Positions 1-64,000 of a stretch of 64,000 nt of DNA are shown here, piece after piece. A program made the position numbers and the translations under genes. Below the pieces are notes generated by a model. That model did not search any database and was not told where the DNA came from. It saw nothing but the letters and a program-made list of their open reading frames with translations. Source of the stretch: Cellvibrio sp. PSBB006 (lineage in GTDB: Bacteria > Pseudomonadota > Gammaproteobacteria > Pseudomonadales > Cellvibrionaceae); NCBI RefSeq assembly GCF_002162135.1, contig NZ_CP021382.1, positions 3,408,001-3,472,000 of the forward strand. The letters are read 5' to 3'. How positions within the stretch are numbered: position 1 is the first letter of the stretch; each line of letters opens with the position of its first letter.

Positions 1-1
1 T

Positions 2-685
2 GCTGAACGCGCCGCCCAAGCCAGACTGGATGCAGCCAAAGCGGTGGAAAAGACGCAACAGTCACGCCTGGCGCAAACCCGGGTTCTGGCCCCGGATGAC
101 GGTGTGATCTCCGCACGCGCCGCCGCCGTGGGTGCTGTAGTGCCGGCCGGGCAGGAACTCTTCCGCCTGATCCGCCAGGGCCGGCTTGAGTGGCGAGCCG
201 AGGTAGCGGCCTCAGATCTGGCGAAGCTTAAACCCGGCCTGCTGGCGGAGATTACGCCGACTGGCGGACAACCTATCCTGGGCAGACTGCGGATGGTCAG
301 TCCAATGGTCGATGTGCAAACCCGCAACGGTGTGGTGTATGTCGACCTGCCACCGGACGACAGGGTGCTCGCCGGCATGTTTGCGCGGGGTGAGTTTGAG
401 ATCGAGCAGGTGCAAACCCTGACGCTGCCCCAGAGCGCGATATTGCTGCGCGATGGTTTCAGCTATGCATTGCGCGTCGGTCCTGATTCCAGGGTGGTGC
501 AAACCAAGTTGGTGACCGGGCGGCGTACGGGAGATCGCGTTGAAATCCTTGATGGCCTTGATGCATCTGCCAGAGTTGTGGCCGCCGGTGGGGGTTTTCT
601 CGGTGATGGGGATCTGGTCCGGGTGGTTGAGAACCACGCTCAATCCACTAGCGCGGCGCAACCTCCACAGGGTGACCTATTGTGA
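2..685 (+). CDS. RND efflux periplasmic adaptor (membrane fusion protein), 5' end missing
   Basis: The reading frame is open from base 2, so the gene starts before the window; the GTG at 44 is internal. The visible 228 residues cover the end of the coiled-coil hairpin (Ala/Gln-rich AERAAQARLDAAK), the lipoyl half-motif (TRVLAPDDGVISAR, then VPAGQELFRLI) and the beta-barrel and membrane-proximal domains, as in HlyD/AcrA-type adaptors. Such proteins bridge an inner-membrane RND pump to an outer-membrane channel. Its TGA overlaps the GTG start of the pump gene by four bases, so the two are translationally coupled. Substrate cannot be told. Family assignment is firm; the missing N-terminus should carry the signal peptide. 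Confidence 0.9.
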   Translation, partial: AERAAQARLDAAKAVEKTQQSRLAQTRVLAPDDGVISARAAAVGAVVPAGQELFRLIRQGRLEWRAEVAASDLAKLKPGLLAEITPTGGQPILGRLRMVSPMVDVQTRNGVVYVDLPPDDRVLAGMFARGEFEIEQVQTLTLPQSAILLRDGFSYALRVGPDSRVVQTKLVTGRRTGDRVEILDGLDASARVVAAGGGFLGDGDLVRVVENHAQSTSAAQPPQGDLL

Positions 686-3600
686 ATATATCGTCCTGGT
701 CTATCCGCAATCCCACACCCGCCATCATGCTGTTCCTGATGCTCACTTTTTTCGGCCTGATGGGATTTCAGGCAATGAAGGTCCAGAATTTTCCTGATGT
801 TGATCTGCCTGGCATCATCGTGACGGCAGAGCTGCCCGGCGCTTCACCGGTGCAACTGGAAAACGATGTTGCGCGCAAGATCGAGGACTCGATCGCCACC
901 TTGCAGGGCGTCAAGCATATCGAGAGCGTTCTGACTGACGGCAGCGCCCGGATTTCGGTGGAGTTTCATCTGGAAAAATCGGTTCAGGACGCGGTCGACG
1001 ACGTGCGCGACGCGGTAGCGCGTGTGCGTTCAGATTTACCGGCGGATCTGCGTGATCCGGTGATTGAAAAAATTGAAATCGCCGGCAGCCCTATTCTCAC
1101 CTACACGGTTGCCTCGCCGAGGCTGGATGACGAAGCACTCTCCTGGTTTGTCGACAATCAGATCGCTCGCACCCTGTTATCGATACCCGGCGTCGGCGCG
1201 GTAGCGCGAGTCGGCGGTGCGACGCGCGAGGTGCGCGTCGAACTTGATCCGGCCCGCTTGCTGGCGATGAACGCGACCGCTGCTGATCTCTCGCGCCAGT
1301 TGCGCCTGACGCAACAGGAAGCCGCCGGTGGGCGTGCCAGCCTGGGTGGCGCCGAACAATCGATTCGCACGATCGCGACGGTACAGACGGCGGAAGAACT
1401 GGCCCGTATGGACATCACCCTGGCTGACGGTCGGCGTGTCAGTCTCGATCAGATTGCCCGGGTACAGGACACGGTGGCCGAGCCGCGCTCCATGGCGTTG
1501 CTCGACGGACAACCGGTGGTCGGCTTCGAAATTATGCGCTCGCGCGGCGCCAGCGAGATTGATGTTATGCAGGCGGTGCGGGCTGCCGTAGCGCAGCTGC
1601 AGGCAAGGCATCCCGATATCACCTTTACCGAGGCCCTCAATTTCGTTGATCCGGTGGAAGAAAATTACAACGGTTCCATGACGCTGCTCTACGAAGGCGC
1701 AGCACTCGCCGTCTTGGTAGTCTTCCTGTTTTTGCGCGACTGGCGCGCCACCGTTGTTGCTGCCGTTGCCTTGCCCTTGTCGGCAATTCCCACCTTCGCG
1801 GTTATGCACTGGATGGGTTTTTCCATCAATACCATCACGCTGCTGTCCCTGTCGCTGGTGGTGGGGGTGTTGGTTGATGACGCCATCGTCGAGATCGAAA
1901 ACATCATGCGTCACCTCCGTATGGGCAAGACGCCCTACCAGGCGGCAATGGAAGCGGCCGACGAGATCGGCCCGGCGGTCGTCGCGACAACATTTACCTT
2001 GATTGCGGTGTTTCTGCCGACCGCCTTTATGGGCGGCATGGTCGGCAAGTTTTTTGTGCAATTCGGCTGGACCGCCGCTATCTCGGTCTTTTTCTCGTTG
2101 GTCGTGGCGCGCATGCTGACGCCGATGATGGCCGCTTACTTTCTCAAGCTGCCCAGGCACGACGACACAACGCCGCACTGGTTAAGGCGCTATGAGCAGT
2201 GCGTGCAATGGTGTCTGAAACACCGCATAACCACAGTGATCGGCGCGCTGGTTTTCTTTATTAGCAGTTTTGCGCTGGTGCCGCTCCTTCCCACCGGTTT
2301 TATCCCGCCGGACGACGTATCGCAGACTCAGATAACCGTGACACTGCCGCCCGGCAGCACGCTGACGCAGACCTCGGCGGCGGCTGAGCAGGCACGGCGG
2401 TTGATAGAAGAGAACCCTTATGTACAGCGGGTCTACACCGCTATCGGTGGTGGCGGCTCGGCGGGTTCTGGCCCTATCCCGGATGGTGGTGCAATCGACG
2501 TACACACGGCGAACATGACAATCACGATAACCCCTCGCAAAGACCGGTCGGGCGTCTCCCGGCAGCAGATCGAAACACAACTGCGTGACGCACTGATGCT
2601 GTTGCCGGGTGCGCGCGTCAAGGTGGGTACGGGTGAATCGGAAAACTATGAGCTGGTGCTCGCAGGCGAGGACAGCCTCGCGCTCGCCAGTTATGCCCAA
2701 CAGGTGGAGCGGGAGTTGCGCACTATCGCTGGCGTAGGCGCCGTTATCTCAACCGCGAGTCTGGTGCGTCCGGAATTGATTGTGCGTCCCGACTTTGCCC
2801 GCGCCGCTGATCTCGGCGTGACATCGGCCGACATTGCCGATGCCCTGCGCGTGGCTACCAGTGGCGACTACGGTCAGGAACTTGCCAAGCTGAACCTGAG
2901 CGAACGGCAGGTGCCTGTTGTCGTGCGGCTTTCCGAGACTGCCCGTGAAGATCTGCAAACGCTAAAGCGCCTGCCAGTGCGTGGGGCACGGGGCCCGGTA
3001 CCCCTGGAAAATGTCGCCACGCTGACTCTCGGTAGCGGTCCGTCGGACATCACGCGCTATGACCGCATGCGCAATATCAATGTTGAGGTCGAGCTGAATG
3101 GCCAATCCCTGGGCGATGTCGAGCAAGCCGCCCTTGCGCTGCCGTCCCTGAAGACACTGCCGCCGGGCATCACCCGAACCTCCGGTGGCGATGCAGAAAA
3201 CATGGGCGAATTATTTGCGAGTTTCGGTCTGGCCATGGCTACCGGCGTGCTGTGCATTTACATGGTACTGGTGTTGTTATTCAAGGATTTCGTACAACCC
3301 GTAACGATTCTCGCCGCGCTAGTGTTGTCGATTCCCGGCGCGTTCCTCGCGCTGTTTATCACCGGTTCCGCGTTGTCCATGCCGTCAATGATTGGCCTGA
3401 TTATGCTGATGGGAATCGCCACCAAAAATTCGATTCTGCTGATTGATTACATCGTTCTCGCGCGCCATGAATATGGCCTGACCCGGTGGGATGCCGTTAT
3501 CGACGCCTGCCGCAAACGTGTTCGCCCTATTGTGATGACGACCATTGCCATGGGCGCAGGCATGTTGCCCATCGCATTGGGCTGGGGCGCCGATTCAAGT

Positions 3601-3744
3601 TTCCGCGCGCCCATGGCAATTGTTGTGATCGGGGGATTGATTACCTCAACCTTTTTGAGCTTGCTGGTGATCCCGGTGGTATTTACTTATGTGGATGATG
3701 GCGTGCAGTGGCTGTTGAAAAACGTAGAAAAATATTTTCGGTGA
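682..3744 (+). CDS. RND-family efflux pump permease (AcrB/HAE-1 type)
   Basis: This 1020-residue inner-membrane antiporter has the normal length for the family. It opens with the typical SSWSIRNPTPAIMLFLMLTF helix. The two porter subdomain pairs follow TM1 and TM7. The TM4 proton-relay acidic pair is visible in VGVLVDDAIVEIEN, and the TM10-11 segment in GIATKNSILLIDYIV. The start is GTG, overlapping the stop of the adaptor gene (GTGA). Together with the upstream adaptor it forms a two-gene export operon; no outer-membrane channel gene follows. Sequence features do not discriminate between drug and other hydrophobic substrates. Confidence 0.94.
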   Translation: MNISSWSIRNPTPAIMLFLMLTFFGLMGFQAMKVQNFPDVDLPGIIVTAELPGASPVQLENDVARKIEDSIATLQGVKHIESVLTDGSARISVEFHLEKSVQDAVDDVRDAVARVRSDLPADLRDPVIEKIEIAGSPILTYTVASPRLDDEALSWFVDNQIARTLLSIPGVGAVARVGGATREVRVELDPARLLAMNATAADLSRQLRLTQQEAAGGRASLGGAEQSIRTIATVQTAEELARMDITLADGRRVSLDQIARVQDTVAEPRSMALLDGQPVVGFEIMRSRGASEIDVMQAVRAAVAQLQARHPDITFTEALNFVDPVEENYNGSMTLLYEGAALAVLVVFLFLRDWRATVVAAVALPLSAIPTFAVMHWMGFSINTITLLSLSLVVGVLVDDAIVEIENIMRHLRMGKTPYQAAMEAADEIGPAVVATTFTLIAVFLPTAFMGGMVGKFFVQFGWTAAISVFFSLVVARMLTPMMAAYFLKLPRHDDTTPHWLRRYEQCVQWCLKHRITTVIGALVFFISSFALVPLLPTGFIPPDDVSQTQITVTLPPGSTLTQTSAAAEQARRLIEENPYVQRVYTAIGGGGSAGSGPIPDGGAIDVHTANMTITITPRKDRSGVSRQQIETQLRDALMLLPGARVKVGTGESENYELVLAGEDSLALASYAQQVERELRTIAGVGAVISTASLVRPELIVRPDFARAADLGVTSADIADALRVATSGDYGQELAKLNLSERQVPVVVRLSETAREDLQTLKRLPVRGARGPVPLENVATLTLGSGPSDITRYDRMRNINVEVELNGQSLGDVEQAALALPSLKTLPPGITRTSGGDAENMGELFASFGLAMATGVLCIYMVLVLLFKDFVQPVTILAALVLSIPGAFLALFITGSALSMPSMIGLIMLMGIATKNSILLIDYIVLARHEYGLTRWDAVIDACRKRVRPIVMTTIAMGAGMLPIALGWGADSSFRAPMAIVVIGGLITSTFLSLLVIPVVFTYVDDGVQWLLKNVEKYFR

Positions 3745-3917
3745 CAAGTGGCATCTAAACATCAGTAAATCCAGACTTATCAGTCAAAGTCTCACAAGAA
3801 ATACAGCCGTTTATCACTAGCTGCCAAACCAACACAGTCATAAAGTGGTGACCGTTGACACGCAATGTCAATGAACGTGACCCGAAAGGAATGCTTTAAC
3901 TTAAAAGGAAATTTGCT

Positions 3918-4766
3918 ATGAAAAAATCCCCTCTATGGGTGGGTGTGCTGGCTGCACTCGCCCTTCAAACTCCGTTCTATTCTTCTTCTGCAATCGCTGA
4001 TGAAACCAGAACCAAAATCGAACCGCGCGAATTGATGCCGCAAGCCGAGCTGGTATTTACCGGCAAGGTTATCGATATTCAATACAAGGACGCCGAAGAC
4101 GGCACGCCGCATACCTTCGTGACCTACGCCGTGGGTGATGTGATTGCCGGCCGTCCGGATGACAAACACATTACCTTGCGCTTTCTCGGCGGTCGCCAGC
4201 AGAAAGGTGACGTCATTCGCTATCTGAGCGTATCCGAGTCGCCGGATTTTCATGTGGGCGAAACCGATGTGTTATTCGTGCGTAAAAATAACACCAGCTT
4301 TTGTCCGTTGGTGGACTGCAGTAAAGGCCGGTTCCGCATTCGCAATGGTGTGTTGGCCACAGAAGATGATCTGGCGATTGTAGCGACGAAAGAAAACGCG
4401 CTGCGTGTTTCGTCGGCGGTGATTAATCCTGCGACCGGAGAAGCGATAGAGTATGGTCTCGGTCTATCCGAACCGCGTCTTGATCCGTCTGAGCCACAAC
4501 CAGAGCCGATACCTGCCAATGTTGTAAAAGCGGAGCAATTTATTGCCGACATGAAAGAACTATCGAAAGGTTTCCCGACATTACACGATGGTTCGGTTCG
4601 TTTTTTCTCTGCCAATATCAACGATGCTATCAAAGTCCCTATTTTGAAACCGACGACGCCAAGGGATCTTGAATTCACCTCAACCCGTGTACCGAACGCC
4701 AGTGACTTTGATCGCTGGGAAGAGGAGATGGTTGAGAAAAATAACGGCAATCCCGTTCTCAGATAA
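3918..4766 (+). CDS. Secreted protein of unknown function next to a metalloprotease
   Basis: The 282-residue product has a signal peptide (about residues 1-27, cleavage near SSAIA-DE). After it come an extended beta-rich domain (about 40-150: LVFTGKVIDIQY, VTYAVGDVIAG, FHVGETDVLFVRK) with a Cys pair at CPLVDC, a Pro/Glu-rich connector near 190, and a polar C-terminal part. The start has a good ribosome site (AAAGGAAA). It lies 41 bases before the matrixin gene on the same strand, so they are probably co-expressed. The beta-strand order and the 'VFTGKV...VGD' pattern recall NTR/TIMP-like OB folds, but that is a guess. No catalytic motif is visible. Confidence 0.75.
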   Translation: MKKSPLWVGVLAALALQTPFYSSSAIADETRTKIEPRELMPQAELVFTGKVIDIQYKDAEDGTPHTFVTYAVGDVIAGRPDDKHITLRFLGGRQQKGDVIRYLSVSESPDFHVGETDVLFVRKNNTSFCPLVDCSKGRFRIRNGVLATEDDLAIVATKENALRVSSAVINPATGEAIEYGLGLSEPRLDPSEPQPEPIPANVVKAEQFIADMKELSKGFPTLHDGSVRFFSANINDAIKVPILKPTTPRDLEFTSTRVPNASDFDRWEEEMVEKNNGNPVLR

Positions 4767-4807
4767 TCATCGTATTGGATAAATCGTCTTGGACAAGGAA
4801 GCATAAA

Positions 4808-5905
4808 ATGAACAGAAATTTTCTAGTTATCACTGCACTATTCATCAGTCTGATTACCCTTGAGGTTAATGCCGCGAAATGGCGGGAGTGTAATGGCAAT
4901 AAAATCAAATGGGGCAGCAATACCGTGACCATGCACGCGAGCAATGTCAGTTTTGTACCTGGCTCGTCGTTCACCAGTTCGTTGCAAACTTCGATCAACC
5001 GGGTCAACGATAATCCCAGCAAATTTAATTTTTCGTTGGCACTCGGCGACTCATCGGTGGGACGTAATAATAACCAGAACGAAATCTGGTTCAGCAACAA
5101 TCCCGATATTCTCGATGGTGCGCCGGCGATTGCACTGAGCTGGAGACATTGTTACTGGTTGTTCGGCTGGCATTACGGCATTGATGAAGTAGATGTGGTT
5201 TTTAATGTGGCCACCAACTACACCACATCGATGGCCAAGACCAGCCTCTGGCCTTTCGGTGGTCCGGCACGTCCATTCCAGACCACAGCAATCCATGAGT
5301 TCGGTCATGCGCTGGGTCTGAAACATGAAAATCGCTGGTACAACATCATGGGTCAGGATTGGGATCACATCCACGTAAATGGCAATACCGCGCGTTCCTA
5401 TTTGGGTGAAGATGCAGCGGATGGTTCGGTTCATTTATACGGTGCCACGACTGGCACGATGGAAGATGTATCCCTGACCAACTTTAAATATCAGGGAACC
5501 AGCGGCGAGTACAGTACGCATCAACCCACGCGCATGTACAACTCATCTGACGCGGTGTTGAGTTCTTTTATTGATGAGGGTGAACGCCGCTACCGCGCCA
5601 GCAAAAACCAGACAGTGAAACTGGAATTGACGGCGGAGAACAACGGCAAAAGTTATCAGGAAGTCAAAATTGCGTATTACATCTCCAGCAACAGTACCAT
5701 CACTACGCTGGACCGTTTGATCGGTACGGGTAATCTCACCCTGGGGCGCAACCAGCCCTACACCTTCAAACGCACGTTGGTCATTCCCGGTGATCTGACA
5801 TCGGGCAATGATTACTGGGTCGGTGCGGTCATTGATTACGATAATGCGCTGGGGGAAACCGTTTCCAGCAACAACGCCACCTATATCCCGATTCGTATTA
5901 ACTGA
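4808..5905 (+). CDS. Secreted matrixin-type zinc metalloprotease with C-terminal CARDB-like domain
   Basis: The start is the ATG at 4808, preceded by AAGGAA at 4795; the longer in-frame start at 4775 lacks a ribosome site and would bury the signal peptide (NRNFLVITALFISLITLEVNA). The 365-residue protein carries the metzincin zinc site HEFGHALGLKH (His163, Glu164, His167, His173). The Met-turn is NIMGQ (Met181), as in peptidase family M10. Residues from about 230 to the end (KNQTVKLELTAENNGKS ... SNNATYIPIRI) look like a CARDB/immunoglobulin-like adhesion domain. There is no obvious Cys-switch propeptide. Probably secreted or outer-surface; substrate unknown. Confidence 0.88.
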   Translation: MNRNFLVITALFISLITLEVNAAKWRECNGNKIKWGSNTVTMHASNVSFVPGSSFTSSLQTSINRVNDNPSKFNFSLALGDSSVGRNNNQNEIWFSNNPDILDGAPAIALSWRHCYWLFGWHYGIDEVDVVFNVATNYTTSMAKTSLWPFGGPARPFQTTAIHEFGHALGLKHENRWYNIMGQDWDHIHVNGNTARSYLGEDAADGSVHLYGATTGTMEDVSLTNFKYQGTSGEYSTHQPTRMYNSSDAVLSSFIDEGERRYRASKNQTVKLELTAENNGKSYQEVKIAYYISSNSTITTLDRLIGTGNLTLGRNQPYTFKRTLVIPGDLTSGNDYWVGAVIDYDNALGETVSSNNATYIPIRIN

Positions 5906-5922
5906 TAAACCCGCCATAAAAA

Positions 5923-5952
5923 TCCCGTTCACGTTACACAACGTGAACGGGA
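5923..5952 (-). terminator. Bidirectional hairpin terminator
   Basis: A perfect 12-bp stem (TCCCGTTCACGT with its complement) closes a 6-base loop. Read on the minus strand the stem is followed by TTTTTATGG, so it is an intrinsic terminator for the small minus-strand gene. It also lies 18 bases after the protease stop and may end that transcript as well. Confidence 0.85.
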
Positions 5953-5973
5953 CTTAAGTACGTCAATAAAATA

Positions 5974-6255
5974 TTAGTTGATCAGCACAACGTTCGCGTA
6001 GTTAGCGCCCGCCGGATGATTAACCTGCATGTCCGTCCAGGGACAGGCACCGACGGACTCATACAGGAACTGCGATCCCCAACTGCCACCGTAAGAGGTA
6101 ATGAACGTCCAGGTGCAATCGCGGACGCTGGTGTAAGCATAGGGATTGCCCCACCAGGGATATTGGTAGGTTTCAGATCCCGCTTGCGCGACGGCACTCA
6201 TGGCCAACAAACCAGCAACAAGACCTTTCAGACTCAATTTGACGTTTTTGTTCAT
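5974..6255 (-). CDS. Small secreted aromatic-rich protein
   Basis: The product has 93 residues from the ATG at 6255, which sits behind a strong AAAGGAAA ribosome site; the longer in-frame start at 6300 is unlikely. The signal peptide is clear (KLSLKGLVAGLLAMSAVAQA). The mature part of about 70 residues is rich in Trp, Tyr and Gly (YQYPWWGNPYAYTS) and has two Cys (RDCTW and GACPW) likely to form a disulfide. No family is recognised. It is convergent with the protease gene and ends in a strong intrinsic terminator. Confidence 0.75.
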   Translation of the reverse strand: MNKNVKLSLKGLVAGLLAMSAVAQAGSETYQYPWWGNPYAYTSVRDCTWTFITSYGGSWGSQFLYESVGACPWTDMQVNHPAGANYANVVLIN

Positions 6256-6408
6256 ATTGATTTCCTTTGATTGATAAGGAGAGCCGAGGCTCTCTAGCAT
6301 CGTTAGTCTCTGTTGAAGAGTGGCCGCTCAGTCAGGTACAAAAATCGTTTTGTATTCACGACTCTGTAGATCAACAGACATTTTTGGGTTACCCCAAAAT
6401 CGGTTTAC

Positions 6409-7095
6409 TCAGCGGGTTGTCGCCGCGCGTTCGAAATAAATCTGCGTGCTGTAATTTTTTTCATCCACAACCACTGTGTAAGAATCAAATAATTGTTGTT
6501 GCGTTATTATGTTATTAAGCGATGTATTAAGGCTGGCGAGCTGATCCGCATCGGTGGTGAGAACGGACAATCGACATTGTTGGGAACGGCATTCGCTCGA
6601 CATGCTCGGTAACCAACGCAGATTTTCATCCTGCTCAATAGCAGAATCCAGGTGCGATTTTTTTGTATTCGCCCACGAGGCATCTACAGCTTCAGCCGCA
6701 AATTGTTGTTCCATTTTTGTTCCGAAGGTATGCGCATCAGCCTCAAGTTTTTGCATACGCACCTGGTGCTTTTCTATTTCATTATTCAATTGATATTCAC
6801 GCAGCCGTTCGAGTTCGTCCGCATCAGGATCGGCCACGGCTAGTTGTGGTACCGGATTTTGCGAAGCTGAAATGTGAGTTGCCACGGACGATGGTTGTTC
6901 GACGGTTAACCTCGGGCGAGACTCCAACTCGTCCACATAGCGGGTGAGATCCGCAATCTGATTCTGTAACTGTTGAATATCGGTATTCACTCTGTCCGAT
7001 TGCCTGACAGGCACCGGTTCGGACGATGAATAGAACTGCGCGCCAGCAATAAAGCCTGCAACGAAGACGGCAGCGATCATTATTATTTTTTGCAT
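6409..7095 (-). CDS. Membrane-anchored coiled-coil protein, unknown function
   Basis: The chosen ATG at 7095 puts a single N-terminal membrane helix (IIMIAAVFVAGFIAGAQF) at the start of a 228-residue product. A short heptad region follows (NTDIQQLQNQIADLTRYVDELE), then a Ser/Pro/Val spacer and a second charged helix (LREYQLNNEIEKHQVRMQKLEADAH). The C-terminal domain contains two Cys in SSECRSQQCRLSV, probably a periplasmic disulfide. A 34-residue N-terminal extension is possible but would hide the membrane helix. No known family recognised; likely an envelope protein. Confidence 0.65.
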   Translation of the reverse strand: MQKIIMIAAVFVAGFIAGAQFYSSSEPVPVRQSDRVNTDIQQLQNQIADLTRYVDELESRPRLTVEQPSSVATHISASQNPVPQLAVADPDADELERLREYQLNNEIEKHQVRMQKLEADAHTFGTKMEQQFAAEAVDASWANTKKSHLDSAIEQDENLRWLPSMSSECRSQQCRLSVLTTDADQLASLNTSLNNIITQQQLFDSYTVVVDEKNYSTQIYFERAATTR

Positions 7096-7507
7096 TGCGA
7101 TTAACTCAGCATGTGTATTTTTATAAATGAAAAATAATAGTAAGGAATGGCAATTATGCAAACGTAACGGTGGTTTAACTGGTAAATGTCGCAATAATCA
7201 TTTTTTGTGTGGTTTCTCGCGCTAGTCATTCGCGCATTTTTCTACCGTCCATGTCGCGCTCTACCGCACACATAAGTAAAAAGCCTGGCGCATATCACCC
7301 CGCCGCCCCTATCCCGTGCATTACAGCGCCAAAACCTCCATATAATCAGACAATATGTTGATCTATAAACAGACAAGGAATAGGATTGGATGCCAATCAT
7401 GTATACAAGTACGCAAGTGTGCATGAAGATCCTTAACGGCGGCTTTTGCATCCTCCTCCGGGCTCATGCAACTGCCTAACAATAATCAACCAGTAAGGGA
7501 TTTTTTT
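7096..7507. other. Intergenic region upstream of the TonB receptor, with a 15-bp palindrome
   Basis: 412 bases separate the divergent coiled-coil and TonB-receptor genes. The clearest element is GATTGG-atg-CCAATC at 7384-7398, about 110 bases before the receptor start, a plausible operator. A weak promoter-like pair (TTGATC, 17 bases, TAGGAT) overlaps it. Nothing convincing is coded here on either strand. Confidence 0.4.
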
Positions 7508-10489
7508 ATGGACTCAACACGTATCTCTCCCCTGTTTAAGATCAGCTTACTCAGCCTTGCGGTGGCGTCATCGGGGGCTATTGCGCAAAACCAGATTGAA
7601 GAGTTGGTGGTGACGGGTTACAAGGGCAGTTTGCAAAGCGCCACTAATGCCAAGCGTGCATCAACCGCGTTAGTGGAGTCCGTCTTTGCGGAAGACATCG
7701 GTAAGTTTGCCGATTCCAATATCGCGGAAGCGATTAACCGCATGCCCGGCATACAAATCAATCGCAATGTGTTTGGCGACGGTACGAACGTTTCTATTCG
7801 CGGACTGGGCACCAGTTTTACCAAGGTAACGCTCAATAACGCACAAATTGCCGTCGCTTCCGCCGGCAGTGTTGATTCACAAAACCAGAATCGCGAGATC
7901 GATCTGGATCTGTTTCCCACCGAGCTTTTTACGCGCTTCGATGTACAGAAAACCCCGACGGCCAGCATGCTGGAAGGTGGTGCGGCGGGTGTGGTTAACA
8001 TTCGTAACGCGCGCCCGTTTGATAACAGTGAGCAAGGCTTTCACTCGGTCGTAAACGCACAGGGTGTTTACACTGATATCAATGATGAGATCAGTCCAAA
8101 ATTTTCGGCCCTGGGAAGTTGGACGAATGACACGGTCGGTGTGCTGGGCGGCATTTCCGTTTTTAATAAACAATTGACCACGGAAGGATTTGAAACCATC
8201 GGTTGGACCAACCTCAATACCTCGCACCGAATTTGCGGCACCACGCCAGGTGCAGGCCAAACCCAGGCAACCACCGGCGGGTGTAATCCCTCGGGCGGCA
8301 ACAACTGGAATGTGGCGGGGCTGATTCAGGACGCGAATGATCCCAATTTTGGTTATGGTGTGGTTCCGGCCAATGCCGGGGCGGGTTTAGTGGCGGGCAC
8401 TATCATCGACCAAAGCTTTTTACTGGAGCAAAACCCAGGGCTTGATATCACCCAAATTTCCGAGGCGCTGATTCCTCGCCTGGGTCGCTCGGCGTACATG
8501 GATGGTGAGCAGGATCGTTTGAGCGGCCTGGTGTCTTTTGAATATCGCCCGAGTGACAGCATGCATTTTTATCTCGATGTTATCGCGACCAATCAAACCC
8601 GCGACTTTAATCGTCTGGCCTTGGCGTTTATCGGCCGCAATGGCACTGCCATACCCACGGATATGGTGTTGGATAGTAATAACGTCGTGCAGTCCGCCAC
8701 CTTTGGTGCGGCGCAATTTATGCTCGAAGCAAGACCCTATACGGAAGATCTGGATTTCTACAACATCAACCCGGGCGCGCATTTTGAATTTGGTGATGCA
8801 CACGCGCTGGATGTGCAATTGAATTCAAGCCGTAGCGATTGGAAACGTTCACAGCCCACGGTGCTGGTGAATACGCCCATCGGGCAAGTTGATTTTGTGA
8901 ACGGTGAAGTCCCCACCTACACCTCGGCGGTGGATTTGAATGATCCCAATGCGGGTTGGACATGGACGGGCGGTGGCCGTGTGAATATTTCGCTGGAAGA
9001 GCGCGACACCGAAACCGATGGTATCCATGTGGATTATCGTTTTGGCGATGACGATAACAACATCAAGGTAGGTGTAGCCCAAGACACCATTCGCCGTGCG
9101 ATTCGCGGCTATGACAACAGCGGTCGCTGGGAAGATGTGGTGTGCCGCAATGGCCTGGATGCGGACGGCAACTCGCCGACCACGGATCGCGCTCCCTGCA
9201 ATGGATTAAACCCGAATTCTGCCGTACCGCAATCAGAATTGGCGTCCTATTTAACCCCCGGCCCGGCCGGTTTTATCAGTGTTGATTTCGACCGTTTTTT
9301 TGCGGCCACGGATTATTACAACCTGGCAAGAAACGCGCCCGAAGGTGGTGGCTCCGCAACGGGTGCGTCTACCGGGATTGTGGATGAAGACACGGTGGGT
9401 GCATATCTGGAATTCAATGCAACCACGGATATTGCGGGGCGCGCGATGCGGATCAACCTCGGTGGCCGCTACGTGGAAACCGATCAACTGATTGAAGGTC
9501 CGGTGTCTATTGCTGCGCAACCCACGGCCAATCCACCGGTGGAAGCGCAACGGTTTTACAGCGGCGTTTCCTCCAACTACAACTATTTTTTACCCTCACT
9601 TAACGTGAGTTTTGATGCAGCCGAGGATGTGGTGTTGCGTTTTTCCGCGTCCAGAACCATGACCCGTCCAAACCCCAGCGCAATGTTGCCCGCAACAAAC
9701 TTTAGTGACCCTTCCGCGCAAAATGCAACGCAAGGTAATCCCGATTTGCAGCCTTACCTTTCCACCAATCTGGATATCGGTGGTGAATGGTATACCGGTG
9801 ATGAAGGCTATATTGGCCTGACATTATTCGGCAAACAACTAACGGGTTTTACCGTCAATCAAAACACCACGATTCCCTTCTCGCAATTGCCGGTGGCGAT
9901 TGGTAATCCCTTTATGATTCCGTTTGATTCTCTATCACCGACGGCGCAAGCCGCCATCATGAGTCGCGGCGGGCCGGATGTTGCCCAGGTTACGGTTACC
10001 CAACAAGTAAACTCGGATGGCAACCTGGAGATTGAAGGTGCGGAGATTACCTGGGTGCAACCGCTGGATATGATCCTGGAAGGTTTGGGTATTAACGCCA
10101 ACTACACCCACATCCATCAACGAAGTGAAGGCAATGGAGCGCCGGCGCAAGCCATTGGTGTATCACCGGAAACCTACAACTTCACGGCCTACTGGGAAAA
10201 TTATGGCGCGGCCATTCGTTTAACCTATGTGTGGAATGACGAGCAGTTGTCTTCCGGGCTGAATCAAAATGGTATTCCCTACGCACAATTAAAAACCGAT
10301 GCACGCGGCCAGCTGGATTTGTCAGCCAGTTATGATTTTGAAAATATCACGGGTGCACCCCAGGTCAGTTTAAATATCACCAACTTAACCAGTGAACCCA
10401 TTCGGCAGACGTTCCACTACGATTCCGCAACCTTCAGTTACTACGACCCAGGCATGTTTGTCACCTTGGGTGTTCGCGCCTCGTTTTAA
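7508..10489 (+). CDS. TonB-dependent outer-membrane receptor, probably for xylan-derived oligosaccharides
   Basis: The ATG at 7508 follows TAAGGGA with a 7-base gap and gives a 993-residue precursor with signal peptide (residues 1-26, ending SGAIA). A TonB box (EELVVTG, about 31-37) precedes the plug domain (FADSNIAEAINRMPGIQINR). A long 22-strand barrel region follows and ends in the usual aromatic (GVRASF). The family's substrates range from siderophores to sugars. The sugar assignment is inferred from the GH43 gene 90 bases downstream and the nearby xylanase genes. An intrinsic terminator separates it from that GH43 gene. Confidence 0.92.
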   Translation: MDSTRISPLFKISLLSLAVASSGAIAQNQIEELVVTGYKGSLQSATNAKRASTALVESVFAEDIGKFADSNIAEAINRMPGIQINRNVFGDGTNVSIRGLGTSFTKVTLNNAQIAVASAGSVDSQNQNREIDLDLFPTELFTRFDVQKTPTASMLEGGAAGVVNIRNARPFDNSEQGFHSVVNAQGVYTDINDEISPKFSALGSWTNDTVGVLGGISVFNKQLTTEGFETIGWTNLNTSHRICGTTPGAGQTQATTGGCNPSGGNNWNVAGLIQDANDPNFGYGVVPANAGAGLVAGTIIDQSFLLEQNPGLDITQISEALIPRLGRSAYMDGEQDRLSGLVSFEYRPSDSMHFYLDVIATNQTRDFNRLALAFIGRNGTAIPTDMVLDSNNVVQSATFGAAQFMLEARPYTEDLDFYNINPGAHFEFGDAHALDVQLNSSRSDWKRSQPTVLVNTPIGQVDFVNGEVPTYTSAVDLNDPNAGWTWTGGGRVNISLEERDTETDGIHVDYRFGDDDNNIKVGVAQDTIRRAIRGYDNSGRWEDVVCRNGLDADGNSPTTDRAPCNGLNPNSAVPQSELASYLTPGPAGFISVDFDRFFAATDYYNLARNAPEGGGSATGASTGIVDEDTVGAYLEFNATTDIAGRAMRINLGGRYVETDQLIEGPVSIAAQPTANPPVEAQRFYSGVSSNYNYFLPSLNVSFDAAEDVVLRFSASRTMTRPNPSAMLPATNFSDPSAQNATQGNPDLQPYLSTNLDIGGEWYTGDEGYIGLTLFGKQLTGFTVNQNTTIPFSQLPVAIGNPFMIPFDSLSPTAQAAIMSRGGPDVAQVTVTQQVNSDGNLEIEGAEITWVQPLDMILEGLGINANYTHIHQRSEGNGAPAQAIGVSPETYNFTAYWENYGAAIRLTYVWNDEQLSSGLNQNGIPYAQLKTDARGQLDLSASYDFENITGAPQVSLNITNLTSEPIRQTFHYDSATFSYYDPGMFVTLGVRASF

Positions 10490-10514
10490 TTAATTATATA
10501 AAGCTTTCCGCTTT

Positions 10515-10541
10515 CCCCTGCTCGCAAGGCAGGGGTTTTTT
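10515..10541 (+). terminator. Intrinsic terminator after the TonB receptor
   Basis: Seven-bp GC-rich stem (CCCCTGC / GCAGGGG) with a 7-base loop followed by six T. It should uncouple or attenuate read-through into the GH43 gene that starts 38 bases on. Confidence 0.9.
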
Positions 10542-10578
10542 ACTCACTCACAACGACTTTTTTATTTCAAGGTAACCA

Positions 10579-11691
10579 ATGAATATCAACAGATTTTTTT
10601 TGTGGGGCTTACTGGTTTTTGCATCTTTCTGTTTTGCAGAAAAACAATCGCTAGCCGACAATAAACAACCGCAGGCGTTTCGTTACACCAACCCCATTAC
10701 ACGGGATGCCGCGATTTCTATGCGCGATCATTTTATTATCAAGGTCGATAAAAAATGGTATGCCGTCGGCACCTCCAACCCGATATGGACCGGCCCGAAT
10801 CCGGGTGTCCGCTTATTGGTATCGGATGACATGCTCAATTGGAAACAACATTCCTGGTTGATTGATGCCAGTAAATTACCTGCCGACAGTCCTTACAACG
10901 GTCGCTTTTGGGCACCGGAAATTCATTTTATTCAAAACACCTATTGGTTAACGGTAAACAGTGGAAAAGTAACAGATGAAGATCCCAAAGGAATGAAGAC
11001 GCACAGCATCTGGTTATTCTCCGCAGAAAAAGTGACCGGCCCTTACACATTAGTGAATGGCCCGCTCACACCGCAATACAACAACGATGCGACCTTATTC
11101 GAAGACGATGATGGCCAAACCTATCTGTACAGCAGCGGCAATGGTTTATTCCAGGGGAAAATCGATCTGCCGTCCGGCAAAGTGATGGGCAAATTTGAAA
11201 AAATTCTGGACAAACAATCACCCGGCAATCCGGATTGGATGATTGGTGGTATTGAAGGGCCGTTTGTGATCAAAAAGGAAGGCACCTACTTTATGTTTTT
11301 TTCATCCTGGACACGCGGGTATGAAGTGGGGTTACTCAAATCCAAATCACCCTTGGGGCCATGGGTGTTGGCGTCGCGCGAGCCGATTTTTGGTACACGC
11401 AAAAAAGGCTATCGTCCGGAATTGGCGGAAGCAGGCGGTTACGCCCATTTGAAGTTTCAGGATTCACAAGACCCCTACTCCGAAACCGGTCACAACGCTC
11501 TATTCATCGGCCCGGACGGAAAGCTCTGGAGTTCCGCGCACTACCTTATGTATGAACAACGGCCTTATCCCTACAGCCAAACACTTGAAGACTGGGAAAA
11601 GACACCGCAGATGGGCATCGAGCCTGTTCACTATAAAGACGGCATGTTTTATATCAATGGTCCCACCTGGACCGAACAGATTATTGAGTAA
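10579..11691 (+). CDS. Glycoside hydrolase family 43 enzyme (arabinofuranosidase/xylosidase type), exported
   Basis: The product has 370 residues with a signal peptide (cleavage near CFA-EK). The five-bladed propeller signatures are present: a general-base Asp in SMRDHFIIK (Asp50), the pKa-modulating Asp in NNDATLFEDDDG (Asp170) and the general-acid Glu in GGIEGPF (Glu226). No carbohydrate-binding module is attached, unlike the secreted enzymes downstream, so it may act in the periplasm on imported oligosaccharides. It lies directly behind the TonB receptor gene. The exact sugar specificity cannot be read from the sequence. Confidence 0.88.
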   Translation: MNINRFFLWGLLVFASFCFAEKQSLADNKQPQAFRYTNPITRDAAISMRDHFIIKVDKKWYAVGTSNPIWTGPNPGVRLLVSDDMLNWKQHSWLIDASKLPADSPYNGRFWAPEIHFIQNTYWLTVNSGKVTDEDPKGMKTHSIWLFSAEKVTGPYTLVNGPLTPQYNNDATLFEDDDGQTYLYSSGNGLFQGKIDLPSGKVMGKFEKILDKQSPGNPDWMIGGIEGPFVIKKEGTYFMFFSSWTRGYEVGLLKSKSPLGPWVLASREPIFGTRKKGYRPELAEAGGYAHLKFQDSQDPYSETGHNALFIGPDGKLWSSAHYLMYEQRPYPYSQTLEDWEKTPQMGIEPVHYKDGMFYINGPTWTEQIIE

Positions 11692-11708
11692 TTGTTAATA
11701 ATGTCGAA

Positions 11709-11739
11709 AACATGGCGGGCAGGTATCCGCCATGTTTTT
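11709..11739 (+). terminator. Intrinsic terminator after GH43
   Basis: Ten-bp stem (AACATGGCGG with its complement), 8-base loop, then a run of T, 17 bases after the GH43 stop. It isolates the receptor/GH43 unit from the regulator gene. Confidence 0.88.
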
Positions 11740-12003
11740 CCGACGTGAAATAAAGGCGAGCAACACGGCTTTCGTCTGAATCATCACAACCCATGACCGC
11801 GATGGCGCATATTCCTGCATCCTCATAAGATCATCCCGATTTTGCGAAGGCAATCAAGCGCCAGAGTTGCCGCTAAGTCAGATAGTATGACAAGATATGT
11901 AAAGATGTCAGTTTAGCGCCAGGGTTCGGGCTTTCTCCCGCTTGCCATGGATAAGCGAAATCTCCTATTTAAATAATTCTAATTAATCGCAGGAGTTAAT
12001 CAG
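11740..12003. other. Intergenic region before the regulator leader
   Basis: About 260 bases between the GH43 terminator and the leader ORF. It must hold the promoter of the regulator, but I see no convincing -35/-10 pair. There is no coding sequence. Confidence 0.35.
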
Positions 12004-12060
12004 ATGCCGTTAACGACTCTTTCCAACGGACGCCACAACCCCTTTTCCGTGCATGCTTAA
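12004..12060 (+). CDS. Eighteen-residue leader ORF overlapping the regulator start
   Basis: ATG at 12004 stands 8 bases after a good AGGAG (11991-11995) and reads MPLTTLSNGRHNPFSVHA before TAA at 12058-12060. The regulator's own ATG (12053) lies inside its last codons in another frame and has no ribosome site of its own. Ribosomes finishing the leader could therefore re-initiate on the regulator. It is too short to classify; the arrangement, not the peptide, is the evidence. Confidence 0.5.
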   Translation: MPLTTLSNGRHNPFSVHA

Positions 12061-13213
12061 ATTCTATCGCAATGCGGCGCTCGCATTTTTAATGCTGCTC
12101 TTGCTCACTGCGCTTATCATCGCGGTTGGTGTGGTGAAGTCGCAGCTCAGCACGTCGCTATTTCCCAAGCGTGACGCGACGCTGGTGTGGGCGCCTGCGA
12201 TTGAACCCTCACAGCAAGAGAATAAAACGGTATTAAATGTTAAAAGCGAAGTGGGAACCATCGATTACGAATTCTTTCTTGATCCTGACGCTGAGTTTCC
12301 CTACACACACTATTCTTTTTATTTTATTGACTCCGCGCAGCCATACAAACTGGTCGATCTCACTCGCTATAGTAACGTCTCGTTTCGTATTTTATGTGAT
12401 CCTAAAAATGTGTTGCTGTTTGTCCTGTTCAGTTATGACGAAAAAGTGACAGACCCGATCAGGCCGGTGACGCGGCGCGTTTCTTCCAGTGCTTTCTCCT
12501 GCGATAACCAATGGACAACGATAACGATCGGATTTGATGAATTGGATACACCCCATTGGTGGCTGGATAGATATGGTTACGAATTCAGCGATCAAGGCTA
12601 TCAATTACACAAGACCATGGGTATTGCCTTTGTCAATTCATTGCAGAGTCCGTTGAACACACTTTCTCACGTAAGACTCACGGACGTGAAGCTCGAAGGT
12701 ACCGCTCCTCAATATATTTATGTCGCTGTGTTGATCAGCCTGTTGATCTGGGCGTTGTTTTTAATCGGGTTATTTCGCCGTTACATTTTTGTATTAACCG
12801 TGGATATCAGAGAAAAAGTCAGGTTGGATCAGCCGTTGCTTGCTTATAAAAAGCTGTCAATTGAACCGCAAAAAGATAAAGAGAAAAGTGCACTGTTACG
12901 TTTGATGGCCACGGAATACGCGAACCCGGATATCAGTCTTGAGTCGGTTACCCTCTCACTGGGAATTAACCGAACCAAGATAAATGAAATACTCAAAGAA
13001 GAACTGGCTCTCACTTTCACTGCCTATTTGAACAAGTTACGGCTCACAGAAGCCGCGCGACTTCTGTCAGAAAATGAAGATGCCAACGTCTCTGAAATTG
13101 CTTATTTGGTTGGATACAACAACGTCTCTTATTTCAATAAGCTATTTAAAAATGAATACGGGTGCACGCCAAAAACATTCAAAACCTTGTATCAATCTAA
13201 AGAAGAAACATAA
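12053..13213 (+). CDS. Membrane-anchored AraC-family transcriptional regulator
   Basis: The protein has 386 residues. An N-terminal membrane helix (about 8-30), a roughly 190-residue periplasmic part and a second membrane helix (YIYVAVLISLLIWALFLIGL, about 219-238) lead to a cytoplasmic C-terminal AraC-type double helix-turn-helix (about 285-386: DISLESVTLSLGINRTKINE, then VSEIAYLVGYNNVSYFNKLF). The layout suggests direct sensing of a periplasmic ligand. The neighbours (GH43 and TonB receptor before it, GH30 and xylanases after it) make a xylan-derived sugar likely, as inference. Translation probably depends on the overlapping leader ORF. Confidence 0.85.
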   Translation: MLKFYRNAALAFLMLLLLTALIIAVGVVKSQLSTSLFPKRDATLVWAPAIEPSQQENKTVLNVKSEVGTIDYEFFLDPDAEFPYTHYSFYFIDSAQPYKLVDLTRYSNVSFRILCDPKNVLLFVLFSYDEKVTDPIRPVTRRVSSSAFSCDNQWTTITIGFDELDTPHWWLDRYGYEFSDQGYQLHKTMGIAFVNSLQSPLNTLSHVRLTDVKLEGTAPQYIYVAVLISLLIWALFLIGLFRRYIFVLTVDIREKVRLDQPLLAYKKLSIEPQKDKEKSALLRLMATEYANPDISLESVTLSLGINRTKINEILKEELALTFTAYLNKLRLTEAARLLSENEDANVSEIAYLVGYNNVSYFNKLFKNEYGCTPKTFKTLYQSKEET

Positions 13214-13238
13214 AAACCTAAAGAAGAAACATAAAAAC
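13197..13238 (+). repeat. Perfect 21-bp tandem duplication over the regulator stop codon
   Basis: Two head-to-tail copies (13197-13217 and 13218-13238) of a 21-base unit beginning CTAAAGAAGAAACAT. The first copy supplies the last codons and stop of the regulator; the second is in the untranslated tail. It looks like a recent slippage or duplication event without effect on the protein. Confidence 0.95.
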
Positions 13239-13626
13239 CGACCCGTTCCCATTAAATGTCGATGCAAGATTCCACACAATATTTTCAACTTGCTCACTAT
13301 TGAAGCCAGTTATCAGTAAATCCACATCTTCTCGTTTTATTCTGGAACGTCCTTTTATTAACCACCTTTCTTGCAACCTGCTGTTGTGCCGCAGCGAAAC
13401 CGGACATTGGGTAAAGTGGCCTGGATCACACTTTAAATCGCATTGGCACAATATTCATTTAACTATTTACATAACTACTGAAATTTTTTGCATTTTTTAA
13501 AAACCCTTTCATAAGTGCAACTCTTCCCTGATGCGCTTCATTATTCTCCCGCCTCGGCATTGCTCAGCGCTCAACCCCGCGGCAACGCCTTACCTTGTCC
13601 AATAATCAAAAACAGCAGGGAATTCT
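13239..13626. other. Intergenic region before the GH30 gene
   Basis: About 390 AT-rich bases. A minus-strand open frame (13218-13451) has no ribosome site, and I do not call it. The promoter of the GH30 gene should be in the last 150 bases, but no strong -35/-10 pair stands out. Confidence 0.35.
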
Positions 13627-15225
13627 ATGGAGACTAATAAGATAAAAATCTTACGAGAGATAGTGCTTAAGTCGTTGGTCGGTGTGTGTATGATTTGCAG
13701 CCCGGCCTTTGCACAAACCGTCAACATCAACCCATCAACCGAACACCAAACCATTCGCGGTTTTGGTGGAATGAACGCCCCCGGTTGGATTGCCGACCTG
13801 ACCTCCGCCCAGGTGGACACCGCGTTTGGTAACGGTGACGGGCAGCTGGGATTGTCCATCATGCGCATGCGCATTGATCCCAATTCCAATAACTGGGGCA
13901 TTCAGGTGCCCGCAGCCGTGCGCGCAAAATCCCATGGCGCGATCCTGCTGGCCTCGCCCTGGTCGCCGCCAGCCTACATGAAGACCAATAACAACCTGAA
14001 TAACGGCGGCAAACTGCGGCCGGAATACTACGGCGCTTACACCGACCATCTGTTGAGTTTTACCAATTACATGGCCGCGAATAACGCGTCGGTCTATGCG
14101 TTATCGATCCAGAACGAACCGGACTGGCATCCCAATTACGAATCCGCCGAATGGAGCGCGACCGATTTTGTAAATTATTTATTAAGCCAGGGTTCGCGTT
14201 TTGGTGCTTTGAAGGTGGTGGCGCCTGAGTCGCTAAACTTTAATCCGGCGCTTTCCGATCCTTTCCTGAATAACGCCACCACGGCGCAGCATGTGGATAT
14301 TATTGGCGGACATTTGTACGGCCGCGCGCCGCGCGATTATCCGCTGGCGCGTAGCAAAGGCAAGGAACTCTGGATGACGGAGCATTACACCGAAAGCCAG
14401 AACTCCGCTAATGCCTGGCCCTTGGCATTGGATGTCGGTACGGAGTTACACCAAAGCATGGTGGCCAACTTTAACGCGTACATCTGGTGGTATATCCGCC
14501 GCAGTTACGGCCTGTTGACCGAAGACGGCGCCATCAGCAAGCGCGGTTATCTGATGGCGCAGTATTCGAAATTTGTGCGGCCCGGTTATGTACGCATTGC
14601 CGCCACGGAACAACCGCTCACCGGCGTTTTTGTTACGGCATATAAAGGCCCGGACAATCGCGTGGTGGTGATCGCGGTTAATACCACTACCTCCCACCGC
14701 AATCTGAACCTGAATTTACAGAATGTGAATGTCGGGCAGTTTGTTAAATACAGCACCTCCGCGTCATTGAACCTCGGCTACGGTGGCCGCACCAGTGTTG
14801 CCGGTAATAGCGCATCGGTGTGGGTCGATCCGCAAAGCGTTGCCACCTTCGTCAGTGAAGCGGGCAGCGGCAGTTCATCCAGTGTCAGCAGTACCTCATC
14901 GTCCCGCTCTTCGGTAGCGGTTTCCTCGCAAGCCTCCTCACAGCCTTCCTCCAGTGCCAGCAGCGCTGTCGGCGGCGTCACGGCGAGTGTTGAGATCAGC
15001 AACGATTGGGGCAGCGGTTACTGCGCGAACCTGCTCGTCAATAACAACACCAATGCGCCGGTCACCTGGAATGTCAGCGTGACGGTTCAGGGCACCGTGA
15101 ACAATTTGTGGAACGGCAGCTGGAGCCAAAGCGGTTCGACACTGACCGTTGCCGGTGTCGGTTGGAACAGCCAATTGCAGCCTGGCCAGACAGAGTCGTC
15201 GGTCGGTTTCTGCGCATCGCGTTAA
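13627..15225 (+). CDS. Secreted GH30 glucuronoxylanase with C-terminal CBM2-type module
   Basis: 532 residues. Signal peptide 1-29 (SPAFA-Q), GH30 barrel plus side beta-domain about 30-411, Ser-rich linker about 412-447, CBM2-like module about 450-530 (WNSQLQPGQTESSVGFCA). Catalytic acid/base Glu164 lies in IQNEPD and nucleophile Glu252 in WMTEHY. YIWWYIRRSYG (about 285-295) matches the arginine-bearing loop by which subfamily 8 enzymes grip the glucuronic acid side chain, so cleavage guided by MeGlcA on xylan is expected. The ribosome site AGGGAA precedes the ATG. First of a co-directional series of xylan enzymes. Confidence 0.9.
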   Translation: METNKIKILREIVLKSLVGVCMICSPAFAQTVNINPSTEHQTIRGFGGMNAPGWIADLTSAQVDTAFGNGDGQLGLSIMRMRIDPNSNNWGIQVPAAVRAKSHGAILLASPWSPPAYMKTNNNLNNGGKLRPEYYGAYTDHLLSFTNYMAANNASVYALSIQNEPDWHPNYESAEWSATDFVNYLLSQGSRFGALKVVAPESLNFNPALSDPFLNNATTAQHVDIIGGHLYGRAPRDYPLARSKGKELWMTEHYTESQNSANAWPLALDVGTELHQSMVANFNAYIWWYIRRSYGLLTEDGAISKRGYLMAQYSKFVRPGYVRIAATEQPLTGVFVTAYKGPDNRVVVIAVNTTTSHRNLNLNLQNVNVGQFVKYSTSASLNLGYGGRTSVAGNSASVWVDPQSVATFVSEAGSGSSSSVSSTSSSRSSVAVSSQASSQPSSSASSAVGGVTASVEISNDWGSGYCANLLVNNNTNAPVTWNVSVTVQGTVNNLWNGSWSQSGSTLTVAGVGWNSQLQPGQTESSVGFCASR

Positions 15226-15260
15226 ATCCCGAATCTCTTTTCTTGAACAGGACGATCGCC

Positions 15261-18200
15261 ATGAATAATAACCTGACAGATAAAAAGCAAATTCATCAAC
15301 GAGCGAAAGCTTTACCGGTTTCCGCGTCTATATTACCTACATTTACTCGCATGATGGCAGCGATAGTGTTTCTCTTCGCCGTCATCGCCCACGCCGACAA
15401 TCCCCTTGTGTCCCACGTTTACACAGCGGACCCGGCGGCGCGGGTATTTAATGATCGCGTCTATGTCGTAGTCACCCACGATCAGGATAACCAGGCCGAT
15501 TACGGCGGGCTGATTGATTACTACCTGTTTTCCTCCGACGACATGGTCAACTGGCAGGATCACGGGATTATCTGGAATTCCCGCAACGATACCAGCTGGG
15601 CGAACCTGGCGTACGCGCCGGATTTTATCGAGCGCAACGGTCGCTACTATTTATATTTTCCTGACGGCGCCGGTTCAATTGGTGTGGCCGTCGCGGATCG
15701 ACCCGAAGGCCCCTACACCGATCCGCTGGGTCGCCCGTTGGTAAGCCGCAGCACACCGAACGCCAACGTGACCTGGTTGTTTGATCCGGGTGTGTTTATC
15801 GATGATAACGGCCAGGCCTATTTATATTTCGGCGGTGGCGGTCCGGGGAATGCGCGGGTGATTCGCTTAAACGACGACATGATCAGCACCAGCGGTTCGG
15901 CGATTACCCTGGATGTGCCAAATTTCTTTGAAGCGCTGTACATGCACAAAAGAAACGGCACCTACTATTTAAGTTATTCCACTGACACCGCAGGCGGTTT
16001 AACCATTGATTACATGACCAGCAATAATCCTACCTCCGGTTTTACCCGTCGCGGTACCGTGTTGGGTCAGCCCTGGGAAAATAACAGCAACAACAATCAC
16101 CAGTCGATTATTCAATACAAAGATCAGTGGTACATCTTTTACCACAATCGCGCGGTGGCCAATGAAGTGGGTCACAGCACCTTTTCCCGTTCCATCAACG
16201 TGGACCGTTTGTACTACAACGCCGATGGCACCATGCAGCGCGTTAACGCCGGGCCGGTGGGCGTTCCGCAATTAAAAAATGTGAATGCGTTTAACATCAA
16301 TCAAGCAGAAATGTTTGATAACGAAAACGGTATTGAAACCGAGCGCGCCAGCGAAGGCACCATGAACCTGATGATGGGCTCTGGCGATTGGGTAAAAATT
16401 GCCGATGTGGATTTCGGGGCGGGTGCAACGGGCATGAATGCGCGTGTGGCAGCGGCGATTAATTCCGGTCTGGAAATTCGTCTGGACAGTATCAACAACG
16501 CACCTATTGCCACCTTGCAAGTGCAAAACACCGGCGGCTGGCAAACCTGGCAGACGCAATCCGTTTCATTCAGCCGCGTCACCGGCGTGCACGATGTGTA
16601 TCTGCGTTCAACCGCCGGACACAATCTGAATTGGTATCAATTTACCGGCACGACTGGCGGCAGCGGGCAATTGATGGTTGAGCTGGAATCGCTCAGCAAT
16701 CAAAGCAGTTTCAGTCCGTTCCTGGTGCAGTCCGATAGCGCCGCTTCCGGTGGTCAATACATCGAATGGCCCAACAACAATAATCAATTGCTGGGCACGC
16801 CCGCCGACAACGAGAGCGGACAAATCCAGATTGCCTTTTCGCTGTCGCAATCCGCCAGTGTGCAATTCCAGATGCGCGCGGCCATGCTGAATGCGGACGA
16901 CGATTCGTTCTATTACAAACTGGATAACGGCGCCTGGACGACGCAAAACAATACCGCTACCAGCGGTTGGCAAAATGTGTCCGTCGCGAATTTTGAAAAC
17001 CTGGCGGCGGGCAATCATGTGCTGAGAATTTTGCGCCGCGAAGATGGCACGCGTCTGGATGCGGTGACGCTCACCGCGAGCGCCGGCACCATCAGTGCGA
17101 GCACCAATACGTCAAGCAGCGCCAGTTCAGTCAGTTCAAGCCCCAGCTCCAGTGCGGTGAGTTCAAGCGTTGCGAGCAGCGTGGCCAGCTCGACGCCCAC
17201 TGGCGGTAACGTGTCCGGTTCGATACAAATTACCAATGACTGGGGCGGCGGTTATTGTGCGTCGCTTACCGTGACCAACAGCAGCGGTTCAGCGGTCACC
17301 TGGAATCTGGGTATTACGGTTGAGGGTACCGTGAGCAGTTTGTGGAATGGCGAATGGAGTCAAAGCGGTTCAACATTGAACGTGTCCGGTGTTGCCTGGA
17401 ACAGCACCTTGCAACCGGGCCAGAGTGATTCGTCTATCGGTTTCTGCGCAAACCGTGGCAGCACGCCGCCGGTATCCTCCAGCAGCGTCGCATCGAGCAC
17501 ACCGTCATCCAGTGCGCCTTCTTCAAGCACGCCATCGTCAAGCGTTTCATCTTCCAGCGGCTATGAAGTGCCGGAGAATAATTTTGCGCAAAACGGCGGT
17601 GTAGAAAGTGGTTTCAGCAACTGGGGTTCAACCGCCGGTACCGCAAGCCGCAATACCTCACAACGCCGCAGCGGTTCCGCCAGTGCCTACATCAGCGGTC
17701 GCACGGCTGCGTGGAATGGTTTGACCTTTAATGTTGGTGCGCTAACGACCGGCAATGAATATGACGTGGCGGTATGGGTCAGGCTCGCCGCTGGTTCACC
17801 GGATTCGGTGGTGATGTTAACGGCCAAGCGTCAGGACGATGCGGATACCTCGACTTACAACGAATATTCGCAAGTGGCAATGGCTACTGCCTCTGCCAGT
17901 CAGTGGACGTTGCTGCAAGGTTATTACACGCAATCCGGCACACCCTTCCAGCATTTCATCATCGAATCAGAAAACGAAACCATCAGTTTTTATGCGGATG
18001 ATTTTTCTATCGGCGGTGAAGTGGAGCAAGGCGGCGGCGATCATGAATTCTTTGTTGGCAATATCACCACCTCCGGCAATGTGCGCTCCGACTTTATTCA
18101 ATACTGGGATCAAATCACGCCGGAAAACGAAGGCAAGTGGGGTTCCATTGAAGGCACGCGCGATGTGTATAACTGGGCACCACTCGACCGCATCTACAAT

Positions 18201-18881
18201 TACGCGCGCGCGAATAATATCCCGGTAAAAGCACACACCTTTGTGTGGGGCAATCAATCGCCCAATTGGCTCAACAATTTGAGCGGCCCGGAAGTTGCCG
18301 CCGAAATTGAAGAATGGATTCGCGATTACTGCGCGCGTTACCCCGACACGGCGATGATCGACGTGGTGAACGAAGCCACACCCGGCCACGCACCGGCGAC
18401 CTATGCGCAACGCGCTTACGGCAACGACTGGATTATTCGCGTATTCCAGATTGCGCGGCAGTATTGCCCCAATTCCATTCTGATCCTTAACGACTACAAC
18501 GTGTTGAGCTGGAACACCAACGAGTTTATCGCCATGGCACGCCCGGCTGTGCAAGCGGGTGTGGTAGATGCACTGGGGTTACAGGCGCACGGTCTGGAAG
18601 ACTGGTCGTTTAATGATGTGAGCAGCAAATTGAATCAGGTAGCTGCACTGGGCTTGCCGATTTATATCTCTGAGTACGATGTCGCGCGCACCAACGACCA
18701 ACAACAACTGCAAATCATGCAGACACAATTCCCGCTGTTCTATAACCATCCATCGGTTGAAGGCATCACCCTGTGGGGTTACGTCGTGGGCCGCACCTGG
18801 GTGAACGGCAGTGGTTTGATCCAGGAAAATGGCACACCGCGCCCGGCCATGACCTGGTTGATGAATTATTTGAATCGTTAA
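15261..18881 (+). CDS. Seven-module bifunctional GH43-GH10 xylan hydrolase
   Basis: The ATG at 15261 (AGGA before it) gives a 1206-residue protein. Modules: signal region 1-45; GH43 about 46-330 (Asp57, Asp175 in WLFDPGVF, Glu224 in FFEALY); CBM6-like 340-463; second CBM6/35-like module 470-607; Ser linker; CBM2-like 650-732; Ser linker; CBM22-like 773-920; GH10 endoxylanase 928-1206 with acid/base Glu1038 (VVNEA) and nucleophile Glu1138 (ISEYD). It should remove arabinose or xylose and cut the backbone in one polypeptide. A start at 15108 would overlap the GH30 gene and lacks a ribosome site. The CBM22-GH10 half is closely similar to the next gene. Confidence 0.9.
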   Translation: MNNNLTDKKQIHQRAKALPVSASILPTFTRMMAAIVFLFAVIAHADNPLVSHVYTADPAARVFNDRVYVVVTHDQDNQADYGGLIDYYLFSSDDMVNWQDHGIIWNSRNDTSWANLAYAPDFIERNGRYYLYFPDGAGSIGVAVADRPEGPYTDPLGRPLVSRSTPNANVTWLFDPGVFIDDNGQAYLYFGGGGPGNARVIRLNDDMISTSGSAITLDVPNFFEALYMHKRNGTYYLSYSTDTAGGLTIDYMTSNNPTSGFTRRGTVLGQPWENNSNNNHQSIIQYKDQWYIFYHNRAVANEVGHSTFSRSINVDRLYYNADGTMQRVNAGPVGVPQLKNVNAFNINQAEMFDNENGIETERASEGTMNLMMGSGDWVKIADVDFGAGATGMNARVAAAINSGLEIRLDSINNAPIATLQVQNTGGWQTWQTQSVSFSRVTGVHDVYLRSTAGHNLNWYQFTGTTGGSGQLMVELESLSNQSSFSPFLVQSDSAASGGQYIEWPNNNNQLLGTPADNESGQIQIAFSLSQSASVQFQMRAAMLNADDDSFYYKLDNGAWTTQNNTATSGWQNVSVANFENLAAGNHVLRILRREDGTRLDAVTLTASAGTISASTNTSSSASSVSSSPSSSAVSSSVASSVASSTPTGGNVSGSIQITNDWGGGYCASLTVTNSSGSAVTWNLGITVEGTVSSLWNGEWSQSGSTLNVSGVAWNSTLQPGQSDSSIGFCANRGSTPPVSSSSVASSTPSSSAPSSSTPSSSVSSSSGYEVPENNFAQNGGVESGFSNWGSTAGTASRNTSQRRSGSASAYISGRTAAWNGLTFNVGALTTGNEYDVAVWVRLAAGSPDSVVMLTAKRQDDADTSTYNEYSQVAMATASASQWTLLQGYYTQSGTPFQHFIIESENETISFYADDFSIGGEVEQGGGDHEFFVGNITTSGNVRSDFIQYWDQITPENEGKWGSIEGTRDVYNWAPLDRIYNYARANNIPVKAHTFVWGNQSPNWLNNLSGPEVAAEIEEWIRDYCARYPDTAMIDVVNEATPGHAPATYAQRAYGNDWIIRVFQIARQYCPNSILILNDYNVLSWNTNEFIAMARPAVQAGVVDALGLQAHGLEDWSFNDVSSKLNQVAALGLPIYISEYDVARTNDQQQLQIMQTQFPLFYNHPSVEGITLWGYVVGRTWVNGSGLIQENGTPRPAMTWLMNYLNR

Positions 18882-19127
18882 AGCGATACCCGATGGAGAA
18901 GGATTTCCATCAATAGCAGTAGAAACACCAAAAAATAATCGACCTGCGCAGTACTGCTGCGCAGGCATATACCTGCATCGATCTGAACGCTGAAAACTTC
19001 ACTGGCCGCTGCTGCCTGGCAGGGTGCCTGTGCAAGTTATTCTGCAACCATCGTATTCACAAATGTTTGTGAATATATCTGTATCCGATTACTGACTTTC
19101 ATCAGTAGTTCTTTTGAGGAATACATC
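18882..19127. other. Intergenic region upstream of the GH10 gene
   Basis: 246 bases with a GC-rich inverted repeat (CCTGCGCA ... TGCGCAGG, about 18951-18966) lacking a T run, and the near-start palindrome listed separately. No coding sequence is seen. Confidence 0.4.
19054..19075. promoter_or_regulatory. 22-bp palindrome upstream of the GH10 xylanase gene
   Basis: Arms TATTCACAAA and TTTGTGAATA around a central TG, perfect over 10 bp, ending 52 bases before the xylanase ATG. There is no T run, so a protein-binding operator is more likely than a terminator. Binding factor unknown. Confidence 0.55.
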
Positions 19128-20963
19128 ATGTATAGATCGATAAAAACAATGTCTTGCCCGGCACTACTTAAACGGCCAGCGCAGTGTGTGATGCTGACAC
19201 TCGCGGCGGCGGCCTTGACCAGCACCGCTCATGCAGCCTGCCAATACACGGTAACCAACCAGTGGAATAATGGTTTCACCGCCTCCGTCAAGGTCACCAA
19301 TAACACCAACGCGGCGGTGAACGGCTGGAATGTCAGCTGGCAATATTCCGGCGATAACCGCGTGACCAACAGCTGGAATGCCAACGTCAGTGGCAGCAAT
19401 CCGTATAGCGCGAGCAACGCAAGCTGGAACGGTAATTTACAACCGGGCCAATCCGCCGAGTTTGGTTTCCAGGGCACCAAAGGCGCCGCCGCGCCGCAAG
19501 TACCCGCTGTGACCGGCGCACTTTGTGGCGGCAGCGTGAGTTCCAGTTCTACACCGTCTTCAACACCGGCCTCGTCATCTTCCAGCAGCACACCGCCGGT
19601 TAGCAGCTCATCATCCAGCTACTCGTCTCCGAGCAATAATTTTGCGCAAAACGGTGGAGTGGAAAGTGGCTTGACTAACTGGGGAACGACTGCCGGTACG
19701 GTTACCCGTACCACTTCCGTGAGCCGCACCGGTGCAGCCAGTGCGTACATCACCGGTCGCACGTCTGCGTGGAATGGTTTGACGTTTAATACAGGTGCCT
19801 TAAACAACGGCAGTGAATACAACGTCGGCGTTTGGGTCAGGCTGGCTGCGGGTTCACCGGATGCGGTGGTGATGCTGACAGCCAAACGTCAGGAGGATTC
19901 AGACACGTCCACCTACAACGAATATACCCGTGTTGCCATGGCTACCGTGTCTGCAAATAACTGGACACTCCTGGAAGGTTACTACACCCAATCGGGCACA
20001 CCTTTCCAACATTTTATTATTGAGTCCGATAGCACAACGGTCAGTTATTACGCGGATGATTTTGTGATCGGCGGCGAGGCGCCATCGTCCAGCTCTTCAT
20101 CAAGTTCATCCAGCAGCAGCGGCAATACCGGAAAATTTGTCGGTAACATTACAACGTCCGGGGCGGTGAGATCGGATTTCACGCAGTACTGGAATCAAAT
20201 TACGCCGGAAAATGAAGGTAAATGGGGTTCTGTTGAAGGCACGCGCAATGTCTATAACTGGGCACCACTTGATCGCATCTATGCCTACGCCCGTCAAAAT
20301 AATATTCCGGTAAAAGCGCATACCTTTGTGTGGGGTGCGCAGTCACCGTCATGGCTGAATAATTTGAGCGGCCCGGAAGTTGCCGTTGAAATTGAACAGT
20401 GGATTCGCGATTTCTGCACGCGCTACCCGGATACCGCGATGATCGACGTGGTGAACGAAGCGGTACCCGGACACCAGCCAGCCGGTTATGCACAACGGGC
20501 ATTTGGCAATAACTGGATTCAGCGGACCTTCCAACTCGCGCGTCAATATTGCCCCAACTCCATCCTGATCCTGAACGACTACAACAATATTCGCTGGCAG
20601 CACAACGAGTTTATTACGCTCGCCAGAGCGCAAGGCAATTACATTGATGCCGTCGGCCTGCAAGCGCACGAGTTGAAGGGTATGACCGCTGCGCAAGTTA
20701 AAACCGCGATCGACAATATCTGGAACCAGGTGGGCAAGCCCATCTACATTTCTGAATACGATATCGGCGATAACAATGATCAAGTGCAACTGCAAAACTT
20801 CCAGGCTCACTTCCCGGTGTTCTGGAACCATCCTCACGTGAGAGGCATCACCATCTGGGGCTATGTCAATGGCAGAACCTGGATTGAGGGCTCCGGTTTG
20901 ATTTCGGAAAATGGCACGCCCCGCCCTGCCATGACCTGGTTGATGAATTACATCGGGCGTTAA
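19128..20963 (+). CDS. Secreted GH10 endo-beta-1,4-xylanase with CBM2 and CBM22-like modules
   Basis: 611 residues; ribosome site GAGGA. Signal peptide about 1-36 (TSTAHA-A), CBM2a about 38-133 with Cys at both ends and conserved Trp, Ser linker, CBM22-like module about 170-316 (starts [17 protein letters not shown]), Ser linker of about 14 residues, GH10 catalytic domain about 335-611. The acid/base is Glu444 in DVVNEA and the nucleophile Glu543 in ISEYD. It cleaves internal xylan bonds. Its last two modules match the C-terminal half of the preceding GH43-GH10 protein module for module, showing recent duplication. Confidence 0.94.
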
Positions 20964-20979
20964 TAACCCATAAGAAAAC

Positions 20980-21005
20980 GGCGATCCTCTTATCAGGGGA
21001 TCGCC
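20980..21005 (+). terminator. Hairpin after the GH10 gene
   Basis: Eight-bp stem (GGCGATCC / GGATCGCC) with a 10-base loop, 17 bases after the stop. Only a short T stretch follows, so it is a weak or Rho-aided terminator, or an RNA-stabilising hairpin. Confidence 0.55.
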
Positions 21006-21096
21006 TTCAGTCTGAAAGTAAAAATTCATTCAAACATAACATCCAGCTAATCAATGCAAATTAGCGAGCAATAGTATCCGGGAGACATCAACAACC

Positions 21097-23556
21097 ATGA
21101 ATATCACCCAACATTTACGCAAACGACTACTCGGACGCGCGACGCCCTTATTGATACTGGCGATGGCTGCATCCTCGATTGTGCTACCGGCGCAGGCCGC
21201 GTGCGAATACACCATCACCAACCAATGGGGCAATGGTTTTACGGCCTCGATAAAAATCACCAACAACACCAACGCTGCCGTAAACAACTGGAATGTCAGT
21301 TGGCAATATGCGAGCGATAACCGCATCACCAACAGTTGGAATGCCAGTGTCAGTGGTTCCAATCCTTACGCTGCGAGCAACGCGAGTTGGAATGGCAATT
21401 TATCAGCGGGCCAATCAACCGAGTTTGGTTTCCAGGGCACCAAGGGCAATGCCGCGCCGGAAATTCCGACGCTGAGCGGAGCGCTGTGTGGTGGTGGTAA
21501 TCCGATTTCTTCCAGCAGTTCTTCCGCGCAATCTTCCGTTGTTGTGTCATCCAGCAGCGCGCTGTCCAGTTCCAGTGTAATGACCAGCGCTAGCAGCTCG
21601 TCCTATTCTCCACCCGCAAATAATTTTGCCGAAAATGGCGGCGTGGAAGATGGCTTAACGAACTGGGCAACGACCGCCGGCACGATTGCGCGCAACACCC
21701 AGGAAAGACGCAGCGGTTCCGCCAGTGCGTTAATCACTGGCCGCACATCCGCGTGGAACGGATTAACGTTTAACGTCGGTTCACTCACACAAGGTAATAC
21801 CTATGACGTAGCCGTATGGGTAAAACTGGCTGCCGGTTCACCAGACGCGGAGATTATCCTCACTGCCAAACGCGAAGACGATGCGGACAGCAGCAGCTAC
21901 AACGAATATTCCAACATTGCGCGCGCAACAGCCAATGCCAACAGCTGGACATTAGTGCGCGGAAATTACACGCAGAGCGGCACACCCTTTCAACATTTTA
22001 TTATTGAATCGTCCAACACCAGTGTCAGTTATTACGCCGATGATTTTTCTGTAGGCGGTGAACGCGATGACGAGCCGGTTGATTTAGTGGAAGCAAGCAA
22101 TCCAATTATCTGGGCTGACGTGCCTGATCCCTCGGTGATTCGCGTGGGCGACACTTACTACATGACCAGCACCACCATGCACATGAGTCCCGGTGTGCCG
22201 GTGATGAAATCCACCGACCTGAAAAACTGGACGCTGGTAAATTACGCCTATTCCACCCTCGCCAATACCGCGCAATTGAATCTGGAAAACGGGCAAGAAG
22301 CTTATGGTAATGGCTCCTGGGCGAGCAGCATTCGCTACCTGGACGGTACCTTCTATGTGAGTACCTTTTCCTACACCACTAACCGCACCTATATTTATCG
22401 CACCAATAATATCGAAGGCGGTTCCTGGACCACTTCGGTGCTCAACGGTCTGTATCACGACTCCGCCTTGTTCTTTGAAAACGGGCGCGTGTTTCTGGTT
22501 TACGGCGTTGACGATATTAAATTAATCGAACTCACCGCCGACGCCACCGCCATCAAGCCCGGCGGTATCAATCAAACCATCATCACCAAAGCTTCCGCCA
22601 TCGCCGGTACCAATTTTTACGTTCCCGCCGAAGGCGCACACCTGCAAAAAATCAATGGCCGCTATTACATTTCGCTGATCAGTTGGCCAGTGGGCAGTGG
22701 GCGTTCACAATTAATTTATCGCGCCGACAATTTAACCGGTCCCTATCAAGGTCGGATTGCCTTGCAGGATCAAGGTGTAGCGCAAGGCAATTTAATTGAT
22801 ACACCATCCGGTGACTGGTACGCGTTTTTATTTAAAGACAGCGGTGCCGTCGGTCGCATCCCTTACCTCGTCCCGGTGCGTTGGGAAAACGGTTGGCCGG
22901 TGTTTGGTGTGAATGGGCGCGTGCCGCAGCAACTGGGTTTTGCGGTGGAAAATTACGGGCTGGCCGGCGTGGTTTCCGCGGATGAATTCAATAGCACGCG
23001 TTTGCCCTTGCAGTGGCAATGGAACCACAACCCGGATAACAGCGGCTGGTCGTTACAGACGCGCCCCGGTTTTATGCGCATCACCAACACGCGCCGCGAC
23101 AGCAGTTTTGTCAACACGCGCAATACGCTCACGCAACGCACTTTCGGCCCGCAAAGTTCCGCGCGTGTGGCGATGGAAACCAACGGCATGCGCGATGGTG
23201 ACTACGCCGGGCTCGGTGCCCTGCAAGCGCGTTATGGTTATGTGGGCGTAACACAATCCGGCGGCAATAAATCCATCATCATGGTCGACACCACGTCCGG
23301 CAGTCCGCAGGAAATTGAACGCATCAGCCTCAATCAAAATCGTGTGTATTTCCGCATCGATATGGACTTCCGCAACCAGACCGATCAGGCACGGTTTTAT
23401 TTCAGCCTCGACGGTTCCAACTGGCGCGCCATCGGCAACACCTTGAGCATGACCTATGACCTGGATCATTTCATGGGGTATCGCTTTGCACTGTTTAACT
23501 ACGGCACGCAATCGACCGGCGGCTACGTCGATTTCGATTACTACCGTTTGGAGTAG
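21097..23556 (+). CDS. Secreted GH43 arabinofuranosidase/xylosidase with CBM2, CBM22-like and C-terminal jelly-roll domain
   Basis: 819 residues. Signal peptide about 1-34 (LPAQA-A), CBM2a about 36-132, Ser linker 136-172, CBM22-like module about 175-322, GH43 propeller about 335-620 and a concanavalin-like domain (about 640-819, STRLPLQWQWNHNP to the end) usual in large GH43 enzymes. Catalytic candidates: Asp344 in VPDPSVIR, Asp455 in LYHDSALFF, Glu512 in PAEGAHL. The ribosome site (GGGAG) is rather far from the ATG. Side-chain or end-acting xylan debranching is expected. Same orientation and module set as its neighbours. Confidence 0.88.
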   Translation: MNITQHLRKRLLGRATPLLILAMAASSIVLPAQAACEYTITNQWGNGFTASIKITNNTNAAVNNWNVSWQYASDNRITNSWNASVSGSNPYAASNASWNGNLSAGQSTEFGFQGTKGNAAPEIPTLSGALCGGGNPISSSSSSAQSSVVVSSSSALSSSSVMTSASSSSYSPPANNFAENGGVEDGLTNWATTAGTIARNTQERRSGSASALITGRTSAWNGLTFNVGSLTQGNTYDVAVWVKLAAGSPDAEIILTAKREDDADSSSYNEYSNIARATANANSWTLVRGNYTQSGTPFQHFIIESSNTSVSYYADDFSVGGERDDEPVDLVEASNPIIWADVPDPSVIRVGDTYYMTSTTMHMSPGVPVMKSTDLKNWTLVNYAYSTLANTAQLNLENGQEAYGNGSWASSIRYLDGTFYVSTFSYTTNRTYIYRTNNIEGGSWTTSVLNGLYHDSALFFENGRVFLVYGVDDIKLIELTADATAIKPGGINQTIITKASAIAGTNFYVPAEGAHLQKINGRYYISLISWPVGSGRSQLIYRADNLTGPYQGRIALQDQGVAQGNLIDTPSGDWYAFLFKDSGAVGRIPYLVPVRWENGWPVFGVNGRVPQQLGFAVENYGLAGVVSADEFNSTRLPLQWQWNHNPDNSGWSLQTRPGFMRITNTRRDSSFVNTRNTLTQRTFGPQSSARVAMETNGMRDGDYAGLGALQARYGYVGVTQSGGNKSIIMVDTTSGSPQEIERISLNQNRVYFRIDMDFRNQTDQARFYFSLDGSNWRAIGNTLSMTYDLDHFMGYRFALFNYGTQSTGGYVDFDYYRLE

Positions 23557-23667
23557 TCATCGCGTTTATCAACTAAAAAAATAACAGCAAGACTTCACCG
23601 GCAAAAAAACAGCGCCGAGTTCAATTCAGAAAGCGGCGTAAAAACATAACGAAAGGAGAACCTGACA

Positions 23668-25563
23668 ATGTATTTAGTAAACCTCAACCCGACACTGTCG
23701 AGCGCGATCAAGCGTGCGTGCAGTGTCATTGGTGTGAGTGCGGCGCTTGCCGCCTTCACGCATGGCGCGTCCGCCGCCTGTACCTATTCAATCGATAACG
23801 AATGGGGCTCAGGTTTTGTGGCGAGCATTACCATCACCAACGATACCAACTCACCGATCAGTAACTGGAGTGTGAATTGGCAATACAACACCAATCGCAT
23901 GTCGAGCGGTTGGAATGCGAATTTTTCCGGCTCCAATCCTTATACAGCCACCAACATGGGTTGGAACGGCAACATTGCGCCGGGCCAATCGGTAAGTTTT
24001 GGTGTGCAGGGTGAAACCAACGGCGGCAGCATCGAGCGCCCGACCATCAACGGCAGTGTGTGCGGTGGTGGTTCAACATCTTCGACGCCAGCGAGTTCTT
24101 CCAGTGCGCCGAGCACCAGTTCCAGCAGCAGTTCGGTTGCCAGTTCTGTCGCACCATCAACACTGGTGTTGCAGGAATCCCAGGGCGGTTTCTGTCGCGT
24201 TGACGGTACGGTCGATAACAATCACAGCGGATTTACCGGTGCAGGATTTGCCAACACCAACAACGCGCAAGGTGCGGCAATTGTATGGGCCGTACAGGCC
24301 GCCAGCAGCGGTCCGCGCACCTTGACCTTCCGCATGGCCAACGGCGGTACTGGCAATCGCAATGGTGCCTTGTTAATTAATGGTGGCAGTAACGGAAATT
24401 ATTCGGTCAGCTTGCCTGCAACGGGCGGCTGGGCAAACTGGCAAACCGTATCTGTTGAAGTGGATTTGGTGCAAGGTAACAATGTTCTGCAATTGTCAGC
24501 ATCAACTGCAGAAGGTTTGCCGAATATCGATTCGCTGAGTGTTGCCGGTGCCAGTGTAACGGCGGGCAACTGCGGTAATACAAGCTCCAGTTCCAGTTCT
24601 TCTTCCAGCAGTTCTTCATCCAGCTCGCCGTCCTGCGCGTTGCCGAATCGTTTCTCCTGGACCTCGACACCGCCGCTGATTTCACCACAGCGTTCCAACT
24701 GGGCATCGGTAAAAGATCCAAGCATTGTGCGTTACAACGGTTTGTATCACATCTTCGCTACGGTGTTTGATACCTCTACCGGTGGTGATGGCAGTTGGGG
24801 TTCGATCTATATGAATTTCGCCGATTGGAATCAGGCCGGTTCTGCAACGCAAGTGCCCTTCCAGGGAACCGCGATGGGTAATGCGGTTGCGCCACAGGTA
24901 TTTTTCTTCCGCCCGCATAATCGCTGGTATCAAATTACACAATGGGCCGGTGCTTATTCCACGACAACGGATATCACCAACCCGAGCAGCTGGTCGCCCA
25001 AACAAAAATTGTTGCAAGGTGAGCCCAGCGGCGCCCTGGATTTCTGGGTGATTTGTAACGATACCCACTGCTATTTATATTTCTCGCGCGACGACGGCGT
25101 GTTGTACATGTCCAAAACGACTATCGGCAATTTCCCCAACTTCTCCGGCTATTCCATCGTGATGGAAGATCATCGCGGCAATGGCAACAGCTTCCTGTTT
25201 GAAGCGGCGAATGTGTATAAAGTCGATGGCTTTAATCAGTACTTGTTGTTGGTGGAAGCGTACTACACGCCCGGTTATGGCCCGCGTTATTTCCGTTCCT
25301 GGACCGCCCCCAGTCTTGATGGCCCCTGGACGGCGTTGGCCGATACCGAAGCCAATCCCTTTGCCGGTGAAAACAATGTGCAATGGCCACAAGGAAAATG
25401 GTCGCGGGGCATCAGTCATGGTGAGTTGGTGCGTTCCGGCTACGATGAAAAACTCACGATTGATCCCTGCAACCTGGAATTCCTCTATCAAGGCGAGGCG
25501 GGCACGGCATCGTCCTACGGCAGGATTCCTTACAAGCTCGGTTTGTTGCGTTTGAATCGATAA
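23668..25563 (+). CDS. Secreted GH62 alpha-L-arabinofuranosidase with CBM2 and CBM35-like modules
   Basis: 631 residues; strong AAGGAG before the ATG. Signal peptide about 1-36 (HGASA-A), CBM2 about 38-133, Ser linker, CBM35-like module about 168-298, a run of about 17 Ser, and the GH62 domain about 323-631. The triad can be placed at Asp350 (SVKDPSIV), Asp458 (GALDFW) and Glu512 (FLFEAANV). GH62 enzymes remove single arabinofuranosyl branches from arabinoxylan, which fits the surrounding backbone-cutting enzymes. Two hairpins follow the stop. Confidence 0.93.
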   Translation: MYLVNLNPTLSSAIKRACSVIGVSAALAAFTHGASAACTYSIDNEWGSGFVASITITNDTNSPISNWSVNWQYNTNRMSSGWNANFSGSNPYTATNMGWNGNIAPGQSVSFGVQGETNGGSIERPTINGSVCGGGSTSSTPASSSSAPSTSSSSSSVASSVAPSTLVLQESQGGFCRVDGTVDNNHSGFTGAGFANTNNAQGAAIVWAVQAASSGPRTLTFRMANGGTGNRNGALLINGGSNGNYSVSLPATGGWANWQTVSVEVDLVQGNNVLQLSASTAEGLPNIDSLSVAGASVTAGNCGNTSSSSSSSSSSSSSSSPSCALPNRFSWTSTPPLISPQRSNWASVKDPSIVRYNGLYHIFATVFDTSTGGDGSWGSIYMNFADWNQAGSATQVPFQGTAMGNAVAPQVFFFRPHNRWYQITQWAGAYSTTTDITNPSSWSPKQKLLQGEPSGALDFWVICNDTHCYLYFSRDDGVLYMSKTTIGNFPNFSGYSIVMEDHRGNGNSFLFEAANVYKVDGFNQYLLLVEAYYTPGYGPRYFRSWTAPSLDGPWTALADTEANPFAGENNVQWPQGKWSRGISHGELVRSGYDEKLTIDPCNLEFLYQGEAGTASSYGRIPYKLGLLRLNR

Positions 25564-25591
25564 ATGATAGAGACGTTAAGTTTCAGGAGAT

Positions 25592-25620
25592 AAATTGCCA
25601 GAAAAACGCTGGCAATTTTT
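25592..25620 (+). terminator. Intrinsic terminator after GH62
   Basis: Ten-bp stem (AAATTGCCAG / CTGGCAATTT), 7-base loop, T run; begins 28 bases after the stop of the GH62 gene. Confidence 0.88.
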
Positions 25621-25629
25621 CCCGCAGTT

Positions 25630-25764
25630 TTGCTCGTGTGAGATGGGTAAGACCCCGCCAATGAATAGCGCTGATGTCGCGGTAAAGATGAAAGAACGCC
25701 ATCTTTATGGTGGAGCAGCAAACTGACATTGGCTTTGCAGCGCCTGGCAACAGGCGCTTTTTTT
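25630..25764 (+). ncRNA. Candidate structured small RNA with its own terminator
   Basis: After the GH62 terminator lies about 110 bases without an open frame but with nested pairing: GCCAATG (near 25658) with CATTGGC (near 25726), inside it TAAAGATG with CATCTTTA (25684-25708). At the end stands a perfect intrinsic terminator, GCGCCTG-gcaa-CAGGCGC plus seven T (25740-25764). A second terminator here is superfluous for the GH62 gene, so a separate short transcript is plausible. I recognise no known RNA family and no clear promoter. Confidence 0.4.
25740..25764 (+). terminator. Strong intrinsic terminator
   Basis: Seven-bp stem GCGCCTG / CAGGCGC, GCAA tetraloop, seven T. It would end the candidate small RNA or any read-through from GH62. 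Confidence 0.9.
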
Positions 25765-25777
25765 GTTGCAAATATTT

Positions 25778-25807
25778 GTCGGATTACGCTGCGCTAATCC
25801 GACCTAC
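25778..25807 (-). repeat. Dispersed palindromic repeat (GTAGGTCGGATTA type)
   Basis: Arms GTCGGATTA and TAATCCGAC flank a CGCTGCGC-like centre, with GTAG at the minus-strand 5' edge. This is a palindromic intergenic repeat form seen across many proteobacterial genomes. The alpha/beta-hydrolase frame runs into it and takes its last three codons and stop from it. Confidence 0.7.
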
Positions 25808-26603
25808 ATGGGCATGTGAAATTTTTCTTAAAACAGGTCACCAACAGCGGTAATAAACGTTTTTCACTCACCATATGATCCTGACCCACAAATTCGGTCA
25901 GTTTTGCCGAAGACAATGCATCGGCAATGCGTTTCGCCACGCGGTGCATACTCGCCGGACTCTTTTCGCCATACCAGATATACGTCGGCACGTTAATCGC
26001 TGCAAGGCGTTCAACGGGTGGCAAGTCGCGCGTTAAGGCAATGTCATAAGCCAGCGTCGGTGCGAGCGCCTTCATGGTTTTCCAGCCGGGCATCAAGGGC
26101 ATCAGCATGATAAACATGGCCGGCATACCAATGCCTTTATAGAAACACCGAATCGCTTTCGCGTTCTCGCCCGCGCGCAATAATTCATAGACACGTTCAG
26201 CCAGGATTTCATAATCCGCGCGCTCCTCTTCATCACCGGCATAGGCGGCATCGTAAATCGCAACGCCCTTAACCTTATCGCCCAAACGCAGCGCAGCTTC
26301 CAACGCCAGCACCGCTCCTGAAGAATGGCCGTATAAATAGGCCGAACCACCTGCGGCTTCAATCAACGCCGCAATGTCGTCGACCTCGCGCTCGATGGTG
26401 TAAGGCAGTGTATCGCCACTGTCGCCGCGCCCCCGACGATCATAGTTGTAGACCGTGAACGCTTGGCTAATTGTCTTGGCGCCCTGCACCACAGGCATAA
26501 AAGTGCGGAAGCAGGTAGCGCCAGTGATATAGATCAAAGCCGGGCCGCTGCCGTAGGTGTCATACGCCAATACAGTGCCGTCTTTGGATAAAGTGGTTTT
26601 CAT
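25794..26603 (-). CDS. Alpha/beta hydrolase of unknown substrate
   Basis: The ATG at 26603 follows AAAGGA by 7 bases; the frame is open 48 codons further upstream without a ribosome site. The 269-residue cytoplasmic protein has the nucleophile elbow YGHSSGAV, an oxyanion-region YITGATC, the YNYDRRGRGDSG strand and a C-terminal His in VGQDHMV, all of the epoxide-hydrolase/haloperoxidase-like fold. The last residues (CRSD) and the stop lie inside a dispersed palindromic repeat, so the natural C-terminus may have been replaced. It breaks the co-directional xylanase series and has no sign of secretion. Confidence 0.85.
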   Translation of the reverse strand: MKTTLSKDGTVLAYDTYGSGPALIYITGATCFRTFMPVVQGAKTISQAFTVYNYDRRGRGDSGDTLPYTIEREVDDIAALIEAAGGSAYLYGHSSGAVLALEAALRLGDKVKGVAIYDAAYAGDEEERADYEILAERVYELLRAGENAKAIRCFYKGIGMPAMFIMLMPLMPGWKTMKALAPTLAYDIALTRDLPPVERLAAINVPTYIWYGEKSPASMHRVAKRIADALSSAKLTEFVGQDHMVSEKRLLPLLVTCFKKNFTCPCRSD

Positions 26604-27088
26604 GGGGAATCCTTTGCTGCAGTGAATTTCTTTATAGTCGGTTGTGCAGCCGGGAAATCGACAGAGCGGGATATTTTTTAAAAATAAAATAATTTTCTTT
26701 GGTAAATCCATGAGGGGCGCTGCGTGATAACACGCAGAATTAATCATTCATAACAACGTTTTCACCGGCAAATATGTTGCGCAGAATTCAGCTTTGTAGA
26801 TCAAATTTCTTTGAAAAAACAATCGGTAAAGACAGGGTTTTAAGCAACTTATCGCTATAGAGAAATTCTTAAATAGTTTATTTGACCATATGGTTATTGT
26901 TCGATTGACAATATGACACAGTCGCTTTATAAATTTGAGTATCGAAGCAACCATAACTCGGTTTAACAATAACAGCAGGCTGAATGGTTTCTCCGATGTA
27001 AACCTGTTCGCAATGAACAGAATATCCTCACAGTCCTTCCTCCTTTATAAGCGGTATTGGTCGAAAGGCTAACTCCTGGAGTCTAATA
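26604..27088. other. Intergenic region between hydrolase and GH11 genes
   Basis: 485 AT-rich bases between divergent genes. It holds the GH11 promoter listed separately. A 73-codon minus-strand frame (26748-26969) shows no ribosome site or family signature and is not called. Confidence 0.5.
26905..26933 (+). promoter_or_regulatory. Sigma-70 promoter of the GH11 xylanase gene
   Basis: TTGACA at 26905-26910, a 17-base spacer and TATAAA at 26928-26933, almost consensus. This predicts a 5' untranslated leader of about 150 bases before the GH11 ATG. The same TTGACA-N17-TATA layout precedes the second GH11 gene. Confidence 0.8.
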
Positions 27089-28153
27089 ATGAAATTAACA
27101 ATCGCCAGTAAACGCGTGATCTCTTCAATGATTTGGGCCGCCGCGCTGTGTGTATCGGCCGTTAGCGCGCAAACGCTCACCTCAAACCAAACCGGCACCC
27201 ATAATGGATTCTATTATTCATTCTGGAAGGATTCCGGTAACGCCTCGTTCGGTTTACAAGGTGGTGGACGTTACACCTCACAATGGGACAACAGCACCAA
27301 CAACTGGGTTGGTGGTAAAGGCTGGAATCCCGGTGGCCCGCGCGTCGTCAATTACTCGGGCTACTACGGTGTCGACAATTCGCAGAACTCTTACCTAGCA
27401 CTGTATGGCTGGACCAGAAACCCGTTGGTCGAATACTACGTTATCGAAAGTTACGGCTCGTATAACCCGTCTTCTTGCTCCGGCGGTGTTGACTACGGCA
27501 GCTTCCAGAGCGATGGCGCGACTTACAATGTACGTCGTTGTCAACGTGTTAACCAACCGTCCATCGACGGTACTCGCACCTTTTATCAATATTTCAGCGT
27601 GAGAACACCGAAGAAAGGTTTTGGTAATATCTCCGGCACCATTACGGTGGCTAACCACTTTAATTTCTGGGCCAGCAAAGGCTTGAACCTCGGCGCACAC
27701 GATTACATGGTATTGGCGACCGAAGGTTATCAAAGCCGCGGTAGCTCCGACATTACCGTGAGTTCAGGTAACAATAATGGCGGCGGTGGTAGCTCCAGCT
27801 CTGCACCATCAGGTGGTAGCAAAACCATCGTCGTGCGCGCACGCGGTACAACAGGCCAGGAGAGCATCACACTGCGAGTGAACAACACGGCAGTGCAAAC
27901 CTGGACACTGAGCACCGGTATGAATAACTACACCGCTTCGACCAATCTCTCTGGTGGCAGCGTGGTGGAATTCACCAACGACAGCGGTAACCGCGATGTG
28001 CAAGTGGATTACATCAGTGTTAACGGTTCTGTTCGTCAAGCGGAAGCGCAAACCTACAACACCGGCGTTTACCAAAACGGCTCCTGTGGTGGTGGTAACG
28101 GTGGCAGCGAATGGCTGCATTGTAATGGCGCCATTGGGTTCGGTAATTTGTAA
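27089..28153 (+). CDS. Secreted GH11 endo-xylanase with CBM60
   Basis: 354 residues; ribosome site CTGGAG. Signal peptide 1-27 (SAVSA-Q), GH11 beta-jelly-roll about 28-225, Gly/Ser linker about 226-244, CBM60 about 245-354. The nucleophile is Glu115 in PLVEYYVIES and the acid/base Glu212 in ATEGYQ. The CBM60 part carries the paired-Cys ending GSCGGG...HCNGAIGFG and the Asp-rich [13 protein letters not shown] calcium-site strand. Endo-acting on unsubstituted xylan. The catalytic domain is nearly the same as that of the larger GH11 protein at 53.3 kb. Confidence 0.95.
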   Translation: MKLTIASKRVISSMIWAAALCVSAVSAQTLTSNQTGTHNGFYYSFWKDSGNASFGLQGGGRYTSQWDNSTNNWVGGKGWNPGGPRVVNYSGYYGVDNSQNSYLALYGWTRNPLVEYYVIESYGSYNPSSCSGGVDYGSFQSDGATYNVRRCQRVNQPSIDGTRTFYQYFSVRTPKKGFGNISGTITVANHFNFWASKGLNLGAHDYMVLATEGYQSRGSSDITVSSGNNNGGGGSSSSAPSGGSKTIVVRARGTTGQESITLRVNNTAVQTWTLSTGMNNYTASTNLSGGSVVEFTNDSGNRDVQVDYISVNGSVRQAEAQTYNTGVYQNGSCGGGNGGSEWLHCNGAIGFGNL

Positions 28154-28180
28154 GGTTTAACACGTTAGATGTAGTAACAA

Positions 28181-28209
28181 AAAAAGGGGCGAATCATTCG
28201 CCCCTTTTT
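28181..28209 (+). terminator. Bidirectional-looking intrinsic terminator after GH11
   Basis: Thirteen-bp stem AAAAAGGGGCGAA with its complement around a 3-base loop, ending in TTTTT; 28 bases after the GH11 stop. Confidence 0.92.
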
Positions 28210-28248
28210 CACCAATACCTTTGGATAATAATAACGAGAGGTATCGCG

Positions 28249-29190
28249 ATGAGTCTTACGGTATATACCAAAAAACATTTGCTGTTAGCCGCCGCTGTCG
28301 GTGCGCTGACGACCTACATGGTTATTCATCCCAGCGCAGAAGATGCCGAAACAAATCCGAAAATAACCGCGCTGGAAAATAAAATTATCGACCTGGAAAT
28401 AATATTGGCAAAAAAAGAACAAGAACTGCTCGACGCACGTTTATTTGCGTTTGATTCCGCCGAGCAACAGCGCCCTATAGAGAAGAAAACCACCACCACC
28501 ACACCTGATGTGGTAACCGCCATGCAGGCTGAAGAAGCCGACGTTCAAGCAGCCATAAGCGAATCAACTGCCGCGCGCGATCAAGCGGTAAAAGATCTGG
28601 TTACGCAAACGGAAAACGACCCGCGCTCGCTCACCGAAAAAATCAACGAACTGCTGGCGAGCAACCCCAGCCGCGAAAACCTTGCCATTGCCAGCAAAAG
28701 CCTTTACGACATGGCAGAGAACCCGACCATCCTGCCCGACTACGCGCTCAGTGCGCTTTACCACAATCAAACCAACCCGGATATTAAACGCGTTGCCGCA
28801 CAAGTGATGTCGCTGCGTGGCGACAACACCTTAATTGAAAAACAAATCACCGACGCGCAAACCGGCCTGAGCAGCCCCAACCCGGAAACGCGCCAAAAAA
28901 CCCTGGTTGAACTAGCGAAAACCCGCTACCACAGCGCCGCCGATGCCATCGCGCCCTTACTACAAGACAAGGACATCGGCGTAAAACTCGATGCGCTCCT
29001 CGCGCTACGCGCTACCGGCAACGAAAGCCATGTGTACCTGGCGCAGGCGTTGGTTAACCACCCGGATGAATCGGTCAGTTGGTTAGCGAAAGACGTGATC
29101 AGTGATTTGCAAATTCTCAGCGACCGTGCGCGCACGCAGATTGCGAGTACGGATATTGTGGCGGAGTTACCGGTGGCTGAGGCGCCGTAA
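28249..29190 (+). CDS. Membrane-anchored HEAT-repeat-like protein
   Basis: 313 residues, GAGAGG before the ATG. An N-terminal membrane helix (LLLAAAVGALTTYMVI, about 10-25) is followed by a coiled coil (ITALENKIIDLEIILAKKEQ, about 38-60) and an Ala-rich spacer. The C-terminal helical part contains HEAT-like repeats (ALSALYHNQTNPDIKRVAAQ, and AIAPLLQDKDIGVKLDALLA). Such repeats bind partner proteins. It is convergent with the LysR gene (15 bases apart). No enzymatic motif; function unknown. Confidence 0.75.
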   Translation: MSLTVYTKKHLLLAAAVGALTTYMVIHPSAEDAETNPKITALENKIIDLEIILAKKEQELLDARLFAFDSAEQQRPIEKKTTTTTPDVVTAMQAEEADVQAAISESTAARDQAVKDLVTQTENDPRSLTEKINELLASNPSRENLAIASKSLYDMAENPTILPDYALSALYHNQTNPDIKRVAAQVMSLRGDNTLIEKQITDAQTGLSSPNPETRQKTLVELAKTRYHSAADAIAPLLQDKDIGVKLDALLALRATGNESHVYLAQALVNHPDESVSWLAKDVISDLQILSDRARTQIASTDIVAELPVAEAP

Positions 29191-29205
29191 ATAATTGCGG
29201 TCAAA

Positions 29206-30096
29206 TTAAAGCGAAAGCCGCGGCCCAATATGGTCCAGAAAGGCGCTGATCCGCGATGACACGGCCGTATTGCGATAGTAAACCGCCTGCACCTGCTCCC
29301 GTGGGTGCGGGCTTTGCAAACTGCCCGGCAAGACTTCCACCAGCGCACCTTCCGCCAACGCCTTATGCACCATGAAGCGCGACAGAAGCGCAATGCCATG
29401 CCCCTGCAAACACAACTGCAACACCGTCTCACCACTGCTCGCCGCAATCACCGGCGTGATCGACAAAGCGCCAGCGCTGAAATGCCACAGGTTTAATTTG
29501 GGAATGTCGGCAAACCCGATCAGGCGATGGCGGTTGAGTTCTTCAATACTCGTCGGCTTGCCCAACTGCGCCAGATAATCCGGGCTGGCCACCAGATGCA
29601 ATGGACTGCGACCGAGCAGGCGCGCGTGCAGGTTGGAATCCGTCAGGCCGCCGATACGGATCGCCAGGTCGGTGCGTTGTTCCAGCAAATCAATCAAGGC
29701 CTCACCGGACACCAGCTCAAGCTGAATGCGGGGATAACGCGCGCGGAATTCAGCCATCAAAGGCACCAGCTGATGCAGGATAAACGGACTGGCCGCATCG
29801 ACGCGCAACTTGCCGGCCGGCTCGGCCGATAAACTCCTGAGCTCGGCCTCCGCCTCGGCGATTTGCAACAGCGCTGGCCTGATCTGCTGCACAAAGCGAT
29901 GCCCCTCTTCCGTGGGAATCACCTTGCGTGTGGTACGCGCAAACAAATCCACCCCAAGCCTCGCCTCCAACTGGGCGACCGCGCGGGATACCGAGGCCAC
30001 CTGGCAGTCCAGCGCGCGCGCCGCCGCCGAAAAGCTGCCTTGTTCATACACGGCCAACAGCTGTTCCAGTTGTGCCCTTTCCGAGATTATTGTCAT
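29206..30096 (-). CDS. LysR-family transcriptional regulator
   Basis: 296 residues, normal for the family. The N-terminal winged helix-turn-helix is plain (LEQLLAVYEQGSFSAAARAL, VASVSRAVAQLEARLGVDLF, TTRKVIPTEEG). The effector domain follows (LRVDAASPFILHQLVPLMAE onward), of the CrgA/DsdC-like group. It is divergent from an MFS exporter gene with 105 bases between, the usual setting for control of its neighbour. The inducer is unknown. Confidence 0.93.
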   Translation of the reverse strand: MTIISERAQLEQLLAVYEQGSFSAAARALDCQVASVSRAVAQLEARLGVDLFARTTRKVIPTEEGHRFVQQIRPALLQIAEAEAELRSLSAEPAGKLRVDAASPFILHQLVPLMAEFRARYPRIQLELVSGEALIDLLEQRTDLAIRIGGLTDSNLHARLLGRSPLHLVASPDYLAQLGKPTSIEELNRHRLIGFADIPKLNLWHFSAGALSITPVIAASSGETVLQLCLQGHGIALLSRFMVHKALAEGALVEVLPGSLQSPHPREQVQAVYYRNTAVSSRISAFLDHIGPRLSL

Positions 30097-30108
30097 TTCA
30101 TCAAAAGT

Positions 30109-30139
30109 CTTTTGTGGTTTTGCTCATTTTTCACAAAAG
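30109..30139. promoter_or_regulatory. Inverted repeat in the LysR-MFS divergent promoter
   Basis: CTTTTGTG (30109-30116) and CACAAAAG (30132-30139) form an 8-bp inverted repeat with 15 bases between, close to the T-N11-A dyads bound by LysR proteins. Probably the operator for both genes. Confidence 0.5.
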
Positions 30140-30201
30140 TAACTACCTCCACAATAGCGCCCATGCAAAAACCTGCTGTATCACCTATTGAGGAGAGTGT
30201 T

Positions 30202-31398
30202 ATGCCCCTTGCACTGTGGGCGCTTACCTTGAGCGCCTTTGCCATCGGCACCACCGAATTTGTCATTGTCGGTCTGGTGCCCACCATCGCGCAGGATCTC
30301 GCGATCTCTGTTCCTTCCGCCGGTTTGCTGGTGAGCCTGTACGCGTTGGGCGTTGCCGTCGGCGCGCCGGTATTGACGGCGTTAACCGGCAATTGGCCGC
30401 GCAAACCCTTGCTGCTGGCATTGATGTCGCTGTTTATCGGCGGCAACCTGCTCGCCTTTTTCGCGCCCGGTTATGAAACCCTGGTGCTGGCGCGGGTACT
30501 GACCGGCCTGGCCCACGGCGTGTTCTTCTCCATCGGCTCGACCATCGCCACCAGCCTGGTCAGCAAGGACAAAGAAGCCAGCGCCATCGCGCTGATGTTC
30601 TCGGGCCTGACCCTGGCGCTGGTGACCGGCGTCCCTCTGGGTACCTTTATCGGCCAGGAGCTTGGCTGGCGTGCGACCTTTTTAGTCGTGGCCTTGTTGG
30701 GTGTGATTGCATTGATCGGCAGCGCCCTACTGGTGCCGAAAAACCTGCAGCAAACGCCCGCCAATTCCCTGCTGTCACAATTGCAGGTGCTGACTGAGCC
30801 ACGCCTGTTGCTGGTATTTGCCATGACCGCCGTTGGCTACGGCGGCAGCTTTATCGCCTTCACCTATCTTGCCCCGGTGCTGCAACAGGTGACCGGCTTC
30901 GCGCCCGGCGCTATCGGCCTCATCATGCTGGTGTATGGTGTGTCCACGGTGGTGGGGAATATCTGGGGCGGTAAACTGGCGGATCGCAAAGGCCCGGTGC
31001 CAGCGCTCTCGGTGATCTTTATCGGGTTAGCCGCCGTGCTCGCCGTGTTCAGCTTCACCGCCCAGTCGCCGGTACTTGCCGTACTGACCGTATTGATCTG
31101 GGGCGCCTTTGCCTTCGGCAACGTGCCGGGCTTGCAGGTCTATGTAGTGCAACTGGCCCAGAAATACCGCCCGCAGGCTGTGGATGTAGCATCGGGTTTA
31201 AACATCGCCGCGTTCAACCTGGGCATCGCCTTCGGCGCCTGGTTCGGCGGCCTGGTGATAGCGGAACGACCCCTGACCGATACCGGCTGGATCGGCGCGC
31301 TGGTGGTTCTGTTAGCGCTGGCCCTGACCCGCTGGTCCGGCGCCCTGGAGCGTAAAGATAAAGTCATCCCTGCGCAGGTTATTGCTGACGCAGAGTAA
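30202..31398 (+). CDS. MFS (DHA1-type) efflux transporter
   Basis: The ATG at 30202 has a strong GAGGAG six bases before it; longer in-frame starts (30163 and earlier) lack one and run into the divergent LysR gene. The 398 residues form about 12 membrane helices, beginning LALWALTLSAFAIGTTEFVI. This 'GTTEFVI-GLVPTIA' opening marks the sugar-efflux/AraJ-like drug:proton branch. The motif-A equivalent is seen in GKLADRKGP. The aldo/keto reductase follows after 51 bases, probably in the same transcript. The exported compound is not evident. Confidence 0.92.
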   Translation: MPLALWALTLSAFAIGTTEFVIVGLVPTIAQDLAISVPSAGLLVSLYALGVAVGAPVLTALTGNWPRKPLLLALMSLFIGGNLLAFFAPGYETLVLARVLTGLAHGVFFSIGSTIATSLVSKDKEASAIALMFSGLTLALVTGVPLGTFIGQELGWRATFLVVALLGVIALIGSALLVPKNLQQTPANSLLSQLQVLTEPRLLLVFAMTAVGYGGSFIAFTYLAPVLQQVTGFAPGAIGLIMLVYGVSTVVGNIWGGKLADRKGPVPALSVIFIGLAAVLAVFSFTAQSPVLAVLTVLIWGAFAFGNVPGLQVYVVQLAQKYRPQAVDVASGLNIAAFNLGIAFGAWFGGLVIAERPLTDTGWIGALVVLLALALTRWSGALERKDKVIPAQVIADAE

Positions 31399-31449
31399 AA
31401 CCCTTGCATCACCGGCAGGAAAACCTGTCCTTTTTATCGGAGATTATTC

Positions 31450-32274
31450 ATGACGACAGACACCATTTCGCCACAAGCCATTCCAGCTTTAGGGATGGGC
31501 ACGTTTCGCCTGAAAGATGACGACGCCTACAACGCCGTGCGGTTGGCATTGGACGCCGGTTACCGCCACATCGACACCGCGCAGATCTACGGCAATGAAG
31601 CACAGGTCGGAAAAGCCATTGCCGACAGCGGCATCGCGCGCAGCGATATTTTCCTCACCACCAAAGTTTGGCTCGACAACCTCGGCGCGGACAAATTTAT
31701 CCCCTCCGTTAACGACAGTTTGCAGGCTCTGCAAACCGAGTACGTCGACCTGCTTTTGATCCACTGGCCCACACAAGCGGACGGCGTACCGATGAGTGAA
31801 TATCTCGCGGAATTAAACAAAACCAAAACCCAGGGGCTCGCACGCAAGATCGGTGTTTCCAACTTCACAGTGGCGCAATTGCAGGAAGCGATCAACATCC
31901 TCGGCGTCGACAACATCGCCACCAACCAGATCGAAGTCCACCCTTATTTGCAAAACACCACACTGCGCCGTTTTATGAAACAGCAAGGCATACAACCAAC
32001 CGCATACATGCCCCTGGCCGTCGGCAAGGTGTTAAAAGACCCGGTATTGCAAGACATTTCAAACCGCACCGGCCACCCGATACCGCAAGTGGTACTGCGC
32101 TGGATTCTGAACAAAGGCATGGCCACGATTCCCATGTCGACAAAAAAGCACAACCTCGAATCCAACCTTGCCGCGCAACACATCCATTTATCGCCGGACG
32201 ATGTGGCGCTGATCGATGGGCTTGATTGTGGTGAGCGTATTGCGAACCCGAGTTTTGCGCCGGTGTGGGATTAG
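31450..32274 (+). CDS. Aldo/keto reductase of the 2,5-diketo-gluconate reductase type
   Basis: 274 residues with the complete AKR TIM-barrel signatures: GMGTFRLKDDDAYNAV, YRHIDTAQIYGNE (catalytic Asp and Tyr), VDLLLIHWP (barrel His), GVSNFTVAQL, and the NADPH-binding PMSTKKHNLESNL near the C-terminus. The length and features match the DkgB subgroup, which reduces small 2-keto sugars and aldehydes. CGGAGA lies before the ATG. Likely co-transcribed with the exporter under the LysR regulator; detoxification of reactive aldehydes is a reasonable role but is inferred. Confidence 0.92.
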   Translation: MTTDTISPQAIPALGMGTFRLKDDDAYNAVRLALDAGYRHIDTAQIYGNEAQVGKAIADSGIARSDIFLTTKVWLDNLGADKFIPSVNDSLQALQTEYVDLLLIHWPTQADGVPMSEYLAELNKTKTQGLARKIGVSNFTVAQLQEAINILGVDNIATNQIEVHPYLQNTTLRRFMKQQGIQPTAYMPLAVGKVLKDPVLQDISNRTGHPIPQVVLRWILNKGMATIPMSTKKHNLESNLAAQHIHLSPDDVALIDGLDCGERIANPSFAPVWD

Positions 32275-32297
32275 GTGTAGAAGAGTTGTTAAAAATA

Positions 32298-32325
32298 AAA
32301 TCCCGCATTTAGGTGCGGGATTTTT
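32298..32325. terminator. Bidirectional intrinsic terminator
   Basis: Ten-bp stem AAATCCCGCA with its complement around a 6-base loop, T run on the plus strand and T-rich tail on the minus strand. It ends the reductase transcript and, from the other side, the nuclease operon. Confidence 0.9.
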
Positions 32326-32378
32326 GTAATTGGAGTTAATTCAATTGTGTTGGAAAATTGGCGCTATGGTTGGCGACC

Positions 32379-32693
32379 TTATACTTCATCGCTCACCTGC
32401 TCCCATTCATCACCATAGCCAATCCGATCAAGATAACCGCTGATAATATTCATGCTGCGTTCCATCCAATATTGCAAGTCCACTTCCCCCAACACCTCAA
32501 CACCCTTATCCCGATCTTCCGCTGCGGCTTCCAGCATTCGCCAGAAGAACCGGGACAATGCAATGGCTTGTTCTTTGGAGGTAACAGAAGCGGTGTTCCG
32601 AATAATGCCAATAAGATCGTGAGCTTCAAGTTGATTGGCATAGTGCAAGCAAACTTGCTGTGCTTTTTGGTCTTTGCCGGTAAAGTCCAACAT
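32379..32693 (-). CDS. Small acidic helical protein, last gene of the nuclease operon
   Basis: 104 residues, predicted mostly helical and acidic (KDQKAQQVCLHYANQLEAHD, then FFWRMLEAAAEDRDKGVEVL). No signal peptide or membrane segment. No family recognised. Its ATG is three bases after the stop of the nuclease gene and has no separate ribosome site, so it should be translated by coupling. By position it may be a partner or inhibitor of the nuclease, but nothing in the sequence proves this. Confidence 0.7.
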   Translation of the reverse strand: MLDFTGKDQKAQQVCLHYANQLEAHDLIGIIRNTASVTSKEQAIALSRFFWRMLEAAAEDRDKGVEVLGEVDLQYWMERSMNIISGYLDRIGYGDEWEQVSDEV

Positions 32694-32696
32694 TTA

Positions 32697-33749
32697 TTAA
32701 CATATCGTTAAAATACTTTTCTTGGTGTTATCTGCATCGATAACCCTAGAAAACCAGCTCAATAATTTTTCTTTTATCACCATTAGATCAGTAGCTAAAC
32801 TAAACTCTTCTAAAATATATCGGGAATCTCTGCAAGTTATTTCAAACTCGCTAATAGGTGGTTCAAAAAGAAGTTCAGATAAGTAGGCTTGGGATTTTTG
32901 CTTACGGTCAAAAACCAAAAATTTCCATCCGGTCGGCGAAATGTATAGATCAAATGCTATTGAATGACCCGAAAGTACAAAATCATGAACCAGACAAGAT
33001 TTTGCATATATCCATTTTTTACATTCTTTCTGTTCGCCAATAATTCCTGAAAGATCGCTTACTTTTGAATAAAGTTTTGACATAAATTTATTTCTTGCAT
33101 TCAGCAAATCATCAACTCTTTTATGATGCTCTATAAAAAATTGATCAAGCTCATCTAATTCCATATTCTTACCTGTGAAGTTTTCCATGCTGCTCATAAA
33201 ATCCAGAAGGTAAAGAAGCCATTTTTGAGACGATTTACCGGCATAGAGGCCAAGACGCTGCCTTATTTCAGCTATAAAATTTTTGTAGGTTATCCCAACA
33301 AACCCGTTATCAACGGCATGAGCCTTGATGCTAAGAACAATTTTAACGGGCGATAAGTCTTTTTTAACAGATAATTCATCTATCGTGCTGCTGTAATCAT
33401 AGAGATCATTTCTTAGCTCGTGGAATATTTTGTTCTCTATTCCTATAAGCTGGTTATCTGTTTCAATCAAAAGATCTAATCTGCCACCTTTATTTGTGGA
33501 ATATTCGCGATAAACCTGAAAATTTCCTTTGCTTGAATCGTCACTTTTGGCGAGGTTCATTAGTGAAGAGAACAGCAGGTTTCCCAAAGCATGTTCATTA
33601 TTAGGATTTAAATAGAAAGCAAGAATATTACTGAATACATTTTCATAATGGGGATAGCCAGCTACATCAAATATACTTTCACTTTCGGATATAGTTGGAA
33701 GCGCTTCAAAGTCATGAAGCACGGCTAAAAAATTTTCAAAACTGTCCAT
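32697..33749 (-). CDS. PD-(D/E)XK superfamily nuclease
   Basis: The ATG at 33749 gives 350 residues. The N-terminal pattern YENVFSNILAFYLNPNNEHA and the core GGRLDLLIE...LIGIENKIFHE place Asp92, Glu105 and Lys107 in the PD-(D/E)XK metal site, of the PDDEXK_4 type found in defence and mobile loci. The C-terminal half is unrecognised and may give specificity. It overlaps the upstream 69-residue gene by 14 bases and is followed by a 104-residue gene after three bases, making a tight three-gene operon of AT-rich DNA. Confidence 0.78.
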   Translation of the reverse strand: MDSFENFLAVLHDFEALPTISESESIFDVAGYPHYENVFSNILAFYLNPNNEHALGNLLFSSLMNLAKSDDSSKGNFQVYREYSTNKGGRLDLLIETDNQLIGIENKIFHELRNDLYDYSSTIDELSVKKDLSPVKIVLSIKAHAVDNGFVGITYKNFIAEIRQRLGLYAGKSSQKWLLYLLDFMSSMENFTGKNMELDELDQFFIEHHKRVDDLLNARNKFMSKLYSKVSDLSGIIGEQKECKKWIYAKSCLVHDFVLSGHSIAFDLYISPTGWKFLVFDRKQKSQAYLSELLFEPPISEFEITCRDSRYILEEFSLATDLMVIKEKLLSWFSRVIDADNTKKSILTIC

Positions 33750-33945
33750 ATAGCTGACGACCTTCTTGATGATACTCCTTTTCACCACTTTCATAGCGGT
33801 TATATTCACATATTGCTACTTGCTTGCCGACCTGCAAAATAATTTTTTGACCCGCTGAGTCTCTAACTTCATCCGTTTTAGAAAGCAGAACTAGATCCTT
33901 GTTCATCAGTTCATTGAAGTCTACTTTGGTTCTTGGCTTGTCCAT
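33736..33945 (-). CDS. Small basic protein, first gene of the nuclease operon
   Basis: 69 residues (begins MDKPRTKVDFNELMNKD), high in Lys, Glu and Asp, with no recognised domain. A weak GTGAG lies before the ATG. Its 3' end overlaps the nuclease start by 14 bases, which supports real translation and coupling. It could be a small regulator or immunity-type component; unknown. Confidence 0.6.
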   Translation of the reverse strand: MDKPRTKVDFNELMNKDLVLLSKTDEVRDSAGQKIILQVGKQVAICEYNRYESGEKEYHQEGRQLYGQF

Positions 33946-34004
33946 TTCAGCTCACATAACATTTCAATAGTGCGGACATTCTGGTTCGCGTATGAGTTTT
34001 TAAA

Positions 34005-34301
34005 TTAGAGCCCGCGATCTAGCTGAAGCTCTAATGGTGCTTCGCTTGTAATTCGCACGGTAAAATGGTCGCCCCCGATGGGACACGGGCATAGATCCAT
34101 TTGATAGGATACCCACCATTTGCGTTTAATGTAGTCAAATGTAAGAGAGTAAATCGAAAACCCCTTAGTACTGATGCCTTTTTCAGTCAAAAATTGTTCG
34201 GCCGCTTGAACAGCTTCATTCGGATGAAGCAAAGGTTGCCTGATTTCGCCATGCGCGATGCAAGAAGCAAAAAACAAAGTAACTGCTGCAATAGCTCTCA
34301 T
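34005..34301 (-). CDS. Small exported protein, unknown function
   Basis: 98 residues from the ATG at 34301 behind GGGAAAG (gap short). The N-terminus (RAIAAVTLFFASCIAHGE) is a signal peptide, possibly a lipoprotein signal at the Cys. The mature part has a PepSY/NTF2-like look (AVQAAEQFLTEKGISTKGFS, KWWVSYQMDLCPCPIGGDHF) but no firm family. The IS3 element ends about 17 bases upstream, so the native promoter has probably been lost or replaced. Confidence 0.6.
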   Translation of the reverse strand: MRAIAAVTLFFASCIAHGEIRQPLLHPNEAVQAAEQFLTEKGISTKGFSIYSLTFDYIKRKWWVSYQMDLCPCPIGGDHFTVRITSEAPLELQLDRGL

Positions 34302-34343
34302 TAACTTTCCCAATGATCTTCCCCACCAAAAGTAGACACTGTT

Positions 34344-35216
34344 TCAGGCGGACATTTTTTCATAAGCCGATTCAAAATGATTCGGACTTTTGTAGCCCAA
34401 TGTGCTGTGTCTTCGGTGACTGTTATAAAATAGTTCGATGTAATCAAACACGCAAGAATACGCTTCTTTCTTCGTGGTGACATCCTCGGCATAGAGCGCT
34501 TCAACTTTAAAGCGGGCGAAGAACGATTCCATCGCGGCATTATCCCAACAATTGCCTTTACGACTCATGCTAGGCCGAATCTTCTCGTCGAGCAATAGCT
34601 GCTGATATTCCCACGAACGATATTGCACTCCGCGATCCGAGTGCAAGATCAAACCGGGCTCTACGTCGCGCGAAGCAACCGCCATCTTAAAGGCATCTAT
34701 GATCAGTTGGTTAGTCATCGTAGTGTCGAGTGACCAGCCAATGATTTTGCGTGAAAACAGATCCATGATAACCGCGAGGTAAACAAACCCTTTTTCTACT
34801 TTTATGTAGGTGATATCCGACACCCACTTTTCATTCGGCTTGCTTGCCTGGAAGTTACGCCGCAGCAGGTTGCCGCTGACATGGTTCCGGGCTAATACAT
34901 CAGGGAAGTACTTGTAACCTTCTCCATTTCTCGCCATAAGTCCTTGTTTGGCCATCAGTTTTGCCACGGTGTTTTCACTGATGGGCAATCCGCACTCGTT
35001 CAACTCGACGGTCATGCGTGGCGACCCGTAGCGAGATTTAAAACGCGTAAACAGGTTAATCAGGAGGCGCTCTGCCTCAAACCTTCGCAACTCAGTATCA
35101 CTGGGCCTACGGCAGCGCCATTTGTAATAACCTGATCGGCTGACGTGTGCCCAGTGGCACATTTTCATCACGGCATGCTCACCACGCAATGACTCAATGA
35201 GGGCGTACTTCACCAT
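34344..35216 (-). CDS. IS3-family transposase OrfB (DDE integrase catalytic part)
   Basis: 290 residues. N-terminal HTH_21 region (ALIESLRGEHAVMKMCHWAHVS, about 5-60) and rve integrase core with the DDE residues: WVSDITYI, LILHSDRGVQY and the downstream Glu in NAAMESFFARFK. It appears intact. Produced mainly as OrfAB fusion by frameshift, see OrfA; its own ATG overlaps the OrfA stop. Confidence 0.93.
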   Translation of the reverse strand: MVKYALIESLRGEHAVMKMCHWAHVSRSGYYKWRCRRPSDTELRRFEAERLLINLFTRFKSRYGSPRMTVELNECGLPISENTVAKLMAKQGLMARNGEGYKYFPDVLARNHVSGNLLRRNFQASKPNEKWVSDITYIKVEKGFVYLAVIMDLFSRKIIGWSLDTTMTNQLIIDAFKMAVASRDVEPGLILHSDRGVQYRSWEYQQLLLDEKIRPSMSRKGNCWDNAAMESFFARFKVEALYAEDVTTKKEAYSCVFDYIELFYNSHRRHSTLGYKSPNHFESAYEKMSA

Positions 35217-35527
35217 TTGTCTTTGCTGAAGTACGCGGTCGCCTTTTTTAGAAATTCGTTCTCTTCTTTTAGATCCGAGATCTGCCGCTTCAGTTTGCGG
35301 ATTTCTTCGCTCTCGCTCATAGAGTAATCCACCCCTTGGACGCTATTAAACTGCTTGTCGGACAATCGTTTGTATTGTCGACGCCAGTTATAGATTTGGC
35401 CGGGGTGAATTCCGAGTTCTTTCGCTACCTCGGCAGCACTGGTGCTGGGATCGTCCGCGCGGCGAACAGCTTCCCGACGAAAATCCTCAGTGTAATGGTT
35501 GTACTTGTTTCGCGTTTTCTTTGGCAT
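35210..35527 (-). CDS. IS3-family transposase OrfA (helix-turn-helix part)
   Basis: 105 residues: HTH about 10-55 (YTEDFRREAVRRADDPSTSA, ELGIHPGQIYNWRRQYK) and a leucine-zipper-like coiled coil about 70-100. Near its end the minus strand reads CTA-AAA-AAG, an A6G slippery run; a -1 shift there keeps an open frame straight into OrfB. The coding and shift signals are complete, so the element may still be active. Confidence 0.92.
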   Translation of the reverse strand: MPKKTRNKYNHYTEDFRREAVRRADDPSTSAAEVAKELGIHPGQIYNWRRQYKRLSDKQFNSVQGVDYSMSESEEIRKLKRQISDLKEENEFLKKATAYFSKDKW

Positions 35528-35584
35528 TTTCTAGACCCTCGTTAGGTGGTAGTGAGGTGTCTACTTTTCTTGGGGAACTCGGGG

Positions 35585-35680
35585 CTTCAACGCCCAGCAC
35601 AGCGGCTGGCAAAGCTGGCACGTAATTGCGCAGCAATTTGAGTGACAGGTTTGACAGTCCGTTGCTGCTGCTTGTTAACC
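35585..35680 (-). other. attC-like integron recombination site 2
   Basis: Begins six bases after the stop of the two-nuclease gene. On the minus strand the R'' end is GGTTAACAAGCAGC and the R' end GGGCGTTGAAG. Between them the arms CTGTCAAACCTGTCA and TGCCAGCTTTGCCAG pair at 12 of 15 positions, around a loop with its own small hairpin (AATTGC/GCAATT). Length 96 bases and placement right after the gene are typical of attC. The R' box deviates from GTTRRRY by one base. Confidence 0.65.
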
Positions 35681-35686
35681 TTTGGG

Positions 35687-37762
35687 CTATTTTTTCCAAG
35701 CCATCCATGACTTTTCAATTTCGTTAGGAATGAAGTCATCTGCGTTGGCATGCTCTGACATATACTTATGTTTAAACTCTTTGGCGCTTAATATTAATTG
35801 GCCGTCAGAAAGATTTTCAGACTCTATCTTCGCAATAGAGTCCCAGATTTTTGCGCTTAGTTCTAAATCTTTTTCTTCCTGAACTGCTGCGAAGTCTAGT
35901 AAGTGACTAACAGACCTATTTTCATCGCCGCCCTTTGCTAGGGACAGATAATCAATAATTGCAATTGGATGCATTACATAATATCCGCTAGCCCCTTCAG
36001 GATTTATCATTGAATGAAGTTTATCCCACGTGCACAAAAGCTTAACCACTCCAGAACGCACATAATCGCCAGAAAGGTATGTAATTACTCTAGCGTCATG
36101 TTTAATCAATACTTCAGGCTTGCTTATATTGTTTTCAAACAAAAACTCTTTTAATCTATCTATTTGCTGACCAAAATACTCGACCTGCTGCTTTTCAACT
36201 AAAAAATTGTATCTAGCAGCTATACCTGATAGTTCAGTAGTTATCCTGTCCCTGATTGAATAAAATTGCTGGTCAGTCATGTCGGCACTAATAATGCTTA
36301 ACCGAGCACCAAATACCTTCACATAATCTTCAAATCTCATGTCACAGTACTTCTTCCTATAGTTTGAATAGTGGCTTACAAAAGCATTTCCTGAAAAAGA
36401 CAGGTCAATATCTTTTTCAATAATATGTTTGTAATCCCTGCACGCTTCGATTAGATGACTAGCGACTTCTTCCATGTAATCATGAGGAACAATTGCTTTA
36501 AACTTATGATCCTTAATTAATTGATGCAGTGCTGCACCTGATTGAGAGAATCTTTCAGACACCTTGTCAAATAACACTCCACATATGACCGGAATGAAAA
36601 CTGATGAATCTATGTATACATTAAGATCTTCAGTTCCACCTAACGCATTAATAAGGTGTGAAGATTTTGTGTTAAGAAATGCCTCGTAAAGTTTTGCACA
36701 TGCTATATGCTTGCAAAATTCGGATGAAGCAAAAAAATCAGAAAGCTCTTTAAAAATTGAAGTTGATTTTTCCTTACCAAATTTGTCTTCAATGATACTA
36801 TTAATAGATTCGAAGGCGACATTATCACCACTTGATACTTCATAAGTGTTGTACTGCTTTCCAGAAAGATGAACAACCAACTCTAAAAAGTTTTCCAATA
36901 ATAGAGATTTTGTCTCGATATCTACATCTGATTCCAGGAGATCTGAAATTTTTCTATCAAAATCTGATTTCAAGATAGAAAGTTCTAGTTCTGTTGATTT
37001 CTGAAGACCTACAAACCGATTAAATACAGAGTCTGCTAAACGAATAACCCCTTTATCACTAATAAGCTCTCCAGTTTGAAGTAGCCTGTCTATATTTGCG
37101 CCAATTTGAACCGACTGAGTCTCATCGAGACTGTAGTTTTTCTTAACATTTAATATTAATGAGTCTCTACTTTCGCCACCGCTAATCCTTGATAGACTTG
37201 ACATGATGATCGATTGAAAAAATCTCTGTCGTAGATCTTTAGAGTCGGCATCGAACAACAGCAATGATGATACCGCTTCATTCTTCGGCCCTAGATACTT
37301 AGATTGAGAGGCATGGTCGTGATCTACTTGAATACCCATAAGCGCTAGCGCTTCATTAACTTTGTTATAATTTATGAGCCTTGTAGCAATTGCTTGATTG
37401 TCATACTTATTAACAGTTACGCCAAGTTTACTGAAGACGCTTTCTTTCACTTTTTCAAAAGAGCCTTCAGGTATCCTCCTGCTTGATATAAAATACATAA
37501 CATTGGAGTCAAAGTTTGATTTTAGTTTTGCTGCATCTTTTTCAAGCTTTGCTTGCCATCCTTTTTCTACTGAAATCTGTATACCAATCTTTACCCCATT
37601 TGCTGGCATAGTCGCTAAAGTAAAGTCTTTCCCTCCATCGTAGGGCCCATCACAATAGTCCACATCCTGCAAGCCTATTAATGGTGTCAGTATCGCAGCA
37701 ATTGATCTAAAGACAGATATATCTGCTCCTTCAATTATTCTAGCTAACGTCTCTATGTTCAT
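35687..37762 (-). CDS. Large predicted two-nuclease protein (restriction-endonuclease-like plus PIN), integron-cassette gene
   Basis: 691 residues, AT-rich, no signal peptide. Residues about 30-130 (GPYDGGKDFTLA, then GVKIGIQISVEKGW) look like an Mrr/REase-type core with Asp46 and a Gln-x-Ser variant of the E-x-K pair. Residues about 380-600 look like a PIN domain: Asp385 in YIDSSVFIPV, Glu431/432 in PHDYMEEVA, Asp556 in KHDARVI, Asp580 in CTWDKLH. The middle is helical, possibly winged-helix (LLQTGELISDKGVIRLAD). Both domain calls rest on motif reading only. A defence or toxin role is inferred from the domains and the cassette setting. Confidence 0.6.
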   Translation of the reverse strand: MNIETLARIIEGADISVFRSIAAILTPLIGLQDVDYCDGPYDGGKDFTLATMPANGVKIGIQISVEKGWQAKLEKDAAKLKSNFDSNVMYFISSRRIPEGSFEKVKESVFSKLGVTVNKYDNQAIATRLINYNKVNEALALMGIQVDHDHASQSKYLGPKNEAVSSLLLFDADSKDLRQRFFQSIIMSSLSRISGGESRDSLILNVKKNYSLDETQSVQIGANIDRLLQTGELISDKGVIRLADSVFNRFVGLQKSTELELSILKSDFDRKISDLLESDVDIETKSLLLENFLELVVHLSGKQYNTYEVSSGDNVAFESINSIIEDKFGKEKSTSIFKELSDFFASSEFCKHIACAKLYEAFLNTKSSHLINALGGTEDLNVYIDSSVFIPVICGVLFDKVSERFSQSGAALHQLIKDHKFKAIVPHDYMEEVASHLIEACRDYKHIIEKDIDLSFSGNAFVSHYSNYRKKYCDMRFEDYVKVFGARLSIISADMTDQQFYSIRDRITTELSGIAARYNFLVEKQQVEYFGQQIDRLKEFLFENNISKPEVLIKHDARVITYLSGDYVRSGVVKLLCTWDKLHSMINPEGASGYYVMHPIAIIDYLSLAKGGDENRSVSHLLDFAAVQEEKDLELSAKIWDSIAKIESENLSDGQLILSAKEFKHKYMSEHANADDFIPNEIEKSWMAWKK

Positions 37763-37812
37763 TATCTTCTCTTTTATTCCTTAGCTCGTTCATTAGATTC
37801 TGATATTGGCTA

Positions 37813-37884
37813 GGTGAACGCTCCGCATTTGCGGTCGGTTTGAAGCGTAGCGGAAAACCAGTCCGACAACATGCGCTTGTTAGG
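37813..37884 (-). other. attC-like integron recombination site 1
   Basis: Starts 14 bases after the stop of the upstream 233-residue gene. On the minus strand it opens CCTAACAAGCGC and closes GGAGCGTTCACC. The arm GCATGTTGTCGGACTGGTTT pairs with AAACCGACCGCAAATGC with a few bulges, around a loop near TCCGCTACGC. This arm set resembles attC sites of chromosomal integrons. The R' end is diverged from GTTRRRY. Confidence 0.6.
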
Positions 37885-37898
37885 AGATTTTAGCTGAA

Positions 37899-38600
37899 TC
37901 ATAAGACAGTAACCTTGGTCTGCTTACGATTTCCTTTTGACTCTCTCCAGACTTCTACCCGGTAATGGAGGGCAGGTATATTCGGAGGTCGTGGTTTAGG
38001 TGTTTTTGGAGCCTTCTTATTTATAAGTTCTATTGGAAGCTCTTCGACAAGCTCATCAAATGGTAGCTGTTCTTGTTTGGGCAGATTTGGACATTCATGA
38101 AATGCCTTAGACAGAACTTCGAAAAAGCCCGGAATCTCTGACTCATCCTCACCTAGAATAGATTGAGCCAATATAGTTGCTTCATCCGGAGTTAGCTCCC
38201 CTCTCTGTACGCGAGAAAATAGCCGCTGTAGAGAAGCAGGTGCTCCACCTCTTTTTCTGACAGTTGCACGTGAATCCGGACAAGCAAAGATAGTTTGAGC
38301 TTGCTCAGCTAGAAACCTATTGGTTGATTTCAGTTGCTTGTTGACAATATCAACACCAGACATTAACCCGCCGTAAGCGGTTAAACCAATAACAAGCGCT
38401 TTTGCTCCCGCCATGATATGGCCTCGACCAATAATAGAGCCTTCTTCAACTTGCAAGAACAAGGAGTAATCGGGCAATATCAAAGCTTGATCAACGTAAG
38501 CATCCCATTCGTCAAACAATGAATTTGACAGAACCTCGAGCTGTGAAGCAGCTACACTCGCGATTGATAAGTTAAAATCTGTTGAGCCAAGATCAAGCAT
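37899..38600 (-). CDS. Integron-cassette protein of unknown function
   Basis: 233 residues with an AT-rich, local codon style. A central hydrophobic segment (AGAKALVIGLTAYGGLMSG, about 65-83) could be a membrane helix. It is followed by a charged helical part (FSRVQRGELTPDEATILAQS) and a Lys/Pro-rich tail (NKKAPKTPKPRPPNIP). No family is recognised. No clear ribosome site, as is common for cassette genes. It is followed by an attC-like site and then by the two-nuclease gene. Confidence 0.6.
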   Translation of the reverse strand: MLDLGSTDFNLSIASVAASQLEVLSNSLFDEWDAYVDQALILPDYSLFLQVEEGSIIGRGHIMAGAKALVIGLTAYGGLMSGVDIVNKQLKSTNRFLAEQAQTIFACPDSRATVRKRGGAPASLQRLFSRVQRGELTPDEATILAQSILGEDESEIPGFFEVLSKAFHECPNLPKQEQLPFDELVEELPIELINKKAPKTPKPRPPNIPALHYRVEVWRESKGNRKQTKVTVL

Positions 38601-38897
38601 AAAGCTTTCACCGTATTTATATCGTCCTGATGCGTTAACCGTGGAACGCTTAACAACCTGTTAATGAGGCCATTCGGCTTCATAATAATTATTAGCTCAA
38701 ACGCACTTTAATTTTTAACTAAAATATAGAATACAATGCTAGGTTATTGATACGTAAAGAAATACCACTCCGCATCAAGCTTCATGCTTGTGGTTATCGT
38801 GAAAATATTCACGATAATAACCCGCTATCCAGGAAAAACCATGCGTTTAATCATATGCCATAAAAACAACTCCCGCCATTTCATCAAATTACAACAC
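38601..38897. other. Intergenic region at the right edge of the accessory island
   Basis: 297 AT-rich bases. GCGTTAAC at 38632-38639 could be the old recombination point at the 5' end of the cassette. A perfect 24-bp palindrome lies at 38794-38817. No gene is seen. Confidence 0.4.
38794..38817. repeat. 24-bp perfect palindrome
   Basis: Arms TTATCGTGAA and TTCACGATAA around AATA. There is no T run on either strand, so it is an operator-like or structural element rather than an intrinsic terminator. It lies 80 bases beyond the end of the minus-strand 591-residue gene. Confidence 0.6.
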
Positions 38898-40673
38898 CTA
38901 ACCCTCCCACCCCTCTCCCGTCAAATACGCCTTCAACAACGCCGTCTGGCTCGGCGACATTGATCTCACCACCGGCATAAACAGCGTTGTATTTTTATAA
39001 GCCGAGGAGGTACGCGCGATGATGGCATTTTTTGCGTTGAGTATGGCATCGGGCTGGTTGAGTGGAATGAAGCGTGACATGGCCGGGAAGGCGAGGTAGT
39101 GGAAGCGCAGTACGTTGGTGTAAACCTGTTCCCAGGTGATGGTGCTGCCGGCGGGGATGCCGAAGTTGGTTTGTTTATATTTTCTGAAGTTGGTGAAGTA
39201 GGAGCCGCCGTTGCAGGTGTAGTTGAGTACTTCAAAGCCGGCGGTGGCGGCGCTGCTTGTTTTGGCGGCGGCGGTGAAGCTGGCGGATTCCTGGTTGGCC
39301 GGTACGGTGACGCTGGTGGGGAAGTCCAGGTAATCCGGGTTGTCCAGTGCGCCGGGTGTGTCGCTGCTGATGGAAATGGTTGTGTGCTGTTTTACAGCTT
39401 GGCCGAGGTAACGCAATTGTAAGGTAACGGATACCGAGCCCTGACAATCATCGATATATATATTGCGCTCGTCGCTGTAGATGCGATACGGCGGCTCCAC
39501 AATATTTAATGTGGCTGCGGTGTTCTGGTTGTAGGCGCTGATGCTTAAGGGTTGTGTTTTAACCGCTGTGGCTTGATCGGCGGTTAACGAAAAATCCACG
39601 ATGCCGCCGTAGAGATAATAGTTTTGCAATTGCGCATCGCTGCACGCGAGTGTCGCAACGGGTGAGCCACCCGCTGTGAAATTCAGTGTGCCGAAATCAA
39701 TATTCGGACCAATAGGGCCGGTGATGTTGGTGCGTTCGCTGCGGAAATTTGCTTTGGGCAGCAGGTTTACCATGTCCACACTCATCAGGTCGTTCACCAA
39801 TTCCATGTAACCGCCCGCACCGGTGCCGGTGTTGACCAGGCGCCGTCCGTTCTGGCAAATCGTTGGCTCACCGGGATAGGCCGGTGCGAGCGTGCCGATC
39901 ACGCGGCCGATGCTCGGGTTGGGTGTGTTCTGGCCGGACGCATAATCGGCGCGGAGTTGCGGCGTGGTCAGCGTGGGGCACATTTCAAACATCACAAAGC
40001 GCAACACAATGCCAGTTGCGCCCGGCGCGTCGATAATGGATTTAAGTATCGCGCTGTTCTGGTTGTAACTCACCACGCTGCTCAACGGAAAGGTAATTTG
40101 AAAGGTGCCGCTGATACGACTGGAGCCGGGCGCGTCCGGCTCGCCCACCAAAATACGCACGGCGAGATCCTGGCTGCTGCACACGGTGTCGTGGCGAATT
40201 AATAATTCCGGTGTACTGCCGGAGCCGATTTGCAAACCGCCGACAAAAATTTGTGTGGTCTGTCCGCTGGTTGGGTCCAGGTCAACCATCATCGGCCCGG
40301 ATACCGGGCCCTGTTTTGTTACCGGGTCGATTGATCCCAGTAAATAAACCGGTTGGCCAACCAGGTCACCGCTGGTGCTGATATTGCCGGGCGTGCCTTG
40401 CGAACTGATCAGCGCGTTCTGCATATCCACCACGTGCTGCCCGTAATGGTTCCAGCCGCCCGCCGTGTAGTAATCACCCGAGGGTGCATTGATAAACGCA
40501 TTTAATTGATCGTCGCTGAACAGTTGCGCACTGGGCGCAACGGTGGATGTGGTGAGGTCAAATAAATTCAGCGTGCCGCTGGAATAAGGAATCGTCGGCG
40601 AGTTATTCGGCACGCTCACATCGGTACGAATGCCGCCCCAAAAATTCAAACGTGGTCCATTGAGAATACTCAT
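38898..40673 (-). CDS. Large beta-rich protein of unknown function in the tyrosinase cluster
   Basis: 591 residues from the ATG at 40673, which follows AAGGAG overlapping the stop of the CXXCH gene. It begins SILNGPRLNFWGGIRTDVSV and has no signal peptide. It is rich in Thr, Ser, Asn and beta-prone stretches (DLAVRILVGEPDAPGSSRIS, TISISSDTPGALDNPDYLDF). The C-terminal part (ITWEQVYTNVLRFHYLAFPA, then MPVVRSMSPSQ) is helical. No known family or catalytic motif recognised. It is the last gene of the minus-strand operon divergent from the tyrosinase. Confidence 0.75.
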   Translation of the reverse strand: MSILNGPRLNFWGGIRTDVSVPNNSPTIPYSSGTLNLFDLTTSTVAPSAQLFSDDQLNAFINAPSGDYYTAGGWNHYGQHVVDMQNALISSQGTPGNISTSGDLVGQPVYLLGSIDPVTKQGPVSGPMMVDLDPTSGQTTQIFVGGLQIGSGSTPELLIRHDTVCSSQDLAVRILVGEPDAPGSSRISGTFQITFPLSSVVSYNQNSAILKSIIDAPGATGIVLRFVMFEMCPTLTTPQLRADYASGQNTPNPSIGRVIGTLAPAYPGEPTICQNGRRLVNTGTGAGGYMELVNDLMSVDMVNLLPKANFRSERTNITGPIGPNIDFGTLNFTAGGSPVATLACSDAQLQNYYLYGGIVDFSLTADQATAVKTQPLSISAYNQNTAATLNIVEPPYRIYSDERNIYIDDCQGSVSVTLQLRYLGQAVKQHTTISISSDTPGALDNPDYLDFPTSVTVPANQESASFTAAAKTSSAATAGFEVLNYTCNGGSYFTNFRKYKQTNFGIPAGSTITWEQVYTNVLRFHYLAFPAMSRFIPLNQPDAILNAKNAIIARTSSAYKNTTLFMPVVRSMSPSQTALLKAYLTGEGWEG

Positions 40674-40683
40674 GTGTTGCTCC

Positions 40684-41994
40684 TTATTTTTTAGTGGCAG
40701 TCGCAGGCTTTTTGGTTGTAGCCGCTGGCGTTTGGGCAAATTTAAACAGGTAAGAAAAATCCGATCTGTAAGCACTGTTGACCGGCGTCGCCATGGAGTG
40801 ACAATTCATGCAACTGCTGTTGGGTTGTATGTAACTTTCCATGGTGACATTGGCAGAAATTGCCGGCGTCGGTTGGCCGAGTGGATTGCTGGGGTTGTCG
40901 GGCATCAACGGGCGTTGTGTGGTAACCAGTTGGTAATACTGGAACACCGTTTGCGCTAAATTCTTCTGCGCGACGTCATTCGCTTTTTGTGTATCCGCAG
41001 CAATGGGCGTTACACGGTTTAGCGGGTTGGGTGTAGAAAAGGTCATGCCCGGCTTGGGTACGCACACCAACTGGTTTTCCTGCTGTTGCCAAAGGCAAGC
41101 GGAATGATTGATATCGCCGGGTGAAGCCTTGCTATTGAAGTAGGAATAGAACACGCCCTCCACAGGCTTATCGACCCATTTGCCGTCGACATTTTCTTTA
41201 GGCGGTACGTTGTCGACTTGTTCAAAGGTGGACCAGATCCATTGCGGATAACCGGTCGCCTTGGTGGCAATATGCAAACCGACCAATCCCAGCGTGGCAG
41301 CCTGGGTTTTGCCGGTGGGTTGGCCCTGCGCATCAAAGATGTCCACTTGCGCCGGCATGGTCAGATAACGACTGGCATCATCGTCTTTGGTCAACATTCG
41401 CCAGCTGGCTTTGATTTCCGTCGCGTTATCCGGAAAGTTAATATTGTTTGCCTTGCCGACGATATCTGCGTTGTAGAAATTATTGTTAACGATGTACTCG
41501 TAAGAAGTTTTGTTCGCGTAGATGGCGTAATAGGTCGGGTTGCCGCGTTGGTCAATCAACCAGCCGCCCACCGCTTGATCTACCATATTCACGATGCCGG
41601 TATTTTTTAATACGGAGACATTGATTGTACTCAGGCCGGTATCCACCTCGCCTGCATTCCAGGCACCGGGATTTTTTGCATCGGGTAAAAAAATCTGCTC
41701 AACGGTTTTATAGGTTTGCCACACCACCGGACCTTTTGCACCGACCGGCTGAGCGCAGTTGGCTTGCCCACGCTGCCCGGATTCCGCTGGCCAATTCAGC
41801 GCAACAAACAACTGCCAGCTATAGAAATCAAAATCCTGCTGGCTTGCCGTGGGCGCAGGCGCTTTGGTTGGCGGCGTGCAGGGCCAGGTCCATTGCACAT
41901 TGGCTTTTGTTGTCTGTGCTTCATCTCTGGCGTGGGCTGTCAGGTTAAATCCCAGTGCCGCCAGCAAGACAACACCATATGTGAACTTATACAT
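40684..41994 (-). CDS. Periplasmic protein with one c-type haem motif
   Basis: 436 residues; signal peptide about 1-22 (AALGFNLTAHA-R), GGAGA before the ATG. The long middle domain (FYSWQLFVALNWPAE ... TYYAIYANKTSYEYIVNN) is unrecognised. Near the C-terminus NSSCMNCHSMATPV supplies one CXXCH haem-binding site, followed by a Lys/Thr-rich tail. It is probably a redox partner or oxidoreductase in the periplasm. The stop codon forms part of the next gene's ribosome site, so the two are coupled. Confidence 0.8.
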   Translation of the reverse strand: MYKFTYGVVLLAALGFNLTAHARDEAQTTKANVQWTWPCTPPTKAPAPTASQQDFDFYSWQLFVALNWPAESGQRGQANCAQPVGAKGPVVWQTYKTVEQIFLPDAKNPGAWNAGEVDTGLSTINVSVLKNTGIVNMVDQAVGGWLIDQRGNPTYYAIYANKTSYEYIVNNNFYNADIVGKANNINFPDNATEIKASWRMLTKDDDASRYLTMPAQVDIFDAQGQPTGKTQAATLGLVGLHIATKATGYPQWIWSTFEQVDNVPPKENVDGKWVDKPVEGVFYSYFNSKASPGDINHSACLWQQQENQLVCVPKPGMTFSTPNPLNRVTPIAADTQKANDVAQKNLAQTVFQYYQLVTTQRPLMPDNPSNPLGQPTPAISANVTMESYIQPNSSCMNCHSMATPVNSAYRSDFSYLFKFAQTPAATTKKPATATKK

Positions 41995-42049
41995 TATTAT
42001 TCTCCAGGCTATCGGTTTTTAAGAATGTGGGTTCTTAAAATTGGTCTTC

Positions 42050-42071
42050 AAAAAAATCCTGCATTGCAGGA
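42050..42071 (-). terminator. Intrinsic terminator or attenuator within the minus-strand operon
   Basis: TCCTGC-aat-GCAGGA followed by seven T on the minus strand, between the 315-residue gene and the CXXCH gene. It would reduce expression of the last two genes relative to the first two. Confidence 0.75.
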
Positions 42072-42074
42072 CGA

Positions 42075-43022
42075 TTATTTTTCAGCAGAGGTTTCTGCTG
42101 GAATTTCCAGGCGATCCCATTGCGCTTTGTTACCGCTTTTCAAGGATGAAGGCGGGTTAAACAATCGGCACGCGGGTGGATCTTTCGGACACATCTTGGC
42201 GACGCGATCCCAGGTTTTCGCCGGGTCTGGCCGTTCGATGCGGAAGCCAGTGTAGTTCTGACTGACAATTGGCGCGTTGGCCACGGTCACATCACCGGAA
42301 AAATAAAAGGATTGCGGATGACGATAAGGCGCGCCGCCTTTTTCATCTGTGGAAGCGTCTTTATAAAACGCATAACCAAACAGAATCGGCCCCTGCGGTG
42401 ATTGTAAATCCAGCGCGTAAGCTTGCAGGGAATTATTCAGGTGCGCGCTACGCGTCGGGCTATAAGGTAAATGCTTGATAAAGTCCTGCCGGGGCGGATG
42501 ATTCTCCGGTGAAAACAAACAGCAGGGCGGCATGGTCTTGGGTCGATCTTCCGGGTAGGTTAAAAAGTAAGCCTTATTGCCTAACGAAATAAATGTACAG
42601 GTGTAGTTATTATTTTTAATCGGAAAAATCGGCAGGCAATATTTTTCATAATGTTCCATCATCGCGCCGAAACCGTCACCATCAGCGGGAATGTAACTGG
42701 TGTCGTAATAACTGGAACCGTATGAAACGGTGTAATCTTTTTTCGTTAAAGTTGACGGCGGGCTGCTGTAAGGCGGTGGATTTTTTTCATAATTTTGCGT
42801 AACGCGATACATCGTCCAGTCGCTCACCCACATGGCCGGGAAAAACGGATCGCTGGGGTCGGTGTCAGCGCGGTCTGCAATGCAATTGCCGTTGTCGGCG
42901 TTACAACCGAGGTTGTTGTGTACGCCCATCGTAAAAAAGACATCGTCTGGTTGGGCCGTTGCATACTGGCTGAGCGCGAGCAAACCGGCGATGATTAACG
43001 CGTTTTTTATAGAACGCTTCAT
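42075..43022 (-). CDS. Secreted protein of unknown function in the tyrosinase cluster
   Basis: 315 residues with signal peptide (about 1-23, ALSQYATA-Q) and AAGGAG before the ATG. It has several Cys (LGCNADNGNCIAD, PPCCLFSP, KMCPKDPPACRLF) likely in disulfides and many Pro/Tyr. No family recognised. It starts 12 bases after the VTT-protein stop; the ribosome site falls in that gap. An intrinsic hairpin follows its stop. Confidence 0.72.
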   Translation of the reverse strand: MKRSIKNALIIAGLLALSQYATAQPDDVFFTMGVHNNLGCNADNGNCIADRADTDPSDPFFPAMWVSDWTMYRVTQNYEKNPPPYSSPPSTLTKKDYTVSYGSSYYDTSYIPADGDGFGAMMEHYEKYCLPIFPIKNNNYTCTFISLGNKAYFLTYPEDRPKTMPPCCLFSPENHPPRQDFIKHLPYSPTRSAHLNNSLQAYALDLQSPQGPILFGYAFYKDASTDEKGGAPYRHPQSFYFSGDVTVANAPIVSQNYTGFRIERPDPAKTWDRVAKMCPKDPPACRLFNPPSSLKSGNKAQWDRLEIPAETSAEK

Positions 43023-43034
43023 ACTTTCTCCTTT

Positions 43035-43739
43035 CTATTTTTTTGTACGTAAAACCGGCTCCAGTGCCTGCACACATGAACGGCAAAGCAAAAACAAACC
43101 CGGCAACAACAAGGATGCAAAAATGATCAGTAAAAAAGCCGTTTCACCGGCAAGGAAAGCACCTATGTAGGCGTAGGCTACTGCCAGGCCAGCATTCGCC
43201 AGCGTGGTAACCAGCAAAAAACTTTTCAGGGGAAAACCTTTCATACCCGCGGCTAATACGGAGACCTCGGCCAACACCGGTACACCGCGCAGACACACCA
43301 ATGCCAGCGTACCCAGCTTATTGGCCAATTCACTCGCCTGTTGTTTATCGCCAGCGCTTAACCAGCGCGACGCGAGGCGGAAGTAACCCGCACCGAGAAA
43401 ATAACCGAAGACAGAACCGCAACAGAGGCCGATAAAAATCGTCAGGCTGCCGCCAACAAAACCCAGGTGCGTTGCGGCGAGCAAGGCTAATAACATGGAG
43501 GGAACCGGCAAGAGCACATCAAAAAACAATAGCAATATCACGACTATTGCCAGGCTGAATTGATACGCAGGCTGTTGCACAAGGCCGTGCACCAATGCCG
43601 TGGTGGCGTGTTGAATGGAAGATTCAAACAATAAAAAACTGGCGATGACGATGCCGATAAACACCAGGAGTGACAACCAGAAACCGGCGCCCGGCCATTG
43701 TCTGCGCCATGTAGTCCATGCATTCACACCTGACTCCAT
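43035..43739 (-). CDS. VTT/DedA-family membrane protein
   Basis: 234 residues with about six membrane helices. The family core is visible: FDVLLPVPSMLLALLAATHL, CGSVFGYFLGAGYF and VLLRGVPVL-like RGVPVLAEVSVLAAG, where the conserved Arg-Gly-x-Pro turn sits. VTT proteins act in lipid scrambling or membrane homeostasis. AAAGGA lies before the ATG. First gene of a four-gene minus-strand operon divergent from the tyrosinase genes. Confidence 0.85.
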   Translation of the reverse strand: MESGVNAWTTWRRQWPGAGFWLSLLVFIGIVIASFLLFESSIQHATTALVHGLVQQPAYQFSLAIVVILLLFFDVLLPVPSMLLALLAATHLGFVGGSLTIFIGLCCGSVFGYFLGAGYFRLASRWLSAGDKQQASELANKLGTLALVCLRGVPVLAEVSVLAAGMKGFPLKSFLLVTTLANAGLAVAYAYIGAFLAGETAFLLIIFASLLLPGLFLLCRSCVQALEPVLRTKK

Positions 43740-44140
43740 CCGCTATTCCTTTGAAAATTTCGAGAAGGACATATACCAGACAGCATGAGCTGCCCTTGTC
43801 GGAGTTTTCAGTAAAGACCAGAAATAAGGGATGTGCAATTACGGGATATTACTGGTTTATCACGATGGTATTTTCTGTCGTCAAATGCTGCATGCGTGGG
43901 GCAGTTATGCAATTTGCTAATAGCGGCAATGAATTGTATTTCGCTTTCGTCTGCTCATTCGGCTCTTGTAATAGCTTGTAATTTTATTACCGCAAAATAG
44001 GACTAGGCTTCTTATAGCAGCTTCTCCTGTGTATCCAACTATGCGAACAAAATAATCTATAGCCAGATTTTCGCGCTGCTAAAGTGATGATGACTTTCTG
44101 AAAAAATCCCGCCAACACATCTCAACCAAAGGAAAATGAC
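43740..44140. other. Divergent promoter region of the tyrosinase cluster
   Basis: 401 AT-rich bases between the VTT gene and the tyrosinase gene. It must contain both promoters, but I see only weak candidates (for example TTGTAA, 16 bases, TAGGAC near 43975). There is no coding sequence or strong repeat. Confidence 0.4.
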
Positions 44141-45619
44141 ATGCCTATTCGAGAAAGAAAAAATGTGTACATGTTGCCGAATGGTGACCAGACGCTGGAG
44201 TGGTATGCACGGGCAGTAGCTGAAATGCGCAAGCGACCAACCACTGACCCTACCAGTTGGAATTTTCAGGCCGGGATTCACGGATTCAGGCCTGGCAGTC
44301 CTTTCTGGGCCAACGCCGGCCAATTACCATCCCCGGGGGAGCAAACCGAATACTGGAATCAATGCCAACACGGTTCCTGGTATTTTTTACCCTGGCATCG
44401 GATGTATCTCGCGTATTTTGAAGAAATTGTTGCAGACACGATTGTGAAATTGGGTGGTCCGCCAAATTGGGCGTTGCCGTTCTGGGATTACAGCGATAGA
44501 AGTAATCCTTACGCTCTGAATATCCCACCGGCTTTTACCGCCGGCTCGCCGGCTACCAATCCTTTGCAAATGCCGAATGGCGGTAATTATCCGGGCAGGA
44601 GAAGCACTCGTGTTGATGCGCGGGATGTCACGCTGGGGGCGCTAAACAATTTGATTTTTCAAGGATCTGCTAATGGCGGTTCTTCCGGCTTTGGCGGGCC
44701 CGTTACCGGGTTTTCTCACTCTGGCAGCGTCCATGGCGCGTTGGAAAGTAAACCCCACGACCTGGTTCATGTGGATATCGGTGGCGCGATGGGCAGCCCA
44801 CCAACTGCCGCACTCGATCCGATTTTCTGGTTGCATCACGCCAACATAGATCGGTTGTGGCAAGTGTGGTTAAACCTGGGCAACCGGCGCAGCAATCCTA
44901 TCGATAATGCCTGGTTAAAATTCACCTTCGATTTCCGCAACGCACAACGTGCACCAACGTCTTTGCGTGTTATGGATGTCGTGGACACAACGCAAGTGCT
45001 CTCTGGCTACACCTACCAAGGCGTTCCTGCCAATCCACCCCTGCAACCGATGAACAAAGGGTTTGGCTTCATAACCGAATCCTTGTTTTCTACGTTTAAA
45101 CAAGGGGAAGATGATCTGCCCCCTGAAGTGGCAGCGGCAAGTTTGCAGGCTGTGGGATTAAATTCCGCCGGTACCACAGTAGAATTACCGTTTCTTGCTG
45201 CCAACCGTCGCAACAGTCCGCTACGCAGTTTTCACGCCAAAGCATTACATCAGGAAAATGCTCTGGAGGCCGATGTGCAAACAGCGACGAGCACTTTTCT
45301 GAATTTCGAAAATATCACCGGCAAAGGTCTACCACCCGCGTGCGATGTCTATTTAAATTTAGATAATGGCTCTGCGGCGGACGAGAACCATTATGCAGGT
45401 GCCTTGGCGTTCTTTGGTATTGATGAAGCATCAACCGCCGATGAGCGACATAGCGGCAGCGGCCAACACTATGTTCTGGATATCAGCGAGGTCGTCAACG
45501 AATTACAGCAACAAGACAGTTGGCATCCGGAATATTTAAAGGTACATCTACAACCGCGTGAACCACTGGATGATGAATCCACGGTCAACATTGGCCGAAT
45601 CAGTTTGTACGTAAAATGA
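44141..45619 (+). CDS. Tyrosinase-family type-3 copper enzyme
   Basis: 492 residues; AAAGGA before the ATG; no signal peptide. The CuA site has His47 (AGIHGF), His77 (CQHGSWYF) and His86 (LPWHRMYL). The CuB site has His206 and His210 (PHDLVHVDIGG) and the histidine pair in FWLHHANIDRLW (His232/233). Such enzymes oxidise mono- or diphenols to quinones. A C-terminal beta domain (about 345-492, ending RISLYVK) resembles the shielding domain of plant-type polyphenol oxidases. A stand-alone copy of it is encoded two genes downstream. Stop and next start overlap (ATGA). Confidence 0.92.
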   Translation: MPIRERKNVYMLPNGDQTLEWYARAVAEMRKRPTTDPTSWNFQAGIHGFRPGSPFWANAGQLPSPGEQTEYWNQCQHGSWYFLPWHRMYLAYFEEIVADTIVKLGGPPNWALPFWDYSDRSNPYALNIPPAFTAGSPATNPLQMPNGGNYPGRRSTRVDARDVTLGALNNLIFQGSANGGSSGFGGPVTGFSHSGSVHGALESKPHDLVHVDIGGAMGSPPTAALDPIFWLHHANIDRLWQVWLNLGNRRSNPIDNAWLKFTFDFRNAQRAPTSLRVMDVVDTTQVLSGYTYQGVPANPPLQPMNKGFGFITESLFSTFKQGEDDLPPEVAAASLQAVGLNSAGTTVELPFLAANRRNSPLRSFHAKALHQENALEADVQTATSTFLNFENITGKGLPPACDVYLNLDNGSAADENHYAGALAFFGIDEASTADERHSGSGQHYVLDISEVVNELQQQDSWHPEYLKVHLQPREPLDDESTVNIGRISLYVK

Positions 45620-46371
45620 CAGCGCGCCGATATCTGAACGTGTGGTTATGGTTGTTCTGCCTGTTGGCCTGGTTACTCATGCTATGGCCAGCAAGCGAAC
45701 ATACACAGAGCTTGCACGGCTGTCACCACGGGTGCGGTGACAGCCTGTCGGGAATGGAATCCCAGGCCAGTGCCGTTTTTTTCACGGGAATATGGCATTG
45801 GACTCTGATGATTGTGGCGATGATGTTTCCCTTATTGAAAGAGCCACTGGCCTACACCCTTTCACGCTATCCTAGTCACCAGGGCTATAAAGCAATGGTG
45901 TGGTTTCTGCTGGGTTACTGTACCCCGTGGCTGATACTCGGCTTGCTGCTGCAAGCGCTGATGATGTTACTGCCCTTGCTTATGCCATCCGAAGAAAATT
46001 CGTTTGCAGTAGAACTTTATACCTTTTTACCCGTTGCGGGCTTTGCCATAGCGGCGTCTTGGGTCTGGTCTCCGTGGCGGCGCAGAGCCAGCCAGGCATG
46101 CAGCCGCACAATTCCTATGCGTATTCAAGGATGGTATGCCGTACGTGATTGTTTACACTATGGGCATCTATCCGGCATTGCGTGCGTGCGTAATTGCTGG
46201 CCACCCATGATGGCGCTGGTCATGGCGCAGCATAATATGCTGTTGATGTTTATTGTTACGCTGTTGCTAATTTACGAGCGCACTTTTCTGACGTATAAAA
46301 GTCATACCTTGGGATATGCCTGGGCTTGCCTGGCGGTTGTGTTTTTTGTGCAAGCCACCACAAACATTTGA
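45616..46371 (+). CDS. DUF2182 metal-binding membrane protein
   Basis: 251 residues with about six membrane helices. The DUF2182 hallmark WHWTLMIVAMMFPLL is followed by YKAMVWFLLGYCTPWLILG, and Cys/His residues lie between helices (LHGCHHGCGDS, GIACVRNCWPPMM). It overlaps the tyrosinase stop by four bases. Co-translation with a copper enzyme suggests a role in copper supply or handling, which is inferred from context. The His/Cys-rich first loop is consistent with metal binding. Confidence 0.85.
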   Translation: MTARRYLNVWLWLFCLLAWLLMLWPASEHTQSLHGCHHGCGDSLSGMESQASAVFFTGIWHWTLMIVAMMFPLLKEPLAYTLSRYPSHQGYKAMVWFLLGYCTPWLILGLLLQALMMLLPLLMPSEENSFAVELYTFLPVAGFAIAASWVWSPWRRRASQACSRTIPMRIQGWYAVRDCLHYGHLSGIACVRNCWPPMMALVMAQHNMLLMFIVTLLLIYERTFLTYKSHTLGYAWACLAVVFFVQATTNI

Positions 46372-46401
46372 TATTCCCTCTTAACAGCGAAACAACACAT
46401 C

Positions 46402-46842
46402 ATGGCTCCACGGCTTGTTGCGGTGAATCACGGCACATTGGCGCTGGCTAACACACCAACGTCGGTAACGCTGGACGCCGTCGACACGACAAGCGACCTT
46501 ACTATTGCCCGAGCGGCTTATCTTCACATTGAGCGGATTTTGGGAACCGGTGTACCACCCATTATTGATGTAAGCCTGGAACCTGCCAGCGCTGAATCCG
46601 CCCGCAATAAAAGCCCATTACACACATCCGAACTTACCCCTATAGGTGCTTTGGGGCTTTATGGATTGGAAGATGTAGACGCAGTCGGAATGCATCTGGT
46701 ACTCGATGTAAGTCACTACTTGCCAAAAATCAGCAAACACATACAACAACAAAAACAAATCCGATTGTTACTACAACCCCGCTGGGAAATGTCTGAAGAA
46801 GCCGCTGTTAGCATCGGTAGGGTTGCGCTTTATGTTGAGTAA
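46402..46842 (+). CDS. Stand-alone homologue of the tyrosinase C-terminal domain
   Basis: 146 residues. Its sequence parallels the last 150 residues of the tyrosinase two genes upstream: LHIERILGTGVPPIIDVSLE against LNFENITGKGLPPACDVYLN, GALGLYGLEDVD against GALAFFGIDEAS, LVLDVSHYL against YVLDISEVV, and the ends VSIGRVALYVE against VNIGRISLYVK. No copper ligands, signal peptide or membrane segment. It starts 30 bases after the DUF2182 stop. It may act in trans as a shield, chaperone or copper-loading factor for the tyrosinase. Confidence 0.75.
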   Translation: MAPRLVAVNHGTLALANTPTSVTLDAVDTTSDLTIARAAYLHIERILGTGVPPIIDVSLEPASAESARNKSPLHTSELTPIGALGLYGLEDVDAVGMHLVLDVSHYLPKISKHIQQQKQIRLLLQPRWEMSEEAAVSIGRVALYVE

Positions 46843-46950
46843 ATCCAGCCGCGACGCTAAACAGTAGTCAACACCGAAGGCTATTTTGTTGAACAGTGTC
46901 AGTTTTAGTAGCGTCGTCGAAGCCGGAGAAAATGTTCGGACAATTCGAGA

Positions 46951-47388
46951 TCACTTTTTTACGAAGTAAATTCCCTCGGTTTTCAACGATTCGTCTGGTA
47001 TCAACTCCTCCCAATTTGTTAAAAGCTGATTGTTTTGATATCTCAAACTAAAGAGTGTGCTGCCAACCGGATAAACAACAACATCATAAATGTTTTTAAC
47101 CGAACCATCCGAATAGGATTTGAAACCCACGATCAGATGATCGTTATTTTCTCTGGTGGTACAGAGAATACTTTCGGAGATCTGATAACCTTCTATCTGA
47201 AGCGAGCACCCGTTATCACTGATGGATAATGCATACTCAATAATAACCGCATCATCAGCAACATTTTCTCCCAGCATAGCTTCGTAATTATATGTACCCT
47301 GCCAGGCTGGCTTGTCTGCGCAAGCTGATAGCGAAAGAGATGTAAGGATTGCTAAAATAAAAAAATGAAGTCTTCTCATAATAATCAT
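46951..47388 (-). CDS. Small lipoprotein, unknown function
   Basis: 145 residues with a lipoprotein signal (FFILAILTSLSLSAC, lipobox LSAC). The beta-rich mature part begins DKPAWQGTYNYEAMLGENV and has a Cys pair (NGCSLQIEG, ILCTTREN). The ATG at 47388 overlaps the stop of the transglycosylase gene by four bases; an alternative ATG lies three codons in. The coupling to a peptidoglycan-cutting enzyme makes an immunity or inhibitor role possible, but this is inference. Confidence 0.72.
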   Translation of the reverse strand: MIIMRRLHFFILAILTSLSLSACADKPAWQGTYNYEAMLGENVADDAVIIEYALSISDNGCSLQIEGYQISESILCTTRENNDHLIVGFKSYSDGSVKNIYDVVVYPVGSTLFSLRYQNNQLLTNWEELIPDESLKTEGIYFVKK

Positions 47389-48224
47389 CCCAAGTATCCT
47401 TTACTTAAACCCTTTTCATACTTCTGTCGAACTTTTACTGAAATCTCTTTTAAAGTTATTTTTCCATCCTTGTTTGCATCAAAACCTTTGTTTTGACTAT
47501 AGGTCTTTCTTCCTTCACTAAATAAAACATGTGTAATAGGTTTACCCACTGCAGCAGGATACAAAATAGCCATGTAAACATCTTCGAGTTTCTTCAGCTT
47601 GTTGCGGTAGGGAGTGAAATATTTTTTGACGTAGTCAAGTTGCTCCACAGCCGTCATTTTTGCTAATTTCTCCGTCGATGTCCCTAAGCCTTTGGCAGTT
47701 GTAGGCATAAACTGAATGAGTCCTGTTGCGCCACTTCCAGCTGCATTTTTAATACTTGGACTAAATGTCTCACCAGTTTCAAAGGCCATGCAGGACATTA
47801 AATAGTCGGGAGCTAGATCTAGGGATTCACAAATTTGAATTACCTTCTCTTTAAACGCACCAGATACTTTGGCGCCCCAGGCTATTTTTTTACGTGTTAT
47901 AGCAACTTGCTTCTTTAAATCATTGGAAGGTGATATTGGAAACAAAGAGAACATTGCTGTCTTCTTATTTGGTGAGTCAACCAAGTATCTCTTAAGGCTA
48001 AGCCAAGTCTTACCGTCAACATCTACCCGACCATCGGTATTATTAAATTTAAGGGCTTGGCGCTGAAAACGTTCTATTGCAGCGATTGTTACCGGTCCGC
48101 TAATTCCATCCACGGCTAATAACGCATAAGGAATTCGGATTACTCTATTTAATGCTTCTTGAATCAGCTTGACATCAGACTTATTGTTAACCCCTTTCCT
48201 ACCAACCGAATTCTTTAGCAACAT
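47385..48224 (-). CDS. Lytic transglycosylase with peptidoglycan-binding domain and EF-hand-like loop
   Basis: The ATG at 48224 stands 8 bases after AAGGA and gives 279 residues without signal peptide. Residues about 6-60 form a PG_binding_1 domain (SDVKLIQEALNRV, DGISGPVTIAAIERFQRQ). Residues about 110-240 form an SLT-type domain with catalytic Glu in CMAFETGETFSPS and GLIQFMPTTAKGLG. A calcium-type loop DANKDGKITLKE lies near the C-terminus. A signal-less wall-cutting enzyme paired with an overlapping lipoprotein gene suggests an exported effector and its antidote, or an endolysin remnant. Confidence 0.8.
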   Translation of the reverse strand: MLLKNSVGRKGVNNKSDVKLIQEALNRVIRIPYALLAVDGISGPVTIAAIERFQRQALKFNNTDGRVDVDGKTWLSLKRYLVDSPNKKTAMFSLFPISPSNDLKKQVAITRKKIAWGAKVSGAFKEKVIQICESLDLAPDYLMSCMAFETGETFSPSIKNAAGSGATGLIQFMPTTAKGLGTSTEKLAKMTAVEQLDYVKKYFTPYRNKLKKLEDVYMAILYPAAVGKPITHVLFSEGRKTYSQNKGFDANKDGKITLKEISVKVRQKYEKGLSKGYLG

Positions 48225-48336
48225 AATCATGATCCTTTTGATTGATATACACAGCCAAGTTTTGGAAAGAGAGAGTTTAAAGGCTATTAAGGCTAGTAAG
48301 CAAACACGTGCTGGAGAATTGTATTGCTGATTTCCA

Positions 48337-48741
48337 TTATCTATAAAAGCCGTAATCCCGCCGCTGATGGTCATGCTGCCGATTCCGGTGATCCAACTCC
48401 CGATTCCGTTCATCATAATACCGGTTCATCCGATCCCGCTCACGATTAAGCCTGTCGCGTTCGCGGTTCAACTCATCACGCTTTTGGTTTGCAATCTGCC
48501 CTATCCTTTGATGATCGCCGTGATGCTGGCGACTTTGCCAACGATCTATCTCCCGCCCCTCGGCATCCAGGTCGCGCATCATCGCATCGAATTTACGATG
48601 CATCGCTTCCCGCTCGCGATTAATTTGCTGGCGTTCATGCTCAACCCAGTGCTGCCGATCATGTGCAAGCGCCGGCGCCGCAACCACCAACCAACCCCAG
48701 ACCACCAATAACCCAGCTACCACCGTTAAGACTTTTTTCAT
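48337..48741 (-). CDS. Small exported Arg/Asp/His-rich coiled-coil protein
   Basis: 134 residues from the ATG at 48741 behind a perfect AGGAGG. Signal peptide VVAGLLVVWGWLVVAAPALA. The mature part is almost entirely charged: repeated RD, RE and NR pairs (QKRDELNRERDRLNRERDRM) forming a long helix. No family name fits with certainty; charged periplasmic proteins of this kind often buffer metals or stress. Confidence 0.75.
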   Translation of the reverse strand: MKKVLTVVAGLLVVWGWLVVAAPALAHDRQHWVEHERQQINREREAMHRKFDAMMRDLDAEGREIDRWQSRQHHGDHQRIGQIANQKRDELNRERDRLNRERDRMNRYYDERNRELDHRNRQHDHQRRDYGFYR

Positions 48742-48965
48742 GATTAACCTCCTGGTGTTTTGCCAGACACTAACGAAGGTATGCTGAATAAAAGCTGAAG
48801 CCATAACCCGACATGTTGCTGCACCTATTTCGCCCAATGTGGCTCTAATAGTTATTTGCTTGGGAAAAACTCAAAATAATAGTAGGATCTGGAAAGTTGG
48901 ATTTTGGTATAAATCACGTTAAGTAGTCTGCCTAATAGACACAATTACTATGTAAGCAACTGGAT

Positions 48966-49421
48966 ATGTCCATAAAAACAATTTCGTTCGTAGGTTTTTC
49001 TGTTCTGATAGTGAGTAGCATTTTTGTATGGCTAACCAAGCCCTATATGAGCTACCAAAGCGTACGTATAGGAGATACGCCGACAACGATTGAAGTCGAA
49101 TACCTTTCCATGACAGGCGATGCGCTTTGTACAAAACTATATGAAATTCATAACCATCAAGAAATTTTTCCTAATGTTCCCGACGATTTACCAGATCCGC
49201 ACAGTATTTCCAGCCTGAAAGAAGGCGACAGGATCACATTGGTTGGTTATCCATATGAATGGCAAGCCAAAAATTTAATTACCCAAAGTGTTAAGAAAAA
49301 GCCGATAGGTATGGTGGATGTAGTTGCATGGAACAAAGGTGCTGAAATCCGATTCGCATCTAATTCGAAAAATCTGTCTCCTGATAAATTTAAGCGCAAA
49401 AATTACTCGGATTGTCGATAG
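48966..49421 (+). CDS. Membrane-anchored protein of unknown function
   Basis: 151 residues: one N-terminal membrane helix (ISFVGFSVLIVSSIFVWLT, about 6-24) and a periplasmic or cytoplasmic part of about 125 residues with two Cys (DALCTKLYE and the C-terminal SDCR). No strong ribosome site and no known domain. It ends 9 bases before the HNH nuclease gene in AT-rich DNA. Confidence 0.55.
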   Translation: MSIKTISFVGFSVLIVSSIFVWLTKPYMSYQSVRIGDTPTTIEVEYLSMTGDALCTKLYEIHNHQEIFPNVPDDLPDPHSISSLKEGDRITLVGYPYEWQAKNLITQSVKKKPIGMVDVVAWNKGAEIRFASNSKNLSPDKFKRKNYSDCR

Positions 49422-49430
49422 GACTTCAGA

Positions 49431-50183
49431 ATGGCCAATAACTGGAAAGAAGACGAGCTCCTGCTAGCACTGCATTTATACTGTCGCCTACCTTTCGGAA
49501 AATTGCATCAATCCAATCCGGATGTTATCCAGCTTGCCCAAATCATTGGTCGAACGCCATCTGCGGTGGCGATGAAGGCCTGTAATTTTGCCAGTCTCGA
49601 TCCTGCGCTCAGTCAAAAAGGTTTGGCTGGCGCAAGTAAAGCTGACCGCGCGTTGTGGGATGCTTTCATGAATGACTCCACGGCAATTGCCGAGCAAGCA
49701 GAGGCGCTATATGAAAACAAGGTTGAGTCCGAGATAAATAAAGGCGTTACTAAACCGAGCCTTCCTGGCGGTACAACTGAAACGATACGGGAAGTTAAAG
49801 TCCGACGAGTGCAGCGATTTTTTAGGCAGGCAGTCATGCAAAGCTACGATTATCGTTGTGCCATTTCGGGATTGGCAATGCCCGAGCTGTTGGTTGCTAG
49901 CCATATCATCCCATGGGCTGCAAACGAAAAACGTCGTGCGGACCCTACCAATGGGATAGCATTAAACGCGCTCTATGATAAAGCCTTTGATAAGGGCTTG
50001 ATAACGTTCGATGAAGATCTAAGAGTGACGTTATCAGGCAGGCTGAAGGAAAAGATGGATGGATTCTTATTTTCAAGTTCTTTGTTATCCATAGAAGGCA
50101 CTTCATTAAAAGTGCCGGAGAAATTTCTACCGGACAATGCCGCATTAACCTACCACAGAGAAAATATTTTCCTTGCATCCTAG
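49431..50183 (+). CDS. HNH endonuclease-like protein
   Basis: 250 residues. The N-terminal part resembles a Myb/HTH-like DNA-binding segment (WKEDELLLALHLYCRLPFGK ... IIGRTPSAVAMKACNFASLD). The C-terminal HNH_2-type nuclease core reads YDYRCAISGLAMPELLVASH, then IIPWAANEKRRADPTNGIAL with CXXSG in place of the second zinc Cys pair, and LYDKAFDKGLITFDED. This pairing is common in restriction-like and mobile genes. It stands alone; no methyltransferase is adjacent. Confidence 0.85.
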   Translation: MANNWKEDELLLALHLYCRLPFGKLHQSNPDVIQLAQIIGRTPSAVAMKACNFASLDPALSQKGLAGASKADRALWDAFMNDSTAIAEQAEALYENKVESEINKGVTKPSLPGGTTETIREVKVRRVQRFFRQAVMQSYDYRCAISGLAMPELLVASHIIPWAANEKRRADPTNGIALNALYDKAFDKGLITFDEDLRVTLSGRLKEKMDGFLFSSSLLSIEGTSLKVPEKFLPDNAALTYHRENIFLAS

Positions 50184-50519
50184 CTCTGTTTTTTTCCTAG
50201 TTTCTTAAGCAAACCTATCCAGCAAATTTATAATTGCCAATCGTTGAGTTGAATTAAGCTTCGGCCATATTTTATTGATGGTTTGTAATTCATCTTCTAT
50301 TTTTACCGCATCATTTTGGCTGCTTATTTTATTGATTGATTCGGCTTGTAAGTCGATATCTTTAAAAAACCAGGAACTTCCCCCATACTTAGGACGATAG
50401 TTAGTAATAATCAACAAAGTACAACTCTTGGAAAGCTTCGTGACTGGCTTCTCCCCATGCTAATGAGCGGCCAAGTTACCATCACCTCATCCACTCAGCC
50501 GAAAACAGCGGAGGCTAGT
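50184..50519. other. AT-rich gap with a possible gene remnant
   Basis: 336 bases between the HNH and Doc-partner genes. On the minus strand 50205-50450 is an open frame of about 80 codons without ATG (contains TNYRPKYGGSSWFFKDIDLQ and a Leu-rich tail). It reads like protein but is cut by a stop at its 5' side. It may be the 3' remnant of a lost gene. Confidence 0.35.
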
Positions 50520-51533
50520 ATGGCCAAAGACCTCACGGAATCGTCCCACGACCGCCAAAACATTCTCAACAACCGCTATGCCTTACAGCAGGCTGAGCAG
50601 CACCTAAGTTTGGGCGGGGTAACCTTTGAAGGTGAGACTGTGTTTACCAAGGCACAGGTGGTGGCGCTCTATGAGGTGGCAGATCGTACTATTGAGCGCT
50701 ATTTAGTCAGCCATGAGGATGAGCTAAAAAGCAACGGCTATCAGTTACTTAAGGGTAAAAAACTTAGGGAATTCAAAGTGTTAACTGATGGTTCCGACAC
50801 CAATGACGGTACCAAAACCAGTGTTTTGGGTGTGTTTAGTTTTCGTGCAGTGCTGAATTTGGGCATGCTACTCACCGAGAGCGAGCCGGCGCGCCTATTG
50901 CGCTCGCGGTTGCTGGATATTGTGCTGGACGTGATGGCCGAGCGAACAGGAGGGCACACCAAGTTTATTAATCAGCGTGATGAGAACTACTTGATCTCTG
51001 CGCTGCAAGAAGATAACTACCGTCGCCAATTCACCGATGCACTCGATAACTATGTTGAAGGCAACCATTGGAAGTATGCGCGTTTTACCAACCTGATCTA
51101 TCAAAGCATTTTCCATGAAAACGCCGCCGAATATAAAAAGGTCTTGAACTTAGCGTCCAAAACCAATATCCGCGAAACTCTATACTCCGAAGTGCTGAAC
51201 CTGATTGCTAGCTACGAATCAGGTATTGCTCATGAGCTGGAGGAAGCCAGCACAACCCAAGGCCGCAAGCTCACACAAAAGGAAGCCGAAAGCTTGTTTG
51301 CCAATTTTAAAAAACATCCTCTATTCAAACCTCTGATACTGGATGCGCGAACAAAAATGGCGAGCCGAGATTTATGCTTCCGCGATGCACTGCATGAAAA
51401 ACTGGAGGCCTACATTCAGTCTGTACCCCAAGCTGATTTTGATCGCTTCTTAGGTGAAAAAAGCAGGTCTTTGGAGGAACAACTAAGCGATCCCGCAACT
51501 CTCGCGGTATTTAAGCGCTTGAAGGATCGCTAA
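50520..51533 (+). CDS. Large DNA-binding-type partner of the Doc toxin
   Basis: The ATG at 50520 follows GGAGG by six bases; the in-frame ATG at 50457 does not have one. 337 residues, no signal peptide. The N-terminal part looks like a helix-turn-helix region (TVFTKAQVVALYEVADRTIERY, about 45-65). The rest is helical and acidic, without a recognised family name. It ends one base before the Doc gene. By position it is the antitoxin or regulator, but it is several times larger than usual Phd antitoxins. Confidence 0.7.
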   Translation: MAKDLTESSHDRQNILNNRYALQQAEQHLSLGGVTFEGETVFTKAQVVALYEVADRTIERYLVSHEDELKSNGYQLLKGKKLREFKVLTDGSDTNDGTKTSVLGVFSFRAVLNLGMLLTESEPARLLRSRLLDIVLDVMAERTGGHTKFINQRDENYLISALQEDNYRRQFTDALDNYVEGNHWKYARFTNLIYQSIFHENAAEYKKVLNLASKTNIRETLYSEVLNLIASYESGIAHELEEASTTQGRKLTQKEAESLFANFKKHPLFKPLILDARTKMASRDLCFRDALHEKLEAYIQSVPQADFDRFLGEKSRSLEEQLSDPATLAVFKRLKDR

Positions 51534-51534
51534 A

Positions 51535-52008
51535 ATGACGGGTTCAGATAACGGCATCCGCTATTTTTATTTCGATGTGATGCACGCGATCTCTGTGCAC
51601 GATTGGATTATAGAGAACTCTGGTGGTCTTGCAGGCACCAAGGATATTGGCCAGCTGGAAAGCCCACTACAACACATCCAGAACGACTGGTACTACCCTG
51701 AGGTGGAAGACAAACTCACGCACTTAGTGTTTTCCATCAATAAGCATCACGCATTTAATGATGGCAATAAACGCTCGTCATTAGCGTTGGGCGCTTATTT
51801 TCTTGAACTGAATGGCTTCGATTACCTGGTAAAGCGCTTCACTAAGGAGATGGAGAATATAGTCGTTTGGGTGGCCGACAATGTAATTAATAAAGATCTG
51901 CTTCATCAAATTATTAGCTCAATTCTCTATGAAGAGGATTATCCAGAAGCAGTAAAACTCGCCATTGTGGCGGCCATTCAGGCTGCCGAGCAATTGAAAC
52001 AAGACTAG
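51535..52008 (+). CDS. doc: Doc-type (Fic-fold) toxin
   Basis: 157 residues. The catalytic signature HHAFNDGNKRSS (HxFxDxNKR) is complete, and the N-terminal DVMHAISVHDWIIENSGG with GLAGTKDIGQLESPL matches the death-on-curing family. Doc proteins modify translation factors by phosphorylation. Coupled with the preceding 337-residue gene (one-base gap). One base after its stop lies the start of a reverse-transcriptase pseudogene, so all three were once an operon. Confidence 0.88.
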   Translation: MTGSDNGIRYFYFDVMHAISVHDWIIENSGGLAGTKDIGQLESPLQHIQNDWYYPEVEDKLTHLVFSINKHHAFNDGNKRSSLALGAYFLELNGFDYLVKRFTKEMENIVVWVADNVINKDLLHQIISSILYEEDYPEAVKLAIVAAIQAAEQLKQD

Positions 52009-52009
52009 G

Positions 52010-52776
52010 ATGATGGGATACAAAGCGCAGTTTGATGGATGGGATTCATTAACTATTGAAGATTTGCTAGTTGCTTATCGAAAGGCGAAAGCAGATTTTT
52101 TTGAAAATACGTTTCCTAGCGCTTTTAAGTTTGCTGAGTATGAACAAAAACTGATAACCAATTTGAAGAAGCTGCTAGTGCGACTGCAAGAGCAAAATGG
52201 ATTTGAAAAAGATAAAGCGTTTTTGGGTGATTTCCGTCTATTACCGAAGAAACTTTCAACAAAAAGAAATACAAATCATCATCAAATGGTCATGTTCACT
52301 TCTCCAATCCAGAACGGGCTGTCGATCATTTATTCAAAAATTATCATGTGGTGCCCGAATTCCGCATAGTGTGATTTCTCTGTAGAAGCACATATAATTT
52401 CAGCGCTATGGATAAATACCATAGGTCACAAGTTCGATGCGAAATTAGAAGACTGTTGTTATGGCGCACGATTAAAGCGCGTCAAAAAACGACGATATGT
52501 TTTCTGATGAAGAGGAAAAGCCATTTCATATTAGTTCTATTGGGTCTTTTTGACCCTACTTCCAGCCCTATCAAAAATGGCGTGGGGATGGGCTTAAATC
52601 AATTCGCGACGAACTCGAGAAAAATCGCGATATTATTGCCGTATCTCTAGATTTAAAAAGCTACTATCACTTCATTGATCCTGCCGCACTAGCAAGCCCG
52701 GAGTTACCTAAAGCCCTAGCTTTGGAGCTGTCGAAAGAAGAAATTGAATTTACTACCCAGCTGTCCAATTGCTTAA
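52010..52776 (+). pseudogene. Broken defence-type reverse transcriptase gene
   Basis: Coding similarity continues through changing frames: 52010-52287 (YKAQFDGWDSLTIEDLLVAY ... FRLLPKKLSTK), 52288-52367 (GHVHFSNPERAVDHLFKNYH, VPEFRIV), 52382-52485 (VEAHIISALWINTIGHKFDA) and 52488-52776 (KPFHISSIGSF, then TGA at 52551, PYFQPYQKWRGDGLKSIRDE, DIIAVSLDLKSYYHFIDPAA). The last segment is RT motif A. These are hallmarks of a group of bacterial reverse transcriptases related to antiphage (UG/Abi-like) enzymes. Three frameshifts, a stop and loss of everything from before YxDD make it non-functional. Confidence 0.7.
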
Positions 52777-52879
52777 AAAATCTATTCCCACCGTTATCAT
52801 GACCAGTGGTGGCTATTCAAAAGAGTCTTATCAACTTATTGCAGCGTTGGCGAGTTATTTAATTAACACCAGCGATTAA
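52748..52879 (+). pseudogene. C-terminal remnant of a histone-deacetylase-fold protein
   Basis: A 43-codon open stretch ends at TAA 52877-52879 and contains SIPTVIMTSGGYSKESYQLI followed by AALASYLINTSD. The 'P-x-V-x-M-TSGGY-...-LIA-S-L' pattern is that of the last strand and helix of class IV/AcuC-type deacetylases. It has no start of its own; the reverse-transcriptase remnant runs into it in another frame, indicating a deletion that joined two genes. The family call rests on a short motif. Confidence 0.4.
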
Positions 52880-53267
52880 GGAGAGGAACTTGTGCTTTTT
52901 TATTGGCATAAATAACCGCCACTCACTCCCACCAAAACCACATCCTTCTACCTCAAAAACGCACAAAGAAATCAGATAATTTTTAATTACATATCAAAAA
53001 TTTTTCATAAGAAAAATTGGCGCAACCTGTTTATTTGCTAACGCTTTCCCAACCAAAAAACAATCACGCAATCCTAGTTTCAAGAACCAGTTTGCTTTAT
53101 GAATGCGTTGTCGTCTTAATCAATATCCATATTAGCATATTATATTGACAATAAATTTGGCCACGGATATATCACCAGCTTCGAATTCGTCAGTCAGTTT
53201 CCGTAATCAGCAGTCGTCTGGCGCTCGATCAATTTATGACGGTTGATTATTCAGGAGGTCATGTTCA
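52880..53267. other. Intergenic region upstream of the large GH11 gene
   Basis: 388 AT-rich bases. It holds the promoter described next and no coding sequence. The left part shows long A/T runs without a clear terminator. Confidence 0.5.
53145..53173 (+). promoter_or_regulatory. Sigma-70 promoter of the multi-modular GH11 gene
   Basis: TTGACA at 53145-53150, a 17-base spacer and TATATC at 53168-53173, giving a leader of about 90 bases. Same -35 box and spacing as the promoter of the smaller GH11 gene at 26905. Confidence 0.78.
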
Positions 53268-56048
53268 ATGAAACTTGCATCGTTGAAAAAAATATCCAGG
53301 AAAGGTCTGGTTGCTATTGGTCTTGCAGCGTTATTGTCGTCGGCGGTTAACGCGCAAACGCTTACGTCAAATTCCACCGGTACGCACAGTGGTTTTTATT
53401 ATTCGTTCTGGAAGGATTCGGGCAGCGCGTCCATGACGTTGTATTCAGTCGGTCGTTATTCCTCGCAGTGGAATAACAGCACGAATAACTGGGTCGGCGG
53501 CAAAGGTTGGAATCCCGGGAATAGTTCGAAGGTGGTTAACTACTCGGGTTATTACGGCGGCAGCAACAACCAGAATACCTATTTAGCGTTGTATGGCTGG
53601 ACGAGAAGTCCGCTGATTGAATACTACGTGATTGAAAGTTACGGTTCCTATAATCCCTCGTCGTGTAATGGCGGCACGGATTACGGCAGCTTTCAAAGTG
53701 ATGGTGCGACTTACAATGTGCGTCGCTGTCAGCGCGTGAATCAGCCGTCTATCGAAGGCGACCGGACAACGTTTTATCAATACTTCAGCGTGCGTTCGCC
53801 CAAAAAAGGTTTTGGCAATATTTCCGGCACGATCACCTTTGCCAATCATGTGAATTTCTGGCGCAGCAAAGGTTTGAATTTGGGTAATCATGATTACATG
53901 GTGTTGGCTACCGAGGGTTATCAAAGCAGCGGCAATTCGGATATCACGGTTAGCGAAGGTAATAATAATTCGGGCAATAGCTCGGCCAATAATTCTTCTG
54001 CGACTAGCAGCACCGGTAACGGTGCTGGTATTACGGTTCGCGCACGAGGAACGACAGGCGCTGAACAAATTGCGTTGCGTGTTGGCGGCGCGACGGTGCA
54101 GAGCTGGACCTTGAGCACGAGTTATCAAAGCTACGTTTACAGCGGTAGCGCTTCCGGTGATATCAATATCGAATACGCTAACGATTCCGGTGATCGCGAT
54201 GTGCAGGTTGATTACATCCAGGTGAATGGTGAAACGCGCCAGGCGGAGGATATGGATTACAACACCGCCCTTTACGCCAACGGTTCCTGCGGTGGCGGCG
54301 GCAACAGTGAATGGATGCATTGCAATGGCGTTATTGGTTTTGGTGATACGTCCGATTGCTTCAGCGGTAGTTGTGGTGGCGGCAATACCAGTAGCACCGG
54401 TGCTATCAGTAGTGTTGCCAGTAGCGTTGTGAGTAGTACGGCCAGCAGCACAGCGACAACGAGCAGCGCAAACAGCAGTGTGAGTACCGGTGGTCAGTGT
54501 CAGTGCAATTGGTACGGCACGCTGTATCCCAGTTGTGTAACGACGCAAAGCGGTTGGGGTTGGGAAAATTCCCAAAGCTGCATCAGCAATAGCACGTGCA
54601 ATAGTCAACCGAGTAATGCTGGCGGCGTGGTGTGTGGCACCAGCAGTTCGGTAAGCAGTTCGTCCAGTTCCGTCAGTTCAATGCCGGCGAGTTCAGTTAG
54701 TTCAATGAGTTCAAGCAGCGCGGCGTCAAACAGTTCTGCTTCGGGTGACATGTTGGTGTACGCCGTTAACGCCGGTAATTCTGTGGCGGCTACGCTGGAC
54801 GGTGTGGTCTATCAGCCGGATCGTTTTGCTTCCGGTGGGATGACGCAAATCGTCAGCGATCCGATCAGCGGCACAACGGAGGATACGCTGTATCAATCCG
54901 AACGTTATGGCACTTATCGTTATGAAATTCCGGTGACCAATGCGACCTACAGTATCTTGTTGCATTTCGCCGAGGTCTATCACAACGCGGCGGGTGCGCG
55001 CGTGTTTAACCTCAGTGTTGAAGGGCAGGCTATCCTCTCCGATTTTGATTTGTTTACCATGGCCGGCCACGATGGCGCTTATGAGGAGCTGGTTGAAAAT
55101 ATTGCGGTTACCGATGGCGTTCTCACCATTGACCTGACCACGCTGGTCGACAATGCCACCATTAGCGGCTTTGCCATCTACTCCAATGATGGCGGTGAAT
55201 TTACCGGAGAAGACGAGCCGGAATGTACCGCGGCAGAACGTCAGACGCCCACGCCGATAGATTACAACCGGGCTGTCACTCGCCAAGAGCAACGCAATCC
55301 GCCCTCGGGTCCGTTTGGTTACGCCATTGAGCACGCAACGCAAACCTTGCCGAATCACACCATCTATCGGCCGGATCTGGCGCTCGCCGACAATATGCCT
55401 ATCGTGGTGTGGGGCAATGGCGCTTGTTCAAATGTCGGTACCGAACAGGCGGATTTTCTGTTGCAAATTGCCTCGCACGGTTATCTGGTGATCGCCAACG
55501 GTGGGCCGTTTGGTTCGGGCAGTAACGATCAACATGAAACCGAACTGGTGAAAGCCATTGATTGGGCGATTGCGGAGAACAGCCGCCAATGCAGCCCGCT
55601 GTATGGAAAACTCAATGTGGAAAAAATTGGCACCATGGGCTGGTCTTGCGGTGGCGGCATGGCGCACTACGCCGCGGTAGATCCCCGTGTTGATACGGCG
55701 GTTGCCTTGAACAGCGGCATCGCGATCTATGGCGACCGCTTCAATTACTATCCGCGTTTCCATTCGCCCCTCGCCATCTTCAACGGCGACCAAAGCGACG
55801 TGGCCTACAATCCCGGTTTGCAACAATACGATGAAGTTAACAACGTACCGATATACCACGCCAATTATCCGATTGGTCATGGCGATGCCTACTTCCAGGA
55901 TAATGGCGGCGAGTTTGGTATTGTCGCGGTAGGCTGGCTGAACTGGATGTTAAAAGACGATCAGACAGCCACCGGCCGAGGTATGTTTATGGGCAATAAT
56001 TGCCGTTTATGTCGCTCGCCCTGGGTGAGTAAACATAAAGGGTTTTAA
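53268..56048 (+). CDS. Five-module secreted GH11 xylanase / esterase-like hydrolase
   Basis: 926 residues; AGGAGG upstream. Signal peptide about 1-29 (SSAVNA-Q); GH11 about 30-230 with nucleophile Glu118 ([10 protein letters not shown]) and acid/base Glu216 (ATEGYQ); CBM60 about 253-358; Ser linker; CBM10 about 409-457 ([14 protein letters not shown]); Ser linker; malectin/CBM57-like domain about 495-640; C-terminal alpha/beta hydrolase about 650-926. The hydrolase has its nucleophile Ser793 in MGWSCGGG, an acid near Asp841/844 and His871 in IGHGDAY. The hydrolase could remove acyl groups from xylan, but its substrate is not known. The first two modules are closely related to the GH11 protein at 27.1 kb. 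Confidence 0.88.
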
Positions 56049-56078
56049 ATTACACTGAGTAGTAAGCGTCTACGGAAT

Positions 56079-56114
56079 ATTCTCCACGCGCGCAAACGCG
56101 TGGAGAATTTTTTT
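56079..56114 (+). terminator. Intrinsic terminator after the GH11 gene
   Basis: Twelve-bp stem ATTCTCCACGCG with its complement, 6-base loop, then seven T; 30 bases after the stop. Confidence 0.92.
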
Positions 56115-56286
56115 AAAAAAGTGCGTAGATAATAAAGCGGTACAATTTGATCCGCTTGATCCCTCAGGCAATCAAATGCCAGATGGTGGCCACGGTGTTT
56201 GTTCGCTTTTATACAAGCCGTGCCTACTACATGCTTCTAGACTGCTCCTGCCGTCGCCATTCGCAGCAGGTTCAGGAGTTTATTGC

Positions 56287-57708
56287 ATGAAGCTACCCAA
56301 AAACGTTCTATTCGCCAGCTTGTTGATGCTGTGCCTTTTACCCTTGGCCCGAGCGGCCGAATTACCCAACGTCTTATTGATTACCGGTAAAGCGCCTGAC
56401 AGCGTGAGCAACCGTTATCCGAATTGGGAGCATGAGTTCTATAACGAAGAAATCGTCAAAGCACTTGAAGGTCTGGTGGAAATAACGATCAGCGACGATC
56501 TGGCGCTGCTTAATGATCAGCATCTGGCGCGCTATGACCTGATAATGAACAACTCGTTATTTCGCGCTCCGAATCAGCAACAGCTTGCTGCGTTTTACCG
56601 GTTCATCGAAGGAGGCAAAAGCTATCTTGCACTGCATTCCGGTCTTTCTACATTTTTGAATTCTGAACGCTACAGCGAGATGATCGGCGGCCATTTTTTG
56701 GGTTGGGATAATCGCAAATCTTTGCAGGTTCACACCTTCGATGCCTGGTACGGCTATGACTACAACGATCAAACCCAGCACCCCATCACCCGCAGCATGC
56801 CCAACTTCCTGATTGATGATGAATTGTTTTTGATGCACACCAACACCGATGCGCTTGAGGTGATTGCGCGGGCAGAACACCACCCGGTGCTGTGGTTGCG
56901 GGATTGGCACAAGGGCAAAGTCATGGGGCTGGCTCTGGGAAATGGCAAGACAGAAGCCCGGCATCCCGATTATCACCGTTTGCTTCAAAACAGTGTGCGC
57001 TGGCTGGTGGGTTATCCCATTGTAGAAACCTTGCCGGATGGGCGTTTTCTTCGCAACGCTGGAGAGGTAAAGGAATTTATTCATTTGCAGGAGATCAGCC
57101 ACCATTCGCAGGACGCGCCCATGCGCTATCAACTTGTTGCCAACACGAATCCTGAGCTGGTTAAAGCGCAAATTGATGATCGAGGCCATGTCCGCCTGAC
57201 ATTTGCATCGGAACTCGTGGGTACGGCCCGTATCACCGTGCAAATTCAGGCCGCTAACGGACTAACAACCACCGCGGATTTCACGCTCACCGTCGATCAA
57301 CTCACCACCGGAAACCTCGCTGGTTATCACGGCGTTTCAGCGCACACCTCATCCAATGAGTTCCGCAAATTTACCGCTGACCCGGCGTATGTGTTTGATG
57401 GAAATCCTGCAACACGTTGGTCGAGCGCCTATGAAGATAGCAGTTGGATTTATCTGGATCTTGGTGAATCGCGTCGGATAAATCGCGTGCGCCTACTGTG
57501 GGAAGGCGCCTATGGTCAGCGCTATCAGATACAGGTATCCGATGATGCGGATACCTGGACGTCTGTGTATCGCGAAAGCAAAAGTGATGGTGGTGAGGAC
57601 GATATCCGTTTTGCAGCGGTGGATGGTCGCTACATCAGATTGTATGGCGAGCAACGCGCAACTTCCTGGGGTTATTCGCTTTACGAGTTTGAAGTCTTTG
57701 GTGATTAG
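56287..57708 (+). CDS. Secreted ThuA-domain protein with C-terminal discoidin (F5/8 type C) module
   Basis: The ATG at 56287 follows CAGGAG and gives 473 residues with a signal peptide (LMLCLLPLARA-A). Residues about 23-245 form a ThuA-like class-I-glutamine-amidotransferase fold (NVLLITGKAPDSV, ALHSGLSTFLNSERYSEMIG, GLALGNGKTEARHPDYHRLL). A cadherin-like beta domain follows (about 270-340), then an F5/8 type C/CBM32-like module (about 345-473: NPATRWSSAYEDSSWIYLDL). ThuA proteins occur in sugar utilisation loci; the exact role is unknown. Sugar binding by the discoidin module is likely. Confidence 0.85.
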   Translation: MKLPKNVLFASLLMLCLLPLARAAELPNVLLITGKAPDSVSNRYPNWEHEFYNEEIVKALEGLVEITISDDLALLNDQHLARYDLIMNNSLFRAPNQQQLAAFYRFIEGGKSYLALHSGLSTFLNSERYSEMIGGHFLGWDNRKSLQVHTFDAWYGYDYNDQTQHPITRSMPNFLIDDELFLMHTNTDALEVIARAEHHPVLWLRDWHKGKVMGLALGNGKTEARHPDYHRLLQNSVRWLVGYPIVETLPDGRFLRNAGEVKEFIHLQEISHHSQDAPMRYQLVANTNPELVKAQIDDRGHVRLTFASELVGTARITVQIQAANGLTTTADFTLTVDQLTTGNLAGYHGVSAHTSSNEFRKFTADPAYVFDGNPATRWSSAYEDSSWIYLDLGESRRINRVRLLWEGAYGQRYQIQVSDDADTWTSVYRESKSDGGEDDIRFAAVDGRYIRLYGEQRATSWGYSLYEFEVFGD

Positions 57709-57735
57709 CCTGGCTAGTCGTATACCTCTTCGAGG

Positions 57736-57918
57736 CTATGCCATCCAAAGATAATAAAGCCCAGTTAACGATAAGGCGCAAATAATAAAGCCGGCGGTGT
57801 ATTCGGCCATAGGGCGTAACCTATGTACGCGCGGATTGGCCTTTAAAATACCGGCGACTAAAAATGCCGTAAGAAAAATCGATGCCACTACTTTTGCTGT
57901 GATTATCAAGAAGGCCAT
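57736..57918 (-). CDS. Possible small membrane protein
   Basis: Sixty residues from the ATG at 57918 with two hydrophobic helices (FLIITAKVVASIFLTAFLVA and AEYTAGFIICALSLTGLYYL) joined by a basic loop. No clear ribosome site; a hairpin lies between it and the lipase gene. No family. Called on the two-helix composition only. Confidence 0.4.
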   Translation of the reverse strand: MAFLIITAKVVASIFLTAFLVAGILKANPRVHRLRPMAEYTAGFIICALSLTGLYYLWMA

Positions 57919-57987
57919 GAAAGTATGTTGCGCGTTTAATTTTCGGGAATGAGAAAGACATATTGAGCCATCTAGAAAGGTAGCTTG

Positions 57988-58020
57988 CCTGCACCTGAGT
58001 GAGCATACAGGCAAGCCATT
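57988..58020 (-). terminator. Hairpin after the lipase gene
   Basis: GCTTGCCTG and CAGGCAAGC form a 9-bp stem with a long loop on the minus strand, a few bases after the lipase stop. The tail is only slightly T-rich, so it is a weak terminator. Confidence 0.5.
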
Positions 58021-58025
58021 TTCCA

Positions 58026-59195
58026 TTACAATTTTCTCAAGGTATCGCGCGCTTCCTGGTTGGCTTTTTCTGTCAAACGCATCAATACATGTTTGATCAA
58101 GCTGCGTGTTAATTCCTTTTTAGTTTTGGCCACCTTCATACCCAACGCCTGCATGATCTTTCGCATTAAATGCTCGACCCACACACTCACGTTTTCCGCC
58201 AGGTCGATGCCTTTCGCTAATATGTAGGCAATTTTATCGGCTAGCGTAAACGCGCCAATAAAGGCGGCTTGCAAACCAATGATGGCCGACATCGCCACTT
58301 TCTTAATAACATAAATGATTGCGGAATCTACCCATCGCCAAAAACTTGCCGAGGAGGAGTCTACGGGTGATTTCGATTTTAACCATGACTCGATTGCACT
58401 TTCGATTGTGTAAGGTTGATCCGGTACGTCACTCATTTGTGACCAGGATTTTCCTTCCACCGACGTAATGTAATTCGCCATAAAATGCGCCGCACCCGAC
58501 GTGAGCGGCTGGGCAGAATAAAGGTAATGGCCATGTGCTTTGTAAGGCGCATGCATAAAAGGATAAAGCGGAACCATGGGTACAGGGTCAGTGCGATGGT
58601 AGACACGGTGGATATTGGCTTCGCCGATTGAAGACGTGGTGCTTTTCACAAACCATTCTGTTCCAACCCGTGGTGCGCCGAATGTGTAGAGTTTGGTTGG
58701 ATGTTTGAGGCTGCGTGCGACCCAATCTGCTGCGAGCGCAGCGACTGCGCCACCTAAACTGTGGCCAATGCAGTGAACGGTTGTAATATTGCCTTTGAAT
58801 GAGCTGAAAAAATTGCGTATCTCCGGCAGCATGCTGGAGAAGCTATGATTAAATCCGCAGTGGACGGGAAGACCGGTCGAGGAACGAGTGATTCCAATAC
58901 GTGCATCGGTAAGTACATCAGCTTTTTTATTCGCCATCGTGGTTCCGCGAAATATTAAAAAAACTTCGCTTTTATTGTTTTCTCCGCCCTCAGCACAAAC
59001 CCCAAAACCATCGGTAAAATTTAATATTACTCTACCACCAACTTCTGATTTTAAATGTTTGTGTGGTGACGATTCTGATTTTCCTGCACGCTTAAAATAG
59101 GGAAGCTTCAAAAATAAATCCACGAGCATAGGGTTCTGAACATCATAGATTCTTGAGGCAAGTGTAGCTGCAATAGTTGGGGTTAGAACGGCCAT
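58026..59195 (-). CDS. Class 3-type lipase
   Basis: 389 residues, GGAGA before the ATG, no signal peptide. The alpha/beta hydrolase core has VFLIFRGTTMANKKADVLTD, the nucleophile elbow CIGHSLGGAVAALAADW (Ser), YTFGAPRVGTEWF, and RVYHRTDPVPMVP with a later His (HGHYLYSA). The C-terminal third holds a possible membrane helix (IIYVKKVAMSAIIGLQAAFI-like region) and a basic helical tail. It starts one base after the DUF6795 gene. Cytoplasmic start plus this partner hints at a secreted antibacterial lipase, not proven. Confidence 0.85.
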   Translation of the reverse strand: MAVLTPTIAATLASRIYDVQNPMLVDLFLKLPYFKRAGKSESSPHKHLKSEVGGRVILNFTDGFGVCAEGGENNKSEVFLIFRGTTMANKKADVLTDARIGITRSSTGLPVHCGFNHSFSSMLPEIRNFFSSFKGNITTVHCIGHSLGGAVAALAADWVARSLKHPTKLYTFGAPRVGTEWFVKSTTSSIGEANIHRVYHRTDPVPMVPLYPFMHAPYKAHGHYLYSAQPLTSGAAHFMANYITSVEGKSWSQMSDVPDQPYTIESAIESWLKSKSPVDSSSASFWRWVDSAIIYVIKKVAMSAIIGLQAAFIGAFTLADKIAYILAKGIDLAENVSVWVEHLMRKIMQALGMKVAKTKKELTRSLIKHVLMRLTEKANQEARDTLRKL

Positions 59196-59196
59196 A

Positions 59197-59640
59197 TTAT
59201 TTCTCCATTTCCTTTGTTAATTCACTCCACTCGCACAAAGTTTCAAGGAGTGCGTGTTCGAGATGGGCATCCATCTCTTCTTTGGTAAGTTCACAGGTTA
59301 GATTCTTCGGTCGACCACCTAACTCACCGTAAAGATGTGTGGTTGACTTTCCACCCTTCCAGATAAGATATTCCTGACCGTCGAAATCTACGGTGATCAT
59401 TTGGCCGATTGAAATCTGGAATAATGGATTTTCATCATATACGACGGTTTTCTTTGGAATCGAAAAATAGCCATTTTCATCGGCCGTGAAATATTCGTTT
59501 TCGCCTTCTTGATCTTTCCAGGCAAGCCATAACTTTAATTTTGCGCCTGAGGCAGGTTTTCCATTAAACGTCAGCTGTCCTTCCAGAGGCGAGAAAAGCA
59601 CAGCTTCTACTTTGTTCTTTTCCCCAAAAAATAATGACAT
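59197..59640 (-). CDS. DUF6795-type small beta-sandwich protein
   Basis: The ATG at 59640 follows AAGGAG by six bases, so the product starts MSLFFGEKNKVEAVLFSPLE and has 147 residues; a start at 59727 would add a hydrophobic leader but lacks a ribosome site. The pattern GQLTFNGKPASGAKLKLWLA ... YFTADENGYFSIPKK is that of a carboxypeptidase-regulatory-like fold. It directly precedes the lipase gene (one-base gap). It may be a chaperone, adaptor or immunity partner of the lipase; not established. Confidence 0.75.
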   Translation of the reverse strand: MSLFFGEKNKVEAVLFSPLEGQLTFNGKPASGAKLKLWLAWKDQEGENEYFTADENGYFSIPKKTVVYDENPLFQISIGQMITVDFDGQEYLIWKGGKSTTHLYGELGGRPKNLTCELTKEEMDAHLEHALLETLCEWSELTKEMEK

Positions 59641-59950
59641 AGCAGCTCCTTGTTGGAAATAAAATAGCGAGACGAAAAGTGTTAATAGTGTAAGTAGATG
59701 GCGCGGCTTCAAGAGCTTGTACTCCATGTGGCTTGATTCTTCTTCAGCCCTTGCTTTGCAGATGGCTTTATCGGGCTTCGATGGTCGGTCTTTATAACAT
59801 CCTCACTTAAAAACTGTCACCCATCATTGATTGGTTTTTATATATTAGGACCTTGTTCGCTGATTATGTGAGCCAGGTCGTGATCGACAGGGTGTGCAGT
59901 AAAGTTTCCCGACAAACTTTTTTATCTACTGACATGTTGGTTAATTGTCG
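59641..59950. other. Intergenic region between the DUF6795 and CDF genes
   Basis: 310 bases. It holds the minus-strand promoter listed next. Nothing else is seen apart from the possible longer reading of the DUF6795 gene. Confidence 0.4.
59791..59820 (-). promoter_or_regulatory. Promoter of the DUF6795-lipase operon
   Basis: On the minus strand GTGACA (59820-59815), an 18-base spacer and TATAAA (59796-59791), leaving a leader of about 145 bases before the ATG at 59640. Confidence 0.6.
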
Positions 59951-60925
59951 TTATGGAATATGTAACTCATTGATCTGCTGATCGTTAGATCTTGCGTACA
60001 TTTCTATAGTGATATGCACCAATTCTTCATGAACACCCAGCAGCTCTTTGAAATAATCCGGCGAGACATCACTCGTGGTATGCAAACTCAAAATACACGC
60101 GTAGCTACCTCTCCCAACTCGCCACACATGCAGGTCGACAATCTCGGCTTTTATCGGACTTGCTGCAATCACTTCACGCACTTCATCGGTGATAGGCGCG
60201 CCCATCTCCGCATCCACCAGTGCGCGGCCGGATTCTTTTAACAAACCAATTGCCCACACCGCCACGAGAATACCGCCGACAATTCCCATTACCGGATCGA
60301 GCCAGGCGGCGCCCCAGAGCTTGCCGCCGATCAACGCGATAATCGCCAACACGGACGTGGCGGCGTCGGTGATGACGTGCAGGTAAGCGGAACGCAAATT
60401 CAGATCCTGGTGATGGCTGTGATTGTGATGCGTGTGGTTGTGATGGGGATGGCCGTGATCATGGCTATGGCTGTGTCCGTCCTTCAACCACCAGGCACAA
60501 ATGAGATTGACCACTAAACCCACGATGGCGATTGCGATGGCTTCGTTGTAATGAATCTCGCCCGGCGACAACAGCCGCTCAATGGAGTGATAAAACATCA
60601 ACAGCGCCACCATCAACAACAGGATAGCGCCGGTGTAACCGCCGAGTACTTCAATCTTCCAGGGCCCAAAGGTAAAGCGCACATCGCCCGCAAACCGTTG
60701 CGTCAGTTTGTACGCTAGCAGCGCCAAACCCAGGGCGAGCACGTGCGAACTCATATGCCAGCCATCTGCTAGCAGTGCCATAGAATTGAAATACCAGCCG
60801 CCGGTGATTTCAATCACCATCATGACAATCGTCAGGATCAGCGCGCGCAGGGTATTTTTTTCGGCGAGCGGGTTGTGCTGGTCAAAGGTGTGTGTGTGGC
60901 AGAGGCGTTGCGGTGTTTGGGGCAT
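59951..60925 (-). CDS. CDF-family divalent cation exporter with His-rich loop
   Basis: 324 residues from the ATG at 60925 (GGAAA before it; a GTG at 60985 is possible). Six membrane helices; TM2 and TM5 metal sites are visible in ALLADGWHMSSH and YLHVITDAATSVL. The cytoplasmic loop between TM4 and TM5 is a histidine cluster (DGHSHSHDHGHPHHNHTHH). The C-terminal cytoplasmic domain includes VDLHVWRVGRGSYACILSL. These features match the DmeF/CzcD-like group exporting Zn, Co or Ni. No dedicated regulator is adjacent. Confidence 0.93.
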   Translation of the reverse strand: MPQTPQRLCHTHTFDQHNPLAEKNTLRALILTIVMMVIEITGGWYFNSMALLADGWHMSSHVLALGLALLAYKLTQRFAGDVRFTFGPWKIEVLGGYTGAILLLMVALLMFYHSIERLLSPGEIHYNEAIAIAIVGLVVNLICAWWLKDGHSHSHDHGHPHHNHTHHNHSHHQDLNLRSAYLHVITDAATSVLAIIALIGGKLWGAAWLDPVMGIVGGILVAVWAIGLLKESGRALVDAEMGAPITDEVREVIAASPIKAEIVDLHVWRVGRGSYACILSLHTTSDVSPDYFKELLGVHEELVHITIEMYARSNDQQINELHIP

Positions 60926-61142
60926 GGGATTTCCATCAGACGCAGATAGGTGAAATATCTGGCTATGGTAATCGTTTGCTGACACATCTCAAACCAGCAA
61001 AGCTGGCCATCACACCGGCGCCAAATATCCACATAAACTAACAGCTTACAGGTCGACCAATATACTAATTCAAAGTGCTGACTCCCGCCCGCTAAAATCC
61101 CGATGAAAGTGATGGCGATCCGAATAAAGCAGTATCAACATC

Positions 61143-61514
61143 TTAGGTGTCGACTCCGAAAAAAAATCCAAAAAATGCTATCGCTAACCAGAGATGACTT
61201 GATGTCACGAAAAACAGACAACGCCACCAATCTATTTTGGTGGCATAGCTTCTTATCAACTCCGCATCTATTATTGGCGTTAAACGTTGAGCAAAACGTT
61301 TAGGCAGTAAAATCACATAGGCGTAAGTAACTATCCTGCTGCCACCAAAATCGAGAGCTTGATTGTGAGAAATTTCATCTTTCTTAATTTGTTTTTCTAT
61401 ACGTCTCATAGTGAGCTGTGCTAACGCTAAACACGAGACTGCAGTAAGCGCAAAAAGAGTAAGAAAAATAGTAAAAAACCAATCGGTTAATGTGTTGCTT
61501 GATGCATACTCCAT
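61143..61514 (-). CDS. Small two-helix membrane protein, likely immunity protein of the adjacent toxin
   Basis: 123 residues with membrane helices at about 11-32 (DWFFTIFLTLFALTAVSCLA) and 97-118 (CLFFVTSSHLWLAIAFFGFF) and a charged middle. The ATG follows the toxin-like gene's stop by three bases, so the two are coupled. Multi-helix membrane proteins right after pore-forming-type toxins usually confer immunity. That role is inferred from position and topology only. Confidence 0.6.
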   Translation of the reverse strand: MEYASSNTLTDWFFTIFLTLFALTAVSCLALAQLTMRRIEKQIKKDEISHNQALDFGGSRIVTYAYVILLPKRFAQRLTPIIDAELIRSYATKIDWWRCLFFVTSSHLWLAIAFFGFFFGVDT

Positions 61515-61517
61515 AGA

Positions 61518-62495
61518 CTATTTATCCCAGATCCAGGTAGCCAGTGATTTACCGCCAGAATCAAGAGCGTAGGCGGCTCCAAATCCTGCTGCGACTCCTA
61601 TCCCGATCATAACCACCCATCCCACTGGAGTCAGACCTAAACCTATAGTTGTCAATCCGGCAATTACAGCTTTCCCGGTAAACAACCCGGCAGCGCCACC
61701 AAAGCCAAACCCCGTTGCCTGTATCGCTGCCTCCCGCTGCCAATTCCCACCTTGCTGATAAGTGTTATGCACGTGATTAACCCGTATCCCGGCATCGAGC
61801 GCAACCATGCCTTTACCCGCATAGGAGATACCTTTTGCCAAGGTGGCAATTTGCGTCGCCTGTGCGTTGTTCGCCACGTTGATACCACGACCGCGACGTT
61901 GTGCAAGGGTGATACCTCGATCAGCGCCGGAGAGAGCGTTGCCGCGATTTTTGCCTAGGCTGTTGGGTGAGGCGAGTTTATTGAGTTCGGCATGGTACCT
62001 GGTTTGCAATTCATTGTACGCCAGCCGGGCTTTGCTTTTCAGATCCGCTCTGGTAGCGCTGGGACCACGGCCTACGCCTTTGTGCTTGTGTAGTGCCATT
62101 AACGCATTTTGATAGTTGATCAAGGCTTTTTGAAAGCCGGTCAGACGCACTTCGCTGGCGGTAGCGCCAGCGCCAAGGAGGCTACCGGTATTTTGCAGAT
62201 TTAGAAAAGCCAGGTGCTTATCGTAAAACGCAGCCAATGTCGGGGTGAAGTCACCAAAGGTGTCGATGGTACACATCAAGTGATTGCGCGGTGCTTCGGG
62301 CAAGCTACTAAGTGTCAGCGTGATCATCCGGCTTTCGGGATGCGCGCCTTTATCGGCGAGGCAGTAAGGCATATTGGCTGTGAATTCATTGCAGGCTAAT
62401 GCATTGTTGCGCGCGAGTCCCGCAGTAGTAGGCGTGTCTTTACCAAAGAGTTGCTGGGTGGAGAGGGTCTAGGAAGGAAAGAATATTTCAGGCAT
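61518..62495 (-). pseudogene. Toxin/effector-like gene with an in-frame amber at codon 9
   Basis: The best start is the ATG at 62495, six bases after AAGGGA; codon 9 (62471-62469) is TAG, after which the same frame stays open for 316 codons to 61518. Between the TAG and Met42 (62372) I see no start codon, and Met42 has no ribosome site. The body has a helical middle (LINYQNALMALHKHKGVGRG, RADLKSKARLAYNELQTRYH). The C-terminal third is Gly-rich and hydrophobic (GFGFGGAAGLFTGKAVIAGL, GWVVMIGIGVAAGFGAAYAL), as in pore-forming effectors. Either the gene is disabled or the amber is read through. Confidence 0.55.
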
Positions 62496-62677
62496 CGTGG
62501 TCCCTTACTGTGGCTGTGGATAAAACGTGGACCGGAATTTTGCGATAGCGAAATCTCCCCGTAAATCACAAGGTTATAACAAAAGATCACACAGTGACTT
62601 GTATCACAACAAGGCTAGCGTGCGGCAGGAATTGCCTGCGGGTTGCGAGCACCTGCCGCCTCAGTCTCTGCGCGAAC
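62496..62677. other. Short intergenic region between reductase and toxin-like genes
   Basis: 182 bases. A GC-rich inverted repeat (CGGCAGG ... CCTGCCG near 62625-62660) may end the reductase transcript. The toxin promoter should be here, but only weak boxes are seen. Confidence 0.35.
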
Positions 62678-63712
62678 TCACACCACGGGCGGATTCACCT
62701 TCGCAAAAGCCTCCTGACGCCGGTAAGCGAAATATGGATAGGCCGCTGTTTGCTCGCTCACCTGATCTAATCGCTTTATCTGTTCCTGCGTCAGTGCCCA
62801 TCCCACCGCGCCCAGATTATCGCGCAGCTGTTCTTCATTGCGCGCACCCAGGACGACGGTGGCAACCGTCGGACGTTGAAGCAGCCAATTGATGGCAATT
62901 TGCGGAATGGTGCGGCCCGTCTCCGCCGCAATATCGTCCATCACCTCCACGAGGTCGTAAACAAGGTTGTCATCTACCGGCGGACCAAACTGCGCCGTCT
63001 GGTGCAGGCGGCTATTCGGTGGAATGGGTTGATCGCGGCGCACATTGCCGGTCAGTCTGCCCCAACCCAAGGGGCTCCACACGGCGGCGCCAATGCCTTG
63101 ATCGAGCCCCAATGGCATCAGCTCCCATTCATAGTCGCGGCCGACCAGGGAGTAATAGGCTTGATTGGCGACGTAGCGGGGATAGCCGTAACGATCTGCT
63201 ACCGCTAAAGATTTCATCAATTCCCACCCGGAAAAATTGGATGCGCCGATGTAGCGAATTTTTCCCGCACTGATGAGCGCATCCAGTGCAGAAAGTACTT
63301 CGTCTACCGGCGTGAAGCCATCAAAGGCGTGCAGGTAAAACAGATCGATGTAATCCGTATCCAATCGCTTTAATGACGCTTCGCATGCCTTGATAAGTCG
63401 CGCGCGGGATGAACCCCAGTCACCGGGTTTATCGCCCATCGGCAAGGTTGTTTTGGTCGAAATGATGAGTTGATCGCGCCGCCCTTTTACCGCTGCGCCC
63501 AGAATTTTTTCTGATTCACCGTCGGAATACACGTCGGCGGTATCGAACATATTGGCGCCGGCCTCCAGGCAAATATCAATCAATTTTTTGGCAGCCTCAA
63601 CATCGGTATTGCCCCAGGCGCTGAAGAGCGGGCCTTTGCCACCAAAGGTACCCGCGCCGAAACTTAATGCCGGAACCTGTAAACCGGATTTACCCATGTA
63701 TCGATATTCCAT
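62678..63712 (-). CDS. Aldo/keto reductase (Tas/YajO-like)
   Basis: 344 residues; GGGAG before the ATG. AKR signatures: SGLQVPALSFGAGTFGG, MFDTADVYSDGESEKILG (catalytic Asp and Tyr), Lys in IISTKTTLPMG, DYIDLFYLHAFDG, IGASNFSGWELM and the C-terminal VVLGARNEEQLRDNLGAVGW cofactor region. NADPH-dependent reduction of aldehydes or ketones is expected, substrate unknown. It is divergent from a LysR gene at the window edge, which probably controls it. Confidence 0.92.
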   Translation of the reverse strand: MEYRYMGKSGLQVPALSFGAGTFGGKGPLFSAWGNTDVEAAKKLIDICLEAGANMFDTADVYSDGESEKILGAAVKGRRDQLIISTKTTLPMGDKPGDWGSSRARLIKACEASLKRLDTDYIDLFYLHAFDGFTPVDEVLSALDALISAGKIRYIGASNFSGWELMKSLAVADRYGYPRYVANQAYYSLVGRDYEWELMPLGLDQGIGAAVWSPLGWGRLTGNVRRDQPIPPNSRLHQTAQFGPPVDDNLVYDLVEVMDDIAAETGRTIPQIAINWLLQRPTVATVVLGARNEEQLRDNLGAVGWALTQEQIKRLDQVSEQTAAYPYFAYRRQEAFAKVNPPVV

Positions 63713-63826
63713 AAAAACTCCCGTGTTTCATCTTCGAATGCTGAATTGTGTTGGGCCGGATTATGGATCGTCTGAAGAGCGTGATATATAGTCAGCCGGG
63801 AAAATAACTTGTGAAATGAGGTCACG

Positions 63827-64000
63827 ATGATCCGCTTGGAAAATCGTTCGGGAGAGATGGAAATATTCGTCGGCGTAGTAAACGCTGGCAGCTTTTCGGC
63901 AGCGGCGGCGCGCCTTCAAATGACGCCATCGGCGGTCAGTAAATTAATGAGTCGGCTTGAAACGCGTTTGGGCGCGCGGTTGATTAATCGCTCGACGCGC
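63827..64000 (+). CDS. LysR-family regulator, 3' end beyond the window
   Basis: ATG at 63827 behind GAGG; 58 codons are visible to the edge. They contain the N-terminal winged helix-turn-helix: EIFVGVVNAGSFSAAAARLQ, TPSAVSKLMSRLETRLGARL, INRSTR. Length and effector domain cannot be seen. Divergent from the aldo/keto reductase with 114 bases between, the usual LysR-target arrangement. Confidence 0.9.
   Translation, partial: MIRLENRSGEMEIFVGVVNAGSFSAAAARLQMTPSAVSKLMSRLETRLGARLINRSTR

Follow-up and report, generated by a model that had tools for sequence, protein, structure and literature searches.

An intact M59A-Doc pair between remnants of a type I restriction gene and a UG5 reverse transcriptase gene in Cellvibrio sp. 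PSBB006

Results

Between the remains of a type I restriction gene and those of a UG5 reverse transcriptase (RT) gene, the window (the whole 64,000-nt stretch of Cellvibrio sp. PSBB006 that we analyzed) carries an intact gene pair, M59A-Doc. We are highly confident, from sequence comparison with related loci, of the anatomy and history of this locus as a whole: a decayed HsdRMS–M59A–Doc–UG5 RT operon in which M59A-Doc has stayed intact. The role of the ancestral operon was likely virus defence. The broader statement, in which such operon remnants surround an intact Doc pair that would be released on broken DNA, we offer as a tentative possibility.

Both genes of the pair match PDC-M59 of PADLOC, whose two components stand side by side here. 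M59A (50,520–51,533, + strand; 337 aa; PDC-M59A, 1e-107) has a predicted DdrC-like fold and likely restrains its partner. An ORF call puts its start at 50,457, inside the restriction gene remnant described below; the M59A genes of three related loci (L073, L086 and L113), which are 83%–88% identical to it, start at the codon equal to 50,520. Doc (51,535–52,008, + strand; 157 aa; PDC-M59B, 1.5e-33) is a member of the Doc family within Fic/Doc: its TIGR01550 score of 48.5 bits exceeds the curated cut-off of 38.65, Pfam Fic matches at 2.3e-12, and in an alignment with P1 Doc (3k33) that runs through the catalytic motif, its HAFNDGNKR falls on the P1 Doc motif. Against four relatives, pN was 0.066–0.105 for M59A and 0.103–0.117 for Doc, with pS near or at saturation (0.66–0.69 and 0.77–0.84, respectively); judged from these values, both genes are under constraint. 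Pfam and NCBIfam searches with M59A returned no Phd-type antitoxin name.

The gene behind Doc is the remnant of a UG5 RT–nitrilase gene (52,013–52,775, + strand), which retains residues 1–256 of ∼1067, as covered by its pieces when aligned to the complete L073 RT. In a PADLOC search, in-frame pieces hit the profile RT_UG5-nitrilase (PDLC03780, 907 positions) in consistent order at positions 9–96 (E = 1.6e-20), 113–150 (E = 3.5e-15) and 161–231 (E = 2.3e-22); one more piece, 24 residues long, had no match in that search, and Pfam and NCBIfam searches left the RT pieces unnamed. YVDD was found in three RT relatives (L003–L005) and occupies residues 315–318 of the L004 protein, and a nitrilase-type match was found in L115; both the motif and the nitrilase part lie past the point where the window RT breaks off. 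Since it stops at residue 256, lacking YxDD and the nitrilase domain, the window RT is the remnant of a UG5 member and not a working member. Within it are three frame changes (between 52,270 and 52,291, between 52,371 and 52,376, and at ∼52,485) and one in-frame stop, a TGA at 52,551–52,553.

The original prediction had described a defence-type RT, broken by three frameshifts and one TGA and cut before YxDD. All the strings that it quoted were seen in a three-frame translation of 52,000–53,000, and translation, alignment and the PADLOC profile search bear out this description. It had further placed the RT start one base behind Doc: there is an ATG right behind the Doc stop, but by alignment the gene starts at the second ATG, at 52,013, four bases after that stop. 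The breakage looks recent from sequence identities, given that the five window pieces are 68%–75% identical to the L073 RT and that the RTs of L073 and L086, both open over this part, share 74% identity across 250 residues. The sole RVT_1 match in the window's own genome (L001; C1:4746856-4747287) belongs to another RT, with a 516-aa frame; RVT_1 misses the window remnant.

Similarity to the RT ends at 52,775 (against L073) or 52,778 (against L086) and meets, in a clean join, the start at 52,776 of DNA similarity to a deacetylase gene. The tail (52,776–52,879, + strand; read in a 42-residue frame at 52,751–52,876) is what remains of the C-terminal end of a deacetylase-like gene related to PF00850. 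It is 77% identical over 35 aa (E = 5.9e-12) to a gene of the congener G012, with 77% DNA identity over 52,776–52,863, and 67% identical (E = 1.2e-10) to one of G010. Genes with a matching tail are kept in these two of 20 congeners, are 33%–34% identical to the PF00850 protein L061, and sit elsewhere in their genomes. The deacetylase-like signature noted earlier at this end is therefore a real deacetylase C-terminus, homologous to the HDAC superfamily with its catalytic part missing; a Pfam search with the 42-residue tail alone did not recognize it. The linkage of a deacetylase to Doc and the RT that had been proposed with it was not supported: three deacetylase proteins searched against 46 UG5 loci and 34 M59A loci gave no match, nor did RT, M59A and Doc searched against 28 deacetylase loci. 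The tail as a portion of the RT protein proper was rejected as well, as it has no match in the RT loci. The join is probably the product of a deletion, judging from how the two similarities abut, and the tail would be that deletion's far side.

Directly 5′ of M59A and in the same frame lies a C-terminal remnant of 35 aa of the type I restriction specificity subunit HsdS (50,412–50,516, + strand). It was found by a search of the whole window and shares 63% identity over 35 aa with the L073 HsdS (E = 1.9e-8); HsdS of L086 and L113 match too. Searches of the window with HsdR and HsdM of L073 gave no match, leaving these 35 aa of HsdS alone of a type I system whose full set is present in L073 and other loci. 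Given this HsdS C-terminus, the ancestral operon was likely HsdRMS–M59A–Doc–RT, which has since been eroded on either side of an intact M59A-Doc. It looks as though the 5′ part was lost up to the end of hsdS and the RT was fused to the deacetylase gene by an apparent deletion, while the pair stayed open. M59A, Doc and RT stand in that order in three of the 46 UG5 loci (L073, L086 and L113), with a remnant of the arrangement in L183, which bears out the earlier claim that Doc and the RT once shared an operon; the arrangement thus recurs in genera other than that of the window. The operon then envisaged thus keeps its toxin–antitoxin-type pair and RT, but loses the deacetylase and gains type I restriction genes that were absent from the list.

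At a candidate empty site we could not locate where the acquired region begins and ends, since five congener loci with a GH11 gene have another gene upstream and show no DNA match to the window left of the GH11 gene. Xylanase genes adjoin the locus. An HNH endonuclease gene (49,431–50,183, + strand; PADLOC HNH model, 4.4e-93; NCBIfam PT-DNA_restrict below cut-off) stands directly upstream of the HsdS remnant. Elsewhere in the window, a 357-aa protein (32,700–33,770, − strand) matches the PADLOC candidate PDC-S26 (1.4e-83) as a further candidate defence gene, and two ORFs (34,344–35,527, − strand) read like an IS3-type transposase pair.

The 46 UG5 loci came from a single scan of genome contigs with an alignment of three RTs; their ORFs were then grouped into clusters and the gene order of each locus was drawn up. 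In 17 of them a same-strand run of type I hsd genes leads up to the RT (L072, L073, L074, L075, L078, L079, L080, L086, L097, L098, L099, L101, L104, L111, L113, L115 and L116; L074 is without an identified HsdS, and L116 has a short RT match alone). In the remaining 29 this clustering showed no comparable series of hsd genes. Just before the RT, the hsd-linked loci have a slot that is occupied by Kiwa in seven (L074, L075, L079, L080, L098, L099 and L104), by M59A-Doc in three (L073, L086 and L113) and by an ATPase that weakly matches PtuA and AriA in another three (L072, L078 and L101), and is empty in four (L097, L111, L115 and L116). These calls derive from PADLOC runs on KwaB (L075 and L074), KwaA (L098) and the ATPase (L072), with the remaining loci assigned by cluster. 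KwaB of this type was found in none of 41 genomes of the family, in a search without a positive control, whose empty answer alone shows nothing. In the three M59A-Doc loci the RT sits a few bases behind Doc, and in L113 the pair is preceded by PD-T4-4 A and B.

Pairs of loci can be closely alike on either side of the slot and differ within it. L072 and L073 have HsdR 94%, HsdM 92% and RT 96% identical, with HsdS at 37%, and the slot holds the ATPase in L072 and M59A-Doc in L073. The RTs of L074 and L073 are 95% identical, but Kiwa fills the slot of L074, whose type I system is a different one (HsdM 26%). We built an RT tree from the window sequence and 42 of the 46 loci, leaving out L112, L113, L116 and L117 (<200 residues); on it, slot type requires eight changes over 16 labelled rows (nine under an earlier labelling) and six over the 13 cassette-bearing rows. 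The slot cassette is exchanged freely between near-identical outer genes.

RT frames are short in several loci, ending at codon 508 in L104 (a Kiwa locus), at 916 near contig ends in L086 and L089, at 28 in L116 and at 35 in L117; in L113 the RT match ends after residue 88. Preferential decay of the RT beside M59A-Doc was rejected, since short frames occur also in loci without M59A and so indicate no special bond between the pair and RT decay. Mostly just 5′ of HsdR we noted an HTH-type gene of 66–72 aa (cluster f6; six loci, including L078, L079, L099, L101 and L113), which in a PDB search matched XRE proteins other than RptR, and these weakly; it might be the operon's regulator. We also considered the RT as phage cargo and rejected this, as scanning viral contigs with the RT alignment yielded no confirmed relative. 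A plasmid scan with the same alignment gave 10 records, two of them E. coli at 72%. On the E. coli plasmid L182 (10,001–13,210), a UG5 RT that is 72% identical to L004 and annotated as a hypothetical protein adjoins an AbiE toxin–antitoxin pair.

M59A was sought in 368 other genomes of the class and 397 of the phylum only. It was present in three of the former and, with fragments counted, in 10 of the latter (one genome is common to both), and in none of 56 genomes of close relatives. Doc accompanies it in 32 of 38 loci; in the other six, M59A is partial (L201, L204, L220 and L221) or the sequence ends right behind it (L186 and L195). Six genome loci are complete and flanked, and five of these lie in or beside restriction–modification (RM) genes, of type I in L179, L180 and L217 and of type III in L216 and L218 (a call that rests on 37%–42% similarity to Pfam-confirmed genes of L202); L178 is without them. 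A UG5 RT is absent from all six. Among 22 loci on viral contigs, the pair is next to RM genes in L188 and L189 (both on one record), L190, L194, L196 and L202; L183 has an HsdS remnant and L192 weak type III matches, and the remaining viral-contig loci gave no match to RM genes. L183 mirrors the window, with the end of HsdS, M59A, Doc and RT residues 23–136. The record with L188 and L189 carries M59A-Doc twice, near both ends, each time between HsdS and HsdR. In two Streptococcus satellite phages (L175 and L176) M59A-Doc adjoins the integrase, and on an Ilyobacter plasmid it lies behind a type III system. In L221 (6601–8946), HsdRMS leads to a PDC-S06 gene, behind which only the first ∼70 residues of M59A remain, 86% identical to L073; on this alignment, the cassette in L221 was replaced and a stub of M59A stayed behind.

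In structure comparisons with predicted models of two M59A homologues, DdrC ranked first. The DdrC-like predicted region spans M59A residues 26–275, with the domain order of DdrC (a winged helix plus a helical bundle), and M59A is accordingly predicted to share the DdrC fold. A 23-row M59A profile searched against PDB sequences gave no match to E = 10, DdrC included, and a profile comparison of M59A with one RhuM-like protein (named by reading alone) returned a probability of 0.2, which lent no support to reading M59A as a RhuM protein.

Discussion

With a predicted fold like that of a damaged-DNA-binding protein, M59A would likely tie Doc to DNA cutting. In the mechanism that position, predicted fold and family suggest to us, Doc would be the toxin and M59A its keeper and sensor, neutralizing it until a signal arrives. 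That signal would be DNA ends or nicks, whether on phage DNA cut by the restriction enzyme or on host DNA attacked by phage nucleases; broken DNA would change M59A, and Doc would be freed. P1 Doc modifies a translation factor, and the freed Doc would do likewise, halting the infected cell. The RT–nitrilase, where intact, would form a further, separate abortive layer. Satellite phages that carry M59A-Doc alone speak against a purely RM-driven trigger. We hold break-triggered release of Doc with low confidence. The full picture, in which M59A-Doc would be a break-triggered suicide switch in restriction operons and the slot a plug-in socket swapping the switch, Kiwa and the ATPase between the restriction genes and the RT–nitrilase, seems unlikely as a whole. 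If M59A does bind broken DNA, the recurrence of the pair beside restriction genes would be explained, and the account, if true, would give PDC-M59 its first concrete mechanism. An operon that unites type I restriction with a defence-class RT and a third, exchangeable system, and whose cassettes are swapped between near-identical outer genes, amounts to a natural experiment on which defence systems cooperate.

M59A-Doc might instead be a stand-alone abortive-infection system whose trigger has nothing to do with breaks or restriction, a possibility that we hold with low confidence; the operon would then be a row of separate co-transcribed systems in which M59A-Doc, Kiwa and the ATPase are interchangeable cassettes. 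The variety of the slot (Kiwa in seven, M59A-Doc in three and the ATPase in three of the 17 hsd-linked loci) is consistent with such independence, as are the satellite phages that carry the pair without RM genes and its status in PADLOC as a candidate system. The predicted DdrC-like fold, however, links M59A to DNA in a way that Kiwa and the ATPase do not show, and RM genes at five of the six complete genome loci are above what free combination suggests, as read without a background count. It is also conceivable, if improbable, that the pair is a plain addiction module, which stabilizes restriction loci and mobile elements with no defence trigger and outlives its neighbours since cells cannot lose it. 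Doc does belong to the death-on-curing family, the pair occurs in plasmid-like and phage-satellite records, and in the window and L183 it is intact with both flanks decayed. Yet this survival is no proof of addiction, since truncated RT frames are also seen in other loci (among them L104, with Kiwa, L113, L116 and L117), and M59A, with 337 aa and its predicted DdrC-like fold, is far larger than a Phd-type antitoxin.

The original prediction had read Doc, RT and deacetylase as parts of one four-gene defence module. Their sequences do follow one another on a single strand of the window, but the deacetylase is missing from every UG5 and M59A locus searched, the RT, M59A and Doc are missing from every deacetylase locus, and the congeneric genes that share the tail (G012 and G010) are located elsewhere; we consider such a module highly improbable.

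We compare with known systems the reading that we prefer, a decayed restriction–RT operon whose intact M59A-Doc may respond to broken DNA. M59A resembles DdrC of Deinococcus radiodurans in predicted fold and domain order over residues 26–275, but differs in having no sequence match to it, ∼60 extra C-terminal residues and a Doc partner; DdrC has no known role with a toxin. PDC-M59, which both intact window genes match, is listed by PADLOC as a candidate with no mechanism description, and we add to it the operon with hsd genes and RT, the exchange at the slot and the predicted DdrC-like fold. The RT remnant matches the profile of the UG5 RT–nitrilases, class 3 defence-associated RTs with DRT1 as a relative, but the first quarter alone is left in the window. 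UG5 RTs with a nitrilase have already been classified, as stated in passages of PMC8934634. By sequence, the full-length L073 RT matches DRT1 (9yfd) in its nitrilase part (E = 1.3e-6). DRT1 needs both activities and acts abortively, according to passages of its paper (PMC13275509), whose DRT5S/L we infer to be UG5 proteins; the hsd-to-UG5 context, seen here in 17 of 46 loci, has no mention in the passages searched.

The closest parallel in position is the RptR island, for which passages of a 2025 paper (PMC12255303) describe a type I RM operon that carries DarTG2 behind its hsdS, at a site viewed as a potential recombination hotspot. There, too, a toxin–antitoxin pair lies right behind hsdS, but here the pair is M59A-Doc, the gene order is another and the RT is the last gene; the text of that paper has no occurrence of reverse transcriptase, Fic or Kiwa. 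Doc and RhuM-like genes were reported in R-M neighbourhoods with PrrC/RloC in 2013, and multi-level defence was proposed (PMC3710099). Those Doc-family genes in R-M operons are like ours, but were linked to HEPN nucleases, and M59A, the UG5 RT and the slot have no mention in the passages searched. In literature searched by title and the start of the abstract, we found no description of M59A–Doc–RT or of the hsd-to-RT slot; a preprint on embedded defences may cover PDC-M59. Doc genes near R-M systems, a pair placed after hsdS and the UG5–nitrilase class were already known; the operon seen here joins M59A, Doc and RT with type I hsd genes.
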